Below are positions 1 through 57,093 of a DNA stretch of 57,093 nucleotides, in pieces (position 1 is the stretch's first letter; every line of letters begins with the position of its first letter). The DNA comes from Cytophagales bacterium (GTDB taxonomy: Bacteria > Bacteroidota > Bacteroidia > Cytophagales > Cytophagaceae), in the NCBI GenBank assembly GCA_013297765.1, contig JAAFID010000002.1, forward strand, positions 1-57,093, in the 5' to 3' direction. The notes below the pieces were generated by a model. The model was given only the letters and a program-made list of their open reading frames with translations, made no database searches and was not told the DNA's origin. The position numbers and the translations under genes are program-made.

Positions 1-1452
1 ATAGCCAATGGAACCAATGCTGACCAAGCTACCGCAGCCATAGACGTGCCTACATCTTTTAGGGCTAAAGTAGGTAGCAATTATTCTAATGTGGTAAATG
101 TAACCGTTACCAACCCACCCGCAAAAGCAACCCTAACTGGACCAGCCAATGCAACAGCTACTTGTGAAGACAATGTAACAGGCTATACGCTAACATTAGC
201 CCCAGTAGAAAGCAATGCCGACTATACACTTTATAAAGATGACCAAGTACAATCTGCATTTACACTTGTCAATGGCAAATTCAGTGGCTTAAAACAAGCA
301 GGGGTTTACACCGTAAAAGCCAACCTTATAGAATCGCCTACTTGTATCAGTGATATGACAGAGACTTTCACCATTGCACCGGCCATATATCCAACCAAGT
401 TTACAGTATCGGGCGGTGGTTCTGCATGTGCCAATGCGGTAGGTGGCAATGCCAACATAGTATTGAGCGGTTCACAAATAGGGGTAATTTATGCCTTGAG
501 TGATCAAACTACTTCACTACTAGGCACAGGTGCTATACTTACTTTTTCCAAAACTTTAACTTCGGCCAATGCTGGCACCTACAGTGTAATTGCTTTAGAC
601 ACCTTGACACAGTGCCAAAGTGCTATGAATGAAGTTGCCGAAATAACAATTAGAACAGGAGTTGGTACTCCTACGTTGGTTGGTGAATCCACCTATTGCA
701 ACAAAGGTAGCAACGGCATAGCAGTAGTGGTGGACAATGCTACAAGCAAAGTTTGGAGCCTTAGCCCACCCAGTGCAGGTGCTATAGACCAAACAGGAAA
801 TGTAACCTGGAATGATACCTACACTGGAAAGGCTATCATAAAAATAGTCGTAAGTAATGAAGATTGTGGTACCGAAACAAAAGAGGATACTTTAACAACC
901 ACCCTTACAGCCACACCACAATCAAGCCCTATAATGGGAGATAGTTTGGTATGTAGAGGCAATATTGTTATCTATTCTGTAAAACCACAAGCAGGCATTA
1001 CCTACAACTGGACAATAAATGCCAATACCACCGTAGAAAAAGACGACAGCAAAGGCATTATCACCGTAACCTATATGGAAGACCTAAGCAAAGAAGGAGC
1101 TACGCTAAGTGTAACACCCACTTCTATTGGTTGTGGTCCTGGTCAAGTGCAGAGCAAACAAATCAACAAAGACAATGGCTGCGACCTGTTTGTACCCAAT
1201 ATCTTGACCCCCAATACCGCCGACAACAACAGTGTGTGGAAGCTAGAAGGCGTAGAGAACTACCCCAAGATGAGCATCCAAATCTTCAACCGATGGGGAG
1301 CCGAAGTACATAGCCATAGTGGTAAATACGACAAACCTTGGGACGGCACTACAGGCGGCAACCCACTACCCACCGCTACCTATTACTATGTGATAGACAA
1401 AAACGACGGCACAAGCAAAATCACAGGTAGCGTAACGGTGGTAAGAGAATGA
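1..1452 (+). CDS. Secreted T9SS type B (gliding-associated C-terminal domain) protein, 5' partial
   Basis: The reading frame is open from the first base of the window, so the gene starts upstream; the GTG at 46 is internal. The visible 480 or so residues are a string of Ig-like/PKD-like beta-sandwich segments rich in Thr, Asn and Ala with spaced Cys residues. They end in a roughly 90-residue domain (FVPNILTPN near its start, then IFNRWGAEV, then PWDGTTGGNPLPTATYYYVI) that matches the CHU_C or gliding motility-associated C-terminal family. That domain directs export through the type IX secretion system, and type B cargo is typically anchored or released at the surface. Probably a large adhesin-like surface protein; the N-terminal function cannot be seen. 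The domain call is secure, the biological role is inferred. Confidence 0.85.
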   Translation: MANGTNADQATAAIDVPTSFRAKVGSNYSNVVNVTVTNPPAKATLTGPANATATCEDNVTGYTLTLAPVESNADYTLYKDDQVQSAFTLVNGKFSGLKQAGVYTVKANLIESPTCISDMTETFTIAPAIYPTKFTVSGGGSACANAVGGNANIVLSGSQIGVIYALSDQTTSLLGTGAILTFSKTLTSANAGTYSVIALDTLTQCQSAMNEVAEITIRTGVGTPTLVGESTYCNKGSNGIAVVVDNATSKVWSLSPPSAGAIDQTGNVTWNDTYTGKAIIKIVVSNEDCGTETKEDTLTTTLTATPQSSPIMGDSLVCRGNIVIYSVKPQAGITYNWTINANTTVEKDDSKGIITVTYMEDLSKEGATLSVTPTSIGCGPGQVQSKQINKDNGCDLFVPNILTPNTADNNSVWKLEGVENYPKMSIQIFNRWGAEVHSHSGKYDKPWDGTTGGNPLPTATYYYVIDKNDGTSKITGSVTVVRE

Positions 1453-1476
1453 TGAATTAGGAATGATGAATCCATA

Positions 1477-1498
1477 GCCCACGGATTCGTCCGTGGGC
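1477..1498. repeat. 9-bp palindromic hairpin with TTCG tetraloop, REP-like
   Basis: Arms GCCCACGGA (1477-1485) and TCCGTGGGC (1490-1498) pair perfectly around a TTCG loop, 25 bases after the stop of the type B protein. No T-run follows (the next bases are ACAAAGAAATAA), so it is not a classical intrinsic terminator. GC-rich CCCACGG palindromes of this sort recur as REP-like elements in Bacteroidota genomes. I recall that from general knowledge; the copy number in this genome is not known to me. It may stabilise the 3' end of the mRNA. Confidence 0.5.
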
Positions 1499-1510
1499 AC
1501 AAAGAAATAA

Positions 1511-1729
1511 TACCATATCAAATTCAATAGCCAAAAAATACAACTATTTGTAACAAGTAATTTGTTAGAAAACTCCACTTATGAAATCACCTGTATCGAA
1601 GGCAAGAGCCTACAAACCGCTGTAGTGATTGGTGGCAGTATTGCCATAGGAAATCTAAAAACAGGAATTCTCCTAATCAAAATAAAAACCGACCTAGACG
1701 ATAGGGTGCAGCCGTTCGTGAAAGAATAG
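1511..1729 (+). pseudogene. Orphan T9SS type A sorting-domain fragment
   Basis: An open frame with no start codon, bounded upstream by a stop at 1508-1510, reads FNSQKIQLFVTSNLLENSTY at its start and ends in VQPFVKE before TAG at 1727-1729. It aligns with the C-terminus of the 772-residue protein encoded at 4779-7097 (PNPAKTELFVTGNLSEN through VQRLVKE). The YPNP motif is lost. It is therefore the last 70 or so codons of a vanished T9SS cargo gene, detached from any signal peptide. It is almost certainly not translated from its own start. Confidence 0.75.
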
Positions 1730-2028
1730 TTTTGCATTCCATATTAAAGCAGAAGATTTCTTCTATTTCTAAATATTAATTAACTCAATTAAATATGGAA
1801 AAATATCACCTATGTATTTTTGTGCTCGCCCTAGCAATTTGGGTATAATGAAGGCATTAAAAAATACTTTTGTGATAAATCGCAATTATTAAGTAGTTCT
1901 TAAAGTAAGTAGTACTTAGCCCATTATTCAAGTTTTTGCTCAATTTATTACTTCTTTAAGTTGTTATTAATGTAAAAACTACCGCATAAAAATTTATTAA
2001 AAAAAATAACTCAACCCCTTTAACTAAT

Positions 2029-3855
2029 ATGAAAACGCTAAAAAATTTATCATTCATCCTCCTTAAAGTCAGAAATATTCTTTTCTCTTTTTTCTTCCTG
2101 TTATTGTTTCCTTTGTACATCTCGGCTCAAAGTCAAAAGTCGACATTTGTATCAAGTACGCCAAATGATTGGGGAGTAGTAAAAGCCCCACTACCGAATA
2201 GTTTTTTTGCTGGCATGTGGACGAAAGTAGTTGCACCAATAGGCAGTGGTATTAAAGGAAATGACTATCCTATAAATTTCATTGCCCCCGAGGGAAACAT
2301 AATAGGGGTAAGCGGAAATCTTAATTTTGGTGGTGGTAATCCATGGATGTACAATGCTAATACAATGACAGGCGATAGCAAAGGCAAGTATTTAGGTGAT
2401 TGGGCATTTTATTTGCAAACGAAAACCGAGCAAGAGTGTAGAGGTTGGATATATATTGGCTTTTATGTACAACGAGTTGGTGGTACAACAAGGATGACTA
2501 CTTATGCCAAAATCAATACTACTGGTGCAATTGAACAAAGTGAAACTACGCCAGAAAATAGGATATACAATATAAATGAAGTTAATATAGGTGGCACAAG
2601 TACAGGTGCAGATCCTATGTATATGCAACATTTAAAAATAATCGATATGCCCAATACACCAACGGCAGCACAAATAAATGCAATAGCTTTAAATACAAAT
2701 CCCGATCTGACAGCTTGGGGCCACTGGCCACTTATATCGGGTGGCGTTAATGATGTTTCAGGAAATGGTAGAACCATCTTAAATAAAGGGAAATGGTATG
2801 CTGGGGTTGATGGACCTAATCTAAATGTTACCCCAATATTAGCTGATAGTATAACTTTAAATAAAAAAGAAATAACCTTAGGTATTAGTCAAACTATTCA
2901 ATTGCTGCCCATCATACACCCTAGCACAGCTACTAACCAAAATGTAACATGGACATCTTCAAATAAAAATGTGGCTGATGTTACTAATACTGGTATAGTA
3001 ACAGCAAAAGCGTTAGGTTCTGCTATAATAACTGTTACCACAACCAATGGAGGAAAAACAGCTACATGCAAAGTAAATGTTAGCGATGTAGTGCTACCTG
3101 TTGCAGAAAACGTAGCTCCGTTAGGTATAGGTTACGGATGGTCGGATATTCCTTTCGCTACCTCTACCAGTAACACAACTAGGATTGCAATAACTGGAAT
3201 AAATGATGGCGACAAAGCTACAAATGAACCTATACCGGATTGTACCATTGGGCAGGCCTGGCAGGCAGTGGGTGTTGTATGGACAGTTGCACAGTCGGCG
3301 AGCAAAGTGGTATTCTACAATGGCTCTTTTATAGATGGTAATGGATATTTTACATCTGGTATTAAAATACAATCGTCTATAGGTGGTAATAGATGGACAG
3401 ATGTGGCTGGATGGAATATATCACCCACTTACACCAATAGCTCTGATGATTGTGACAAGATATTTACTTTTACTGGACCATTACTATCTAACATTAAAGG
3501 TATTCGAGTAATTGGTCAGGTAGATGCCTCAAATAGTTCAATGCCTAGGGCTATTTCTGTAAAAGAATTTGAGGTGTACGGTGATGCAGTAACTGCTAAT
3601 ACCACAGCTAGTAATATGGAAGAAACAATTACTTCATATCCAAATCCAGCTCAGAATTTTCTAAATATAACCTTTAGTCAAGAATTACAAGATGTACAAC
3701 TTACCGTGTATGATGCATTGGGTAGTGAACTGATAAATAATAATGTAAATGGATCAATGGCGAAATTAAATATCGAAGGGTTAAGCAGTGGAATATATAT
3801 ATTGAAGGTAACTACAGATAGCAAAAGCAAATTAATTCGTTTTGTAAAACAATAG
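2029..3855 (+). CDS. Secreted multidomain T9SS protein (BIG2 and discoidin-like)
   Basis: 608 residues. An N-terminal signal peptide ends about residue 33 (YISAQ). Residues 36-260 form a beta-rich domain of lectin/LamG-like look that I cannot name with certainty. Residues 273-353 are a bacterial Ig-like BIG2 domain (SITLNKKEITLGISQTIQL, then VTWTSSNKNVADV, then GIVTAKALGSAIITVTT). Residues 360-520 resemble an F5/8 type C (discoidin) carbohydrate-binding module ending in VKEFEVYGDA. The last 70 residues are a T9SS type A sorting domain (SYPNPAQNFLNI through IRFVKQ). The makeup suggests an exported glycan-binding protein; no catalytic domain is recognised. A strong terminator follows at 3879. 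Confidence 0.85.
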   Translation: MKTLKNLSFILLKVRNILFSFFFLLLFPLYISAQSQKSTFVSSTPNDWGVVKAPLPNSFFAGMWTKVVAPIGSGIKGNDYPINFIAPEGNIIGVSGNLNFGGGNPWMYNANTMTGDSKGKYLGDWAFYLQTKTEQECRGWIYIGFYVQRVGGTTRMTTYAKINTTGAIEQSETTPENRIYNINEVNIGGTSTGADPMYMQHLKIIDMPNTPTAAQINAIALNTNPDLTAWGHWPLISGGVNDVSGNGRTILNKGKWYAGVDGPNLNVTPILADSITLNKKEITLGISQTIQLLPIIHPSTATNQNVTWTSSNKNVADVTNTGIVTAKALGSAIITVTTTNGGKTATCKVNVSDVVLPVAENVAPLGIGYGWSDIPFATSTSNTTRIAITGINDGDKATNEPIPDCTIGQAWQAVGVVWTVAQSASKVVFYNGSFIDGNGYFTSGIKIQSSIGGNRWTDVAGWNISPTYTNSSDDCDKIFTFTGPLLSNIKGIRVIGQVDASNSSMPRAISVKEFEVYGDAVTANTTASNMEETITSYPNPAQNFLNITFSQELQDVQLTVYDALGSELINNNVNGSMAKLNIEGLSSGIYILKVTTDSKSKLIRFVKQ

Positions 3856-3878
3856 TTAAGTTTACAATTATTTCCATG

Positions 3879-3912
3879 CCGCACTGATGAATAAATCAGT
3901 GCGGATTTTTTT
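3879..3912 (+). terminator. Intrinsic terminator
   Basis: A perfect 10-bp stem (CCGCACTGAT with ATCAGTGCGG), a 6-base loop GAATAA, then ATTTTTTT. It lies 24 bases after the stop of the BIG2/discoidin-like protein. Confidence 0.9.
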
Positions 3913-4156
3913 CGGATTGGTTTTGTAAAATATCGAAACCTTAGATTTAGCCTATCATAGGCACAATTGACCTACTCTCCATAGTTAATAAAAAGGACTT
4001 TAGGAATGAATGAAAAAAGGAAGTTATACTGCAAATAGCTGCACAATAACAAAATATACATAAACATTTGTTAATGAGTAATTTTACGTGGTATGTGGTT
4101 AGGTTTTACTTTTACTAATCAACAGAAGTTTATATCAATAGTTAGGTTAAACATTT
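3913..4156. other. Non-coding spacer
   Basis: AT-rich with no plausible ORF, hairpin or RNA gene seen. With the terminator, the gene-free span from 3856 is about 300 bases. Confidence 0.6.
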
Positions 4157-4697
4157 ATGAAAAATACAATTAAAATAATGTATTTGTTATGGACTATCCT
4201 AGTCTTACAAGCCAAATTATTACCTGCTCAAAATGATAGTAAACAGTGCTTTATACTGCATCGACCGAGGCTGTGCCTAATCCTGAGCGAGGTTGGTTTG
4301 TGTTTTATGAATTGAAACCCACATATTTCGACAACAGCAACAACTGGGCAACGCAAAACCTACTAGATAGGTATTTTAAAAAAGGGTATCGGATGATGAA
4401 GCACATAATCCTCTTGCCCAACGTGACAGGAAAATTGCCCCAAACCTACTTAGACCAGTTCCAGGCAATAACACTGGCATTTCACTGCACCCTAACCCTG
4501 CCAAAACTGAACTATTTGTATTGGGCAATTGGGTTTCAAATTCTAATTATGAAATTACCAGCATCGAAGGCAAGACCCTGCAAACAGGTTCTGTAACTGG
4601 AGGTAGTATTTTGATTGCAAATTTAAAAGCAGAATTGTATATTATTAAAATAAAAACTGAGGCTGGCGAAAGAGTGCAGCGGTTTGTGAAGGAGTAG
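4157..4697 (+). pseudogene. Broken secreted DUF4874/DUF4832-type T9SS protein
   Basis: Three pieces of one former gene lie in three frames. At 4157 an ATG opens a signal peptide (MKNTIKIMYLLWTILVLQAK, then LLPAQNDS). After a shift near 4245 the frame 4246-4460 reads EAVPNPERGWFVFYELKPTY and continues for about 60 residues; the NPERG motif and its position near the mature N-terminus fit DUF4874/DUF4832 proteins. Near 4470 the frame changes again to a T9SS sorting domain (HPNPAKTELFVLGNWVSNSN to VQRFVKE, stop TAG 4695-4697). The central several hundred residues expected for the family are missing. This looks like an internal deletion plus frameshifts. The 3' end is nearly identical in DNA to that of the next gene. 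Confidence 0.75.
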
Positions 4698-4778
4698 GTT
4701 TTCTCTTTAGCCAACCTGATTTCTTTCTTTTTATCATTTTCGATACAAATATTATTCTAAAAAATATAATCATAGCCT

Positions 4779-7097
4779 ATGAAAACGACATTATCAAAAG
4801 CAAAAAAAATGTTAGCCTTATGGGTGGCTACTTCTTGCTTGAATGTAACCGCCCAAGTATTACCTGGCAGATATACCACCTCTTGGGTCGGCAATACATT
4901 TGTACCCGCTGTACAAGGATATGATTTTATGCAGGGTTGGGCAAACAGTATGTTTGTAGATACAGATGGCACCATCTATGCCAATGCCTATTGGGATGAG
5001 GGAGCAAAGGAAGCTGGTATTTATAAAAATGGTAAGTGCATAGGTTTTATTCCCAATCAACATACTAGTGTAGATGGGGGTGCTATTACAGTAAATGCAA
5101 CCACTATTTGGGCAAGTGTAAATGAATATCAGGTGCGAAGTTTTTATAAAGGAGACTATGGAAATTATGATGCTGATATTACAGTAAGTACCCCAGGCAA
5201 TCCAGTACGTGGGCTTGCTGCTAGCAGTACAGAGCTTTTTGCAAGCGATTTTATAGGCAATAAGATTAAAGTTTTCAATACTAGTGGTGGTGCACCGTTA
5301 AGAAACTGGACAGTACCTAATCCCGGCCCACTAGCTCTAGATGGTAGTGGCAATGTATGGGTATTGAACTATACTACAAATTCTTATGGACCTGGTACTA
5401 CTATTCAATGTTATACAACTACAGGTACACTTTTGAAAACGATAACGTTGCCAGCTAATGTACAAGCAAAGTCTATAGCCATTCACAAAAAAAATAACCA
5501 ACTATATGTTACAGATATAGGAGTAAATATGCAAGTACATATTTATGGAAACATCAATACAACACCCATATTGCTTCAAAGTTTGGGGCAAAAAGGTGGA
5601 ATACTTGCTGGCACAAAAGGAGAAGTTGCAAATTTAAAATTCAATGTGCCCAGTCATTTAGGTGTAGATGAAAGCGGCAATATTATCGTATGGAGCAATG
5701 GCAATAATTCAGATGGTGCTAAAGCAATTGATGGAGACGGTCTAGGCACACACCTAGAAAGCTATACCAAGGAAGGGAAAAAAAATTGGGAAATATTAGG
5801 GCTACATTTTGTAGATCTAGGAACGTTTGACCCAGCCTCTGATGGATTAGATTTTTATACCAAACATGAGCATTTTACCATGGATTATGCTAAGCCCGAC
5901 GGAAATCAATGGACTTATAAAGGATTTACTATGGATAGGGATATATACCCTAATGATGAGCGAATGATACAAGATGGGGGTCACGCCTCTACTACAATTA
6001 TGCGTAGAATTCAAGGCAAACTGTATATGTTTATGACCTCAATGTATGCTGGAGGTTACCATATTTATCGTTTTGATACTAAAAATCAAGGCGAGATAGC
6101 TATACCCTGCGGCAAACTAGGTCAATGGGAAAAATTATGGATAGACACCAATGGTGATGGACAAGTAGCCCCAGCCGAGCAAGCAACTACATTGAACTTA
6201 CCACAATCTGAATTTTGGGGAAATAGTGTTGATAAGAATGGCACAATATGGATGGCCGACATATCATCAGGCATTCGTAATTATCCTGTACAATCCATCA
6301 ATAGCTTTGGCGTACCAGTGTATGCCAATACCTCTGCGTCGGTAGTACCTACTCCTGCTCCATTTGATGAAATTTACAGAATAGACTATGATGTAGAAAC
6401 TGATGCTATGTACCTTTCGGGCTATACCCCAGCTAAAGACAATGCCGACAATAATTGGGGAATAGCTGGTAGGGTATTTGCCAAATACCCCAATTGGAGC
6501 AAAGGCAATAGAACTGCTGCCTTTACTATAGATTTGCCATACAACCCTACTACTAATGAATCGGCCATTTCATTTATTGTCGAGGGAGATTATATTTTTG
6601 TTGTAGGTGTCACGTCTCGAGCCAAAGTATGGGTCTATAATACCAGTGATGGCAAGCTAGCTGGAATTATGATGCCCGGAGATAATGTTGGGGGAATAGA
6701 AAAAACGGGATGGTGCGATTTGCGTTACAGTATAGACGCTTTTAAAAGAAGCAATGGAGAATATTTAGTATCTGTAGAAGAAGATTTCTTTATGAAAGTG
6801 ATCCTCTACCGCTGGTGCCTCACGGGCGATTGCAAAGAAATACCTGCGGCCAACGAAGCAGCGCAAACTCAAGAAACCTATGCTCTATACCCTAACCCTG
6901 CCAAAACAGAATTATTTGTAACTGGAAATTTATCAGAAAATGTAACCTATGAAATTACCAGTATTGAAGGCAAAGCCTTGCAGGTAGGTACGTTGATTGG
7001 TAACAGCATTTCCATTGAAAGCCTTAAAGCTGGTTTTTACATTATTAAAATAAAGACTGAGGCTGGCGAAAGAGTGCAGCGGTTAGTGAAGGAGTAA
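4779..7097 (+). CDS. Secreted NHL-type beta-propeller protein with T9SS sorting domain
   Basis: 772 residues. A signal peptide is visible (MKTTLSKAKKMLALWVATSC, then LNVTAQ, cleavage about residue 26). The body has recurring propeller-blade signatures: residues 40-250 with MFVDTDGTIYANAYWDEG, then RGLAASSTELFASDF, then LALDGSGNVWVLNY and SIAIHKKNNQLYVTD; later LGVDESGNIIVWS and NGTIWMADISSGI. This suggests six- or seven-bladed NHL/SMP-30-like propellers, possibly two. A T9SS type A domain forms the last 70 or so residues (YPNPAKTELFV to VQRLVKE). No catalytic residues can be assigned; binding or lyase activity on a glycan is possible. The C-terminal DNA closely matches the broken gene just upstream. 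Confidence 0.85.
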   Translation: MKTTLSKAKKMLALWVATSCLNVTAQVLPGRYTTSWVGNTFVPAVQGYDFMQGWANSMFVDTDGTIYANAYWDEGAKEAGIYKNGKCIGFIPNQHTSVDGGAITVNATTIWASVNEYQVRSFYKGDYGNYDADITVSTPGNPVRGLAASSTELFASDFIGNKIKVFNTSGGAPLRNWTVPNPGPLALDGSGNVWVLNYTTNSYGPGTTIQCYTTTGTLLKTITLPANVQAKSIAIHKKNNQLYVTDIGVNMQVHIYGNINTTPILLQSLGQKGGILAGTKGEVANLKFNVPSHLGVDESGNIIVWSNGNNSDGAKAIDGDGLGTHLESYTKEGKKNWEILGLHFVDLGTFDPASDGLDFYTKHEHFTMDYAKPDGNQWTYKGFTMDRDIYPNDERMIQDGGHASTTIMRRIQGKLYMFMTSMYAGGYHIYRFDTKNQGEIAIPCGKLGQWEKLWIDTNGDGQVAPAEQATTLNLPQSEFWGNSVDKNGTIWMADISSGIRNYPVQSINSFGVPVYANTSASVVPTPAPFDEIYRIDYDVETDAMYLSGYTPAKDNADNNWGIAGRVFAKYPNWSKGNRTAAFTIDLPYNPTTNESAISFIVEGDYIFVVGVTSRAKVWVYNTSDGKLAGIMMPGDNVGGIEKTGWCDLRYSIDAFKRSNGEYLVSVEEDFFMKVILYRWCLTGDCKEIPAANEAAQTQETYALYPNPAKTELFVTGNLSENVTYEITSIEGKALQVGTLIGNSISIESLKAGFYIIKIKTEAGERVQRLVKE

Positions 7098-7205
7098 CAA
7101 GTTTTACGTGTGCATAGCCCCCGAATTTATAGGTCGAAGTAATACATCTGTTTTTTGAACCAGTAAATTGTATCTGTAAACCTGCACGCGAAATATGCGG
7201 ACATA

Positions 7206-7232
7206 AAAAAAGCTCCATAAAGGAGCTTTTTT
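7206..7232. terminator. Bidirectional intrinsic terminator
   Basis: Stem AAAAAAGCTCC / GGAGCTTTTTT around the loop ATAAA, placed between the convergent propeller gene (plus) and the small lipoprotein gene (minus). The A-run and T-run make it usable from both sides. Confidence 0.85.
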
Positions 7233-7253
7233 CGTTTTGCAATAAATTGCAAA

Positions 7254-7451
7254 TTACTTTTTCAAAGAATCAACTTTTGCAGCAGCAGAATCAACTACCA
7301 TAGCAGCAGAATCAACTACAGCAGCAGCTTCTTCAACTACAGCAGCAGCAGAATCAACTACAGCCTCAGAAGAAGCCTCATCTTTTTTCTCTCCGCAAGC
7401 AACAAAAGAAAGTGTACCTGCTACGAACAATAATGCAAATAAATTTTTCAT
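7254..7451 (-). CDS. Small heptad-repeat lipoprotein
   Basis: 65 residues. The signal peptide MKNLFALLFVAGTLSFVAC ends in a lipobox-like FVAC, so Cys19 is the likely lipidated residue. After an acidic linker (GEKKDEASSEA) the rest is five exact 7-residue units (VVDSAAA, VVEEAAA, VVDSAAM, VVDSAAA, KVDSLKK). The regular heptad spacing predicts a short amphipathic helix or coiled coil, in outline like a miniature Braun-type lipoprotein with a terminal Lys. No family is recognised and peptidoglycan linkage is speculation. The heptads are mirrored by 21-bp DNA repeats. A tandem duplication of TTTTATTTAGACT lies just upstream of the start. Confidence 0.8.
   Translation of the reverse strand: MKNLFALLFVAGTLSFVACGEKKDEASSEAVVDSAAAVVEEAAAVVDSAAMVVDSAAAKVDSLKK
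7264..7368. repeat. Five tandem 21-bp units inside the lipoprotein gene
   Basis: Units begin at 7264, 7285, 7306, 7327 and 7348, each related to GCAGAATCAACTACAGCAGCA on the plus strand. They encode the heptads of the small lipoprotein. The units are similar enough for slippage to add or remove a heptad without breaking the frame. Confidence 0.85.
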
Positions 7452-7615
7452 AATTTTTTTTATTTAGACTTTTTATTTAGACTTTAAGCCGTAAAAATAT
7501 GTTTAATATTTATGCTAACCAAAAAATAGGACTTTTTTTTTCAAAAAATTTCAAAATAGAACGCATTAACCTTTAAAATGTTTTTATTTTAATAAATTCT
7601 ATTGGTTAATTGATA

Positions 7616-8491
7616 TTACAAATGTCGCTCTGAATGGTACGATGACCTTACCAAAGGCCCCGATTCTACATATTTTAACCCTCTTTTCAATCCTTCTTCT
7701 TTGTACTTGGCAAATAAATCAGGATGAATAAATTCGGCTACCTCGAGGTGAAGTTTGGTAGGCTGCAAATATTGCCCAAGAGTAAGCACGTCTAAACCAT
7801 GTGCCACTAAGTCGTCCATGGCTTCGTACACCTCTTCTTCTGTTTCGCCCACACCCAGCATAATGCCAGATTTGGTGCGTTTGCCCATAGTCTTGGTGCG
7901 TTGTATTTGCTCCAGACTACGCTCGTATTTGGCCTGTGGACGTACCATTCTATACAGTCGCTTTACTGTTTCCATGTTGTGCGATACTACCTCTTGCCCA
8001 CCAGCAATCATGCGTTCTAGGGCGTCCCAATTGTTTTTTACATCGGGTATTAGTGTTTCTATAGTGGTGCTCGGCGACAGTGCTTTTACCTTTACCACCG
8101 TTTGATACCATATTTCTGCACCACGGTCTTTTAGCTCGTCTCTATTTACAGAGGTGATAACGCAGTGTTTTACTTGCATCAATTTTACGGCCTCTGCTAC
8201 TCGTTTTGGTTCGTCGGTATCATATTCATTGGGTTTGCCAGTGGCTACCGCACAGAAAGAGCAACTGCGTGTACATACATTGCCCAAAATCATAAAAGTA
8301 GCAGTACCCTCGCCCCAGCATTCGCCCATGTTTGGGCAGTTGCCACTTTCGCAAATGGTATGTAGCTTGTGCTCATCTACCAATTGTCTTACCTTCAAAT
8401 ATTCTTTACCCACTGGCAATTTTACACGCAGCCAATCGGGTTTTTTAGCTATTTTTTTTTCAGAATTTTCTATCGTGGGAAGTGGAATCAT
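7616..8491 (-). CDS. lipA: Lipoyl synthase
   Basis: 291 residues, the normal length. It inserts two sulfurs into protein-bound octanoyl groups to make lipoyl cofactor for 2-oxoacid dehydrogenases and the glycine cleavage system. The auxiliary 4Fe-4S cluster ligands are C47, C52 and C58 ([12 protein letters not shown]). The radical-SAM cluster ligands are C73, C77 and C80 (CTRSCSFC). The conserved C-terminal RSSYHSE provides the cluster-ligating serine. It is cytoplasmic and transcribed alone; no lipB is visible nearby. The start MIPLPTIEN is the only reasonable ATG before the family's conserved region. Confidence 0.97.
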
Positions 8492-8834
8492 GTTTTTGAA
8501 TGGAAAAAAACGCTGGTAAAGATAGCCAATATTTCAATATTAGTGTAAACCCATTTGGAATGATTTTGTATAAATCAACCTTAGATTGTATGGTATAAAA
8601 TTGAATGCACTTGCATTAAAAACATATAGTGTACACAAAAATTAATGCTAAAAAACCACTAATTTTGACAATATCTATAGTTTTTACTGCTAATCATGTA
8701 AAATATTGTATGTCTTACTTAAAATATACTTTCTATATAGATAGCAATAGTCGATACCATATATAGATATTAAGTTTCATAGCATTTTCGATATTGCCCA
8801 GCGAGGGTAATATTTTTACTAAAATTGGCATACG
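8492..8834. other. 343-bp divergent spacer between lipA and the sensor kinase operon
   Basis: No ORF of note. It should hold promoters in both directions. A weak palindrome AATGCA-CT-TGCATT occurs at 8604-8617, about 220 bases before the kinase start; it could be a regulator site but is short. A TATCTTTA sequence on the minus strand (8517-8524) is a 7/8 match to the -7 element and could serve lipA. Confidence 0.4.
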
Positions 8835-10289
8835 ATGGAACAGGCAATTAAAAACATACATCAGCGATTTACCAAACTATATATTGTAGCACTAAGTGCT
8901 GTAGCATTGCTCTCGGTGGTAGGGCAGGTATTGATACAGATAGCACTAAACGAGCAATCGACAGATGCCACAGTAGTAAACCTTGCTGGGCGACAAAGAA
9001 TGCTGAGCCAAAGAATATGTAAAAATGCACTATTGCTCACCTATAAAATAAAACCCGAAAACAAGCAAAAGCAACACAAAGAACTTGCAAAATCTATTCT
9101 ATCTTGGAAGCAAGTGCACTTGGGTTTGCAATCAAACTATCTAGACAGTGTGGGTGCTAAAACCGCAAATAGTGTGGCCACTGTCAATTTGTTCAAAATA
9201 ATAGAACCTCATTTTATAGCCATTTACGAAAGTGCAAACTGGCTCATTGATACTACCTATGCCCCCACCAATAACGAAGGCATAGCAAAGCTAGACACCA
9301 TATTGGCACACGAGCGAGCATTTTTGGAAGGCATGAACAACATCGTATTTCAGTACGATAAAGAGGCTAGAGAACACGTGGCCACCCTAAAGAATATTGA
9401 ATTATTATTGCTGTGCCTTACCCTGTTGATATTGATTATAGAGGGATTGCTGATTTTTCGCCCTGCGGTAAAAAAATTAAAACAGACCATGCAACAATTG
9501 ATTGCTTCTGAAACCAATGCCAATGCTATTAACCATGAATTAAATTTAGCAAATATAAATTTGAAAAAAACAGAACTGGAGTTAATCAAAGCCACGAACG
9601 AAAGGCACGAACAGCAAATGAGCGAGCAAAAAATACGTGCCTCATCGTTGCTAAAAGGGCAAGAAAGCGAGCGTAAACGTATCGCCAGAGAAATGCACGA
9701 TGGCATAGGGCAAATGCTTACAGCATTGAAACTTAACATCGAAAGCATATCGGCATTGCAACTGGATTACAGAAACAAAATACTGCTAGAAGATATACGC
9801 CAACTGGTGGGCAAAACCATAGCAGAAACCCGAACCATTGCCTTTGACCTAATGCCAACAGTACTGAATGATTTTGGCATCGTGTCGGCATTGAAACAAT
9901 TGGCCGACCAAGCAACCCGTAGCTCTGGTGCTGTTGTGTCTTTTGCCGGGGGCAATACTTTTGATAGATTAGACAAACATGTAGAAATAGGCCTGTATCG
10001 AATAGCCCAGGAGGCTATCAACAATGCGGTAAAATATGCACAAGCCAAAGAAATAACTATCTCCCTTTCTTTGAAAGGTAATTATCTATATCTTACTATT
10101 TCCGATGATGGAAAAGGATTTGATTTAAAAAAAATATTTTCAAATTTGGCAGAGAAGAAATTCAATAGAGGCATACACAACATGCAAGAAAGAACCAATT
10201 TGTTGGATGGGGAATTTAAACTGACCAGTGCTGAAGGCAAAGGCACGAAAATATTATCTAAAATACCAGTCAAATACCAACAAATATGA
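8835..10289 (+). CDS. NarX-like sensor histidine kinase (PilJ-type sensor domain)
   Basis: 484 residues. TM1 is about 15-38 and TM2 about 188-208, enclosing a roughly 150-residue periplasmic helical domain. That domain starts with VNLAGRQRMLSQRI (residues 48-61), the P-box-like signature of nitrate/nitrite sensors and PilJ domains. A coiled linker (about 210-275) leads to HisKA_3 with phospho-acceptor His288 (RKRIAREMHDGIGQML), then a HATPase_c domain with N-box EAINNAVKYA and G-box SDDGKGFD. This is the NarX/DegS-type kinase architecture. It overlaps the response regulator by ATGA and is followed by molybdenum-cofactor genes, so nitrate or nitrite is a reasonable guess for the ligand. The ligand itself is inferred. 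Confidence 0.9.
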   Translation: MEQAIKNIHQRFTKLYIVALSAVALLSVVGQVLIQIALNEQSTDATVVNLAGRQRMLSQRICKNALLLTYKIKPENKQKQHKELAKSILSWKQVHLGLQSNYLDSVGAKTANSVATVNLFKIIEPHFIAIYESANWLIDTTYAPTNNEGIAKLDTILAHERAFLEGMNNIVFQYDKEAREHVATLKNIELLLLCLTLLILIIEGLLIFRPAVKKLKQTMQQLIASETNANAINHELNLANINLKKTELELIKATNERHEQQMSEQKIRASSLLKGQESERKRIAREMHDGIGQMLTALKLNIESISALQLDYRNKILLEDIRQLVGKTIAETRTIAFDLMPTVLNDFGIVSALKQLADQATRSSGAVVSFAGGNTFDRLDKHVEIGLYRIAQEAINNAVKYAQAKEITISLSLKGNYLYLTISDDGKGFDLKKIFSNLAEKKFNRGIHNMQERTNLLDGEFKLTSAEGKGTKILSKIPVKYQQI

Positions 10290-10933
10290 ACCCCATAAGA
10301 GTAGTACTTGCCGATGATCATCATATTGTACGCAATGGAATTAAAATGATTGTGGAAGGCTCAGAAATAGAAATTATTGGCGAGGCAAGCAATGGCAACG
10401 AAGCCATAGCAGTCGTTCAAAAGATGAACCCAGATGTAGTGATGATGGATATTTCTATGCCACTAATGAATGGACTCGAAGCCACTAAAATTATTGAAAA
10501 ACAATTTCCCAGAACCAAAGCCCTCATGTTATCTATGTACGATAGCGAAGAGTATATATTGAGTGCTGTAGACGCTGGTGCTATTGGTTACTTGCTGAAA
10601 GATGCCCCAAAGGAAGAGATATTGAAAGCCATAAGAACAGTGGCAAAAGGTGAAAAATATTTTAATAGTTCGGTGTCAAATATTATCATTAATGGATATC
10701 TGAAATCGAAGCGAAATGCTGGTAGCGAGCAAGAAGAGCAAGCACTATTGTCTAGAAAAGAAATGGTAATTTTGAAATTGATTGTAGAAGGTATGAATAG
10801 CAGAGAAATAGCTGAAAACCTAGAGCTAAGCGTACGCACGGTAGATAACCATCGTGCCAATATGATGAAAAAGATGGGCGTAAAAAATGGTATAGAAATG
10901 GTGAAGCTAGCCATTGAGAAAAAATTAATATAA
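10286..10933 (+). CDS. NarL/FixJ-type response regulator
   Basis: 215 residues. The receiver domain (1-120) has the acidic pair D10/D11, phospho-acceptor D55 (VVMMDISMP) and the conserved Lys in GYLLKDA. The C-terminal LuxR-type helix-turn-helix (about 150-212) has LSRKEMVILKLIVEGMNSRE, then SVRTVDNHRANMMKKMGVKN. It overlaps the kinase by four bases (ATGA) and is surely its partner. It probably controls its own operon and genes for a molybdoenzyme elsewhere; no target site could be assigned. Confidence 0.95.
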   Translation: MNPIRVVLADDHHIVRNGIKMIVEGSEIEIIGEASNGNEAIAVVQKMNPDVVMMDISMPLMNGLEATKIIEKQFPRTKALMLSMYDSEEYILSAVDAGAIGYLLKDAPKEEILKAIRTVAKGEKYFNSSVSNIIINGYLKSKRNAGSEQEEQALLSRKEMVILKLIVEGMNSREIAENLELSVRTVDNHRANMMKKMGVKNGIEMVKLAIEKKLI

Positions 10934-10937
10934 TTCG

Positions 10938-11855
10938 ATGAGAGATATTACCCACAAACAAAGTTCGCTACGCACTGCTGCTGGGGAAGGCAGTGTTTAT
11001 TGCAGTGCAGCCACTATTGCTTTAATAGAAAACAATAAAATTCCGAAAGGAAATATATTTGAATTTGCCCGTGCGGCGGCTTTTATGGCTGCAAAAAATA
11101 CTGGACATATATTGCCACATTGCCACCCAGTAGGCATTGATGGTATGGAAGTATTATTTGAAATAGAAAATAATACGCAGCGACCTAGAATAATCATTAA
11201 ATCGGAGGCTAAATCTATAGGGCGTACAGGTATTGAAATGGAAGTATTGACTGCCATATCGGTTGCCGCACTCACCATATACGACATGCTGAAGCCAGTA
11301 GATACAGAACTAGAGATAGGCAGCATAAAACTACTAGATAAAAAAGGTGGGAAAACTGACAAGAAGAAATATTTCAGCACACCACCTAGTTGTGGGGTGT
11401 TAGTTTGCTCTAGCTCTATAGCACAAGCACAACGCCCAGATACTGCTGGGCAGCAAGCGGTAGCTATGTTAAAAACTTTTAACGTTACCGCCATTGATTA
11501 CAAAATAGTAGCAGACGACACCGCTCTAATTCAATCGCAAATAAAAGAGTGGGTAGCGGCCGATGTGCATTTTATATTTACTGTAGGTGGCACTGGCATA
11601 GGCATTGCCAACCATGCGGTAGATACTGTAAAAGCAATGATAGAACGAGAGACCCTAGGCATTTGCGAAGCCATGTACGCTCATGGTCAAATGCGTTCGC
11701 CCCTAGCCATGATGTCTAGATCAGTGGCGGGAAGCATAGGGGCAACAATGATAGTAACGCTACCCGGTAGCAGCGATGGAGTAAGAGAAAGCCTCGAAGC
11801 CATACTGCCAGGCGTATTTCATGCAAGAAAAATGTTGAAAAATACAGCAAGCTAA
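10938..11855 (+). CDS. moaCB: Fused MoaC-MoaB molybdenum cofactor protein
   Basis: 305 residues, two enzymes in one chain. Residues 1-150 are MoaC, cyclic pyranopterin monophosphate synthase: LPHCHPVGID holds the catalytic-site histidines, and GIEMEVLTAISVAALTIYDM then LKPVD is the conserved C-terminal block. Residues 150-305 are MoaB/MogA, which adenylylates molybdopterin: VCSSSIAQAQRPDTAGQQAV, then TVGGTGIG and the later LPGSSDGVRE. The fusion is known in Bacteroidota. It starts 4 bases after the response regulator and ends 6 bases before moeA, so it is in the same transcript. MoaA, MoaD and MoaE are not in the window. Confidence 0.95.
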   Translation: MRDITHKQSSLRTAAGEGSVYCSAATIALIENNKIPKGNIFEFARAAAFMAAKNTGHILPHCHPVGIDGMEVLFEIENNTQRPRIIIKSEAKSIGRTGIEMEVLTAISVAALTIYDMLKPVDTELEIGSIKLLDKKGGKTDKKKYFSTPPSCGVLVCSSSIAQAQRPDTAGQQAVAMLKTFNVTAIDYKIVADDTALIQSQIKEWVAADVHFIFTVGGTGIGIANHAVDTVKAMIERETLGICEAMYAHGQMRSPLAMMSRSVAGSIGATMIVTLPGSSDGVRESLEAILPGVFHARKMLKNTAS

Positions 11856-11861
11856 ACTTAC

Positions 11862-13058
11862 ATGAAGCAGTTTATCACCGTACAAGAGGCACAGCAATTG
11901 ATTGCCCAAGAAGCAAGGGGTTGGGGAACTGAAACCGTGCTTTTGCAAAATTCTTTTCAGCGTACCTTGGCAGCAACTATTATGGCCGATAGAGATTACC
12001 CGCCTTTCAACCGTGCAGCCATGGATGGTATTGCCATTCGCAGCGAAGATTTTTTAGATCTTAAATTGACCAGTTTCCATATCGTAGCAGAATTGCTGGC
12101 AGGTACATCTACACCACATATACTTGATGCTGGGCAATGTTTCCGTATTATGACAGGTGCTGCAGTACCAAGCTGTGCCAATGCCGTGGTAAAGATAGAA
12201 GACTGCGTGTTGAAAGACACTACCGCAGTAATTGCACCCGACACCAAAATCAGGCCTTGGCTAAATATAGCCCTGCAAGGCGAGGACGCTAAGGCTAAAC
12301 AAGCAATTTTACAAAAAGGTACTCTCATCAACGCAACTGTACTTGCAGCCCTAGCAAGCGTGGGCAAATATGAAGTATCGGTATTGAAGAAACCCTCGGT
12401 GGCCATTATAGCTACAGGCAACGAAATAGTAAATGTTGATGCCGCCGCTAAGCCGCATCAAATTCGCAATTCTAATACTTATGCTTTGCTGGGTTTGCTG
12501 CAATCGCTGGGCATTGAAGTAACCCAACATCATTTGGTCGATGATGACCTTGGGAGACTAGAGCAAACCCTACAAGCAGCAATGGGTTGCGATGTGGTCA
12601 TTATTACTGGCGGGGTATCTATGGGCACTGCCGACTATGTGCCACAGGTGTTAGAGGCCAACGGGGTGCGGCCTATTTTTCACAAAGTGAAAATAAAACC
12701 TGGAAAACCTATATGGTTTGGGAGCAATGGATATACTACAGTATTTGCATTGCCAGGCAACCCCATGTCGGTGCAGACCACCTTCCAAGTTTTTGTAGCA
12801 CCCTATTTACAGTTAGGCATGCAGCAAACACCCAAACCAGCCATATATTTACCATTGGCCATTGCTAAAAAGCAACGAGTAGCTTTAGACGAATATTTCC
12901 CTTGTACACTAGTGGGGCAGCCGAGCAGTGTTTTGCCGTTGCCGCACAATGGTTCGGGCGACATTATTTCCAACATTGCTGCCCACGGTATTGCACGGCA
13001 TGTAGCCGATAGTGGCAATCTAGCGGCAGGGGTCGCAGTGGAATACATCGCTTGGTGA
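11862..13058 (+). CDS. moeA: Molybdopterin molybdenumtransferase
   Basis: 398 residues, typical length. It inserts molybdate into adenylylated molybdopterin, the step after MoaB/MogA, in the cytoplasm. Landmarks: the N-terminal MoeA segment with DRDYPPFNRAAMDGIAIRSE, central VAIIATGNEIV, then VVIITGGVSMGTADYV, and the C-terminal ALPGNPMSV loop. It is the last gene of the kinase-regulator-moaCB-moeA operon, six bases after moaCB. No clear terminator follows; the next gene converges on it. Confidence 0.95.
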   Translation: MKQFITVQEAQQLIAQEARGWGTETVLLQNSFQRTLAATIMADRDYPPFNRAAMDGIAIRSEDFLDLKLTSFHIVAELLAGTSTPHILDAGQCFRIMTGAAVPSCANAVVKIEDCVLKDTTAVIAPDTKIRPWLNIALQGEDAKAKQAILQKGTLINATVLAALASVGKYEVSVLKKPSVAIIATGNEIVNVDAAAKPHQIRNSNTYALLGLLQSLGIEVTQHHLVDDDLGRLEQTLQAAMGCDVVIITGGVSMGTADYVPQVLEANGVRPIFHKVKIKPGKPIWFGSNGYTTVFALPGNPMSVQTTFQVFVAPYLQLGMQQTPKPAIYLPLAIAKKQRVALDEYFPCTLVGQPSSVLPLPHNGSGDIISNIAAHGIARHVADSGNLAAGVAVEYIAW

Positions 13059-13120
13059 TTTGTGCCATTGACCTAGTGAAATAGACAATAAACGTGGGTT
13101 GTGTAGGTTAGGGGAGTTGA

Positions 13121-13786
13121 TTATTCAACCAAACTCTTCATATCTACACTCTTCTTCAGTTTATTATTCCAAAAAATGATGTATAGTATCCCTAAAATGG
13201 TGGGCAATATCCAAACTATGGTGGTATGAATATGTAAGCCTGCCACTAAAAATGCAGTAATGGAAGCTATTAATGCCCCTATCATTCGCCCCAAGTGATT
13301 TTTTAACCACTTATTTTTCTGTTTTTGAAATGTGCTAAAAGTTTGAAAATCTCTTACCGACAAAAACATTCCTAACCCGCCAAAAAGAGCATACAATACA
13401 TTATCTCCTTTATGCTGAAATTGATTGACAACGGCAATAGCAATCATGAACAATGAAGCCATAAGCATGGTACTGGAAATGGCTATATCAATCCAGTCTG
13501 CTTTCATTTTAGCCTGGTCTTTTAGTGTTAATGCTCGGTTTCCTGCCAGTACTAGATAAATGGTAAATATACCAATGAGAAATAAAAACAAGTTCTCATG
13601 ATTTGGCATTCGTGCAATAAAAACAGAAATAAGAGCACTAATAGCAATGGAATAGGAGAATGTTTTTCCTGATTTTTTGTGGATTGGTTCACCTTTCTTT
13701 ACTACAATACCTACCAATCCTGATACGAGACCTAGCCCTCCCAAAAATGCGTGAATATATATTAAAATTTTGATAGGAAGTTCCAT
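13121..13786 (-). CDS. Integral membrane protein, DUF2306-like
   Basis: 221 residues with about six or seven predicted membrane helices. The N-terminal ILIYIHAFLGGLGLVSGLVG is followed by GEPIHKKSGKTFSYSIAISA; the His and Gly spacing in a loop after the first helix resembles DUF2306-type membrane proteins. Function unknown. Its start codon lies inside the end of the upstream gene (25-bp overlap), so translation of the two may be coupled. Confidence 0.7.
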   Translation of the reverse strand: MELPIKILIYIHAFLGGLGLVSGLVGIVVKKGEPIHKKSGKTFSYSIAISALISVFIARMPNHENLFLFLIGIFTIYLVLAGNRALTLKDQAKMKADWIDIAISSTMLMASLFMIAIAVVNQFQHKGDNVLYALFGGLGMFLSVRDFQTFSTFQKQKNKWLKNHLGRMIGALIASITAFLVAGLHIHTTIVWILPTILGILYIIFWNNKLKKSVDMKSLVE

Positions 13787-14055
13787 GAATTACAACTTTT
13801 GGTAGGATACAAATAATCTAATGGGTTATTAACTATATATTCCCCTAGAAGTTCAAAAGCTTTTTTATTACGATTTAGTTCAATTAACAAATCAGCTTTT
13901 TTTAATTTTAAAGAGTCATTTGCCGCAATTTTTTTTATTTGCTTATTGACCACTTTTAAAGAATCCTTGTAAGATTTCAAATTTATATACTCTTGTGCTT
14001 TCAAAATTGTCATTGAAAATAAGAGTAATAAAATAATTAAATTTTTATATCTCAT
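13762..14055 (-). CDS. Small secreted protein, possibly truncated
   Basis: 97 residues. A signal peptide (MRYKNLIILLLLFSMTILKA, then Q) precedes a Lys/Leu-rich helical segment with a TPR-like look (LKLKKADLLIELNRNKKAFE, then LLGEYIVNNP). The last ten residues (CNSWNFLSKF) are simply the out-of-frame reading of the next gene's start. This suggests the protein once continued and was cut by a deletion or frameshift that joined it to the membrane protein gene. Family not recognised. Confidence 0.5.
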   Translation of the reverse strand: MRYKNLIILLLLFSMTILKAQEYINLKSYKDSLKVVNKQIKKIAANDSLKLKKADLLIELNRNKKAFELLGEYIVNNPLDYLYPTKSCNSWNFLSKF

Positions 14056-14247
14056 TTAGTCTTTATTATAGCAATGGGTGCAAAAAGAAGTTGCACTTTT
14101 AAATTGAATTTATATCTGCAAATTTGAATTAAGAAGTTATATGTCAGATATCAACAGAAATTATTAACCCAAATAATAGTTTATCTTCTCTCGCTCCCAA
14201 AACTATTTAACATTAATGTTTGCCAATAATTATATCTAACTAACCAA

Positions 14248-15891
14248 CTACAACGACACCCCTCTTTTCCAAGGTATAAAATCATCTTGACCTAGCAGTA
14301 CCGATTTTGGTTTTATTTCACCACTTGCAACAGCAATACAATATTCAAGAATGCTTTCGCCCATTTCCTCAATACTTTGCTCCCCACGAATTATTGCACC
14401 TGTGTCTATATCAATAATATCAGGCATTCGGGTTGCCAAAGCGGTATTGGTCGCCACTTTTATTACAGGGCATACTGGGTTGCCAGTAGGCGTACCTAGC
14501 CCTGTAGTAAACAATATTAATGTTGCCCCAGCGGCAGCCTTGCCCGTAGTCGCCTCCACATCATTACCCGGAGTACACACTAGGTTTAGCCCAGGTTTTT
14601 TGGCTCGTTCGGTATAGTCTAGCACATCGGCTACGGGTGCTGTGCCTCCTTTTTTGGCTGCACCAGCAGATTTAATAGCGTCTGTAATCAACCCATCTTT
14701 TATATTGCCAGGCGAGGGATTCATGTCGAAGCCAGAACCCACCGCTTGGGCTTGTGCAGAATAATTCCGCATAAGATGAATAAATTTGTCGGCTGTAGTA
14801 GTATCTACACATCGATTTACCAACTCTTGTTCTACGCCATTCAGTTCGGGAAACTCTGCCAGCAATACAGTACCACCCAGCCCCACCAATAGGTCGGCAG
14901 CATAGCCCACGGCTGGGTTGGCTGATATACCAGAGAACCCATCAGACCCGCCGCACTTTACACCTATGGTTAGTTTGCTCAACGGTGCAGGCTGGCGTTC
15001 ATATTTATTGACCTCTACCAATTCTAAAAAGGTGTGCTGAATAGCATGCAAAATCAGCTCTTCTTCACTTTCTCGCTGCTGCTGTTCGTAGCATAAAAGC
15101 GGTTTGTTGAAGTGTGGATTTATCCTAAAAATATCTTTTTTCAAATGCTCAATTTGCAAATGCTGACAACCTAGGCTAAGCAATGTAACCCCAGCCACGT
15201 TGGGGTGATTGGCATAGGCAGCAAGCAATGCACTTAATGTTTCTGAATCTTGTCGTGTACCACCACAGCCTCCTTGATGATTTAGAAACTTGATGCCATC
15301 TACGTTGGGAAACAATTGGGCAGTATGCAGGTCTTCTTCTAGCAACTGCATATCAACATTGGCAGGGTCTATACCACTTTTGTAAAGGTCTACCAGTTTT
15401 TGAGTTTTGGCTTTGTATTTATCAGCCACATTGTAGCCAAGTGCGGTGTGTAGGGCTTCCCGTATCACATCTAGATTTCTATTTTCACAAAATACGGTGG
15501 GTATAAATAACCAATAGTTGGCCGTGCCTACACTTCTATCCTCACGATGGTAGCCTTGGAAGGTGCGGTGAGCAAACTTAGCAACACCATCTGGTGCCTG
15601 CCATTGGTAAGCCATAGTTTTTTCGTGGTAAGCCTCTGCAGCATGTTTCAGGTTTTGTGTAGAGATCAATGCCCCTCTTTTAATGGGCTGTGTGGCTTTG
15701 CCTACCACTACTCCATACATTTTTAGCAAATCATTGGTCTCAAAATCTTGGGTGGCAAATTTATGTTTGGCAGCAATTTTTTCTTGAATGCTGTACGACT
15801 CATTTTCCCAAACGACCACTTCACCCGCCGCTAAATCTGCCAAGGCAACAATCATATCATCATTGGCATTTACTTTTAATATTTTTTTCAT
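14248..15891 (-). CDS. UxaA-family (altronate dehydratase-like) sugar acid dehydratase
   Basis: 547 residues counted from MKKILKVN at 15891. The longer frame to 15936 would overlap the preceding SDR gene and adds a non-conserved tail. Residues 1-85 are a SAF domain; the rest is the UxaA/GarD catalytic region (GYHREDRSVGTANYWLFIPT, then NHQGGCGGTRQDSE, VGVKCGGSDGFSGI-like VKCGGSDGFSGI, then FDMNPSPGNIKDGL and GTPTGNPVCPVIKV). These are metal-dependent dehydratases of hexonates. At the end of an operon with a fucosidase, mutarotase, two SDRs and a lactonase, the best inference is dehydration of L-fuconate to 2-keto-3-deoxy-L-fuconate, not altronate. No hexuronate genes are nearby. Confidence 0.85.
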   Translation of the reverse strand: MKKILKVNANDDMIVALADLAAGEVVVWENESYSIQEKIAAKHKFATQDFETNDLLKMYGVVVGKATQPIKRGALISTQNLKHAAEAYHEKTMAYQWQAPDGVAKFAHRTFQGYHREDRSVGTANYWLFIPTVFCENRNLDVIREALHTALGYNVADKYKAKTQKLVDLYKSGIDPANVDMQLLEEDLHTAQLFPNVDGIKFLNHQGGCGGTRQDSETLSALLAAYANHPNVAGVTLLSLGCQHLQIEHLKKDIFRINPHFNKPLLCYEQQQRESEEELILHAIQHTFLELVEVNKYERQPAPLSKLTIGVKCGGSDGFSGISANPAVGYAADLLVGLGGTVLLAEFPELNGVEQELVNRCVDTTTADKFIHLMRNYSAQAQAVGSGFDMNPSPGNIKDGLITDAIKSAGAAKKGGTAPVADVLDYTERAKKPGLNLVCTPGNDVEATTGKAAAGATLILFTTGLGTPTGNPVCPVIKVATNTALATRMPDIIDIDTGAIIRGEQSIEEMGESILEYCIAVASGEIKPKSVLLGQDDFIPWKRGVSL

Positions 15892-15904
15892 AAATAATTT
15901 TAAC

Positions 15905-16684
15905 TTAAATAACCCTATCCAAATGTGTATAGCCACCGTCTACGTAAAGGTGTTGCCCTGTGATATGAGCGGCTTTTGAGGAGCTAAGGAACAAAGCCAT
16001 ATTGGCTATTTCTTCGGAAGTAGTAAATCGCTTTCCCAATGGAATGTTGTCGGTAATTGATTTTAACTTTTCCTCTGGGTTGGCAAATGTCTTTATCCAT
16101 GAGTCGTACAGTGGAGTGTACACTTCTGCTGGTATGATGGCGTTTACCCTAATGTTGTCTGGTATCAATTCTACTGCCCACTCTCTGGTAAGTGCCATCT
16201 GTGCACCTTTGGCGGCTACATAACCCGAAGTATTGCCCTGACCAGTAACCGCAGCTTTTGAAGCAATATTGATGATATTCCCTTGTGTCTTTTTTAAATA
16301 GGGCAAGGCGTAATGTGCCATGGAATAATAGTGAGTCAAATTGTTATTGACCGATTCCTGAAACGCTTCGGGGTTGCCATGTGTCAAACCTATGCCATCA
16401 TTGCGACCTGCATTGTTTACCACACAATCTATTCGTCCAAATTTAGCTACTACTTTTGCCACGGCAACTTCACAATCTGCAATATTGGTCAATTCTGTTT
16501 TTATAAAAATATAATTTTCAGTGTAGCCTTGCAAAAAATCTAGCAATACTTCGTCTTCAATCAATCTTCTTCCGATTATGGCCACGTTTGCACCCTCTTG
16601 CAAAGCACCTTTAGAGATAGCCTCGCCAATGCCAGAGCCACCGCCAGTAACTATAAATACTTTTCCCTTTAATTCTAAATCCAT
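15905..16684 (-). CDS. SDR oxidoreductase of the fucose operon (first of two)
   Basis: 259 residues, classical short-chain dehydrogenase. The cofactor motif is VTGGGSGIG (about 12-20), then NNAG, catalytic Ser in NIASKAA and Tyr/Lys in GYVAAK; the C-terminus HLYVDGGYTHLDRV is typical. Strand beta-2 ends in IIGRR with no acidic residue, which points to NADP(H) preference or broad use. In the non-phosphorylating fucose pathway two SDRs are needed: L-fucose 1-dehydrogenase and 2-keto-3-deoxy-L-fuconate 4-dehydrogenase. Lying next to the dehydratase, this one may be the latter, but the assignment is uncertain. It is 12 bases after the amidohydrolase and 13 before the UxaA-like start. Confidence 0.85.
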   Translation of the reverse strand: MDLELKGKVFIVTGGGSGIGEAISKGALQEGANVAIIGRRLIEDEVLLDFLQGYTENYIFIKTELTNIADCEVAVAKVVAKFGRIDCVVNNAGRNDGIGLTHGNPEAFQESVNNNLTHYYSMAHYALPYLKKTQGNIINIASKAAVTGQGNTSGYVAAKGAQMALTREWAVELIPDNIRVNAIIPAEVYTPLYDSWIKTFANPEEKLKSITDNIPLGKRFTTSEEIANMALFLSSSKAAHITGQHLYVDGGYTHLDRVI

Positions 16685-16695
16685 ATTTTATAATT

Positions 16696-17580
16696 TTATA
16701 AATTGTAAAATTTCACTGCATTTTTGTATCTAATTTTATTCTGATTAGCAACCGAAAGCGTGCTTATAAAATCATTGACTAAGTGATAAACCCCTTTATA
16801 GTCACTCGCCAGCAGACATACTGGCCAGTCTGAGCCATACATCAACCTATCTGCACCGAAAGTTTCGTAAACTACTGCCAATACTTCTTTAAAATCTTGT
16901 GCTTTCCATTGTTTCCAATGGGCTTCTGTAACCATGCCCGATAGCTTGCAAGATACATTTTTATTGGGCTTGAATTTTTGAATGTCATTTTTCCATTTTT
17001 CAATCTGCTGCCCTTTAATATCAGGCTTGGCAATATGATTTATCACAAAAGGTTGGCTAGGCAAATCATTTACCAAATTCCATGCTTCGGCTAATAAATG
17101 TGGTTTTATGAGCAAGTCATAAGTAAAATCTGTACCAAGCATAGCAATAGCATGAGCGAAAAACACGTTCCGCATGAACCCTTTTGGTTTGTCTTGAATG
17201 ATGTGACGAAAGCCTTTTAATTTTTTAAATTTTCGTAGTTTGGCATATTGTTTTTCTACCTCAAGGTCATTCCAATCTACCCAACCTACTACGCCAGCTA
17301 TCATTGGGTTTGTGGCGGCATGTGCCAGCAAAAACATTGTTTCTTCCATAGATTCCCTTGCCTGCACTGCAATACAGCGATGGTTGGGGATTTCCATAGA
17401 TGTATTAGCCGTTGCTAAAGGAAAATTTTCTGGTAAATAATCTTGTCTTAGAATTTTCATCTCGTCGGTAATCCAAGCAAAATCGGGACTTTTTGCATCG
17501 TATTGCCAAAAATGAACATGCGTATCGATGAGCTCGGTGGTGGCGATGGTATCACCAAAATTGGATACGGTTTCTAACAT
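16696..17580 (-). CDS. Amidohydrolase-2 family lactonase, probable L-fuconolactonase
   Basis: 294 residues, PF04909-type TIM-barrel hydrolase. The metal-binding IDTHVHFW is at about residues 18-25; other landmarks are FVINHIAKPD, CKLSGMVTEA and the C-terminal YGSDWPVC with the catalytic Asp. Members beside sugar dehydrogenases hydrolyse aldono-lactones such as L-fucono-1,5-lactone or L-rhamnono-lactone. Between the two SDRs of a fucosidase operon, hydrolysis of L-fuconolactone to L-fuconate is the natural role. Cytoplasmic, no signal peptide. Confidence 0.85.
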   Translation of the reverse strand: MLETVSNFGDTIATTELIDTHVHFWQYDAKSPDFAWITDEMKILRQDYLPENFPLATANTSMEIPNHRCIAVQARESMEETMFLLAHAATNPMIAGVVGWVDWNDLEVEKQYAKLRKFKKLKGFRHIIQDKPKGFMRNVFFAHAIAMLGTDFTYDLLIKPHLLAEAWNLVNDLPSQPFVINHIAKPDIKGQQIEKWKNDIQKFKPNKNVSCKLSGMVTEAHWKQWKAQDFKEVLAVVYETFGADRLMYGSDWPVCLLASDYKGVYHLVNDFISTLSVANQNKIRYKNAVKFYNL

Positions 17581-17587
17581 GGTTATT

Positions 17588-18355
17588 TTACATTTTAAGA
17601 TTTACAAAACCTCCATCTATAGCATAATCGGCACCGGTGATAAAGCTACCATCGTCAGAACATAGAAATAATGCCAGCTTCGCTATTTCTTCGGGCGTAC
17701 CCATGCGGCCTACAGGTTGCGAAACTGAAAGTTTTTGAAACATCTCCTTTTCTTGCCCAGGATAATTTTTGGCTATAAAACCATCTACGAATGGCGTATG
17801 CACACGGCCTGGCGAAATACAATTGCAGCGTATGCCATCTGTCACATAATCTCTAGCAACTGACAGCGTCATGCCTACCACCGCACCTTTGCTCATGCTG
17901 TAGGCAAATCTATCAGGAATACCTATGCTTGAAGCTACTGAGGCTAGGTTTAGTATTACGCCACTCTTTTGATTTTTCATTGTGGGCAAGGCTGCATGCA
18001 AACAATTATAAACCCCACGAACATTGACCTGATATACTTTTTCAAAATCATCTAGCCCACAATTTTCAAGACTACCCACGTGGGCAATACCTGCATTGTT
18101 GATGAGAATATCGACTTTGCCAATAGTTTCAAATATAGTGGCTACCCCAGCAAAATCAGCCACGTTGGTGAAGTGAAATGCAGCCTTGCCACCAGTATTT
18201 TGTATTTCTTTTGCTACTTCTTCACCACCTTTTTGATCGAAATCTAACAGGTGAACCACAGCTCCTTGCCCAGCAAACAACATGGCCATGGCTCTGCCTA
18301 TGCCGCTACCAGCACCAGTGATTACCGCAATTTTATTTTCTAATTTTAATGACAT
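17588..18355 (-). CDS. SDR oxidoreductase of the fucose operon (second of two), NAD-type
   Basis: 255 residues. The cofactor motif is ITGAGSGIG, then INNAG, catalytic Ser in LNLASVASSIG and Tyr/Lys in YSMSK. Strand beta-2 ends in HLLDFD, an acidic residue that favours NAD(H). Its place directly after the mutarotase suggests L-fucose dehydrogenase (fucose to fucono-lactone); 2-keto-3-deoxy-L-fuconate dehydrogenase is the alternative. It is separated from the amidohydrolase by seven bases, so the two are clearly co-transcribed. Confidence 0.85.
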   Translation of the reverse strand: MSLKLENKIAVITGAGSGIGRAMAMLFAGQGAVVHLLDFDQKGGEEVAKEIQNTGGKAAFHFTNVADFAGVATIFETIGKVDILINNAGIAHVGSLENCGLDDFEKVYQVNVRGVYNCLHAALPTMKNQKSGVILNLASVASSIGIPDRFAYSMSKGAVVGMTLSVARDYVTDGIRCNCISPGRVHTPFVDGFIAKNYPGQEKEMFQKLSVSQPVGRMGTPEEIAKLALFLCSDDGSFITGADYAIDGGFVNLKM

Positions 18356-18367
18356 ATTCTTTAAATT

Positions 18368-18709
18368 TTAAATCTCTTTTTTGAAATCGTATATTTTTTC
18401 CATCAACATCCACTTAGCTCCACTTGGTGCATGCGGCAAGGGCTGTTGATATTTCCACATCAAGTTTTCCCAATCTTGTACTTTGCTATTTTGCTCTGCA
18501 AGTTGTGTCATCTTTTCAAATGAAAATTGTTCGTCTGTTTCCATCACCATCATCAAACGGTTTTGATGGCAGTAGATTTCCATTGATAATATACCACAGA
18601 TGCCAATAAAACCAGCCACTTCGCTCCATACGTTTAAGTGATGCTGTTTATATTCGGCAATTAATTGAGGGTCATCTTTCAAATCTAGGGTTTGGCAATA
18701 ACGAGGCAT
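18368..18709 (-). CDS. L-rhamnose/L-fucose mutarotase family protein
   Basis: 113 residues, the usual length of the RhaM-like family (PF05336). Visible landmarks are the N-terminal RYCQTLDLKDDPQLIAEYKQ, the HHLNVWSEV that follows it, LMMVMETDEQFSFEKM, and the C-terminal WENLMWKYQQPLPHAPSGAK followed by WMLMEKIYD. Such proteins speed alpha/beta anomer exchange of a deoxy-sugar. Directly downstream of an alpha-L-fucosidase (one base apart), L-fucose is the likely substrate. Cytoplasmic. Confidence 0.9.
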   Translation of the reverse strand: MPRYCQTLDLKDDPQLIAEYKQHHLNVWSEVAGFIGICGILSMEIYCHQNRLMMVMETDEQFSFEKMTQLAEQNSKVQDWENLMWKYQQPLPHAPSGAKWMLMEKIYDFKKEI

Positions 18710-18710
18710 A

Positions 18711-20072
18711 TTATTTCAATTCTATTTCAAATACGGTATCTATTTTATCGGGCATTGGGTAAGTTTCATGAATGGGCTTGTTGAAATTAATAAAATACAA
18801 ACCTGCTGATTTGGGGCTACCCCACCATTCGTCGGCTACAGAAGCCTCGGCACCATTGGCCAACATCCGTACTGTTTTAATTTTTTCTTGATAATTTTTT
18901 AATGTAATAGGCCCTATCTTGGGATACATATAATGTGCATACAATTTGTTGCCTTTTTGTGTAAACCTGCCCCAATCCTGCCTAGTAAGGCCTATTGCTT
19001 CACCACAACCATAAATACTTTCTCCGTTTGCTCTAGTCCATTTGCCCACTTCCTTTAAAATTTGAATAGAGGCCTGTGGGATATTGCCCTTGGGGTCTGG
19101 CCCAACGTTTAACAATAAATTTCCATTCTTACTTACACAGTTTACCAGTGTTTGTATAATTAATTCTGGCGATTTCCAATTATTGTCGTGCATGTTGTAT
19201 CCCCAGCTATTGTTGAGGGTAAGGCAGGTTTCCCAAGGCACATCAATATTGTCTTTATCGCTCAGTTTGGCATCTGGCACTCCTTGCTCAGGCGACTCAA
19301 AATCTCCGTATGCTTGGTCTTTTATGTAGGTAGTACCGTCGCCGCCCAGTCTATTGTTCATGATGATAGCAGGCTGCAATTGGTGAATCATTTCCACCAA
19401 TTCTTTGGCTTTCCACTTAGTTCCTGTCATTTCTCCATAAGAAAAATCTGTCCATAGAATGTCAATTTTCCCATAGTTGCTCATCAATTCACGCACTTGA
19501 CCGTGCATGTACTTGAGGTAATTGTCGAAGTTAATTTTTTCATCTTTAAATTTCTCGTTTCCTCTCATAGGATGGTTACTATCATTGAACTTTGGGTAAT
19601 CTGGATGATGCCAATCGAGCAAAGAATAATAAAACCCAATTCTGATACCCTCGGCCCTAAAGGCCTCTACATACTCTTTTATCAAATCCCTCTTAATTGG
19701 TGTATTTGTAGATTTGTAATCGGTAAGTTTACTGTCGAATAGGCAAAAACCATCATGGTGTTTGGTGGTCATTACCACATACTTCATTCCTGCTTCTTTG
19801 GCAAGCTTTGCCCATTCTTTAGGGTTATACTCTGTAGGGTTAAATGCATCTACATAGGGCTGATATTGCTCATTAGAGATTTTCTCTATACTGCGTACCC
19901 ACTCTCCACGACCATGCATGGAATAGATGCCAAAATGAATAAACATACCAAAGCGAGCATCTCGAAACCATTGAGTTCTTGCTAATTTTTCTTTGGCTGC
20001 GGTCGGTTGACCATGCACTATAAATGAGGAATAGGCGAATAAAAATACAAGGAATAATATTTTTAATTTCAT
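18711..20072 (-). CDS. Alpha-L-fucosidase, GH29
   Basis: 453 residues with a signal peptide (cleavage about residue 21, SFIVHGQ), so periplasmic or outer-membrane. GH29 landmarks: WFRDARFGMFIHFGIYS (35-51), KHHDGFCLFDS (104-114), RIGFYYSLLDWHHPDYP, the nucleophile region KIDILWTDFSYGE with Asp209, and GNLLLNVGPDPKG. It removes terminal L-fucose from glycans by a retaining mechanism. No T9SS domain is present. It is the first gene of the six-gene minus-strand operon and faces the LacI-type regulator across a 156-bp spacer with a regulator-like palindrome. Confidence 0.96.
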   Translation of the reverse strand: MKLKILFLVFLFAYSSFIVHGQPTAAKEKLARTQWFRDARFGMFIHFGIYSMHGRGEWVRSIEKISNEQYQPYVDAFNPTEYNPKEWAKLAKEAGMKYVVMTTKHHDGFCLFDSKLTDYKSTNTPIKRDLIKEYVEAFRAEGIRIGFYYSLLDWHHPDYPKFNDSNHPMRGNEKFKDEKINFDNYLKYMHGQVRELMSNYGKIDILWTDFSYGEMTGTKWKAKELVEMIHQLQPAIIMNNRLGGDGTTYIKDQAYGDFESPEQGVPDAKLSDKDNIDVPWETCLTLNNSWGYNMHDNNWKSPELIIQTLVNCVSKNGNLLLNVGPDPKGNIPQASIQILKEVGKWTRANGESIYGCGEAIGLTRQDWGRFTQKGNKLYAHYMYPKIGPITLKNYQEKIKTVRMLANGAEASVADEWWGSPKSAGLYFINFNKPIHETYPMPDKIDTVFEIELK

Positions 20073-20183
20073 GAATTATTTTTTTTAAATGAGATACATA
20101 AAATTCAATTTTCTACTGCTAATATCCTATAGCTTGGTCATCATTATGGTCATTCACTTATTGCAATCCATTGCTGTGGTAGG

Positions 20184-20201
20184 TGTACAATCGTTTGCAC
20201 A
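20184..20201. promoter_or_regulatory. LacI-family operator-like palindrome
   Basis: TGTACAATCGTTTGCACA matches its own reverse complement at 14 of 18 positions and has the central CG and TTG/CAA half-site pattern usual for LacI/GalR operators. It lies 28 bases before the LacI-family gene and about 110 bases before the fucosidase start, so it could control both directions. It is the only such site seen in the spacer. Confidence 0.6.
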
Positions 20202-20228
20202 ATATTTTTAAATGTTGGATATTTAACC

Positions 20229-21236
20229 ATGGTTTCACACGCTATTACCTTAAAAGATATTGCCAAACAACTCAATGTTTCTGTATCTACCGTATCTAGG
20301 GCACTTAGCAATCACCCTAGAATAGGACTAAAAACCAAAGAAAGAGTACTGGCACTGGCAGAAAAATTAAACTTTCGGCCTAACCCAATGGCGGTGAATT
20401 TTAAAAACAACAAGTCTAGAAATATTGGGATTATCATTCCAGAACTTGCCAAACATTTTTATTCGCAATTGATTACTGGTGCAGAGCAATTGGCGAGTAG
20501 GCATGGATACAATGTCGTCATTTGCCAGTCAAATGAAAATACTCACAAAGAAACCATATTGATTGAGGCCTTGCTCCATAGCCGTGTAGAAGGGTTGCTG
20601 ATATGTATTGCCAATGAAACTATAGATGCAGCTCCATTTGTCAAGATATTAAACAGTGGTATTCCCCTTGTCTTTTGCGATAGAGAAATTGCAGGATTAA
20701 ATATCTCCTCTGTCATTAGCAACGATTACCAAGGTGCATTTGCAGCTACTGAATACCTTATCCATAAAGGCTGTAAGCGAATAGCACACTTGGCTGGCTC
20801 GGAAAATGTGGTCAATAGCCAGTACAGGAAACAAGGCTATGTTGATGCAATTAGCAAACACGGCTTAACGTACCAAAAAATTATTTATACCCAATACGAC
20901 AAATCTCAAGCCCAAGTAGCCATGCGGCAGCTATTGCTTGCCACACCTCGCCCAGAGGCGGTGCTGTGTTACAACGATTATGTTGCATTTGATGCCGTCG
21001 AGATTATAAAAGAAAATGAGCTAGAAGTAGGCAAAGACATTCTAATTATTGGCTTTGCCGATGAACCCATAGCCCAATACATGACCCCCAAATTAACCAC
21101 CGTACTGCAACCCGCATTTGCCATGGGCGAGCAAGCTATGGAAATTTTACTTTTGAAATTAAAAGAAGGGAATAAGGCAAGGGAGCAGATGTCGAAAATT
21201 TTAGATACCCAGCTTGTTATTAGAGAAACAGCTTGA
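20229..21236 (+). CDS. LacI-family regulator of the fucose operon
   Basis: 335 residues. The N-terminal helix-turn-helix and hinge (ITLKDIAKQLNVSVSTVSRA, then LSNHPRIGLKTKERVLALAE) are followed by a periplasmic-binding-protein-like effector domain (NIGIIIPELAKHFYSQLITG at about 63-82; VISNDYQGAFAATEYLIHKG; AVLCYNDYVAFDA). It is divergent from the fucosidase operon. The expected role is repression relieved by L-fucose or a pathway intermediate; the effector is inferred. A decayed copy of its 3' end lies at 22746. Confidence 0.92.
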   Translation: MVSHAITLKDIAKQLNVSVSTVSRALSNHPRIGLKTKERVLALAEKLNFRPNPMAVNFKNNKSRNIGIIIPELAKHFYSQLITGAEQLASRHGYNVVICQSNENTHKETILIEALLHSRVEGLLICIANETIDAAPFVKILNSGIPLVFCDREIAGLNISSVISNDYQGAFAATEYLIHKGCKRIAHLAGSENVVNSQYRKQGYVDAISKHGLTYQKIIYTQYDKSQAQVAMRQLLLATPRPEAVLCYNDYVAFDAVEIIKENELEVGKDILIIGFADEPIAQYMTPKLTTVLQPAFAMGEQAMEILLLKLKEGNKAREQMSKILDTQLVIRETA

Positions 21237-21382
21237 AGAGAGTTGATGAGAGAGAGCAAAAGATTGTGAAAGTGAAGTTGGTTTGTTGGTTATCTATTTG
21301 TAAGTTGAAGACTTCATCTTGGGGGTTAAGTTATGCCTGTGGGCTAGGTTTAGAGGAGATGGGTTATTTTTCGTAAATTTCT

Positions 21383-21886
21383 ATGTCTAAAATTTCTAGA
21401 GAACAAATTTTATTTAAAGATATTTGGTATGCATCTGAAGACTGTGTAGAGTTTATTTTTAGGTATAAACAATATGAATCTATAGGTTTTATTAAAAAAG
21501 ATGTTTTTACAAATGAAGTATTTTACATTGCTAAAGAACATAGAATTAATTTAAAAAATATCACTGCAATATATTTAGGGCTTCAAAAACACTTCTGGAT
21601 TAGAAATTTTCAAATATTTTTTTCAATAATTATTTTTCTTTATACTGTTTATAATTTTTCAGAGTTGTATTTTATTTGCATTCCTGCACTATTTCATATA
21701 GGAGTGTTTTCGCTTCTTTATATAAATAAATGGATTGTAATTGAATATATAGATGAGCGTAATACAAAACATAAAGCTTATTTTGCCGATGGAGCATACA
21801 TGGGTTGGCGTGGTCTATTTGGGAGCAATAAGAGAATATATACACACTTAATGACCTCAAAAAATATAAGGTGTGTCATGAAGTAA
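21383..21886 (+). CDS. Small membrane protein of unknown function
   Basis: 167 residues with two adjacent predicted membrane helices at about 71-112 (FQIFFSIIIFLYTVYNF and YFICIPALFHIGVFSLLYI). They are flanked by N- and C-terminal cytosolic parts with a beta-rich look (RINLKNITAIYLGLQKHFWI; WIVIEYIDERNTKHKAYFAD), somewhat like bacterial PH-like membrane proteins. No family is recognised. It is more AT-rich than its neighbours and sits in the accessory patch with hicBA, so it may be acquired. Confidence 0.6.
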   Translation: MSKISREQILFKDIWYASEDCVEFIFRYKQYESIGFIKKDVFTNEVFYIAKEHRINLKNITAIYLGLQKHFWIRNFQIFFSIIIFLYTVYNFSELYFICIPALFHIGVFSLLYINKWIVIEYIDERNTKHKAYFADGAYMGWRGLFGSNKRIYTHLMTSKNIRCVMK

Positions 21887-22139
21887 CAAATGTTAATATG
21901 TTACATTTTGTATAACAGGTGGTAGTAAGTCTACAAATGTTGCTGTGTATTCCAGAGCATTACCCCCCACTACTCGAAGTTTAGCCCAAACCATGACTTC
22001 GACCCAAAATAACGTAAGGTTTCAACTTTTGAAACAATAGCATTTCTAGTGAAATTGTTTTGTTTGTGCACTGTTTAATTTCATGTCGGTTAAAAATCTA
22101 TTTTTATCTTAGGTACATTTCATCAGTTGTCACTTAATA

Positions 22140-22340
22140 CTACATTTCATTTTTGTCGATGCCAGCCTGCTTGAGGATGCCGAGGAATGTTCCCTTTTTG
22201 AGGTCTTTACCATGTACGGGAACAATAACGGTAGTATTGGTTATGTGATTGTAATAAACGTGGTGTGAGCCTTTGGCACGCTTATAGTCAAAGCCGTGTG
22301 CTTCGAGAAGCTTTATGAGTTGCTTTGCCGATAAATTCAC
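22140..22340 (-). CDS. hicA: HicA family mRNA interferase toxin
   Basis: 66 residues, a typical HicA: double-stranded-RNA-binding-like fold with catalytic His in GSHHVY (H26/H27), then VIVPVHGKDLKKGTF and ILKQAGI. The start is a GTG at 22340 overlapping the antitoxin stop by four bases (GTGA), so translation is coupled. It is expected to cleave mRNA when HicB is lost. The order is antitoxin first, the reverse of the classic hicAB layout. Confidence 0.93.
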   Translation of the reverse strand: MNLSAKQLIKLLEAHGFDYKRAKGSHHVYYNHITNTTVIVPVHGKDLKKGTFLGILKQAGIDKNEM

Positions 22341-22564
22341 GCAGTGACTAAGTTTAAAGAATACTCAAAAGTGCTGCTGTCGTCTTGTATTGGCTCACCC
22401 CGTTCCTGCAATTCTTCGATATAAAGTTCAATAGCCTCTCTGGCCATAGCAATGGCCTCGTCTAGGGTATCGCCCTCGGTGATACAACCTGGCAAGACAG
22501 GAACGGTAACAGTAAACCCTCCTTCGGGAGCTTTGTGTAAATGTATTTTATAGGTAAGGTTCAT
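22337..22564 (-). CDS. hicB: HicB family antitoxin
   Basis: 75 residues from MNLTYKIHL at 22564. An upstream in-frame ATG at 22621 would add 19 basic residues (MSDMQRKKRFCNITPKKQS) that lie outside the family domain. The HicB fold is visible: GGFTVTVPVLPGCITEGDTL, then DEAIAMAREAIELYIEELQE. There is no obvious C-terminal DNA-binding domain, so autoregulation may rely on the complex. It neutralises the overlapping HicA. Confidence 0.9.
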   Translation of the reverse strand: MNLTYKIHLHKAPEGGFTVTVPVLPGCITEGDTLDEAIAMAREAIELYIEELQERGEPIQDDSSTFEYSLNLVTA

Positions 22565-22745
22565 AGACTGTTTTTTAGGAGTTATATTGCAAAACCTCTT
22601 CTTCCTTTGCATATCGGACAAAAGAATTAATTGTCATGTTTCACAACGTTATTGATGTGAGTTGGTATTTTCAGTTGTTAAATTTATGATATTTTTGTTC
22701 AATTTTTGAGGTAAAGTTTTAAATATTTTAGGGGTTAGTTTGTAC

Positions 22746-22895
22746 CCCAAATTAACCAAAATACCACAATCACCATGCGCTATGTGCAAGAAATCCAAGG
22801 AAATTTTACTTTTGAAATTAAAAGAAGAGCCTAAAGTAGCCAAACAGATTTTAAAAAAATTAGATACCCAGCTTAGTTTTAGGGATACAGCTTGA
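22746..22895 (+). pseudogene. Remnant 3' end of a LacI-family regulator gene
   Basis: A start-less open stretch encodes 49 residues that align end to end with the C-terminus of the LacI protein encoded at 20229-21236. It reads PKLTKIPQSPCAMCKKSKEI where the intact gene reads PKLTTVLQPAFAMGEQAMEI, then shares LLLKLKE and finishes LDTQLSFRDTA against LDTQLVIRETA. The DNA contains a run of 29 identical bases. The rest of the gene is absent. It is a duplicate that was nearly erased, or a recombination scar. The minus-strand frame over it (22649-22843) is only a shadow. Confidence 0.8.
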
Positions 22896-22917
22896 TTGAA
22901 TTTTTTATTGCTGGTTA

Positions 22918-23136
22918 TTATTCTTTACGAATGGCTTTTTTCACCAACCTCTCTTCAGATATATTGCCCAGCTTATCAAAAATAATGATGCGGCTACTGC
23001 CTAGTGTTTTTGCATGAATGATGGTTTTTGCAATAACCTCTCGTTTTGTTTTAGCCTTAACAATCATTACTTTTTCTTCATTATTTTCCGATACCCACTC
23101 GGTTTTTACTTTTTGAATATTAAATGAATTCTTCAT
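22918..23136 (-). CDS. Small DUF2188-like protein
   Basis: 72 residues. The pattern W-V-S-E-N-N-E-E then VKAKTKREVIAKTIIHAKTL, then SRIIIFDKLGNISEER, resembles DUF2188, a small alpha/beta family found in many bacterial accessory regions. The match is by eye and modest. Function unknown; it may act with mobile or toxin-antitoxin genes nearby. Confidence 0.6.
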   Translation of the reverse strand: MKNSFNIQKVKTEWVSENNEEKVMIVKAKTKREVIAKTIIHAKTLGSSRIIIFDKLGNISEERLVKKAIRKE

Positions 23137-23411
23137 AAATAAATTGTTAATACTTGAATATAGCCATTGATACGTGAATAGTTATATGTTGTTGATTGTC
23201 TATACTAACAGCACATGTAATATTTTGTTGGCTATATACAAATTGTTTTTTTGAAAACACCCCATTATAAGAATAATGGAATTGATTTCTATGGAAAGTA
23301 CCATATTATCTATTGTGCCATTTTGATTCTTATTGAACAGATAATCAATTTATTTTTCGACAAAAAAAGTGAACCCATTTGAGAAGTTTGCCCTAGTGGT
23401 ATTAAAACAAA
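23137..23411. other. Non-coding spacer
   Basis: AT-rich, no ORF or RNA gene recognised. It ends at the strong hairpin that terminates sodA. Confidence 0.5.
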
Positions 23412-23445
23412 ACTACCGCATTAGGCAGTTGCCTAATGCGGTAGT
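23412..23445 (-). terminator. Strong intrinsic terminator of sodA
   Basis: A perfect 16-bp inverted repeat (arms 23412-23427 and 23430-23445) contains CTACCGCATTAGGCA on the plus strand. On the minus strand it is followed by TTTTGTTTT. It lies about 20 bases past the sodA stop. The two-base centre means the real loop opens to four or more bases. Confidence 0.88.
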
Positions 23446-23464
23446 AAATCTATTTTAGTCACTA

Positions 23465-24073
23465 CTATTTTAGTGCATTATTGTACAATTTTTCTACTTC
23501 TGCCCAGTTTACTAGGTTCCAAAAGGCTGCTATAAAATCTGGTCTTCTGTTTTGGTATTTTAAATAGTAAGCATGTTCCCACACATCAAGGCCCAATATT
23601 GGCGTACCTTTTACCTCTGCAATATCCATCAAAGGATTATCTTGATTGGGTGTAGAGGTCAATGCTAGCTCGCCATTGGCAACAATAAGCCATGCCCAGC
23701 CAGAGCCAAATCTAGTAACACCAGCAGCAGCAAAATCTTCTTTAAATTTTTCAAATGAACCAAATTTTTTCTCAATTGCAGCAGCCAATGCTCCCGATGG
23801 TGAGCCCGATGAAGCAGGAGACAACAATTTCCAGAATAGGGAATGGTTGTAGTGACCACCGCCGTTGTTGCGTATTGCTGGGGTTGCCTTGCTGATGTTT
23901 TTAAGTATTTCTTCGATAGACTTTCCAGCCATATCGCTAGTTTCAAGTGCTTTGTTTAGGTTGGTTACATAGGCATTGTGGTGTTTGCCATGATGTATTT
24001 CCATTGTCATCTTGTCAAAATGTGGTTCCAAAGCATCAGTTGCGTAAGGAAGTGCAGGTAATTCAAAAGCCAT
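23465..24073 (-). CDS. sodA: Superoxide dismutase, Mn-type or cambialistic
   Basis: 202 residues. It dismutes superoxide to O2 and H2O2. Metal ligands visible are H27 (MEIHHGKHH), H77 ([10 protein letters not shown]), and Asp and His in [21 protein letters not shown] and NQDNPLMD favour the manganese-type second sphere over iron-type. No signal peptide, so cytoplasmic. Monocistronic with a strong terminator. Confidence 0.95.
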
Positions 24074-24152
24074 AATAATTATTGTTTTAAGTAAATAGAG
24101 TTATAAAATTTGATATGTAATATAAGTTCAAAACACTAGAGTAAAAATAAAA

Positions 24153-24932
24153 TTAAATTCTTAAAATAAAATGTTGCTTTGGTTGATTGGTACGTAAAAA
24201 AATAATGCCTACATGAAATAAATCTATAGAAAGTGTCACTTGCTCGTGTGCCTTAATGGCCTGCCAAGCTGCTTCCATAGCAGGCGACCAATGAATATCG
24301 TCAAATACGAAAACACTTTCGGTGGTTGCCTTTTGTAAACACAATTGAAAATACATCAATGTAGCATCGTACGTATGGTTTGCATCAAAAAAAACAAAAT
24401 CTACTTGGGAAATATTGTTAAGTGTTGGCTTCAAAGTACTATCGATATTGCCCACAACCAATTCTATATTTTTTAATCCCTTTTTTTTAAAATTGGCCTG
24501 GGCATAACTAGAAATGTGTGCACAACCTTCAAAACTGGTCACTTTTGCTGTTGTTTTTGCACTCGCCAAATACATGGTGGTAATGCCCAATGAAGTTCCC
24601 AAATCTATAATTTGCAAAGGCTGAAAATAATGTACCAGCCGAAAAAGCAATTGTCCTAGTCGAGGATTTTTGAGCGACTTTGCGGCTATTTCATTGATTG
24701 TTCTGGAAGCGTTTTTTTGTGTGCCTGTACCAAAATCTGTAACGGTGATGGTATCGGTGCAACGTAACATCTTCGTACGCATTGCTTCTATACCAGTGTA
24801 AGCATAAAAATTTTGTCGACTTCTGATTGCCCTTGTATATACATCAAATACAAAGGGAGAATGAATGGAATGTTCGTTGCCCGAATAAAATAAAAATTTG
24901 AAATAACTACGTATTAAAAAAAATAGCTTCAC
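24153..24932 (-). CDS. SAM-dependent O-methyltransferase-like protein
   Basis: 259 residues. The Rossmann-type core starts near residue 110 with IIDLGTSLGITTMYLAS (motif I), then VTSFEG (motif II acidic residue), VDFVFFDANHTYDATLMYFQ and VFVFDDIHWSPAMEAAW, matching the class I O-methyltransferase (Methyltransf_24-like) group. The N-terminal 100 residues are helical and family-specific (HSIHSPFVFDVYTRAI). Substrate unknown. It is 17 bases downstream of apaG on the same strand and probably co-transcribed. Confidence 0.85.
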   Translation of the reverse strand: MKLFFLIRSYFKFLFYSGNEHSIHSPFVFDVYTRAIRSRQNFYAYTGIEAMRTKMLRCTDTITVTDFGTGTQKNASRTINEIAAKSLKNPRLGQLLFRLVHYFQPLQIIDLGTSLGITTMYLASAKTTAKVTSFEGCAHISSYAQANFKKKGLKNIELVVGNIDSTLKPTLNNISQVDFVFFDANHTYDATLMYFQLCLQKATTESVFVFDDIHWSPAMEAAWQAIKAHEQVTLSIDLFHVGIIFLRTNQPKQHFILRI

Positions 24933-24949
24933 TAAAATCTCTCTTAAAA

Positions 24950-25336
24950 TTAATTCAATTTATACGGCGTAATCATGGTAAATTGAGGGATGACAACAGT
25001 AAATTCGCTGCCATCGTAGAGCCGCATCATGGTGTAAGTGCCTTGCATTTTTCCTATTTCCGTACGAAAGTTACAACCCGAAACATACTCATGATATTCG
25101 CCTGCTTCTATAATTGGTTGCAGCCCTATCACGCCCTCGCCCTCTACCTCTCGCACTACACCATTGGAATCGTATATAAACCAATGCCTACGCATCAGCT
25201 GAATAGACGTATGGCTATGGTTATGAATTCTTATTTTATAATTGAATACGTAGTGGTGGTGAACGGGACTAGACTGTTCAGGCTGAAAAAAACTTTCTAC
25301 ACTCACCTGCACTCCATCTGTTATTTTGGTAGTCAT
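24950..25336 (-). CDS. apaG: ApaG family protein
   Basis: 128 residues, the family's full length. An immunoglobulin-like fold: VSVESFFQPEQSSPVHHHYV at the N-terminus, then FNYKIRIHN, LMRRHWFIYDSNGVVREVEG, GVIGLQPIIEAGEYHEYVSG and GTYTMMRLYDGSEF. ApaG is linked genetically to Co2+/Mg2+ resistance and diadenosine tetraphosphate levels, but its mechanism is unsettled. It lies upstream of the methyltransferase. Confidence 0.95.
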   Translation of the reverse strand: MTTKITDGVQVSVESFFQPEQSSPVHHHYVFNYKIRIHNHSHTSIQLMRRHWFIYDSNGVVREVEGEGVIGLQPIIEAGEYHEYVSGCNFRTEIGKMQGTYTMMRLYDGSEFTVVIPQFTMITPYKLN

Positions 25337-25464
25337 AAAGTGGTTTGTTATTTAAAAAAGCAATCCATCGTAGTGCTCTTGTTACACTTGTTTAAATCTA
25401 CCATATTTTATTGCTAAAAAAAATGTACCATTTACATATTTCAAAAAAAATGAAGATGATTGCC

Positions 25465-26106
25465 TCAAGGAATATCTAAGAACTTGTGAACTTGTAAAGA
25501 AATTTGCCATTGGGGATTGGCTTTTACATATTCTACTATTTGTGGGTTTATCTCTGACATTCGAGACCATTCGGGCTGAAGATAGAATTTTACATTTTTC
25601 TTGTTGTTCGATTGTTTTACTAGCCCATAGTTTTTCTCTGCAAATTCAAAATCTGATTTATTGTAAACAATAATTTTTAATTCGTCAATATGAGCAAAAA
25701 TTTCGGGTACTGGTTCTTTAAATTTTTTAGGAGATAAGCACACCCAATCCCATATTCCACTAAGAGGATACGCTCCTGATGTTTCTATATTAGTAGTAAA
25801 GTTGGCCTGTTTTAATTGCGAAGTAAGTGCCGTTAAATTGTGCATGAGTGGCTCGCCGCCTGTTATCACGGCAAGCCTTGCAGTATATTCTTCCGCAGTT
25901 TTAACTATTGATTCGATGGCTACGCTTGGCCATTTATTTGCATCCCAAGATTCTTTCACATCGCACCAATGACAGCCAACGTCGCAACCTGCAAGGCGAA
26001 TAAAATACGCTGCCTTGCCTTGATGTGCACCCTCGCCCTGCACGGTATAGAAAGCTTCCATGAGGGGAAGTTCAATACTTGTTATGCAATTAGCGTTTAG
26101 TGTCAT
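25465..26106 (-). CDS. queE: 7-carboxy-7-deazaguanine synthase
   Basis: 213 residues. A radical-SAM enzyme of the queuosine/7-deazaguanine pathway that converts 6-carboxy-tetrahydropterin to CDG. The cluster motif is C41, C45, C48 (CDVGCHWC), preceded by the substrate-binding FYTVQGEGAHQGKAAYFIRL. VITGGEPLMHN and ETSGAYPLSG are the glycine-rich SAM motifs. queC, queD and queF are not nearby. A good Bacteroidota-type promoter lies upstream. Confidence 0.95.
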   Translation of the reverse strand: MTLNANCITSIELPLMEAFYTVQGEGAHQGKAAYFIRLAGCDVGCHWCDVKESWDANKWPSVAIESIVKTAEEYTARLAVITGGEPLMHNLTALTSQLKQANFTTNIETSGAYPLSGIWDWVCLSPKKFKEPVPEIFAHIDELKIIVYNKSDFEFAEKNYGLVKQSNNKKNVKFYLQPEWSRMSEINPQIVEYVKANPQWQISLQVHKFLDIP

Positions 26107-26151
26107 TGTTATAATATAAAAGAAACAAAGTGTTGTTTTCTATGCCAATTG

Positions 26152-26183
26152 CAAAGGTATAAAAACTACTCTAGTTGCAGCAA
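26152..26183 (-). promoter_or_regulatory. Bacteroidota-type promoter of queE
   Basis: On the minus strand TACCTTTG (26152-26159) fits the -7 element TAnnTTTG exactly, with TTG (26181-26183) 21 bases upstream as the -33 element. It is placed about 45 bases before the queE ATG. Prediction by eye. Confidence 0.55.
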
Positions 26184-26302
26184 CTTATATCCAAATATCA
26201 TTTAGCTGCATGACTGAATTGAAAACTTAAATATAAACTCTAAAAAGTATAGGAAAGACCAATATATATTACTTATTTTGAAACTAACTTAATTTCAAAT
26301 AT

Positions 26303-27805
26303 ATGAGAAAAATTATTACCCATTTTAGATTTGCATTAATTGCAATATTGTTCTGTAATATTGGATTACAAAGCGCCAAAAGTTACGATTTGTCAACTAT
26401 TAGCTACGATTATCTTGCCCAGTTGCCTTACGGCACAGGGGTTGTCGAAGTATATAAAAATGGTGCAGTATTAACGCCCAATGGCAGTATGATAGGTTAT
26501 AAAACAAATCTAGGAAATATTGGCGTTTTAGAAATGGAACAGTTGGGTGAAGATTTGAAAATAAGCTGGATTACCTACAATAATGATAAAACAATTTCTA
26601 GCCAAACTTTAGGTTTTATTGTTACAAAAAATACGGTCATAGATTTAGACAAAGGCTTTAATTACGCCGCCAACTCTAAGGAAAATGAGTTTAAATGGGT
26701 CTTCAGTGCTACTTCTGGCAATACTAGTATCAGCTTTTTCTATGGTACTTTTTTTAAGCTGCCCGCTTCCGATTGTTTTGCAAACTTAAGTACTATTAAT
26801 TCTATTTCAGAAGCCAAAATTAAATCTTATCCTATATGGAAGCAGGATATAAATGCGACAGATTATGTCTCTACAAAAACAAAAATAATTTACCAAACCA
26901 ACGAAGGAAGATATGGTATAATGGAAATTGTAAGCAAAGCTACAGATCTTGTTATCAACTGGATTACTTATGAAACAAATGGCAACATATACAGCACTGG
27001 TTGCAACAAAAGTATTGGTCAATTGCAAATTTTTGATTTGGATATGGGAAATACAGCAACAGTGGCAAATTTTGATATACAATGGATTGAAGATGATAAA
27101 AAAGTAAAATGGATATATTTTGGTAATAATGCAAAATTGGCTTTGTTGCCCAATGCTACCTGCGAAACCAACTTAGCTAAATTGAAAGAAATTACAAAAG
27201 AAACGATTAAAAGCTACTCATTTACTGATACTCAAATTGATGGATCTGAAAACAATAATCAACTAAAAGTAGGAACTCGTGTGGCATTTCATACAGCTGA
27301 CGATAGATTTGGAATTTTCAAAATTGTTCAATACGGAGAAGATTTACTGATAGACAGAATTACCTACGATGACGTAAATGGCGTTTATAGTTGGGGTTGT
27401 TTTGAAAAAATACAAAGCACCTACGCTTATGATTTGAATAATGGTAATGCCGTAAATCTTAAAAACAGCGACATGTTTTGGTTTTTTGAAACTCTTCAAT
27501 CACGGTATTTGATTCCCAAAAACGGAACAAAATTTTATCAAATAGACCAACCTATTACCAACGTTACTAAAACAGAGAACAATAAAATTTTAATTTTCCC
27601 TAATCCTGCCAAACATGAAGTGCACATTTTAGATGCCAATTCAAATTCATCAGTTACTTTTTATGATCCTTTGGGAAAACAAATGGTATTGCAAACGAAT
27701 GATGAAGGTATTGTAAATTTAGAAGGCTTAAAAGCAGGATTATATCAAATAAACTATTCATCAAAAGGTAGCTGGAAGTATGCAAAATTGAATATAGAAG
27801 ATTAA
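26303..27805 (+). CDS. Secreted triple-repeat protein with T9SS sorting domain
   Basis: 500 residues. Signal peptide to about residue 27 (LQSAKS). Three related units of about 125 residues follow. Each has a hydrophobic strand ending in G, then YKTNLGNIGVLEMEQLGEDL / YQTNEGRYGIMEIVSKATDL / FHTADDRFGIFKIVQYGEDL, then ISWITY / INWITY / IDRITY, a Ser-rich turn, and a DL-x-x-G block before an aromatic strand. The last 75 residues are a T9SS type A domain (IFPNPAKHEVHILD). I do not recognise the repeat family; it is probably an extracellular beta-structured binding protein. Followed by a strong terminator. Confidence 0.85.
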   Translation: MRKIITHFRFALIAILFCNIGLQSAKSYDLSTISYDYLAQLPYGTGVVEVYKNGAVLTPNGSMIGYKTNLGNIGVLEMEQLGEDLKISWITYNNDKTISSQTLGFIVTKNTVIDLDKGFNYAANSKENEFKWVFSATSGNTSISFFYGTFFKLPASDCFANLSTINSISEAKIKSYPIWKQDINATDYVSTKTKIIYQTNEGRYGIMEIVSKATDLVINWITYETNGNIYSTGCNKSIGQLQIFDLDMGNTATVANFDIQWIEDDKKVKWIYFGNNAKLALLPNATCETNLAKLKEITKETIKSYSFTDTQIDGSENNNQLKVGTRVAFHTADDRFGIFKIVQYGEDLLIDRITYDDVNGVYSWGCFEKIQSTYAYDLNNGNAVNLKNSDMFWFFETLQSRYLIPKNGTKFYQIDQPITNVTKTENNKILIFPNPAKHEVHILDANSNSSVTFYDPLGKQMVLQTNDEGIVNLEGLKAGLYQINYSSKGSWKYAKLNIED

Positions 27806-27833
27806 CAACGCTACGATTTCTCTTGGTATAATT

Positions 27834-27881
27834 TACACTAGCACCTCATTCAATCGCAATGATGTGCTAGTGTATTTTTTT
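27834..27881 (+). terminator. Intrinsic terminator
   Basis: An 11-bp stem (TACACTAGCAC / GTGCTAGTGTA), with a further short inner stem (CATT/AATG), followed by seven T residues. It ends the triple-repeat gene and overlaps the folD stop on the other strand. Confidence 0.85.
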
Positions 27882-28764
27882 AATACACTTCTTTCTTTGC
27901 AGCCTTCAAGGTATTTGAAAGCAAGGAAGCGATAGTCGTAAGGCCAACACCGCCTGGCACAGGGGTTATATAGCTGCATTTCTCAGCAACTTCATCAAAT
28001 TTCACGTCACCCAATAATCGGTATCCCGATTTTTTGGTGCCATCTACCATTCTAGTGATACCTACATCTATCACTACTGCACCCTCTTTTACCATATCGG
28101 CGGTAAGAAATTCGGCTTTGCCTAGGGCGATAATGATAATGTCGGCTTGTAGCGTAATATATTTTAAATCTTTGGTTCGGCTGTGACAAAGTGTTACAGT
28201 AGCATTGCCAGGGTTTGCATTGCGAGACATTAAAATACTCATAGGCGAGCCTACAATATTGCTGCGGCCTATTACTACACAATGCTTGCCGTCGGTAGGT
28301 ATTTCATATCTTTTCAGCATTTCCATCACACCGTTGGGTGTAGCTGATACGTAAGTGGGAAGCCCTAAAGCCAACCTACCAAAATTGGTAGGATGAAAAC
28401 CATCCACATCTTTTTCTGGCAAGATAGTTTGCACCACTTTACTCTCAGAGATATGTTTTGGCAAGGGCGACTGCACAATCAGTCCATCAATAGATGAATC
28501 ATTATTGATTTCAATCACTTTTGCAAGTAGTTGTTCTTCGGTAATATTAGCATCGTAGGTAATCAAGGTAGATATAAAACCAACCCGCTCGCAAGATTTT
28601 ACCTTATTGTTTACATAAGTAATGCTGGCACCATCGCTACCTACTAATATTGCTGCAAGGTGCGGTATTTTTCCGCCTTTGGCAGCAATTATTTTCACTT
28701 CTGCGGCAATCTCGGTGAGTATTTCTTCGGAAATTTTTTTACCGTCTAATAGTTGGTAGGCCAT
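27880..28764 (-). CDS. folD: Methylenetetrahydrofolate dehydrogenase/cyclohydrolase
   Basis: 294 residues, normal length. A bifunctional cytoplasmic enzyme interconverting 5,10-methylene-, methenyl- and 10-formyl-tetrahydrofolate. Landmarks: the catalytic-Lys region [14 protein letters not shown], then [28 protein letters not shown], the dinucleotide-binding [13 protein letters not shown] and the C-terminal [15 protein letters not shown]. Monocistronic. Confidence 0.96.
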
Positions 28765-28829
28765 GGTGTAGGAACTGATTTTATATTTGAATGTGCTTTA
28801 GAGTTGTATTTCAACAATGAAAATTGAAC

Positions 28830-29711
28830 TTATTTCTTCAACCGATTTAAAATTTCCTGAATTTCACTTTCGGTTAGTCCTGTATATTTTATGATTTTTT
28901 CTAGAGGTTCACCATCTTTTAGCATAGTTTCAGCTAAGTTGTTTTGAATTTTCCGCATTCCTACGATTTCTCCTTCTTCCCTAGCTGTATCCAAAGAATT
29001 ATTCAAATCTCTGAAAACTTTCATGCTGTCCTCATAAGATTCAGCTTCGGCTGGCGAAAATTTTGCAATTTCTGCAACTTCAAACAATCGCTCAAATATG
29101 CTTTCCCGCAATTCATCTGGAATTCTTTCTAGCTTATGCAAATTGCGAATGATGTATAACCATTTGTCAAACCGAGTTTCTAATTGCGTAATTGTTTTGG
29201 TAAACTTGGGCATTTCCAAATACACAAAAGTCAGCTTATCATAAAATACTTTATTTGTTTCTATGTCGGCTAACTTTACATTGTATCTGTACTTGTCTTT
29301 CTCATTCAAATCTTCATCAAATACAAAATCAAGAATAGCAACTGTATAAACAGCTTTTAATTCAAAATTCCAATTACTGCCTCTCTGGGCTTGTTCTCTA
29401 ATGGGAAAAGTAGAATAATATACTGTTCTATCTTTGAAAAATTTTTGCTTCGTTTTTTGAAGCTCTACAATAAATTTTTCTCCTCTTTCATTCTCACAAT
29501 ACAAATCAAATATGACCCTCCTATCTTCTTCATGTGGTCCTAATCTGTCTGATTTTAAATACGTCAAGCTCATTATTTTCCCCGTTTCTTCTGAAAGCAA
29601 TTCATTCAGAAAATCGAGTAGCAAATCTTTACTAGGCTCCTCTCCAAACAACCGCTTAAATCCATAATCGGTAAATGGATTGATATATTTTTCTTTAAAA
29701 TCGCTTGACAT
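28830..29711 (-). CDS. Rpn/PD-(D/E)XK nuclease family protein
   Basis: 293 residues. The N-terminal half matches the Rpn or PDDEXK_2 transposase-like nuclease family: INPFTDYGFKRLFGEEPSKD, LLLDFLNELL, then the core RRVIFDLYCENERGEKFIVE with LQK after it, giving the D...ExQ catalytic pattern. The C-terminus is helical (GEIVGMRKIQNNLAETMLKD then a short EIQEILNRL tail). Members are usually multicopy and related to recombination-promoting nucleases. There is no sign here of terminal repeats, so it is not a classical transposon. Confidence 0.88.
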   Translation of the reverse strand: MSSDFKEKYINPFTDYGFKRLFGEEPSKDLLLDFLNELLSEETGKIMSLTYLKSDRLGPHEEDRRVIFDLYCENERGEKFIVELQKTKQKFFKDRTVYYSTFPIREQAQRGSNWNFELKAVYTVAILDFVFDEDLNEKDKYRYNVKLADIETNKVFYDKLTFVYLEMPKFTKTITQLETRFDKWLYIIRNLHKLERIPDELRESIFERLFEVAEIAKFSPAEAESYEDSMKVFRDLNNSLDTAREEGEIVGMRKIQNNLAETMLKDGEPLEKIIKYTGLTESEIQEILNRLKK

Positions 29712-29752
29712 ATAAACTGAGTTTTATATTAAAATAATACCGTAGAATTACC

Positions 29753-31540
29753 TCAATCCAGCTTCAACACTGCCATAAATGCTTCTTGCGGAATCTCTAC
29801 GTTTCCTACTTGACGCATGCGTTTCTTACCTTTTTTCTGTTTGTCGAGTAGTTTTCTTTTTCTTGAAATATCTCCTCCATAACATTTGGCCAATACATTT
29901 TTTCGCAACGCTTTTATTGTTTCTCTGGAAATGATTTTAGCACCAATAGCGGCTTGTATGGCTATTTCAAATTGCTGACGGGGCAGCAATTCTCTTAATT
30001 TTTCACACAATCTTTTACCCCACTCGTAAGCCTTGTCACGGTGTACTATGGCCGAGAGTGCATCTACTTTTTCTCCATTCAACAAAATATCCAACCGCAC
30101 CATGTTTGACTCTCTGTAACCTAGCAGCTCGTAGTCTAGCGAAGCATATCCTTTGGATATTGTTTTAAGTTTGTCAAAGAAATCAAACACCATTTCTGAA
30201 AGGGGCATTTCAAAAATCATTTCTATACGATCGGTCGTAAGGTACACTTGATTTTTAAGCATTCCTCGCTTCTCCATACATAGCGACATGATGTTGCCTA
30301 TATAATCTGATTTAGTAATAATTTGTGCTTTAATAAATGGTTCTTCAATGTGTGCCAACCTTCCTGGGTCTAGCATCTCTGAGGGAGCATTCACAATATG
30401 CTTTTCGCCTTTGGTATCAAAGGCCCAGAACTGCACTGAAGGTACAGTAGTAATTACTGTTTGGTCAAATTCTCTTTCCAATCGTTCTTGCACTATTTCC
30501 ATGTGCAGCATTCCTAAAAATCCGCAGCGAAAGCCGAAGCCTAGTGCGGCAGAGGTTTCTAGTTCCCATACCAAAGATGCATCGTTGAGCTGCAATTTTT
30601 CTATTGCCTCACGCAAGTCTTCAAAATCGCTTGTATCCACAGGGTACACACCAGCAAATACCATTGGTTTTACATCTTCAAATCCTTGTACATTGGCTGG
30701 GCAAGGGTTATCTACATGTGTGATGGTATCGCCCACTTTTACTTCTTTGGCAGTTTTTATTCCAGATATAAGATAGCCTACATCGCCTGCCTCTATTACA
30801 TTTCTAGGTTCTTTCTGCAATCGCAATACGCCTATTTCATCGGCATTGTATTCTTTGCCTGTGGCTACAAATTTTACTTTGTCACCTTTTCTTATAGTTC
30901 CATTATAAACCCTAAAAATTACTTCTATACCTCTAAAAGAATTGTAAGATGAATCAAAAATCAAGGCCTGTAGTGGGTCTTTTATATTTCCTTTGGGTGC
31001 TGATATTCTGTTTATAATTGCTGCTAAAATATCATTTACACCTGTACCATCTTTACCACTTGCAGCAATGATGTCTTCTCGCTTGCAACCCAAAAGATCT
31101 ACCATTTGATCTTTGATTTCTTCGGGCATGGCACCTGGCAAATCTATTTTATTCATTACAGGAATGATGACCAAATCGTGTTGCATAGCAAGATACAAGT
31201 TTGAAATGGTCTGTGCTTGTATGCCTTGCGATGCATCAACCAGTAGCAATGCTCCTTCACAGGCAGCAATAGAACGAGATACTTCGTACGAAAAATCTAC
31301 GTGACCTGGGGTATCTATCAAGTTAAGGCAATAAGGTTTGCCCTCAAATATATAATCCATCTGGATGGCGTGGCTCTTGATGGTGATGCCTCGCTCTCTT
31401 TCTAAATCCATATCGTCGAGCACTTGTGCCTGCATTTGGCGGTTGCTTACGGTATTGGTAAATTCTAATAGTCTATCTGCCAACGTGCTTTTGCCGTGGT
31501 CTATATGTGCAATGATGCAGAAGTTTCTAATGTTTTCCAT
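29753..31540 (-). CDS. lepA: Elongation factor 4 (back-translocase)
   Basis: 595 residues, full length. A translational GTPase that binds the ribosome. P-loop [14 protein letters not shown] (about 11-24), switch [18 protein letters not shown], then domains II and V and the EF4-specific C-terminal domain with [20 protein letters not shown], the usual end of LepA. Single gene. Confidence 0.97.
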
Positions 31541-31816
31541 TAATGAGTTTTAAGCAAATTCAAATTTAAACATATTACACCATATTTATGAAATATTATT
31601 CATCGACCTAGTCTAATAGGCAGATTTACTAAAAATGATCTAAAGTGGTTACCATCATTTTGAAAAAATCATACAATACAACCAAATAAAGAAATAATAA
31701 AAAAGGTGGGCAGTATTCAAATTTTAATTAGCAACTTATAACCCACAATCCGTACACATAGCGTATTTATTACTTTAAATTTCATATTTGAAACAACCCG
31801 AATCCACCAACGATTC

Positions 31817-34123
31817 ATGAATTTATACTCTAACATTAAAAAGATAGCCAACGAAATTTTCTACTCATTTCCCATGCAGTTGCTGGTCAATCATGTGAAA
31901 AAAAATCAGATTTTACTGGTGGTATGGGTAGTGCTATTTGGTATAGTGACCCAAAATATAGGCAGTAGCATGGGTGTACCCTACCTATTTCTAGACCCAG
32001 AGTACTTGAATAAGGTAGATTATTGGGGCTTTATGATTATGGGTGCATCGGTGGCTATATTTCTAGCATCATTTCACATCACTACCTACATACTCGACAG
32101 CAGCAGGTTTCCATTCTTAGGTTCGGTAAAAAATCCTTTCTTAAAATTTTGCATAAACAACAGCATTCTACCAGTAATATTTCTACAAATCTATGTCACT
32201 TTCATCATCAAATTTCAATTGACCAATGGATTTCAACATAGGTTTGAAATTTTTATAGAAGTGTTGTGTTTTCTTAGCAGCCTTTCTATAATGCTAATTT
32301 TGATTTTTTTATATTTCAACAAAACCAACAAAGATGCTGTAAAGGCATTTACCGAAGATGTAAATAACCACCTCAAAAGATATCCTGTAACAAGGGTAAA
32401 TGTGCTGAATAAAATCAATACCGATAAACGCAATAAATACCGAGTAGATTCTTATCTAAACCTTGATTTAACAATTTCTAAAACTCCTGTTTTTAAAATC
32501 TATGATAAACAAGCTCTACTTAAAGTATTTGACCAAAACCACCTCAATGCTGTTATTTTTGAAATATTTGTCATTGTCATTATTCTGCTGCTAGGTCTTT
32601 TTCGAGACAATACTTTATTTCAGATTCCGGCTGGTGCTAGTGCCATATTGTTCATGTCTATGTTCATGATGCTCACAGGAGCATTTTCCTACTGGCTTAG
32701 AGGCTGGGCTATATCGGCAGTAATATTGGCTTTATTTGTATTTAACCTATTGGTCAAGCATAATATTATCAATAGCGAATACCAAGCGTATGGCATCGAC
32801 TATCATAAAACGCCTGTCGATTTTTCTCTAGAGAAATTGAATGAAATCAATAGCTCCAAGAATTTGCTAGACGATATCAAATCTACTACCGAAATACTAG
32901 AAAATTGGAAAGATAAATTTAAAGATACCTCCAAGCCTAAAATCATATTTGTATGTGCCAGTGGTGGTGGGCAAAGGGCTGCAGTATGGACAATGCGAAC
33001 GCTACAGCACCTAGACGAGCAGTTGCAGGGCAAATTGATGCAGCACACCATTCTAATGACTGGTGCATCGGGTGGTATTTTAGGAGCTGCTTACTACAGA
33101 GAGTTATGCCTACAAAAAGCCATGGGAAAAAACGTAAATACTTACGATAAAAAATATTTTGACAACATAGCCAAAGATGTGCTAAACCCTATCATATTCA
33201 GCTTAGTGGTGAATGATATGTTTTTCCGATTTCAAAAATTTAGCGATGGCAAATATGAATATTTAAAAGATAGAGGGTATGCTTTTGAGCAAAAACTAAA
33301 TGAGAATACCGAGCAAATGATGGACAAGCCGCTATCGGCATACAGATTGCCCGAATACGAAGCCAAAATACCTATGCTTATCTGCTCGCCTACCGTTATC
33401 AATGATGGTCGCAAACTATTTATCTCGCCTCAAAACATTTCATACCTTACCAATGCTTCGCTGTTTACCCAACGTAAACTAAATCAAAAAATAAAGGGGA
33501 TAGAATTTACGAGAATGTTTGCTAGACATGATGCCGAAAACCTGAGATATTTAAGTGCTTTGCGCATGAGTGCTACCTTTCCCTACGTAACACCAAATGT
33601 AACCCTGCCCAGCTACCCAGCTATGGAAATAATGGATGCCGGGCTTACCGACAACTATGGAATACGAGATGCCATCCAGTTTCTATACGTATTTAGAGAA
33701 TGGATTTATGCAAATACAGGCGGAGTAGTGATAGTTTCTATCCGAGATTCAAAAAAGGAGGATCAAGTAGAACACCCAAAAGAATTGTCATTTTTTCACA
33801 AACTACTTACACCTATCGGCAGCCTATACAATACTTGGGATTATTTGATGGATTACAACAACGACAACCTACTAGAATATTGCGAAGCGTGGTACAAAGG
33901 AGAATTAGAAGTCATCAATTTTGAATACATTCCTAAACCCAAATATTGGCAAAAACTAATTGAAAAAAATATAGACCCCAAAGAAGTTGAGGAAACTACC
34001 CGCAAAGAAAGAGCCTCGCTCAGTTGGCACCTTACGACTAGAGAAAAAGAAAGCCTCAGCCGCACCATTGAAGAAAGTAATAACCAAATTGCATTAGAAA
34101 AACTTCAAAAGTTGCTGAAGTAA
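31817..34123 (+). CDS. Membrane-anchored patatin-like phospholipase
   Basis: 768 residues. The N-terminal half (about 30-320) has roughly seven hydrophobic helices (ILLVVWVVLFGIVTQNI; FMIMGASVAIFLASFHI; VIFEIFVIVIILLLGLF; AILFMSMFMMLTGAFSYW; AVILALFVFNLLV). The C-terminal half is a patatin-type hydrolase: FVCASGGGQRAAVWTMRTLQ, nucleophile Ser in MTGASGGILGAAYY, and the Asp motif IMDAGLTDNYGIRDA. A catalytic Ser/Asp dyad acting on membrane lipids is likely. Signal and substrate unknown. It is upstream of a DUF5686 gene on the same strand, 92 bases apart. Confidence 0.9.
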   Translation: MNLYSNIKKIANEIFYSFPMQLLVNHVKKNQILLVVWVVLFGIVTQNIGSSMGVPYLFLDPEYLNKVDYWGFMIMGASVAIFLASFHITTYILDSSRFPFLGSVKNPFLKFCINNSILPVIFLQIYVTFIIKFQLTNGFQHRFEIFIEVLCFLSSLSIMLILIFLYFNKTNKDAVKAFTEDVNNHLKRYPVTRVNVLNKINTDKRNKYRVDSYLNLDLTISKTPVFKIYDKQALLKVFDQNHLNAVIFEIFVIVIILLLGLFRDNTLFQIPAGASAILFMSMFMMLTGAFSYWLRGWAISAVILALFVFNLLVKHNIINSEYQAYGIDYHKTPVDFSLEKLNEINSSKNLLDDIKSTTEILENWKDKFKDTSKPKIIFVCASGGGQRAAVWTMRTLQHLDEQLQGKLMQHTILMTGASGGILGAAYYRELCLQKAMGKNVNTYDKKYFDNIAKDVLNPIIFSLVVNDMFFRFQKFSDGKYEYLKDRGYAFEQKLNENTEQMMDKPLSAYRLPEYEAKIPMLICSPTVINDGRKLFISPQNISYLTNASLFTQRKLNQKIKGIEFTRMFARHDAENLRYLSALRMSATFPYVTPNVTLPSYPAMEIMDAGLTDNYGIRDAIQFLYVFREWIYANTGGVVIVSIRDSKKEDQVEHPKELSFFHKLLTPIGSLYNTWDYLMDYNNDNLLEYCEAWYKGELEVINFEYIPKPKYWQKLIEKNIDPKEVEETTRKERASLSWHLTTREKESLSRTIEESNNQIALEKLQKLLK

Positions 34124-34215
34124 CATGCTTATTCATACTTTTAATTTTTCAAAAAAACTATTTTTATACATCGTGAATTGACATACAGGCCTCGCATACT
34201 GACCGATGGTAAATA

Positions 34216-36645
34216 ATGAACATGAAAATAGGCACTATTTTATTTTTGAAAATTTCTAATCTATTCACTGGATTTTTGCTGGTGATAGGTGCTTATTTTG
34301 GTACCACCCATGCTGTTTTTTGTCAATCAAATACCATTACTGTATGCGACAGTAACACGAAAAATCCTATTGCATTTGCAACCGTTCAGATAGACTCAAA
34401 ATTATACATGACCAATGTGCAAGGCCACGTAGAGCTACCCACTATTGCTAGGCAAATCTTTGCGACTGTCGAGCACCCCCTTTACCAGCAAAAAATAATC
34501 AATAGATTCAATAATAACAGCAAAAGCATCATATACCTAGAAAAAAAATATCCTTTTCTAGGCGAGAAAGTGACCACTAGAGAAACCCAAAATTTGATGC
34601 AGAAAATCACAATTTACAAAAAAAGAAATAACCTAAAATACAAAAAGAACTATACCTATGACACCTACAATAAAGTAACATTGACCCCTAGAAGCGACTC
34701 AGTAAATAAATTTGATAAGCTATATAAAGTACTACCCAAACGCATCAAAAGACTAGCACAAAACCAGCATTTGCTAGTACTAGAGACTACTACCCAACGA
34801 AAAGTAATAAATGAATTAGTACAAAAAGAATTGATTACAGCAGCAAAATCTTCTAATGTAAGTGTGCCATTGATTGCTATTGAAAGCAGTCAATTACATT
34901 CAGTATCTATTTATGACAATTGGCTAAAAATAGGAGGCAGAGAATTTGAAAGTCCACTTTCGGAAAAAAGTAACGAACATTACATTTTCAACATAGAAGA
35001 CACCTTAACGTTAGATGCCGACACACTATACAGAATCAAATTTAACCCAATAGAAAAACATTATTTTAAAGGACTCAACGGATTCATGTATATTTCCACA
35101 CACCATTATGGGGTACGTTTTTTTGATGCCTCACCCGATGATGCACAAAGTAAACTAGACATTCAACTATGTCAGTCTTTTCGGTGGATTGACGGCAATT
35201 GGTATCCTTTTGAAACCCATACACGCATAGCAACCAAGCACGAATTAGGAAAAATAAGTTTCGTAGCCAATATATTTACTCAAATCAATCATCTTGACAC
35301 AAAACCCAATTTGAGCCAAGAAGATTTTGACGAAACCATACTGCACTACCCTGCAACTGCCGACAATACCACTACTCAAGATTGGGCACAAACAAGGCCC
35401 ATACCGCTTACCCCTGCCGACTCGGCTACTTATCACTATTATGAAATTGCTGATAAAAATAAATTTATTCAAAAATCGTTGCAGCTAGGCGAAAATCTAT
35501 ACTTCGGTTTTTTTCCATTGGGCAAAATCAATTTCGATATGCACCGATTTGTAAACTTCAATAAAATAGAAAAAATAAGACTGGGATTAGGGCTAGAAAC
35601 CAATCCTAAATTTTCAGAAAAACACAGATTTGGAATGTATGCAGGCTACGGTTTGCTTGACAAGCAGTGGAAATACGGTGCCAACTACAGCATAGTGTTG
35701 AACAAAAATTATGACACAAAATATGAAAGTAGCTACACCCATGAATTGCAAGAAGCTGGCCTACCTAATTTTCCTTTTGACAGATACCAGTACTCTTCAG
35801 AAATACTACGCAACTTCAATTTGCAAATTATGGATTTCGTTTCATCATGGCAAAATAGTGTCACAGCACACCCTATCGATTTCTTGGATGTGTCTGCTGG
35901 TGTTAGTATTAGTAGGCATCAAAACAATTACACCTACAATTTTAAAGGAACACCAATTTATAAAATGGATTTTATAGAATTACTTTTAGGGGCTAGGTAT
36001 GCCTTTGGCGAGCGAAATATTCAATACCTGCTTCACAAAAAATACCTGCCTTCCAAATTTCCCATTGCTTACCTACAGCTTGCACAAGGCGTAAATGCAG
36101 GATTTGGACATTATGCTTTCAGTAAATTAGATTTTAAAATAGAACAGTACATTCGTCTATTTGGTTTGGGTGTAACAAAAATTCAATTGCTATATACAAA
36201 AACCAGTGGCAACGCACCCTACAGCAAATTATTCAATGGCAAGGGTAGCCAGCAAAATGGTTCGGTTATTATTCACAATAGTTTTGAAACCATGCAATAC
36301 AACGAATTTTTGAGCGACGAATTTGTGGGCTTATTCTTTAGTCACGATATAGGCAAGCTACACACACCCTACACCTTTAGCCAACCCTCATTGACTTTGA
36401 TTCATAACATGGGTGCTGGCAGCTTAGCCAATACCGCTAATCACGAAAATTTGCCTTTCCGCTTTAAAACCATGGAAAAAGGATTTGTAGAATCGGGAGG
36501 CTTTTTTAGCAACTTGCTCATCATTCGATTGAATGGTTTAAAAATTGGATTAGGTGCAGGTTTAATCTATCGCTACGGCCCTTATGCCTCGCTGAAAGCA
36601 AGTCAAAATACAATATTCAAATTTGCATTAACTTTTAGAATGTAG
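34216..36645 (+). CDS. DUF5686 outer-membrane protein with carboxypeptidase-like domain
   Basis: 809 residues. A signal/hydrophobic segment is at 10-38, then a CarboxypepD_reg-like Ig domain (ITVCDSNTKNPIAFATVQID, then YMTNVQGHVELP), as in SusC-like and other Bacteroidota outer-membrane proteins. The remainder has the DUF5686 pattern (NLMQKITIYKKRNNLKYKKN, YRIKFNPIEKHYFKGLNGFM) and C-terminal beta-strand repeats ending in Phe-Arg-Met, a barrel-like terminus. A beta-barrel of unknown transport or assembly role. It may be co-expressed with the patatin upstream. Confidence 0.9.
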   Translation: MNMKIGTILFLKISNLFTGFLLVIGAYFGTTHAVFCQSNTITVCDSNTKNPIAFATVQIDSKLYMTNVQGHVELPTIARQIFATVEHPLYQQKIINRFNNNSKSIIYLEKKYPFLGEKVTTRETQNLMQKITIYKKRNNLKYKKNYTYDTYNKVTLTPRSDSVNKFDKLYKVLPKRIKRLAQNQHLLVLETTTQRKVINELVQKELITAAKSSNVSVPLIAIESSQLHSVSIYDNWLKIGGREFESPLSEKSNEHYIFNIEDTLTLDADTLYRIKFNPIEKHYFKGLNGFMYISTHHYGVRFFDASPDDAQSKLDIQLCQSFRWIDGNWYPFETHTRIATKHELGKISFVANIFTQINHLDTKPNLSQEDFDETILHYPATADNTTTQDWAQTRPIPLTPADSATYHYYEIADKNKFIQKSLQLGENLYFGFFPLGKINFDMHRFVNFNKIEKIRLGLGLETNPKFSEKHRFGMYAGYGLLDKQWKYGANYSIVLNKNYDTKYESSYTHELQEAGLPNFPFDRYQYSSEILRNFNLQIMDFVSSWQNSVTAHPIDFLDVSAGVSISRHQNNYTYNFKGTPIYKMDFIELLLGARYAFGERNIQYLLHKKYLPSKFPIAYLQLAQGVNAGFGHYAFSKLDFKIEQYIRLFGLGVTKIQLLYTKTSGNAPYSKLFNGKGSQQNGSVIIHNSFETMQYNEFLSDEFVGLFFSHDIGKLHTPYTFSQPSLTLIHNMGAGSLANTANHENLPFRFKTMEKGFVESGGFFSNLLIIRLNGLKIGLGAGLIYRYGPYASLKASQNTIFKFALTFRM

Positions 36646-36886
36646 TTTGCAATTCCCCTGGCCTCTAATCAAAATGCATAATGAAATAGCTGTAAATATT
36701 TCAAGTATTACTAAAAAAATAGAACAATTAAAACTTTATATCATCAATTGTAAAATTACAAGCAGACCAAGAATTTGCACAAGTCATATTCAACTGTTAG
36801 TCCATCGAAAACTTTGAAGAATATTTAAGGTAAGGCAAGCCGGGCAAAATCAAGTAGTAAATGATACTCTAAAATCCAACAATTGA
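36646..36886. other. Non-coding stretch before a gene remnant
   Basis: No intact ORF. Some words in shifted frames (KLQADQEFAQVIFNC, then SIENFEEYLR) hint that decay of a regulator gene extends upstream of 36887, but stops are frequent. Nothing else seen. Confidence 0.4.
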
Positions 36887-37072
36887 CCCTGTAAAAAACA
36901 CGTCTTGCATTATTTACAACAGAAATCAAATGCGCATTACGATGAACTTGCAGAGCAAACAGGAAATGCCACAGCAATAATAAAACTATATATTCAAGAC
37001 CTTACAAAACGTGGTTTTATAGAAAGATTGGAAAGCCACAAAACGAGATATTGGAAAATCATGCAACAATAA
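36887..37072 (+). pseudogene. Winged-helix DNA-binding fragment
   Basis: An open stretch without a start codon, with a stop (TGA, 36884-36886) directly before it, encodes 61 residues. They read HVLHYLQQKSNAHYDELAEQ, then TGNATAIIKLYIQDLTKRGF and IERLESHKTRYWKIMQQ. The helix pattern and the final wing-like segment resemble a winged-helix effector domain of a transcription regulator or Schlafen/AlbA-type protein. It is most likely the 3' remnant of a lost gene. Confidence 0.4.
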
Positions 37073-37369
37073 AATCAGCCAGCACCTTTGGTAGCACATT
37101 TACATTTTCCCCAAACGCATAAAGCCAAGCAAAGAATGCGAAAGAAGCCGCCAAGCCAATGCACCAAAGAAACTGCCAACAATGAAAAACACAGCAGCGA
37201 AAAAGAGAAGACCCGCTTGCAACAGTATCTGCCACATAGGGAAGGTTTCATGCTTTAGAAACAGATTTGCAAAAGGCAAAAGTTTTGCGTTCCTCAAAAC
37301 CATTAGTGGTAAAAATCTCTACCATCATACATCTATCAACTGGATTGTTGAAATATCTTAAACTTTGTC
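37073..37369. other. Spacer, with a weak minus-strand ORF
   Basis: A 67-codon minus-strand ORF (37100-37303) has one hydrophobic helix (ILLQAGLLFFAAVFFIVGSF) and could be a small membrane protein, but nothing else supports it. The right end holds the promoter of the alpha/beta hydrolase. Confidence 0.35.
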
Positions 37370-37377
37370 TTACTTTG
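37370..37377 (+). promoter_or_regulatory. -7 element of the hydrolase operon, decides the start codon
   Basis: TTACTTTG (7 of 8 to TAnnTTTG), with TTG 19 bases upstream (37348-37350), is a good Bacteroidota promoter. Transcription would begin about 37384, inside the longest ORF. The ATG at 37379 would then be untranscribed, favouring the downstream start at 37418. Confidence 0.5.
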
Positions 37378-37417
37378 CATGGATAATATTTTTACAAAAT
37401 CCAAAGTAAAACGCTAT

Positions 37418-38182
37418 ATGGATTACCAAGTAATAGAAGAAGCTGGCTTCAAATATGTAGATGTAGGTCAAGGAGAAACCGTCATGCTTTTGCATGGGTT
37501 GTTCGGTGCCTTGAGCAATTGGGATACTGTAATCACTGAGCTTAGAGAACGCTACAGGGTATTGATTCCTATTATGCCTATTTTTGATATCAGTATCAAA
37601 TCGGCCTCTATAGATGGCCTTGCCAACTATATAGAGGGTTTTGTAAATTTGAAAAAACTTGAAAATTTGACCATTCTAGGCAATTCGCTGGGGGGGCACG
37701 TGGGTTTGGTATATACCTTGCGCAATCCCAGTAAGGTAAAGCGACTAGCATTGACAGGCAGCTCTGGATTGTTTGAAAACTCTATGGGAGGATCATTTCC
37801 CAAAAGGGGAAGCTACGAGTATATTCGTGAAAAAGTGGCCTATACCTTTTATAGCCCAGCAACGGCTACCAAAGAACTGATAGATGAGGTTTTTAATATA
37901 GTAAAAGATATCAGTAAATGTATTCGTATTATAGCCATAGCACGCTCGGCCCAGCGTCACAATATGGCACATGATATAGGCAAAATAAAAACACCTACAC
38001 TGCTTATTTGGGGGCTCAATGATACCATTACTCCAGCAGCAGTAGCACATGAGTTCAATGCCTTGATAGAAAATAGCACACTATATTTTATAGACAAATG
38101 TTGCCATGCACCGATGATGGAGCATCCACAAAAATTTAATGAACTTTTTATGAATTTTCTCCGTGCTAATCCGTTGAAATAA
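37418..38182 (+). CDS. Alpha/beta hydrolase
   Basis: 254 residues from MDYQVIEEAG at 37418. A longer reading from 37379 adds MDNIFTKSKVKRY, which is not family-like and lies over the predicted promoter. The oxyanion segment is MLLHGLFG, nucleophile Ser in LGNSLGGHVG (Ser90), Asp in WGLNDTITP and His in CCHAPMMEHP, so the catalytic triad is complete. Substrate unknown; cytoplasmic. First gene of a three-gene run with the CBS-domain protein and NAD kinase, spacings 34 and 25 bases. Confidence 0.9.
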   Translation: MDYQVIEEAGFKYVDVGQGETVMLLHGLFGALSNWDTVITELRERYRVLIPIMPIFDISIKSASIDGLANYIEGFVNLKKLENLTILGNSLGGHVGLVYTLRNPSKVKRLALTGSSGLFENSMGGSFPKRGSYEYIREKVAYTFYSPATATKELIDEVFNIVKDISKCIRIIAIARSAQRHNMAHDIGKIKTPTLLIWGLNDTITPAAVAHEFNALIENSTLYFIDKCCHAPMMEHPQKFNELFMNFLRANPLK

Positions 38183-38216
38183 TTAATTCATAAATCAAAA
38201 AACTAATTACAAAAGC

Positions 38217-38882
38217 ATGTTAGCAGAAGAGTTAATCAACCAAATGATACCTCCATTGAAGCCCACCGATACGGCTGGCAAGGCATTGTCTTGGATGAAT
38301 AACCTCCATATTGCCCAGTTGCCTGTAGTAGATCATCAAATATATCAAGGTATTGTTACAGAAGATGCTATTGTCGAGGCCGAGGACCTTTCAAGGGCAC
38401 TATCTACAATAGATTTAGTATTTTCAGATTTGAATGTACATCACGATACACATTTTTACGATGTGCTAAAAAAAGCTTCAAAAAATAAATTACAAATCGT
38501 ATCGGTACTAGACCAAGACAATAAATACTTGGGCGTTATTTCAGTGTCTGATGCCTCGGCCGCTATAGCCAACATGTTTGCCTCGCAAGGGCCTGGAGGT
38601 ATTATTGTACTGGCTATGAAAGATACTGATTATTCTCTGGCACAAATAAGTCGATTGGTAGAAAATAACGATGCAAAAATTATGTCGGCTTTTGTCACCA
38701 ACGAAGACCGTGACCCCAATATCATTCGAGTAACATTAAAATTGGACAAAATAGAATTGTCGAGGGTAATAGCTACGCTAGAACGATACAGCTATCAAGT
38801 AGTAGCACAATTTCAAGAGGCTTCTTTACAAAACAACGACAAAGATAGGCTGGATTTATTGCTAAGGTATATGAATATCTAA
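38217..38882 (+). CDS. CBS-domain protein with ACT-like C-terminus
   Basis: 221 residues. Two CBS motifs fill residues 1-125 (INQMIPPLKPTDTAGKALSW, LPVVDHQIYQGIVTEDAIV; then LQIVSVLDQDNKYLGVISVS), forming a Bateman module for binding adenosyl ligands. The last 80 residues (IIVLAMKDTDYSLAQISRLV, IIRVTLKLDKIELSRVIATL) look like an ACT-type regulatory fold. In many Bacteroidota a CBS protein sits directly before nadK, as here. Probably a nucleotide sensor; the target is unknown. Confidence 0.85.
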   Translation: MLAEELINQMIPPLKPTDTAGKALSWMNNLHIAQLPVVDHQIYQGIVTEDAIVEAEDLSRALSTIDLVFSDLNVHHDTHFYDVLKKASKNKLQIVSVLDQDNKYLGVISVSDASAAIANMFASQGPGGIIVLAMKDTDYSLAQISRLVENNDAKIMSAFVTNEDRDPNIIRVTLKLDKIELSRVIATLERYSYQVVAQFQEASLQNNDKDRLDLLLRYMNI

Positions 38883-38907
38883 CAAGGTAACTTTTAAATT
38901 ATAAAAG

Positions 38908-39783
38908 ATGAAGATTGCGCTTCACGGAAAATTATACAAAGACGAGGCACAGCCACATATTCAAAAGCTATTTGAGATATTGCTACAGCATAAGGTAGAG
39001 ATAGTGCTTTATGAACCTTTTAGATTTTTTTTAGAAAAGAAAGGAATAGATACCAAGGCTTTTGCAACATATAGCCAGCACACCGACCTAGTAAATGTTG
39101 ATTTTGTATTCAGCATAGGTGGCGATGGTACATTGCTAGATGCAGTTACACTTGTGCGAGAGCAAGAAATCCCCATACTGGGTATCAATGCTGGTCGATT
39201 AGGCTTTTTGGCCACCACCCAACCCTATGAAATAGAAACTGCACTAGACGATTTTTTTTACCAACGCTATACCTTTGACCGTCGCTCGCTGATACACCTC
39301 GATGCCGATAAAGATTTATTTGGTGGTGTTAATTTTGGGTTAAATGAATTTACCATTCTGAAAAAAGACACCTCTTCTATGATTGTGGTACATGCTTATA
39401 TTGATGGCGAGTACCTCAACTCTTACTGGGCAGATGGATTGATAGTATCTACTCCTACAGGCTCTACAGGCTACTCGCTTAGTTGCGGGGGGCCACTCGT
39501 AATGCCTTCGTCTAATAATTTTATCATTGCCCCCATCAGTCCACACAACTTGAATGTGCGACCCATGATTGTTTCTGACAGCAGCACAATTTCTTTTAAG
39601 ATAGAAAGCCGCAGTAAAAATATATTGGTAGCCCTAGATTCTAGGTCTAAATCTATTGCTCATACCACCCAACTAAGCGTTCGCAAAGAGCAATTTTGTG
39701 CTAAACTAGTGCAACTGAAATCCTACAATTTTTTAGAAACCCTTAGAAGCAAATTGAATTGGGGTTTGGATATGAGAAATTGA
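38908..39783 (+). CDS. nadK: NAD kinase
   Basis: 291 residues. It phosphorylates NAD+ to NADP+ in the cytoplasm. The catalytic GGDGTLLDA starts at residue 71, followed by ILGINAGRLGFLATT, NEFTILKKDTSSMIVVHAYI, and DGLIVSTPTGSTGYSLSCGG. Length is normal. Last gene of the hydrolase-CBS-nadK run. Confidence 0.97.
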   Translation: MKIALHGKLYKDEAQPHIQKLFEILLQHKVEIVLYEPFRFFLEKKGIDTKAFATYSQHTDLVNVDFVFSIGGDGTLLDAVTLVREQEIPILGINAGRLGFLATTQPYEIETALDDFFYQRYTFDRRSLIHLDADKDLFGGVNFGLNEFTILKKDTSSMIVVHAYIDGEYLNSYWADGLIVSTPTGSTGYSLSCGGPLVMPSSNNFIIAPISPHNLNVRPMIVSDSSTISFKIESRSKNILVALDSRSKSIAHTTQLSVRKEQFCAKLVQLKSYNFLETLRSKLNWGLDMRN

Positions 39784-39810
39784 GACAATAAAATATTGCC
39801 AAACATCAAC

Positions 39811-40737
39811 TTAGTCAAAATATCCTTGGCCTTGCATGGTGTAAAATTTTGTTTTAGCAATATATTTTTTTAGTTCATATTTATCCAAATCTTCCTTCAA
39901 TACTTCTTGAATAGCTACAAGTAGCAAATTAATGATTCGTTTACTAGGGTAAAGTGTGTATGCCTTCTCTAACGTATTTACTGCATTTTTATATTTTTTT
40001 AAATTGTAATACACCACCGCCTGATTGTAGTAATACAAACCTGCAAACTCAATTAAGTTCACTTTTTCGGTATATACCTTGAGGGTGGTGAATGGTTTGC
40101 TTTTGTGCCCTACCATACCTAATAAATGATTGAAATTGGTAGGTATTTCCATGGCATAGCGTTGTTGGGTAGCTTCTATTTGAGCGGCATCGGCTATGAA
40201 GCCATTGATGGGGTCGGTACTTTCAAATAATACTTTCTCTTTGCCCAAATTTACAATCAAATACGCATGATTGGCAGTTTCATATAATTCATAAGTGATA
40301 CCCATCTCATCTAATACCATGGCATATAAGGCTGTGCCCGTAAGGCAATCGTAACTTTGATTTTGAATCAAATGACTGAAAAGTGAATAGGTATGGTATT
40401 TCTTCAAATATACTTTGTGTACATGCTCAAAAATCTTCTTTAAAAAACGAATATTATTTTTTATCCTTCTCTTCACTAAATAGCTAGCTTCTATTTTTAT
40501 AATTGCATTGGCTTGATTGTACGTTACATTGCCTGCATTTGCATCAAATGAAGTGAAAAACGCAAGTGCATCAGTAGGCATTTTACCTTCAAAAGCCATA
40601 AAGTTTTTTTCTTCATATGCACTAGAAAAAAAATTATTGCCTCTAAAAAAAGGGTTGAACACTACTTTACTGCTTTGCCCACTAGCTGCAACAATACAGG
40701 TGGCAATTGCGAATAAAATAAAGTAAAAAATTTTCAT
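39811..40737 (-). CDS. Secreted transglutaminase-like protein with TPR-like tail
   Basis: 308 residues with a signal peptide (to about residue 20, CIVAASG). The middle part (about 115-190) has a papain/transglutaminase pattern: Cys in NQSYDCLTGTALYAMVLDEM, His in ETANHAYLIVNLG and Asp in LFESTDPINGF, in the right order and spacing. The C-terminal 90 residues are helical, with a TPR-like unit (LYYYNQAVVYYNLKKYKNAV). A periplasmic cysteine peptidase or crosslinker is possible. Named family uncertain. Confidence 0.7.
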   Translation of the reverse strand: MKIFYFILFAIATCIVAASGQSSKVVFNPFFRGNNFFSSAYEEKNFMAFEGKMPTDALAFFTSFDANAGNVTYNQANAIIKIEASYLVKRRIKNNIRFLKKIFEHVHKVYLKKYHTYSLFSHLIQNQSYDCLTGTALYAMVLDEMGITYELYETANHAYLIVNLGKEKVLFESTDPINGFIADAAQIEATQQRYAMEIPTNFNHLLGMVGHKSKPFTTLKVYTEKVNLIEFAGLYYYNQAVVYYNLKKYKNAVNTLEKAYTLYPSKRIINLLLVAIQEVLKEDLDKYELKKYIAKTKFYTMQGQGYFD

Positions 40738-40801
40738 CTCTAGAATGCTTTTATGAAGGCGATTGGCATTGCACTGCCCAAGGTATGCAGCAAATTTTGT
40801 T

Positions 40802-40809
40802 TACCTTTG
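40802..40809 (+). promoter_or_regulatory. Possible -7 element of the pterin dehydratase operon
   Basis: TACCTTTG matches TAnnTTTG exactly, 93 bases before the dehydratase ATG. No TTG at the right spacing was seen upstream, so this is tentative. Confidence 0.3.
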
Positions 40810-40902
40810 GAACGTTAATTTAACAAAAATAAGTTTTCTCTTGTTTTTAAATTAACATTCTATTAATAGTAACCGGTACCAAATGTAATATTAATAAGCA
40901 CC

Positions 40903-41130
40903 ATGTGGATAGAAACTAACCATGCACTGATACAAACTTTTACCTTTAAAAATTTTAGTGAGGCTTTTGCTTTTATGACTCAAGTGGCTTTGATAGCTGA
41001 AAAGCTAAATCATCACCCCAATTGGAGCAATAACTATAACAAAGTAACCATTGCTCTACAAACACACAGTGCAGGCAATGTGGTAACGGCACTTGACCAC
41101 AAATTTGCTAAAATGGTAACCGATTTGTAA
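40903..41130 (+). CDS. Pterin-4a-carbinolamine dehydratase
   Basis: 75 residues, a compact version of the family. It dehydrates 4a-hydroxytetrahydropterin formed by aromatic amino acid hydroxylases. The signature is EKLNHHPNWSNNYNKVTIAL with His37 and His38, then VVTALDHKFAKMV. The N-terminus is short but intact (WIETNHALIQTFTFKNFSEA). It is 15 bases before the amidase. A phenylalanine hydroxylase is not in the window. Confidence 0.92.
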   Translation: MWIETNHALIQTFTFKNFSEAFAFMTQVALIAEKLNHHPNWSNNYNKVTIALQTHSAGNVVTALDHKFAKMVTDL

Positions 41131-41145
41131 CCACCAGTTGAATAG

Positions 41146-41973
41146 ATGAAGGCAAAAGAAATTTCATGTCGTTTTTTATATAAGCCTTACGCTATAGGCT
41201 TTTTGGCTATGCTGTGTTTACTAATCTTCAGTTTTAAAACTAACAATGAGCCTAAAATATTGATTAAAACCATTGTGCTAGATGCTGGACATGGGGGCAA
41301 AGACCCAGGCTGCATAGGCGTCAAAATAGGCACCAAAGAAAAAGACGTAAACCTAGATATAGTACTTAAATTGGGCAAATTATTAAAAGAAAATTTGCCC
41401 CAAATCAAAGTATTATACACCCGCACAGACGACAAGTTTATAGAACTAGGTGAGCGTGCAAATGTTGCCAATAAAGCCAAGGCAGATTTATTTATCTCCA
41501 TTCATGCAAACTCTGGCCCAGAGTGGATGTGCGGCACCGAAACCTACGCCATGGGTATAGACAAATCGGAAAAAAAAATGACAGTTGCAAAGCGTGAAAA
41601 TGCTGCTATTTTACTAGAGAAAGGCTATAAGCAAAAGTACGACAACTTTAACCCTAATGCACCAGAGTCTTATATCTTGTTTTCGCTTTCGCAAAATATT
41701 TTTTTGCAAAATAGCTTGATGCTTGCCAAGCAAGTAGAGCGACACTTTGGCGACCATGCCGACCGATGGAGCAGAGGGGTAAAGCAAGCCGGATTTTTAG
41801 TGCTGTGGCGTACTACTACTCCTAGCATATTGATAGAAACAGGTTTTTTGAGCAATAGAGAAGAAGAGCAATATTTAAGCAGTGAGGCTGGTCGGTGGAA
41901 CGTAGCCCACGATATCTATTGTGCCGTACTTGCCTACAATACCGAACTCAACGAGTTGCAAGGAGAGCAATAA
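41146..41973 (+). CDS. N-acetylmuramoyl-L-alanine amidase (Amidase_3)
   Basis: 275 residues. One N-terminal hydrophobic segment (AIGFLAMLCLLIFSF) exports the enzyme. Zn ligands and catalytic residues of the AmiC-type family are visible: His49 in VLDAGHGGKDPG, Glu in GTKEKDVNLD, His in LFISIHANSG and Glu in ILIETGFLSN. It cleaves peptide stems from murein glycan during cell separation. No AMIN or SPOR domain is fused. Confidence 0.93.
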   Translation: MKAKEISCRFLYKPYAIGFLAMLCLLIFSFKTNNEPKILIKTIVLDAGHGGKDPGCIGVKIGTKEKDVNLDIVLKLGKLLKENLPQIKVLYTRTDDKFIELGERANVANKAKADLFISIHANSGPEWMCGTETYAMGIDKSEKKMTVAKRENAAILLEKGYKQKYDNFNPNAPESYILFSLSQNIFLQNSLMLAKQVERHFGDHADRWSRGVKQAGFLVLWRTTTPSILIETGFLSNREEEQYLSSEAGRWNVAHDIYCAVLAYNTELNELQGEQ

Positions 41974-42030
41974 TTTCAATCTGATGTCAGATACAAGGCA
42001 TATTTAAACGATTTTCAAATCAAATATTTT

Positions 42031-42519
42031 ATGAGTAATAACTATCAAATTCCTGCTGACACCCATATAGGGCATGTGCATTTGAAGGTTTCAAACATTG
42101 AGCGTTCACTCGCATTTTATTGCGATTTGTTGGGTTTTCAAATTACCATGATGTACGGCACACAAGCGGCATTTATATCGGCTGGCGGTTATCACCATCA
42201 TATAGGGTTAAATACTTGGCATAGCAAAGATGCTGCACCTGCACCACTAGAGGGTGTAGGTCTATATCACACTGCTATAGTTTACCCCACTAGAAAAGAT
42301 TTGGCAGTTATTTACGACCGTTTACGTCGAGCTTATTACCCATTATCAGGTGCCAGCGACCATGGGGTTTCAGAGGCACTTTACCTAAACGACCCCGATA
42401 ACAATGGTGTAGAGCTATATTGGGATAGACCAAAAGAATTATGGAACTACAGCCCCGATGGTAGTATTGACATGTTTACCCAAGCATTAAATTTGCAAAA
42501 TCTGTTGAATGAATTGTAA
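42031..42519 (+). CDS. VOC superfamily (glyoxalase/dioxygenase-like) protein
   Basis: 162 residues. Starts IGHVHLKVSNIERSLAFYCD, LLGFQITMMYGTQAAFISAG, HHIGLNTWHS, then LYHTAIVYPTRKDLAVIYDR and YLNDPDNNGVELYWDRP: paired beta-alpha-beta-beta-beta units with His and Glu metal ligands in the usual places (H16, H63-region, E-L-Y-W). It resembles the N-terminal half of CatE-type extradiol dioxygenases. Substrate unknown. Confidence 0.85.
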   Translation: MSNNYQIPADTHIGHVHLKVSNIERSLAFYCDLLGFQITMMYGTQAAFISAGGYHHHIGLNTWHSKDAAPAPLEGVGLYHTAIVYPTRKDLAVIYDRLRRAYYPLSGASDHGVSEALYLNDPDNNGVELYWDRPKELWNYSPDGSIDMFTQALNLQNLLNEL

Positions 42520-42674
42520 AATGATTGTCTTTGAAATATCCCCAAATTCAGTAACGGTTGAGTCAGTTATTTGCTGCACACATCGAGATATTTTTATTAC
42601 AATCCCTTGCCTACCAAATCCCATTCTCAAATTAGGTTATTACCTAAAAATGTAAGTATTTTGAATCCATTTTT

Positions 42675-42697
42675 AAAGCCGTTCTGCTTCGGTTTTT
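42675..42697 (+). terminator. Weak terminator-like hairpin
   Basis: AAAGCCG and CGGTTTTT pair with a bulge or G-U pair over an eight-base loop, followed by T residues, between the VOC gene and metF. A weak candidate. Confidence 0.3.
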
Positions 42698-42737
42698 GGA
42701 AATTTATAACAAATATTAAAAAACTTCTCAAAGCCTT

Positions 42738-43694
42738 ATGAAGGTTGTAGACCACATCAAAAACGCAAACGGTAAAACATTATTTTCTTTTGAAATTTTA
42801 CCCCCTTTAAAAGGTCAAGACATCAATTCTATTTACGATGCCATAGACCCACTGATGGAATTTAAACCTCCATTTATAGACGTAACCTACCACCGTGAAG
42901 AATTTGTGTACAAAGCCAAAGACAAAGGCTTGCTTGAGAAACGTACCATTCGCAAACGCCCCGGTACTGTAGGTATTTGTGCTGCTTTGATGAATAGATA
43001 TAAGGTAGATGCCGTGCCACACATCATCTGCGGTGGTTTTAATCAAGAGGAAACCGAAAATGCCCTCATAGACCTTAATTTTTTAGGCATAGACAACGTG
43101 CTGGCTTTGCGTGGCGACCACATCAAATCTGATGGACATTTTATACCACAGCCCGATGGACACGCTTTTGCTACAGATTTAATCAAACAAATACAGCAAC
43201 TGAATCAAGGCAAATATTTGGACAACGATATCGTGAATCCTGTACCTACCAATTTTTGTATAGGTGTAGCCGCATATCCAGAAAAACATTTTGAAGCCCC
43301 AAACCTGAAAACAGATTTAAAATATTTGAAAATGAAACAAGACTTGGGGGCCGAATATGTGGTAACTCAAATGTTTTTTGACAATCAAAAATATTTTGAT
43401 TTTGTAAACAAATGCAAGGAAGAAGGTATTACCATTCCTATCATTCCCGGTTTGAAACCATTTACCACCATAAAGCAAACCACAGTACTGCCTAGCATTT
43501 TTCATATCGACCTGCCCGAGGCACTTTCAGAGGCATTGTACAAATGTAAAAACAACGATCAAGTACGTGAGGTAGGCATAGAATGGGGCGTACAGCAATC
43601 CAAAGAATTGATGAAATTTGGTGTGCCAGTGTTACACTATTATTCCATGGGCAAATCTCAATCGGTAAGGGAAATCGCAAGTCAATTGTTTTAA
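42738..43694 (+). CDS. metF: 5,10-methylenetetrahydrofolate reductase
   Basis: 318 residues. A flavoenzyme that makes 5-methyl-tetrahydrofolate for methionine synthesis. Landmarks are FSFEILPPLKGQ with the catalytic Glu, PHIICGGFNQEETENALIDL, NVLALRGDHIKSDG (flavin site), IGVAAYPEKHFEAPN and YVVTQMFFDNQKYFDF. No SAM or cobalamin riboswitch was recognised in the 218 bases upstream. Confidence 0.96.
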   Translation: MKVVDHIKNANGKTLFSFEILPPLKGQDINSIYDAIDPLMEFKPPFIDVTYHREEFVYKAKDKGLLEKRTIRKRPGTVGICAALMNRYKVDAVPHIICGGFNQEETENALIDLNFLGIDNVLALRGDHIKSDGHFIPQPDGHAFATDLIKQIQQLNQGKYLDNDIVNPVPTNFCIGVAAYPEKHFEAPNLKTDLKYLKMKQDLGAEYVVTQMFFDNQKYFDFVNKCKEEGITIPIIPGLKPFTTIKQTTVLPSIFHIDLPEALSEALYKCKNNDQVREVGIEWGVQQSKELMKFGVPVLHYYSMGKSQSVREIASQLF

Positions 43695-43780
43695 AATAAT
43701 AAGGGTAGATAAATTTGTTGCTGAGGTAAATGGATGCATATCTAAAATTGTTTATCTTTAATTAAACAAACAACTAAGCC

Positions 43781-44158
43781 ATGTCTATTATCAAAATTCC
43801 CATGTTATTTGTAGGTTCAAAAGGTGAGAAATCCCTTTACGGCTTATTTGATAGTGGTGCAAATTTAAGTTGCATCAATCCTGAATATGTAGATGAAATT
43901 GAGGAGAAAGTTGCCCTTGGTCGTGTACGCCAAATTGCCACTGCTGCTGAAGGACATTTTATAGAAGTTAAATATGCTGTCCGATTAGATTTTTATATGA
44001 ATGATGTATTGCTCAGCGACGAGTTTCTAGTAGTGCCTGGCCTCAGTGAGGAAGTCATCATTGGTGCGGCCACAATGCAAAAATGGCGAATCAAATTAGA
44101 TTTTGAACACGACAAAGCTACCGTAGACCCGAAGGTGGCGAAGATGCAGTTGATATAG
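43781..44158 (+). CDS. Retropepsin-like aspartic protease domain protein
   Basis: 125 residues forming one aspartic-protease lobe. Catalytic Asp24 lies in LYGLFDSGANLSCIN (D-S-G-A motif). The C-terminal EEVIIGAATMQKWRIKLDFE matches the usual hydrophobic-Gly flap end of retroviral-type proteases. No signal peptide or membrane helix. It would have to dimerise to be active. Role unknown. Confidence 0.8.
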   Translation: MSIIKIPMLFVGSKGEKSLYGLFDSGANLSCINPEYVDEIEEKVALGRVRQIATAAEGHFIEVKYAVRLDFYMNDVLLSDEFLVVPGLSEEVIIGAATMQKWRIKLDFEHDKATVDPKVAKMQLI

Positions 44159-44181
44159 GCTAAATTAAAAAAAGCCCCACA

Positions 44182-44213
44182 AAAAAAGTCTCGATTCTCA
44201 TCGAGACTTTTTT
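44182..44213. terminator. Bidirectional intrinsic terminator
   Basis: A perfect 14-bp stem (AAAAAAGTCTCGAT / ATCGAGACTTTTTT) with loop TCTC between two convergent genes. Confidence 0.92.
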
Positions 44214-44236
44214 ATTGGTAAAACTACATTTAATTA

Positions 44237-46018
44237 TTAAAACGGATATGTTCCTGCTTCTATCAATTTCGCTGCAATTCTTCTGCGGGCATCACGGGTG
44301 TTGAGTGGGGCAATTTTGGTAAATCGTTTTAAGCCCATTAGCATTACTTTTTGTTCATCGCCAGTAGCAAATGAATTGATGGCGTTTTTACCAGCAACAT
44401 TTACCTTGTCCATCGCATCGTTTAGGTAAACTTTGGCTATATCTACAAACAGGCTACAAGCTGCCTCACCACGTTGTGAAATCAATTTTTCTGCACGCAA
44501 CAATACCGATTCGCTCATGTAAATAAGTATGGCAATGTCGGCAAGGTTCATCAATACTTCTTGTTCGGTAGCCAACTTATCGGCAAATTTTTGAGCTGCA
44601 GCACCAGCACCCATGAGCAATGCCTTTTTCATATTGGCAAGTGCTTTTTTCTCTGCTACAAATAGTTCATCCTCATCTGCTCCAAAATCGGGAATAGCCA
44701 TCAATTCTTTTTGTACTGCCATGGCTGGCCCCATAATGTCAAGCTCCCCTTTCATTGCTTTCTTGAAAAACATATCCATGGTCAGCATGCGGTTTATCTC
44801 GTTGGTTCCCTCAAATATTCTGTTGATTCGAGAATCTCTGTATGCCCTATCCATGGGGTAATCTGCAGAGAAACCATACCCACCCAATATCTGCACACCT
44901 TCATCTACTACATAGTCTAATACTTCTGAGCCAGCTACTTTCAGTATTGCACACTCAATGGCAAAATCTTGCGCGGCTGCCAACAATGCCTCTTCATAAG
45001 ATTTTCCTGCAGCAACATACTCCTCTTCCGCAGCCTGAATATCCGCACCTGCCCGGTACATGGCCGATTCGCAAGTAAATATTTGAATGGCTTGCTCGGC
45101 CAGTTTGTGCTGAATAGCTCCAAAGTTTGCAATAGGTTGCTTGAACTGTATGCGTTCTTTGGCATATTGAATAGAAAGCATGCTGGTACGCTTGCAGCCA
45201 CCAAGTGCCGCTGCTGCTAGCTTTATGCGACCAATGTTTAAAATATTAAAAGCTATCAAATGGCCTTTGCCTATTTGCCCCAGTACGTTTTCAACAGGTA
45301 CTTTGCAATCGTTTAAGAACACTTGGCGGGTAGAAGAACCTTTAATACCCATTTTGTGTTCTTCGTTACCTAGCGTAAGTCCATCGCCTTTCTCCACTAT
45401 AAAACCTGTAAACTTATCGCCATCTACTTGAGCAAAAACGATGAATACATCGGCAAAACCTGCATTGGTAATCCACATTTTTTGACCTGTAATTATGTAA
45501 TGCGTGCCGTCGGTAGATAAGGTTGCTTTGGTTTTGGCTGCCAAGGCATCGGATCCTGACCCAGGTTCTGTAAGGCAATAGCTGGCTTTCAGTTCGCCTG
45601 TGGCTAGTTTGGGTAAATATTTATCTTTCTGAGCATCATTTCCAAAATACAAAATAGGTAAGGTACCAATACCTGTATGGGCTGCAAGGGCAACAGCAAA
45701 TGAATATCCTGCTCCTACTACTTCGGTAATCAGTAAGGAAGTGTTAAAATCTTTCCCAAAACCATTGTATTTTTCTGGAATAGATATCCCTAGCAAACCT
45801 AGTTCGCCCGCCTTGTCTAGCAGGCTTTGCATCAACCCTTCTTCTTGCTTGTCTATTCTATCTAATATGGGGATCACTTCGGTATTCAAAAAATCACGAC
45901 CCATATCGGCCATCATTTTTTGCTCTTCGGTTCTTTCTTCTGGTATTGCTATGTCGGCAGCATCTGTAGCCTTGATTACAAATTCGCCACCTTTGATTTT
46001 TTTTATGAGTGTTGCCAT
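44237..46018 (-). CDS. Acyl-CoA dehydrogenase with C-terminal extension
   Basis: 593 residues, longer than the 380-residue short-chain enzymes and like the VLCAD/ACAD9 group. The FAD/substrate region has CLTEPGSGSDALAAKTKATL, MWITNAGFADVFIVFA; the later GGYGFSADYPMDRAYRDSRI and IFEGTNEINRM holds the catalytic Glu. Residues 410-593 form an extra helical domain. It oxidises fatty acyl-CoA in beta-oxidation, passing electrons to ETF; chain length inferred. No other beta-oxidation gene is adjacent. Confidence 0.93.
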   Translation of the reverse strand: MATLIKKIKGGEFVIKATDAADIAIPEERTEEQKMMADMGRDFLNTEVIPILDRIDKQEEGLMQSLLDKAGELGLLGISIPEKYNGFGKDFNTSLLITEVVGAGYSFAVALAAHTGIGTLPILYFGNDAQKDKYLPKLATGELKASYCLTEPGSGSDALAAKTKATLSTDGTHYIITGQKMWITNAGFADVFIVFAQVDGDKFTGFIVEKGDGLTLGNEEHKMGIKGSSTRQVFLNDCKVPVENVLGQIGKGHLIAFNILNIGRIKLAAAALGGCKRTSMLSIQYAKERIQFKQPIANFGAIQHKLAEQAIQIFTCESAMYRAGADIQAAEEEYVAAGKSYEEALLAAAQDFAIECAILKVAGSEVLDYVVDEGVQILGGYGFSADYPMDRAYRDSRINRIFEGTNEINRMLTMDMFFKKAMKGELDIMGPAMAVQKELMAIPDFGADEDELFVAEKKALANMKKALLMGAGAAAQKFADKLATEQEVLMNLADIAILIYMSESVLLRAEKLISQRGEAACSLFVDIAKVYLNDAMDKVNVAGKNAINSFATGDEQKVMLMGLKRFTKIAPLNTRDARRRIAAKLIEAGTYPF

Positions 46019-46487
46019 GGTTTTAAATATTTAGTATTAAAAATAAAGGGTTTATTGGGCAATTAAATTAATATTCGACAAATGGGGTAAGTGCATATAA
46101 TTCAAAACTGATATGCAGGCTAAATGTTGCACAAAATTTACGCTATTTTTTGGCTACCATCGCTTGCAAGTCTTTGAACGGAGCGCATACAAATTCAGTT
46201 TCCATATAATGATGACAATATATAATACTATCTATAAAAAAATGGAGCAATCGTTTTTTAGGAATAAATATATTTAATAAACAACTGAAAGTTTGAGTAT
46301 TTCAATTGCTATCTGTTTTTGTACTTTGCAGCCCATGAAACTTCTTTTGTAAATTGGCGTCAAATAAGATGGAAAAATATCTTGCCCTCGAATAATTTTA
46401 TAGTTTTTAGTATGGAGAATTTGCGATGAAACGTTTTTAATGGTAACTTATTTTAATTATAAATTAACTTAAAAAAATCAATTTCAC
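46019..46487. other. 469-bp divergent non-coding region
   Basis: Divergent spacer between the acyl-CoA dehydrogenase and the glycosidase-like gene. It should hold both promoters. TACTTTGC near 46322 is a near match to the -7 element on the plus strand. Only tiny ORFs (ATG at 46336 and 46369) are present. No hairpin or RNA gene recognised. Confidence 0.45.
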
Positions 46488-48749
46488 ATGAATATTTGCA
46501 ATAGAATTGCGAAAATAGCATTGATATTATCTATGCCACTCGCTAGTAGTGCACAACTTAGCACCATATCTTTTAATAATCAGGTGTTGGGTGAAAACAA
46601 AGGAATGGGCATGAATATAGAGTTTATGCAAACTCCCAGTTGGCAAACATCTCCTCTTATGCTAAATAAGATGCCTTTTGGTGTATTTGAACATGACTTC
46701 AATAACGTTGCGGCATATCCCGAAGCCGACCAATGGAAGTATAGCAATGGAACTGCCACCGCAGATAAAACAGCTCCATTTCAAGGAAAGCAATGCCTTA
46801 AATTCGTTTCTAATGGTAATAATGGCCTATTATCTAACCAATCTCAATTTTTTTTCGAAAGTAATACCCTTCACAAGTTTAGTATTGCCTTAAAAGCTGA
46901 AGCCAATTTTAATGGCACAGTGAATATAAGTCTAGGCAATCAGTATTTTGGCAATCAAAATAACCTTACAAGTGCAAACATAACCCCTACCAAAGACTGG
47001 AAAGTATATACTTTTGACCTTGGCAATATTAAAGTGGGTGATTTTATTGATAGAAAAAATATTAACATAAAAGGCTCAGGAACAGTGTATATTGATGATG
47101 TCAAATTATACACTGCAGCTGACGATAGAGGTGACAAATTTGCTAAAAGTGTTGTAGATAAGTTAAAAGAATTTCAACCAGGTCTAATGAGATGGGGAGC
47201 CATTCCAGCAAATTTCTACAATTTTAAAGAAAGTACAGGTATAGGTGTACCCAATAGATTTACCTATGGTGATTGGGTAAAAATTAGCAATGAACTAAAT
47301 AGCGTACCTGATATCTGTGTAGGTGTAGATTACAAGACCGATTACGTAGATGAAACGAGTAATACGTTCAAGTTATTTGCAGAATATCTAACAGGCGACG
47401 CTACTACTGATGGTGGCAAAATAAGAATTTCAGAAGGTTATACTGCACCTTTAGTGCAAAATTCCAAGGAATTTATTATAGAAATGGGCAATGAAGTATG
47501 GGGTGGGGCTGCACATGGAGCATCTTTCTATAGTTTAGATGGTCAGGTAAGCATGGATGAATACATGAAATTTACAGAGGCAGGTATTACTTCTATGAAT
47601 AATGTACCCTCATATACAGCCAATAAAAACAAAATTTCAGTAGTATATAGTGGTTGGAGTGTAAGTGTTGGCGACTCTTGGAATTTGTCGCTTATCAATA
47701 GACGATTTAAAAGATTAGGAGACCAAATAGCGTTGAGCGGTTATTTGGGTGGAAACCTAGCCCTAGAAAATGGCATTCCCCTGACCGATCCTACGAGCAT
47801 AGACGCCCAAAGAGATTATTATAAGAAAACAATCGCAAGCATTCCTGTAACTACAGCAAGGGCTATACAGCTAAAGGATGCTGCCGCTAAATCTCAAGGT
47901 AAAAATATGCCTTTCTTCTTTTATGAAGGCACGATGACCAATGAAAAGTATTATGCCAAACTGGGTCAAGCAGTAGTCTATATGGATTATATTATGGAAA
48001 TGATGAGAATAGGCAATCTGTCATGGCCTGTGGCATTTAACTTTACTGGCGGTCAATATGCTTTGGTATATAATGATAACGGAGTATGGAAAAATAAGCC
48101 CATGTTTACATTGGGAAAAACATTTAACAAACTTACCAAAGGCAAAATTTTATCTTCCTCTATTGCTGGCCCCTTGGACTCGGCAGTTACTGGGGGTACA
48201 AAATACCCAAAATTAGGACACCTACTGACCTCGCCAGATGGAAAAAACTTTTCGTTAATGCTTACCAATAGGGATTTCAACAATGCTCAAAGTGTTAAAG
48301 TAGAACTTCCTGCCAATGCCACCTTTTCCAATAATGCCACTATCACAACTATTTCTGCAACCAATTGGAACGTAGATAAAGAGTCTGATTTGAGTATTGT
48401 AACCAATAGTATCAGTGATTTTAGCAAGAATAAAAGTATAGAAGTGCCGAAATTTGGCACTGTAGTGATTAACTTTACAGGCGACTTAAATTTGATAACT
48501 AGTACAGAAAATATCGGTCAGCATACCGATAAACTCTCTGTAAACATATATCCAAATCCAACTAATAAAATCATTACCATAGAGGGGGTATCCAATCCTT
48601 CTACTAAAGTTTATAATTCTTTAGGAATGGAAATAATGGTTTCTAATTCAAACGTTATTGATTTCTCTGGTATGAGTAGGGGTATCTATAATCTAATCAT
48701 CCATAGTGGTGAAAGTATTACAAAAGAAAAAGTAATAGTGGTAGATTAG
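46488..48749 (+). CDS. Secreted clan GH-A-like glycosidase with T9SS sorting domain
   Basis: 753 residues. Signal peptide to about residue 22 (SSAQL). Residues 75-210 look like a CBM4/9-type beta-sandwich (FVSNGNNGLLSNQSQFFFES; GTVYIDDVKLY). Residues 212-560 resemble a TIM barrel: EFQPGLMRWGAIPANFYNF, candidate acid/base Glu336 in IIEMGNEVWGG (Asn-Glu pair of clan GH-A), and candidate nucleophile Glu480 in MPFFFYEGTMT. A C-terminal beta domain follows, then a T9SS domain (IYPNPTNKIITIEG). The plan recalls alpha-L-arabinofuranosidases (GH51) but motif fit is loose, so family and substrate are uncertain. Confidence 0.75.
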   Translation: MNICNRIAKIALILSMPLASSAQLSTISFNNQVLGENKGMGMNIEFMQTPSWQTSPLMLNKMPFGVFEHDFNNVAAYPEADQWKYSNGTATADKTAPFQGKQCLKFVSNGNNGLLSNQSQFFFESNTLHKFSIALKAEANFNGTVNISLGNQYFGNQNNLTSANITPTKDWKVYTFDLGNIKVGDFIDRKNINIKGSGTVYIDDVKLYTAADDRGDKFAKSVVDKLKEFQPGLMRWGAIPANFYNFKESTGIGVPNRFTYGDWVKISNELNSVPDICVGVDYKTDYVDETSNTFKLFAEYLTGDATTDGGKIRISEGYTAPLVQNSKEFIIEMGNEVWGGAAHGASFYSLDGQVSMDEYMKFTEAGITSMNNVPSYTANKNKISVVYSGWSVSVGDSWNLSLINRRFKRLGDQIALSGYLGGNLALENGIPLTDPTSIDAQRDYYKKTIASIPVTTARAIQLKDAAAKSQGKNMPFFFYEGTMTNEKYYAKLGQAVVYMDYIMEMMRIGNLSWPVAFNFTGGQYALVYNDNGVWKNKPMFTLGKTFNKLTKGKILSSSIAGPLDSAVTGGTKYPKLGHLLTSPDGKNFSLMLTNRDFNNAQSVKVELPANATFSNNATITTISATNWNVDKESDLSIVTNSISDFSKNKSIEVPKFGTVVINFTGDLNLITSTENIGQHTDKLSVNIYPNPTNKIITIEGVSNPSTKVYNSLGMEIMVSNSNVIDFSGMSRGIYNLIIHSGESITKEKVIVVD

Positions 48750-48755
48750 TAAAGG

Positions 48756-48812
48756 TTTATAAAAGCTCCTGAATAAATCTAATTCAGGAGCTTTTATAAA
48801 AATTTTATTTTT
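48756..48812 (+). terminator. Strong intrinsic terminator
   Basis: A perfect 19-bp inverted repeat (48756-48774 with 48782-48800, containing AGCTCCTGAAT) with a seven-base loop, followed by AATTTTATTTTT. It ends the glycosidase-like gene. Confidence 0.92.
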
Positions 48813-48851
48813 AGTGTTCTTCAATAACTTTTTAGAAAGAATATCTTTTGT

Positions 48852-50942
48852 TCAATGGACTTTTCTAAACGTAAATTTCTCTTCATTATTAGATAAGGGA
48901 ATAAGTGGAATGTTATCCCAAGAGTATTGTGTATCTCCAATTATCTTAAATAGAAGCTTCGATATACTACTTTGAGGCCAAGCGTGAAATTCACGAAATG
49001 AAAATGATATATGAGCAGCATTAGTGTCTATAGGAATAATTATTTCATTACCACTATTACCAACATTAGCTTCTCTAATACTAGTAAATCCTTCTGATAT
49101 AAAAATTTTAACATCTCCACCTATGTGCTTATGCTCACCTATTTTTTGTATGTATAAATTTCCATTTTGACACTTGGTTTTAAATAGATAATAGTCTGGC
49201 CACACTTTATTTCGATAAAAAAGAATGGCATATCCAATAGTATCTTGCAAATTTTGTTTGTAATTTATTGGATACTGAGACAAATTCATCCTATCCGTAA
49301 ACAGGTCTGCAGAATTTTCTGAATGTAATTTTGGTGGAATAATATCTCCAAAATTTTCTTTGAATAATTTATTATATATATGATACGATTCTGCATAGTT
49401 CATTGTACTTGGATGGTGAGGCTGCCAAGGTATAGTATAAGGTCCCGAAGTTAAATAACTGGCAATTTTCAGTTTATTATTATTTACAAAGGAGATGTTA
49501 ATCAAAAATGTAATGAATACCATTAAAAATATCCCTGTATTGCGTAATAGTTGATTTCTTATAAATACAAATCCTAACAAAGCTGGATAAAAGTAGAAAG
49601 TTGCAGGTAACAAAGTTCTCACATCTTTATTCCAAGTAATTGTGCCAATAATATATGCAAATAAAATACTGGCATAACCCAAATAATTCATCAATTTTCT
49701 TTTTCCAAAATATTTGATACTAAAGAAAAAGCCAATCAAAATTACACTTAAAACAATTGGAGAAAAATAGTATAAGAATTTTGCAGGATACCAAAGAATT
49801 GAAGCTATACTCATAGGCATAGGATCGCCTTCATTTTGGCCAGCTAGTGTAGTTACATCTGGTAGCTGATAACTATAATGATCGTTGTTTAATAAATACC
49901 AAAATCCACCACCTAATATCATACCTATTATATGTAATAAAACACTAGTAAATAGATTTTTAAATTCAAATCTGTTTCGAAAACATTTTATCAATAATCT
50001 AATGATACTAAAGAAAAGGGGAACTATTGCTAATAATAGAAAGTTAGACTTGGTCAATAACCCTAGCCCAAAGATCAATCCTACGTAAAATGATTGATTC
50101 GTATTCTTTAAATATCCAGATTTTGCCAATCTATAATTATAAAAGCAAACCATGCATAAGGCAGGAAAATCTAGCATCAATTGTTTCGTAAGGCTAGTGG
50201 CAACTACACTTCCAAAAATCACAAAGGTAAATACAGAGGCATAGGTGTATTTTATCTTCGCATAATTTTTAAAAAATTTAAAAGCAGAAACATATCCTAT
50301 TGGAAGCCAAAATAATGGAAGACTAATCGTTGCGGCTGTATAACTTTTGCCAAAAATCAATAAAAAAGGAAAGGAAACGATATAAACCAATGGCTGATAG
50401 AAATCATAATAAGTAATGGATTGAAGTAATTTATAAGCATCTTGACTTGTTATTAAATCATATATTTGAAATACATTGACACAATGTCTTGCTTGATCAG
50501 ATTTTATATCACCATTAAAATCAAAAAGTATGTAGTAAGAATTTAATAAAATCAACAAAAGCATGGGGGCATAAAAAATCAATCTTTCCTGTTTTTTCTC
50601 ATCGCCATCTGACCACAATAAAAGTGTAGGAATGGATATCAAAAACAGTGATCTAATAAAAGAATAATGAAAAATCGAAAATGGATTTGTAAGATGAAAA
50701 GGGAAAATAGATATTATCAAACTAATAAAGAAGAGACTATAAATTACAGCATTTCTCTTTTTGCTTTTGTCTGATGTATGCATCTCATTCCATAACTGAA
50801 TAAAAAAAGTTATAGTTACAAATATACTTACCACTAGTAAGCTAGGTTCTACATTACCAGATTGTAGAGAGCCCCAAATAATTAGTAACCCAGCAAATAA
50901 AAATCTTATAAGCTGGTTAGTTGAGGAAGTTGTGAAATTCAT
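48852..50942 (-). CDS. Membrane glycosyltransferase, GT-C fold (GT39-like)
   Basis: 696 residues with about 12 or more membrane helices in residues 10-500, then a roughly 190-residue soluble C-terminal domain. A likely catalytic loop lies near residue 145 (FDFNGDIKSDQARHCVNVFQ), with acidic residues after an early helix as in ArnT/PMT-type enzymes, and later YYDFYQPLVYIVSFPFLL. Such enzymes transfer a sugar from a polyprenyl-phosphate donor to lipid or glycan outside the inner membrane. Starts three bases after the GT2 gene that could make the donor. Confidence 0.8.
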   Translation of the reverse strand: MNFTTSSTNQLIRFLFAGLLIIWGSLQSGNVEPSLLVVSIFVTITFFIQLWNEMHTSDKSKKRNAVIYSLFFISLIISIFPFHLTNPFSIFHYSFIRSLFLISIPTLLLWSDGDEKKQERLIFYAPMLLLILLNSYYILFDFNGDIKSDQARHCVNVFQIYDLITSQDAYKLLQSITYYDFYQPLVYIVSFPFLLIFGKSYTAATISLPLFWLPIGYVSAFKFFKNYAKIKYTYASVFTFVIFGSVVATSLTKQLMLDFPALCMVCFYNYRLAKSGYLKNTNQSFYVGLIFGLGLLTKSNFLLLAIVPLFFSIIRLLIKCFRNRFEFKNLFTSVLLHIIGMILGGGFWYLLNNDHYSYQLPDVTTLAGQNEGDPMPMSIASILWYPAKFLYYFSPIVLSVILIGFFFSIKYFGKRKLMNYLGYASILFAYIIGTITWNKDVRTLLPATFYFYPALLGFVFIRNQLLRNTGIFLMVFITFLINISFVNNNKLKIASYLTSGPYTIPWQPHHPSTMNYAESYHIYNKLFKENFGDIIPPKLHSENSADLFTDRMNLSQYPINYKQNLQDTIGYAILFYRNKVWPDYYLFKTKCQNGNLYIQKIGEHKHIGGDVKIFISEGFTSIREANVGNSGNEIIIPIDTNAAHISFSFREFHAWPQSSISKLLFKIIGDTQYSWDNIPLIPLSNNEEKFTFRKVH

Positions 50943-50945
50943 TTT

Positions 50946-51878
50946 TTATTTAGCTGATTTGATATTAGAGTTTGAAATAATATACAGTGGTCTGTTTCTT
51001 ACATTAGCCATTATTCTGCTAATATATTCCCCTATGATACCTAATGAAAGCAATTGAATTCCACCTAAAAATAATACCGAAATAATTAAAGAGGCCCAAC
51101 CAGGAACGTAGTCTCTGGAAATTAACCTAGAGTAGAAGGCATACAAAAGCATGCAAAATGCTGCAAAGGAAACAACAAAACCAAGCATGGTAGCTAACTT
51201 TAGAGGAGATTCAGAAAATGAAGTGATACCATCGAGTGCAAATTTTATCATTTTACGGTACGTATATCCTGTTGTACCAAAAGCTCTTTCTTGACGGTCG
51301 TATTCTATAAAAGTTTGTCGAAATCCTATCCAAGAGATTTGACCTCTTAAAAACTTATTGGGTTCTGGCATCTTGCGCAGCTCTTCCACCACTTTATGGT
51401 CTATTATCCTAAAATCGCCAGTATCTAATGGAATATCTACACTTGTAATATTTCTAAGGGTCTTGTAAAACAACTTGGCAGTAACAAGTTTAAGAAAACT
51501 TTCGCCTTTACGAGATTTTCGTTTGGCATATACAACCTCGTATCCTTCTTTGTATTTTTGATAAAGTTCAGCAATTAATTCAGGTGGATCTTGCAAATCG
51601 GCATCTATAATTACCACTGCTTCACCTAGTGTATTGTTTAATCCTGCACTTACCGCTATTTGATGGCCAAAATTTCTACTAAAATCAATGTATTTTATCC
51701 TATTATCAGTAATGGACAGTTCCATAATTTTTTGTAGGGAACTATCTTTGCTTCCATCATTTACAAAAATAATTTCAAAAGATAATTGACATGCCTGAAT
51801 AGTAGCTACAACCCGTTTATAAAGCAATTCAATGTTGCCCTCTTCATTGAATATAGGAATGATAATTGAAATATCCAT
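50946..51878 (-). CDS. GT2 polyprenyl-phosphate sugar synthase-like
   Basis: 310 residues. A GT-A domain of dolichol-phosphate mannose synthase/ArnC/GtrB type: ISIIIPIFNEEGNIELLYKR, FVNDGSKDSS, VIIDADLQDPPELI (the DxD-like site), then two C-terminal membrane helices (LATMLGFVVSFAAFCMLLYA; LIISVLFLGGIQLLSLGIIG). It charges undecaprenyl phosphate with a sugar at the cytosolic face. The adjacent GT-C enzyme is the natural user. Confidence 0.92.
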   Translation of the reverse strand: MDISIIIPIFNEEGNIELLYKRVVATIQACQLSFEIIFVNDGSKDSSLQKIMELSITDNRIKYIDFSRNFGHQIAVSAGLNNTLGEAVVIIDADLQDPPELIAELYQKYKEGYEVVYAKRKSRKGESFLKLVTAKLFYKTLRNITSVDIPLDTGDFRIIDHKVVEELRKMPEPNKFLRGQISWIGFRQTFIEYDRQERAFGTTGYTYRKMIKFALDGITSFSESPLKLATMLGFVVSFAAFCMLLYAFYSRLISRDYVPGWASLIISVLFLGGIQLLSLGIIGEYISRIMANVRNRPLYIISNSNIKSAK

Positions 51879-51969
51879 TTGGAACTATTAGCAAAGTTTA
51901 GTGAAAGGATACAATATTAAATAAAAATCATGATATTTGACATAAAAATAAATACAACATAAGGCTAAA

Positions 51970-51977
51970 TAATTTTG
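51970..51977 (+). promoter_or_regulatory. Possible -7 element before the flippase gene
   Basis: TAATTTTG fits TAnnTTTG exactly, but it lies only two bases before the TTG start of the flippase and no -33 element is well placed. If real, the flippase start must lie further downstream; otherwise it is chance in AT-rich DNA. Confidence 0.3.
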
Positions 51978-51979
51978 CA

Positions 51980-53257
51980 TTGAATTTTAGAGTTTTTAAA
52001 CCCAATAGTTTAGTTGTAAACTTCTTATCATTATCTTCTATTCAATTTGTAAACTTAGTGTTGCCTTTAATAACTATCCCTTTCTTAACCCAAAAACTAG
52101 GTATATCAAACTATGGATTAGTTAGTTATATTTTTGCTATAATGCTATATATAGTTTCAATTGTAGATTTTGGATTTAATTATTCTGCAACAAAAGAAGT
52201 ATCTATTTATAGAAATGATATTAAACGATTGACTGAAATTTTCAATTCGATTCAAGTCATTAAATTAATTTTTACTCTATTCATTTTTATCATCCTTATT
52301 ATTGTTGTGAGGTTGACTAATTTTCTAAATAAAGATTATGATTTGCTTTATTTATCCTACTTTATAGTTGTGGGGCAAGGGCTTCAAAGTTTATATTTTT
52401 TTCAAGGTATGGAAAAAATGAAATTTGTGAGTTATTTTAATTTAGTTTCTAAAGTTATTTACACCCTGCTTATTTTTCTATTTGTTAAAGAGAGCAAAGA
52501 TTTCAAGTTGGTTATTTTTTTTTATGGACTATCCTCTTTGATTCCTTTACTACTAGGATATGTGATAATAAATATAAATTTTAAAGTTGCTTTTAAATTT
52601 CCAAAAATATCCATAATTAGAAATCAACTTATAAACGGTTGGTTTTTATTTATTTCAAACGTTTCAATCAATATACTAATGAATGCAAACATTATAATAT
52701 TGGCAATATTTGCAACTTTAAATAATGTTGGTAATTTTAGTGTTGCTGAGAAAATTCTTGTACTTTCCAGAGCTGGCTTAGTCGTTATTTTACAATCTAC
52801 TTACCCTCATGTTTGTTTGCTTGCTACCCAGAATCAAAAGAACGTATTGTCATTTGTACGAAAAGTATTTTTGTTTATCCTATTGCTATTTACTTCAGCA
52901 ATCCCCATTATATATTGGGGAGCAGAGATATTTTCCTATTTTCTTACAGGTTCTTACAATTTACAAATTGCAAATATCATTGAATTGATGTGTATCATTC
53001 CATTAATTATTGGGTTAAATGTACCTGCATCTCAAATTTTACTCGCTTTTAACCACCAAAAAGACTACTCTTTTATTATGGTTATTGCAGCGATTGCTAA
53101 TGTAGCTTTAAATTTTGTTTTAGCCCCAGAGTTTGGCGTTGCAGGAACCATCATTAGTATTTACGTCACAGAAAGCCTAATTACAGCTGGACTATATGTG
53201 CTTATTTGGATAAAATACCCCACTCTTTTATTCTTTAACTTAACCAGAATATCATAA
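51980..53257 (+). CDS. Wzx-type polysaccharide flippase
   Basis: 425 residues with about 12 membrane helices. The N-terminus (LVVNFLSLSSIQFVNLVLPL, then ITIPFLTQKLGISNYGLVSY) is the classical Wzx/PST family opening. The central FFQGMEKMKFVSYFNL and C-terminal VAGTIISIYVTESLITAGL also fit. It flips undecaprenyl-linked repeat units across the inner membrane. The only start that keeps the first helix is TTG at 51980, an unusual start; no ATG occurs until residue 56. Zero-gap with the next gene. Confidence 0.88.
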   Translation: MNFRVFKPNSLVVNFLSLSSIQFVNLVLPLITIPFLTQKLGISNYGLVSYIFAIMLYIVSIVDFGFNYSATKEVSIYRNDIKRLTEIFNSIQVIKLIFTLFIFIILIIVVRLTNFLNKDYDLLYLSYFIVVGQGLQSLYFFQGMEKMKFVSYFNLVSKVIYTLLIFLFVKESKDFKLVIFFYGLSSLIPLLLGYVIININFKVAFKFPKISIIRNQLINGWFLFISNVSINILMNANIIILAIFATLNNVGNFSVAEKILVLSRAGLVVILQSTYPHVCLLATQNQKNVLSFVRKVFLFILLLFTSAIPIIYWGAEIFSYFLTGSYNLQIANIIELMCIIPLIIGLNVPASQILLAFNHQKDYSFIMVIAAIANVALNFVLAPEFGVAGTIISIYVTESLITAGLYVLIWIKYPTLLFFNLTRIS

Positions 53258-54274
53258 ATGGATAAAGTTTATATCATAATTTTAAATTACAATGGGTGGC
53301 AACATACAATAGAGTGTTTAGAAAGTGTGTTAAAGACCAATTACCCTAATTATCAAATAATAGTTATAGATAATAATTCGACAGACAATTCGGTAGAAAA
53401 TATAAAATTATGGTCGCAAGGCCTAATTAATGCTACAATAGAATCTAATTATTTCGATAATCTTATTCTACCATTTTCCAATAAGCCACTGCCTTTAAAT
53501 GTATTATCAAAAGAAGAAATTCAGGGAGGATATGAAATAAAAGAGAGCAAAGACATAATACTTATTTGCAATGATATTAATGAAGGTTTTGCTTCAGGAA
53601 ATAATTTGGGAATATCATTAGCTATTCAACAATCAGATTGTGAGTATGTCTGGTTATTAAACAACGATACTGTTGTGCCGCCTGTGAGTTTACAAGGTTT
53701 AATTTCAAATTTTGAAAAAAAACCAAAAGAAAAAATAGGAATTATTGGTTCTAAACTTCTTTATTACAGAAATCCTAATGTAATTCAAAATATTGGAGCG
53801 AAATACAATAAGTGGTTAGCTTATACAAAGGAAATTGGGGCATTTGAAATTGACAAAGGGCAATATGATAACAATAATAATAGTGTAGATTTAGTTCAAG
53901 GAGCATCTATGCTAGTTACAAAGCAATACATTCAAGAAGTAGGAACGTTGGGGTTAGATTATTTTCTGTATTTTGAAGAAGTTGATTGGGCAATTAGAGG
54001 TAAGCAATTAGGTTACACTTGCAAATTCGCTTATCAAAGCATTGTTTATCACAAATCAGGTGCTGCAACTGGTGGTAATTCATATCATTCCGAGGCAAAG
54101 AGTAAATTTTCTGACTATTATCATCTTCGAAATAAAATCATTATCACTAGAAAATTTTATCCTCATTGCCTAATTACTTTATATCCATCTTACATATTTG
54201 CAATTATCAATAGAATAAGAAGAAATCAATTTAGTCGAATACTTTTAATATTTAAAATTATATTTACTACCTGA
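53258..54274 (+). CDS. GT2 family glycosyltransferase, rhamnosyltransferase-like
   Basis: 338 residues. Opening YIIILNYNGWQHTIECLESV, then VIDNNSTDNSVENI, NEGFASGNNLGISLAI, VWLLNNDTVVPP (DxD-like NDT) and FLYFEEVDWAIRGKQLGYTC are typical of WbbL-type GT2 enzymes. The stop of the flippase gene abuts this ATG, so they are co-transcribed. An insert of about 50 residues after the first 40 (SQGLINATIESNYFDNLILP, then PFSNKPLPLNV) is unusual. Builds a repeat unit at the cytosolic side. Confidence 0.92.
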   Translation: MDKVYIIILNYNGWQHTIECLESVLKTNYPNYQIIVIDNNSTDNSVENIKLWSQGLINATIESNYFDNLILPFSNKPLPLNVLSKEEIQGGYEIKESKDIILICNDINEGFASGNNLGISLAIQQSDCEYVWLLNNDTVVPPVSLQGLISNFEKKPKEKIGIIGSKLLYYRNPNVIQNIGAKYNKWLAYTKEIGAFEIDKGQYDNNNNSVDLVQGASMLVTKQYIQEVGTLGLDYFLYFEEVDWAIRGKQLGYTCKFAYQSIVYHKSGAATGGNSYHSEAKSKFSDYYHLRNKIIITRKFYPHCLITLYPSYIFAIINRIRRNQFSRILLIFKIIFTT

Positions 54275-54536
54275 TTTTACGCAGAAAATTTTGCAAAAAT
54301 GCGAATGAATACAAATATGACCGTTTAATCAAAAATAGAATATGCTTTGTTTTCACGGAAACAAAGTTTTGCGTAACATCAGTTACTATATAAAAAATCG
54401 ACTTTATCGGGTAGCTAATTGATAAAAAACAACTTCAAAAATTCTTTGCACATACTTGTTATTTATTTGATTGTTATAGTTTTACATACTAATAGTATGT
54501 TCATAAAAATAAAATTGTAAAATATAGATTAACAAA

Positions 54537-55883
54537 ATGAAAGTAAAATTAGAAACCATCATCTTTTTTCTTTTAAATATCATTTTTATTTCCTGTTCAA
54601 TGGATACTTTTTTGAATATTAAACTCTTTGGATTTTCGCTTCGATTTGTATTTATACCAATGATAGTATTGATTGTTTTTGGTGCAATTCACCTACTATC
54701 GAACAAAAAATCCAATCATAAGGTTTTATTTCTAGGTATAGTGCCTGTGTTCATATGGCTTCTTTTTCTCATTGCATTCATACCCAATACCACTATACTA
54801 TTTAGAAATATTGCTTATGTAATCTGGCTTGTGATATACCTAACTTTTGTACCAGTTATAGCTCATTTTATAAAAAATCAAATGCAATTGATGAAGATGC
54901 TAAGATATTATCTCTATTCTTTCTTTTTAGTGGCTTGTTTTGCAATAGCCCAATTTATTTTGGGAACCATTAATATAGACTTATTGATACAGCAGAGGTG
55001 GCTTAATGGTGTACCTAGAGCAAGTGGATTTTCTTACGAGCCCTCTTATTTGGCAACATATATGCTATTAGGCTGGGCAATTTGCTTTTACCTCATCACT
55101 TCCAAAAGTCAGTGGTGTAAATATTTGAATTGCAATCGCAATATTATATTTATCAGTATTGCCATTATACTTTCAGGTTCTCGTATGGGAATTTTATTTC
55201 TACTTTTTATTCCTTTTGTATATGTATTATTTAGTTTAAAAAGTATATTCACACGTTTTCAAATAAAGAAAAATGCAATTCAGTATTTAATAGCGATTGC
55301 TGTATTTACTTCTAGCGGGTTAGTTTATTTCACTTATAACTTTGATCAAGCATTGATTTATATGAATGGTCTAGGAGTTTATGGTACAGTAGGGCATTCT
55401 TACGATATGCGGTCCAATGATCAAAAGCACACCTTAGAAGCATTTTTGAGAAGTCCTGTTATAGGGTACAGCTTAGGTGGCCTACCTACACAAGTAGCAC
55501 TAGCACGAGGCAAAAGTATAAAGACACAGGAGGAAGCTAAAAATTATGAAGGATTAAACATATTTGCAGAAATATTGGCTGCTAGTGGTATCTTTGGCTT
55601 CTGCTTTTTTATGGCCTTTTTATATATTATTTTTAGCAAAAATTGGCGATTAATTAAGTTTCTAAAAAGAATACATCCCGAATGGGGGAAAATAATTGGT
55701 GCGTTGCTTCTCTCTTTCTTTTGTGAATTGATGATTTTGATATTTAACCAAAATATTCTTAGGGCATACCTTTGGGTACATATTGCTATTGTAAACTGTG
55801 CATTTTACGTGATGATGAAGTTTTTAAAACAAAAGTTTGAGTCGGAAAATATCGAATTGCTTCATGTAGGCCCTAAAAATTGA
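54537..55883 (+). CDS. Wzy-type O-antigen polymerase
   Basis: 448 residues with about 10-12 membrane helices and a large periplasmic loop at about 285-345 (SHSYDMRSNDQKHTLEAFLR, then SPVIGYSLGG), the usual Wzy/WaaL layout (ASGFSYEPSYLATYMLLGWA; ILSGSRMGILFLLFIPFVYV). It polymerises flipped repeat units. A 262-bp spacer without a gene precedes it, so it may have its own promoter. One base separates it from the next gene. Confidence 0.85.
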   Translation: MKVKLETIIFFLLNIIFISCSMDTFLNIKLFGFSLRFVFIPMIVLIVFGAIHLLSNKKSNHKVLFLGIVPVFIWLLFLIAFIPNTTILFRNIAYVIWLVIYLTFVPVIAHFIKNQMQLMKMLRYYLYSFFLVACFAIAQFILGTINIDLLIQQRWLNGVPRASGFSYEPSYLATYMLLGWAICFYLITSKSQWCKYLNCNRNIIFISIAIILSGSRMGILFLLFIPFVYVLFSLKSIFTRFQIKKNAIQYLIAIAVFTSSGLVYFTYNFDQALIYMNGLGVYGTVGHSYDMRSNDQKHTLEAFLRSPVIGYSLGGLPTQVALARGKSIKTQEEAKNYEGLNIFAEILAASGIFGFCFFMAFLYIIFSKNWRLIKFLKRIHPEWGKIIGALLLSFFCELMILIFNQNILRAYLWVHIAIVNCAFYVMMKFLKQKFESENIELLHVGPKN

Positions 55884-55884
55884 A

Positions 55885-56874
55885 ATGAATAAGAAAATAT
55901 ATTTTGATGATAGATGGATTGGAAATCACGGCATTGGAAGAGTAGCTTATGAAATCAATAGTAGATTAAAACCTAAAAAATTAAACTTAAAATTAAGTCC
56001 TGTTTCTATATTTGATTCTATAATATTTTTTGTAAAGACATTATTTTTGCCCAAGGATGCCATTGTTTTTAGTCCTGGGTTCAATGCTCCATTATTTAAA
56101 GTAAGAAAGTTCACCTTTATTGTCCATGACCTCAATCACTATGATAGACCAGAAAATAGTTCTTTTCTAAAAAGAATTTATTATAATCTAATCATAAAAA
56201 GAGCATGTACTTTTGCGAATAAAATATTTACTGTTTCTGAATTTTCCAAAAATAGAATTATAGAATGGTCTAGTGTCAATCCTGAAAAAGTAATAAATAT
56301 TAGCAATGGCGTAGATAAACATTTTTGTTTGGAAGGAATAAAATTCAACAATCCTTCTCCTTATTTACTATGTGTAAGTAATAGAAAATTGCATAAAAAT
56401 GAAGAACGACTAATAAAATCATTTGCTAAAGCACAGATAGACAATACCATTCAACTGTTGTTTACAGGCATTGCCGATGACAATTCTTTAAACTTATTAA
56501 ATAATTTAAATATTTCTAATCGGGTAAAATATCTTGGCAAAATACAAGAGGAAGACTTGCCCAGCGTGTATAGAGGCGCTATGGCAATGGTTTTTCCATC
56601 TTTATATGAAGGTTTTGGTCTTCCTGTGATAGAGGCTATGTCTTGCGGCACGCCTGTACTTACGTCAAATACTACATCACTTGCAGAGGTAGCAGGAGAT
56701 GCTGCCTTCTTAGTAAATCCTAATGACGAACTTGAAATTACGCAGGGAATAGAAATCTTGGCAAATAATGAGAATTTGAGAAAAGAATTAATAAATAAAG
56801 GAATTATTAGAGCTCAAGTTTTTACATGGAATAGTGTTATGGAAAAGATAAATAGTGTTATTGCAACTATTTAA
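55885..56874 (+). CDS. GT4 family glycosyltransferase
   Basis: 329 residues, GT-B fold. Opening NKKIYFDDRWIGNHGIGRVA, then FTFIVHDLNHYDRP, ICLLCVSNRK-like YLLCVSNRKLHKNEERLIKS, and the C-terminal donor-binding VFPSLYEGFGLPVIEAMSCG, then TPVLTSNTTSLAEVAGDAAF with the E-x7-E motif. It adds a sugar from a nucleotide donor to the growing surface polysaccharide. Last plus-strand gene in the window. Confidence 0.92.
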   Translation: MNKKIYFDDRWIGNHGIGRVAYEINSRLKPKKLNLKLSPVSIFDSIIFFVKTLFLPKDAIVFSPGFNAPLFKVRKFTFIVHDLNHYDRPENSSFLKRIYYNLIIKRACTFANKIFTVSEFSKNRIIEWSSVNPEKVINISNGVDKHFCLEGIKFNNPSPYLLCVSNRKLHKNEERLIKSFAKAQIDNTIQLLFTGIADDNSLNLLNNLNISNRVKYLGKIQEEDLPSVYRGAMAMVFPSLYEGFGLPVIEAMSCGTPVLTSNTTSLAEVAGDAAFLVNPNDELEITQGIEILANNENLRKELINKGIIRAQVFTWNSVMEKINSVIATI

Positions 56875-56941
56875 AGGGAAATATTCAATTGAAATTCATA
56901 CAAAAAAAATTCCATTTACTTTTCCATTTACTTTTCCCGAA

Positions 56942-57093
56942 TTAAGAAATAAGTTTTAGTACGCTATCCCAAACCATATCTACAGAAATTTTTTCCATAC
57001 AATCTATAGGATTTCCTTTATACTCAAATCCTAAATTAATAAACCCGCATCCATCCCCATTGGAATTGATAGCTATCGACCTTTTATTTAAAG
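56942..57093 (-). CDS. Partial glycosyltransferase C-terminus, possibly GT9
   Basis: A minus-strand frame runs from the window edge (57091) to TAA at 56942-56944 and encodes 49 residues: LNKRSIAINSNGDGCGFINL, then GFEYKGNPIDCMEKISVDMV and WDSVLKLIS. The Cys-Met-x-x-Ile-x-x-Asp-x-Val-x-x-x-Val ending is like heptosyltransferase/ADP-heptose (GT9) C-termini. The gene begins beyond the window, so the family call is tentative. It converges on the GT4 gene. Confidence 0.45.
   Translation of the reverse strand, partial: LNKRSIAINSNGDGCGFINLGFEYKGNPIDCMEKISVDMVWDSVLKLIS

Follow-up and report, generated by a model that had tools for sequence, protein, structure and literature searches.

The window, i.e. 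the whole stretch of 57,093 nucleotides that was analysed, carries an open reading frame of 753 amino acids on its forward strand. Its coordinates are exactly those given by the sequence-only reading, which had proposed a possible divergent, secreted GH51-like glycosidase that may be of a new or rare family. The features of the gene are as follows.

46488..48749, forward strand: whole open reading frame, 753 amino acids (open reading frame call; orthologue 67% identical)
46488..46556, forward strand: probable Sec signal peptide, residues 1-23 (by eye: positive residues, a hydrophobic stretch and small residues before the cut)
46557..46625, forward strand: N-terminal strand segment ahead of the inserted domain, with a GxG motif (G39, G41), residues 24-46
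46626..47123, forward strand: inserted carbohydrate-binding-like beta domain, residues 47-212 (family alignment A1; profile match to long GH51 enzymes)
47124..48098, forward strand: catalytic region, a predicted GH51-like barrel, about residues 213-537 (hhalign against GH51 alignments)
47190..47201, forward strand: R235-W-G-A in place of the GH51 RxPGG motif, R235 being the equivalent of GH51 Arg69 (alignment)
47211..47213, forward strand: N242, an invariant Asn shortly after the altered motif (12/12 rows)
47490..47495, forward strand: N335-E336 in a GNExWG motif, predicted acid/base (aligned to the GH51 acid/base)
47736..47744, forward strand: S417-G-Y419 in place of GH51 His244-x-Tyr246 (alignment)
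47922..47927, forward strand: Y479-E480, predicted nucleophile (12/12; aligned to the GH51 nucleophile)
48099..48482, forward strand: C-terminal beta domain, about residues 538-665 (alignment with the C-terminal domain of GH51)
48546..48740, forward strand: T9SS type A sorting domain, residues 687-751 (PF18962, E 3.2e-8; TIGR04183)

The landmarks R235-W236-G237-A238, N335-E336 and E480 had all been placed correctly in the earlier reading. The C-terminal sorting domain, from which T9SS export had been proposed, passes the curated cut-offs both in Pfam (Por_Secre_tail, residues 687-751, 34.2 bits, cut-off 27) and in NCBIfam (TIGR04183, 29.8 bits, cut-off 23). It is the only domain of the protein to do so; a weak NCBIfam match to NF048003 at residues 73-177 (19.5 bits) lies below its cut-off of 36. 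A clear match to a known family had been named as one result that would speak against the proposal, and neither Pfam nor NCBIfam lists a catalytic family for the protein even at E values as high as 1. The domain layout is more than chance since it is kept by the orthologue (L022, 67% identical) and by the paralogues, and since both catalytic Glu residues are invariant across the cores; G39 and G41 are likewise invariant in 11/11 rows of alignment A1. The clan GH-A fold, a (beta/alpha)8 barrel with Glu at the ends of strands 4 and 7, is predicted by way of the GH51 alignment. AlphaFold gave a pLDDT of 31.4 for the full protein and 35.9 for the core, values that are probably low because the input alignment was shallow, consisting in each case of only the window protein and L022.

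The active site was compared residue by residue with GH51, the counts referring to 12 aligned family cores that are 19-70% identical to the window protein. The GH51 analysis in PMC4666033 gives Glu29, Arg69, Asn74, Asn174, Glu175, His244, Tyr246, Glu294 and Gln351 as key residues of GH51, with Glu175 as the acid/base, which bonds His244, and Glu294 as the nucleophile, which Arg69 appears to keep deprotonated. E336 aligns with Glu175 and E480 with Glu294. Each is Glu in 12/12 cores, and in the merged alignment of the family with GH51, whose halves were merged as profiles, both columns hold Glu in 26/26 rows. The earlier choice of this pair as the catalytic residues is thus borne out by the alignment, where they would be acid/base and nucleophile, respectively. 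Y419, the equivalent of Tyr246, is Tyr in 12/12 cores and R235, the equivalent of Arg69, is Arg in 11/12. The picture is different at other positions. The PGG of RxPGG is missing from all 12 cores, and S417, the equivalent of His244, is Ser in 5, Gly in 5, Ala in 2 and His in none; the altered GH51 motifs pointed out from the sequence (RWGA for RxPGG) are confirmed. N335, the equivalent of Asn174 and the Asn that precedes the acid/base in clan GH-A, is Asn in 6/12 cores, that of the window protein among them, the others having Cys (3), Thr (2) or Ser (1). The invariant N242 (12/12) is near the place expected for Asn74 and out of register with it. Glu29, Asn74 and Gln351 have no secure counterpart, the alignment being unreliable at Glu29 and Gln351. 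On this comparison the catalytic apparatus is retained, whereas the sugar-holding part has been rebuilt.

The relationship to GH51 was examined by comparing profiles. A profile of 10 family cores (A2) aligns with A5, a 14-sequence GH51 alignment, over 395 columns spanning the barrel region and the beta domain in full, with a score of 141.5 and P 8.3e-18, where hhalign P values refer to single comparisons and not to database searches; against a 13-sequence version of the GH51 alignment the score is 140.5. The other glycoside hydrolase profiles gave 25.1 (GH39, 81 columns), 21.5 (GH30), 16.0 (GH5) and 15.4 (GH20), the alignments containing 7 sequences for GH39 and 14 each for GH30, GH5 and GH20. 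The maxima of 20 column shuffles per alignment were 23.2 for GH51, 20.2 for GH39, 26.7 for GH30 and 19.0 for GH5. GH39 is therefore slightly above its own shuffles, though still below the top shuffle of GH30. As a scale, GH51 and GH39, which are clan-mates in clan GH-A, score 52.2 against each other in the same test. The four other families, with scores of 15-25 against 140.5, were thus rejected as nearest relatives; of the two families suggested earlier for an overlay, GH51 rather than GH39 is the nearest of the five compared. The GH51-like plan read from the sequence holds at the sequence level. Subsets of GH51 gave P 6e-12 (seven short enzymes) and 7e-12 (three mixed ones), and the three long GH51 enzymes by themselves gave a short match to the core of 43 columns (P 7e-4).

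A GH51 HMM recognises 8/12 cores at E <=2.6e-5 (Z 10000), including the window core at 3.1e-6, a score that is the sum of two weak pieces, the better with E 0.022. The remaining 4/12 cores go unrecognised, with E between 0.045 and 75. Of 61 controls, made up of 49 proteins of other GH families and 12 reversed cores, the best has E 0.07. In the reverse test the family HMM finds 3/13 GH51 proteins at E <0.001, the best at 3.5e-5; among other GH families nothing scores better than E 6.6. PF06964 is listed weakly for 3 of 10 cores in a Pfam scan (best E 0.0059; none for the window core) and for 1/6 full-length members (15.7 bits, below the cut-off of 27). L056-L059, whose PF06964 matches are weak or partial, were tried as bridges and rejected, their scores against the family being 15.5-32.6. 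When the 10 cores of A2 are joined by L129 and by L130, an intermediate sequence described below, the resulting profile of 12 cores (A7) reaches a higher score against GH51, 164.5. In the PDB, six of the seven sequences that A7 lists up to E 5 are alpha-L-arabinofuranosidases, with a best E of 9.3e-4. These matches depend on L129 and L130, since A2 by itself found no GH51 in the PDB and gave two weak matches only, to a PPR protein and a GH16 protein. The single window protein had one chance-level PDB match (E 0.83).

In an unrooted FastTree of 381 columns the 12 cores form one clade (support 1.000), within which L130 branches first (0.936 for the remaining cores). The clade joins the long GH51 enzymes with a support of 0.824 and a branch length of 1.2; having no outgroup and long branches, the tree is silent on whether the family is nested within GH51 or sister to it.

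The inserted domain at residues 47-212 is present in 5/11 rows of A1 (including a partial copy) and absent from 6/11. Pfam has no match for this region. Its profile matches the insert at the equivalent site of three long GH51 enzymes over 80 columns (score 44.9, P 1.3e-5; 20 shuffles <=19.6, four other GH alignments <=15.4), which agrees with the CBM-like domain described in the sequence-only reading. There is no match (score 13.9) to the mixed 13-sequence GH51 alignment, where the long enzymes are outnumbered by short ones that lack the inserted domain. Among six other family members of full or near-full length that were scanned with Pfam, PA14 is above the cut-off in 3 and fn3 in 5, and 5/6 carry a T9SS sorting domain (Por_Secre_tail in 4, CHU_C in 1). 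L129 additionally has CBM9 and Big_2.

The family is small. The window's own genome (G000, 3.56 Mb, 290 contigs) has nine matches to the window protein, five of which were set aside as covering only the tail end (residues 608-752). The family copies number four: the window gene, one on C132 that is truncated by the contig end and is 43% identical within residues 2-333, one on C233 (30% identical) and one on C282 (32% identical). The orthologue L022 comes from Cytophagales bacterium isolate PH2015_01D_33_11 (REBA01000012.1), and by eye the copy in G001 has the same sequence. When 195 related genomes were searched with the protein, 6 matched; one of these (G114) was dropped because its L014 matches over 75 residues of the CBM region only, in an open reading frame with no catalytic core. 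Profile searches covered the window's phylum and viral contigs. Among 395 genomes of the phylum A2 matched two, the own genome and G316, whose match (L024) is a GH51 enzyme and was dropped before counting. Among 390 genomes of the order it matched 8; true members are found in 6 (G000, G001, G037, G052, G092 and G584), in line with the rarity proposed earlier, and the other two matches are the intermediate L130 (G019) and L131 (G656). The latter was dropped, as 57 positions match at the beginning of an open reading frame whose remainder appears by eye to be a universal stress protein; the first ~26 residues of L131:745-1683 resemble the C-terminal beta domain of the family, perhaps because a gene remnant lies upstream, perhaps by chance. 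No relative was found in the viral contigs and no match in plasmids. When A7 was run against 395 genomes of the class, 18 genomes matched, the own one included; the other 17 hold 18 places, all of which align with the GH51 profile (P <=5e-37), with RxPGG in 17/18. Exact-phrase literature searches for GH51-like families gave no paper, and among the papers listed by other searches none names such a family in its title or in the opening of its abstract.

The intermediate L130 (G019:C9, 148-2931) is a 927-aa T9SS protein for which Pfam gives no catalytic family. Its match to the family has P 6.9e-18 and that to GH51 P 7.6e-8, and it has the motifs GNETWNG and YEAGPGY as well as a CBM-like region recognised by eye. 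On its own it matched two PDB entries by way of the T9SS tail, plus three arabinofuranosidases with E 0.72-0.78.

On one side of the window gene is an acyl-CoA dehydrogenase-like gene, on the other are polysaccharide-assembly-like genes (by eye; GT2 by domain scan). This context says little, as the neighbours are cell-envelope and housekeeping genes outside any glycan-utilisation locus. One of them, on the reverse strand at 48852-50942, encodes a 696-aa membrane-like protein beside the GT2 gene; judged by eye it may be a membrane glycosyltransferase, and it has no Pfam match at E up to 0.01. Neighbours of the relatives were scanned around L120, L122, L124 and L126 (of nine stretches, L120-L128) and L022. 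In G037 (L124) and G092 (L126), which belong to a single genus other than that of the window, a TonB-dependent receptor (SusC-type by place), SusD and a CBM9 protein come after the gene; L124:3-7475 and L126:2-6869 are candidate glycan-utilisation loci. The C282 copy of the own genome adjoins GH97, and the C132 copy adjoins a T9SS protein with CHB_HEX_C_1, beyond which lies a T9SS protein with a near-cut-off GH59 match (L122:2793-4421, 26.5 bits, cut-off 27). L022 has T9SS proteins with CHB_HEX_C_1 and CBM9 as neighbours; at L022:5967-7868 there is a 633-aa protein in which a glucosamine-6-phosphate isomerase is fused to a PIG-L deacetylase domain. The own genome has two GH30 matches and no match to PF06964, GH39, GH5 or GH20.

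Taken together, we are fairly confident that the gene product is an exported glycoside hydrolase and that its small family forms a divergent sister lineage of GH51 within clan GH-A. Judged by its motifs and by Pfam, it falls outside canonical GH51. The protein is probably a retaining glycosidase, and it probably works chemically like GH51. The homology to GH51, the alignment and invariance of both Glu, the T9SS tail and the glycan-utilisation genes next to two relatives are computed results; the signal peptide, the fold, the activity, the retention and the substrate are predictions. In the mechanism that we propose, the Sec signal and the T9SS tail would carry the protein to the cell surface or the medium, and the inserted beta domain would help to bind glycan. 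The barrel would then cleave a glycosidic bond by retaining double displacement, with E336 as the acid/base and E480 as the nucleophile, the latter kept deprotonated by R235. Because neither the RxPGG loop nor the acid/base-contacting His is kept, the enzyme probably acts on something other than the alpha-L-arabinofuranoside usual in GH51, or binds its substrate differently. A more specific version, to which we would give an even chance, is that this is a new GH family, sister to GH51 and known so far from few relatives of the window's organism, with a rebuilt -1 subsite and paralogues that cleave different, non-arabinofuranose substrates. As part of that same evenly balanced proposal, the subsite would have lost RxPGG and the His, and the clan Asn would be open to replacement by Thr, Cys or Ser.

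The strongest competitor is that we are looking at an outlying GH51 alpha-L-arabinofuranosidase of the same family and activity whose motifs have diverged. The similarity of the profiles along the full length, the shared catalytic residues, the intermediate L130 that matches both groups and the unrooted tree that joins the clade to the long GH51 enzymes (0.824, on a branch of 1.2) would all fit such an enzyme. Yet PGG is missing and the active-site His replaced in every one of the 12 cores, and PF06964 is barely detected (3/10 cores, best E 0.0059; 1/6 full-length members, 15.7 bits against a cut-off of 27), for which reason we consider it rather unlikely. Less probable still is that a GH51-like ancestor gave rise to a surface protein without catalytic function that binds glycan or serves in adhesion. 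The PA14, fn3 and CBM9 domains of the relatives and the altered substrate-site residues could be read in this way; however, pseudoenzymes usually lose catalytic residues, while here both Glu and Tyr419 are kept in 12/12 cores and Arg235 in 11/12 despite low mutual identity.

That the protein is unrelated to GH51, a generic barrel similarity with a T9SS tail added, might be suggested by the missing direct family match, but we find this hardly credible: GH39, GH30, GH5, GH20 and the shuffled controls score far lower, the alignment spans the beta domain with both catalytic Glu in register, and the T9SS tail is outside the compared core. If the sister-lineage reading is true, annotation based on Pfam and NCBIfam overlooks a group of secreted carbohydrate-active enzymes, as exemplified by the window's genome, which has zero PF06964 matches but four copies, the one at a contig end being incomplete. 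The family would then also be a natural experiment on change of active-site specificity in GH51, and some of its sequences have another residue where clan GH-A has Asn ahead of the acid/base.

It is instructive to set the general features of the family beside those of known systems. The domain order is common to the family and GH51, including the long type, and so are the GNExWG acid/base motif, the nucleophile Glu, the C-terminal beta domain and the equivalents of Arg69 and Tyr246. On the other hand, the family has lost RxPGG, has Ser, Gly or Ala for His244 and a variable residue for Asn174, is only ~16% identical to GH51, and the window protein is without a Pfam catalytic match. GH39, put forward earlier for an overlay, is a clan-mate of GH51, but its profile score of 25.1 over 81 columns is far from the 140.5 of GH51. 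A third system for comparison is L130. It is only 19% identical to the window core and has a longer stretch after the nucleophile, whereas it shares with the family the CBM-like region (by eye), the acid/base motif in the form GNETWNG, YE at the nucleophile and the T9SS tail.
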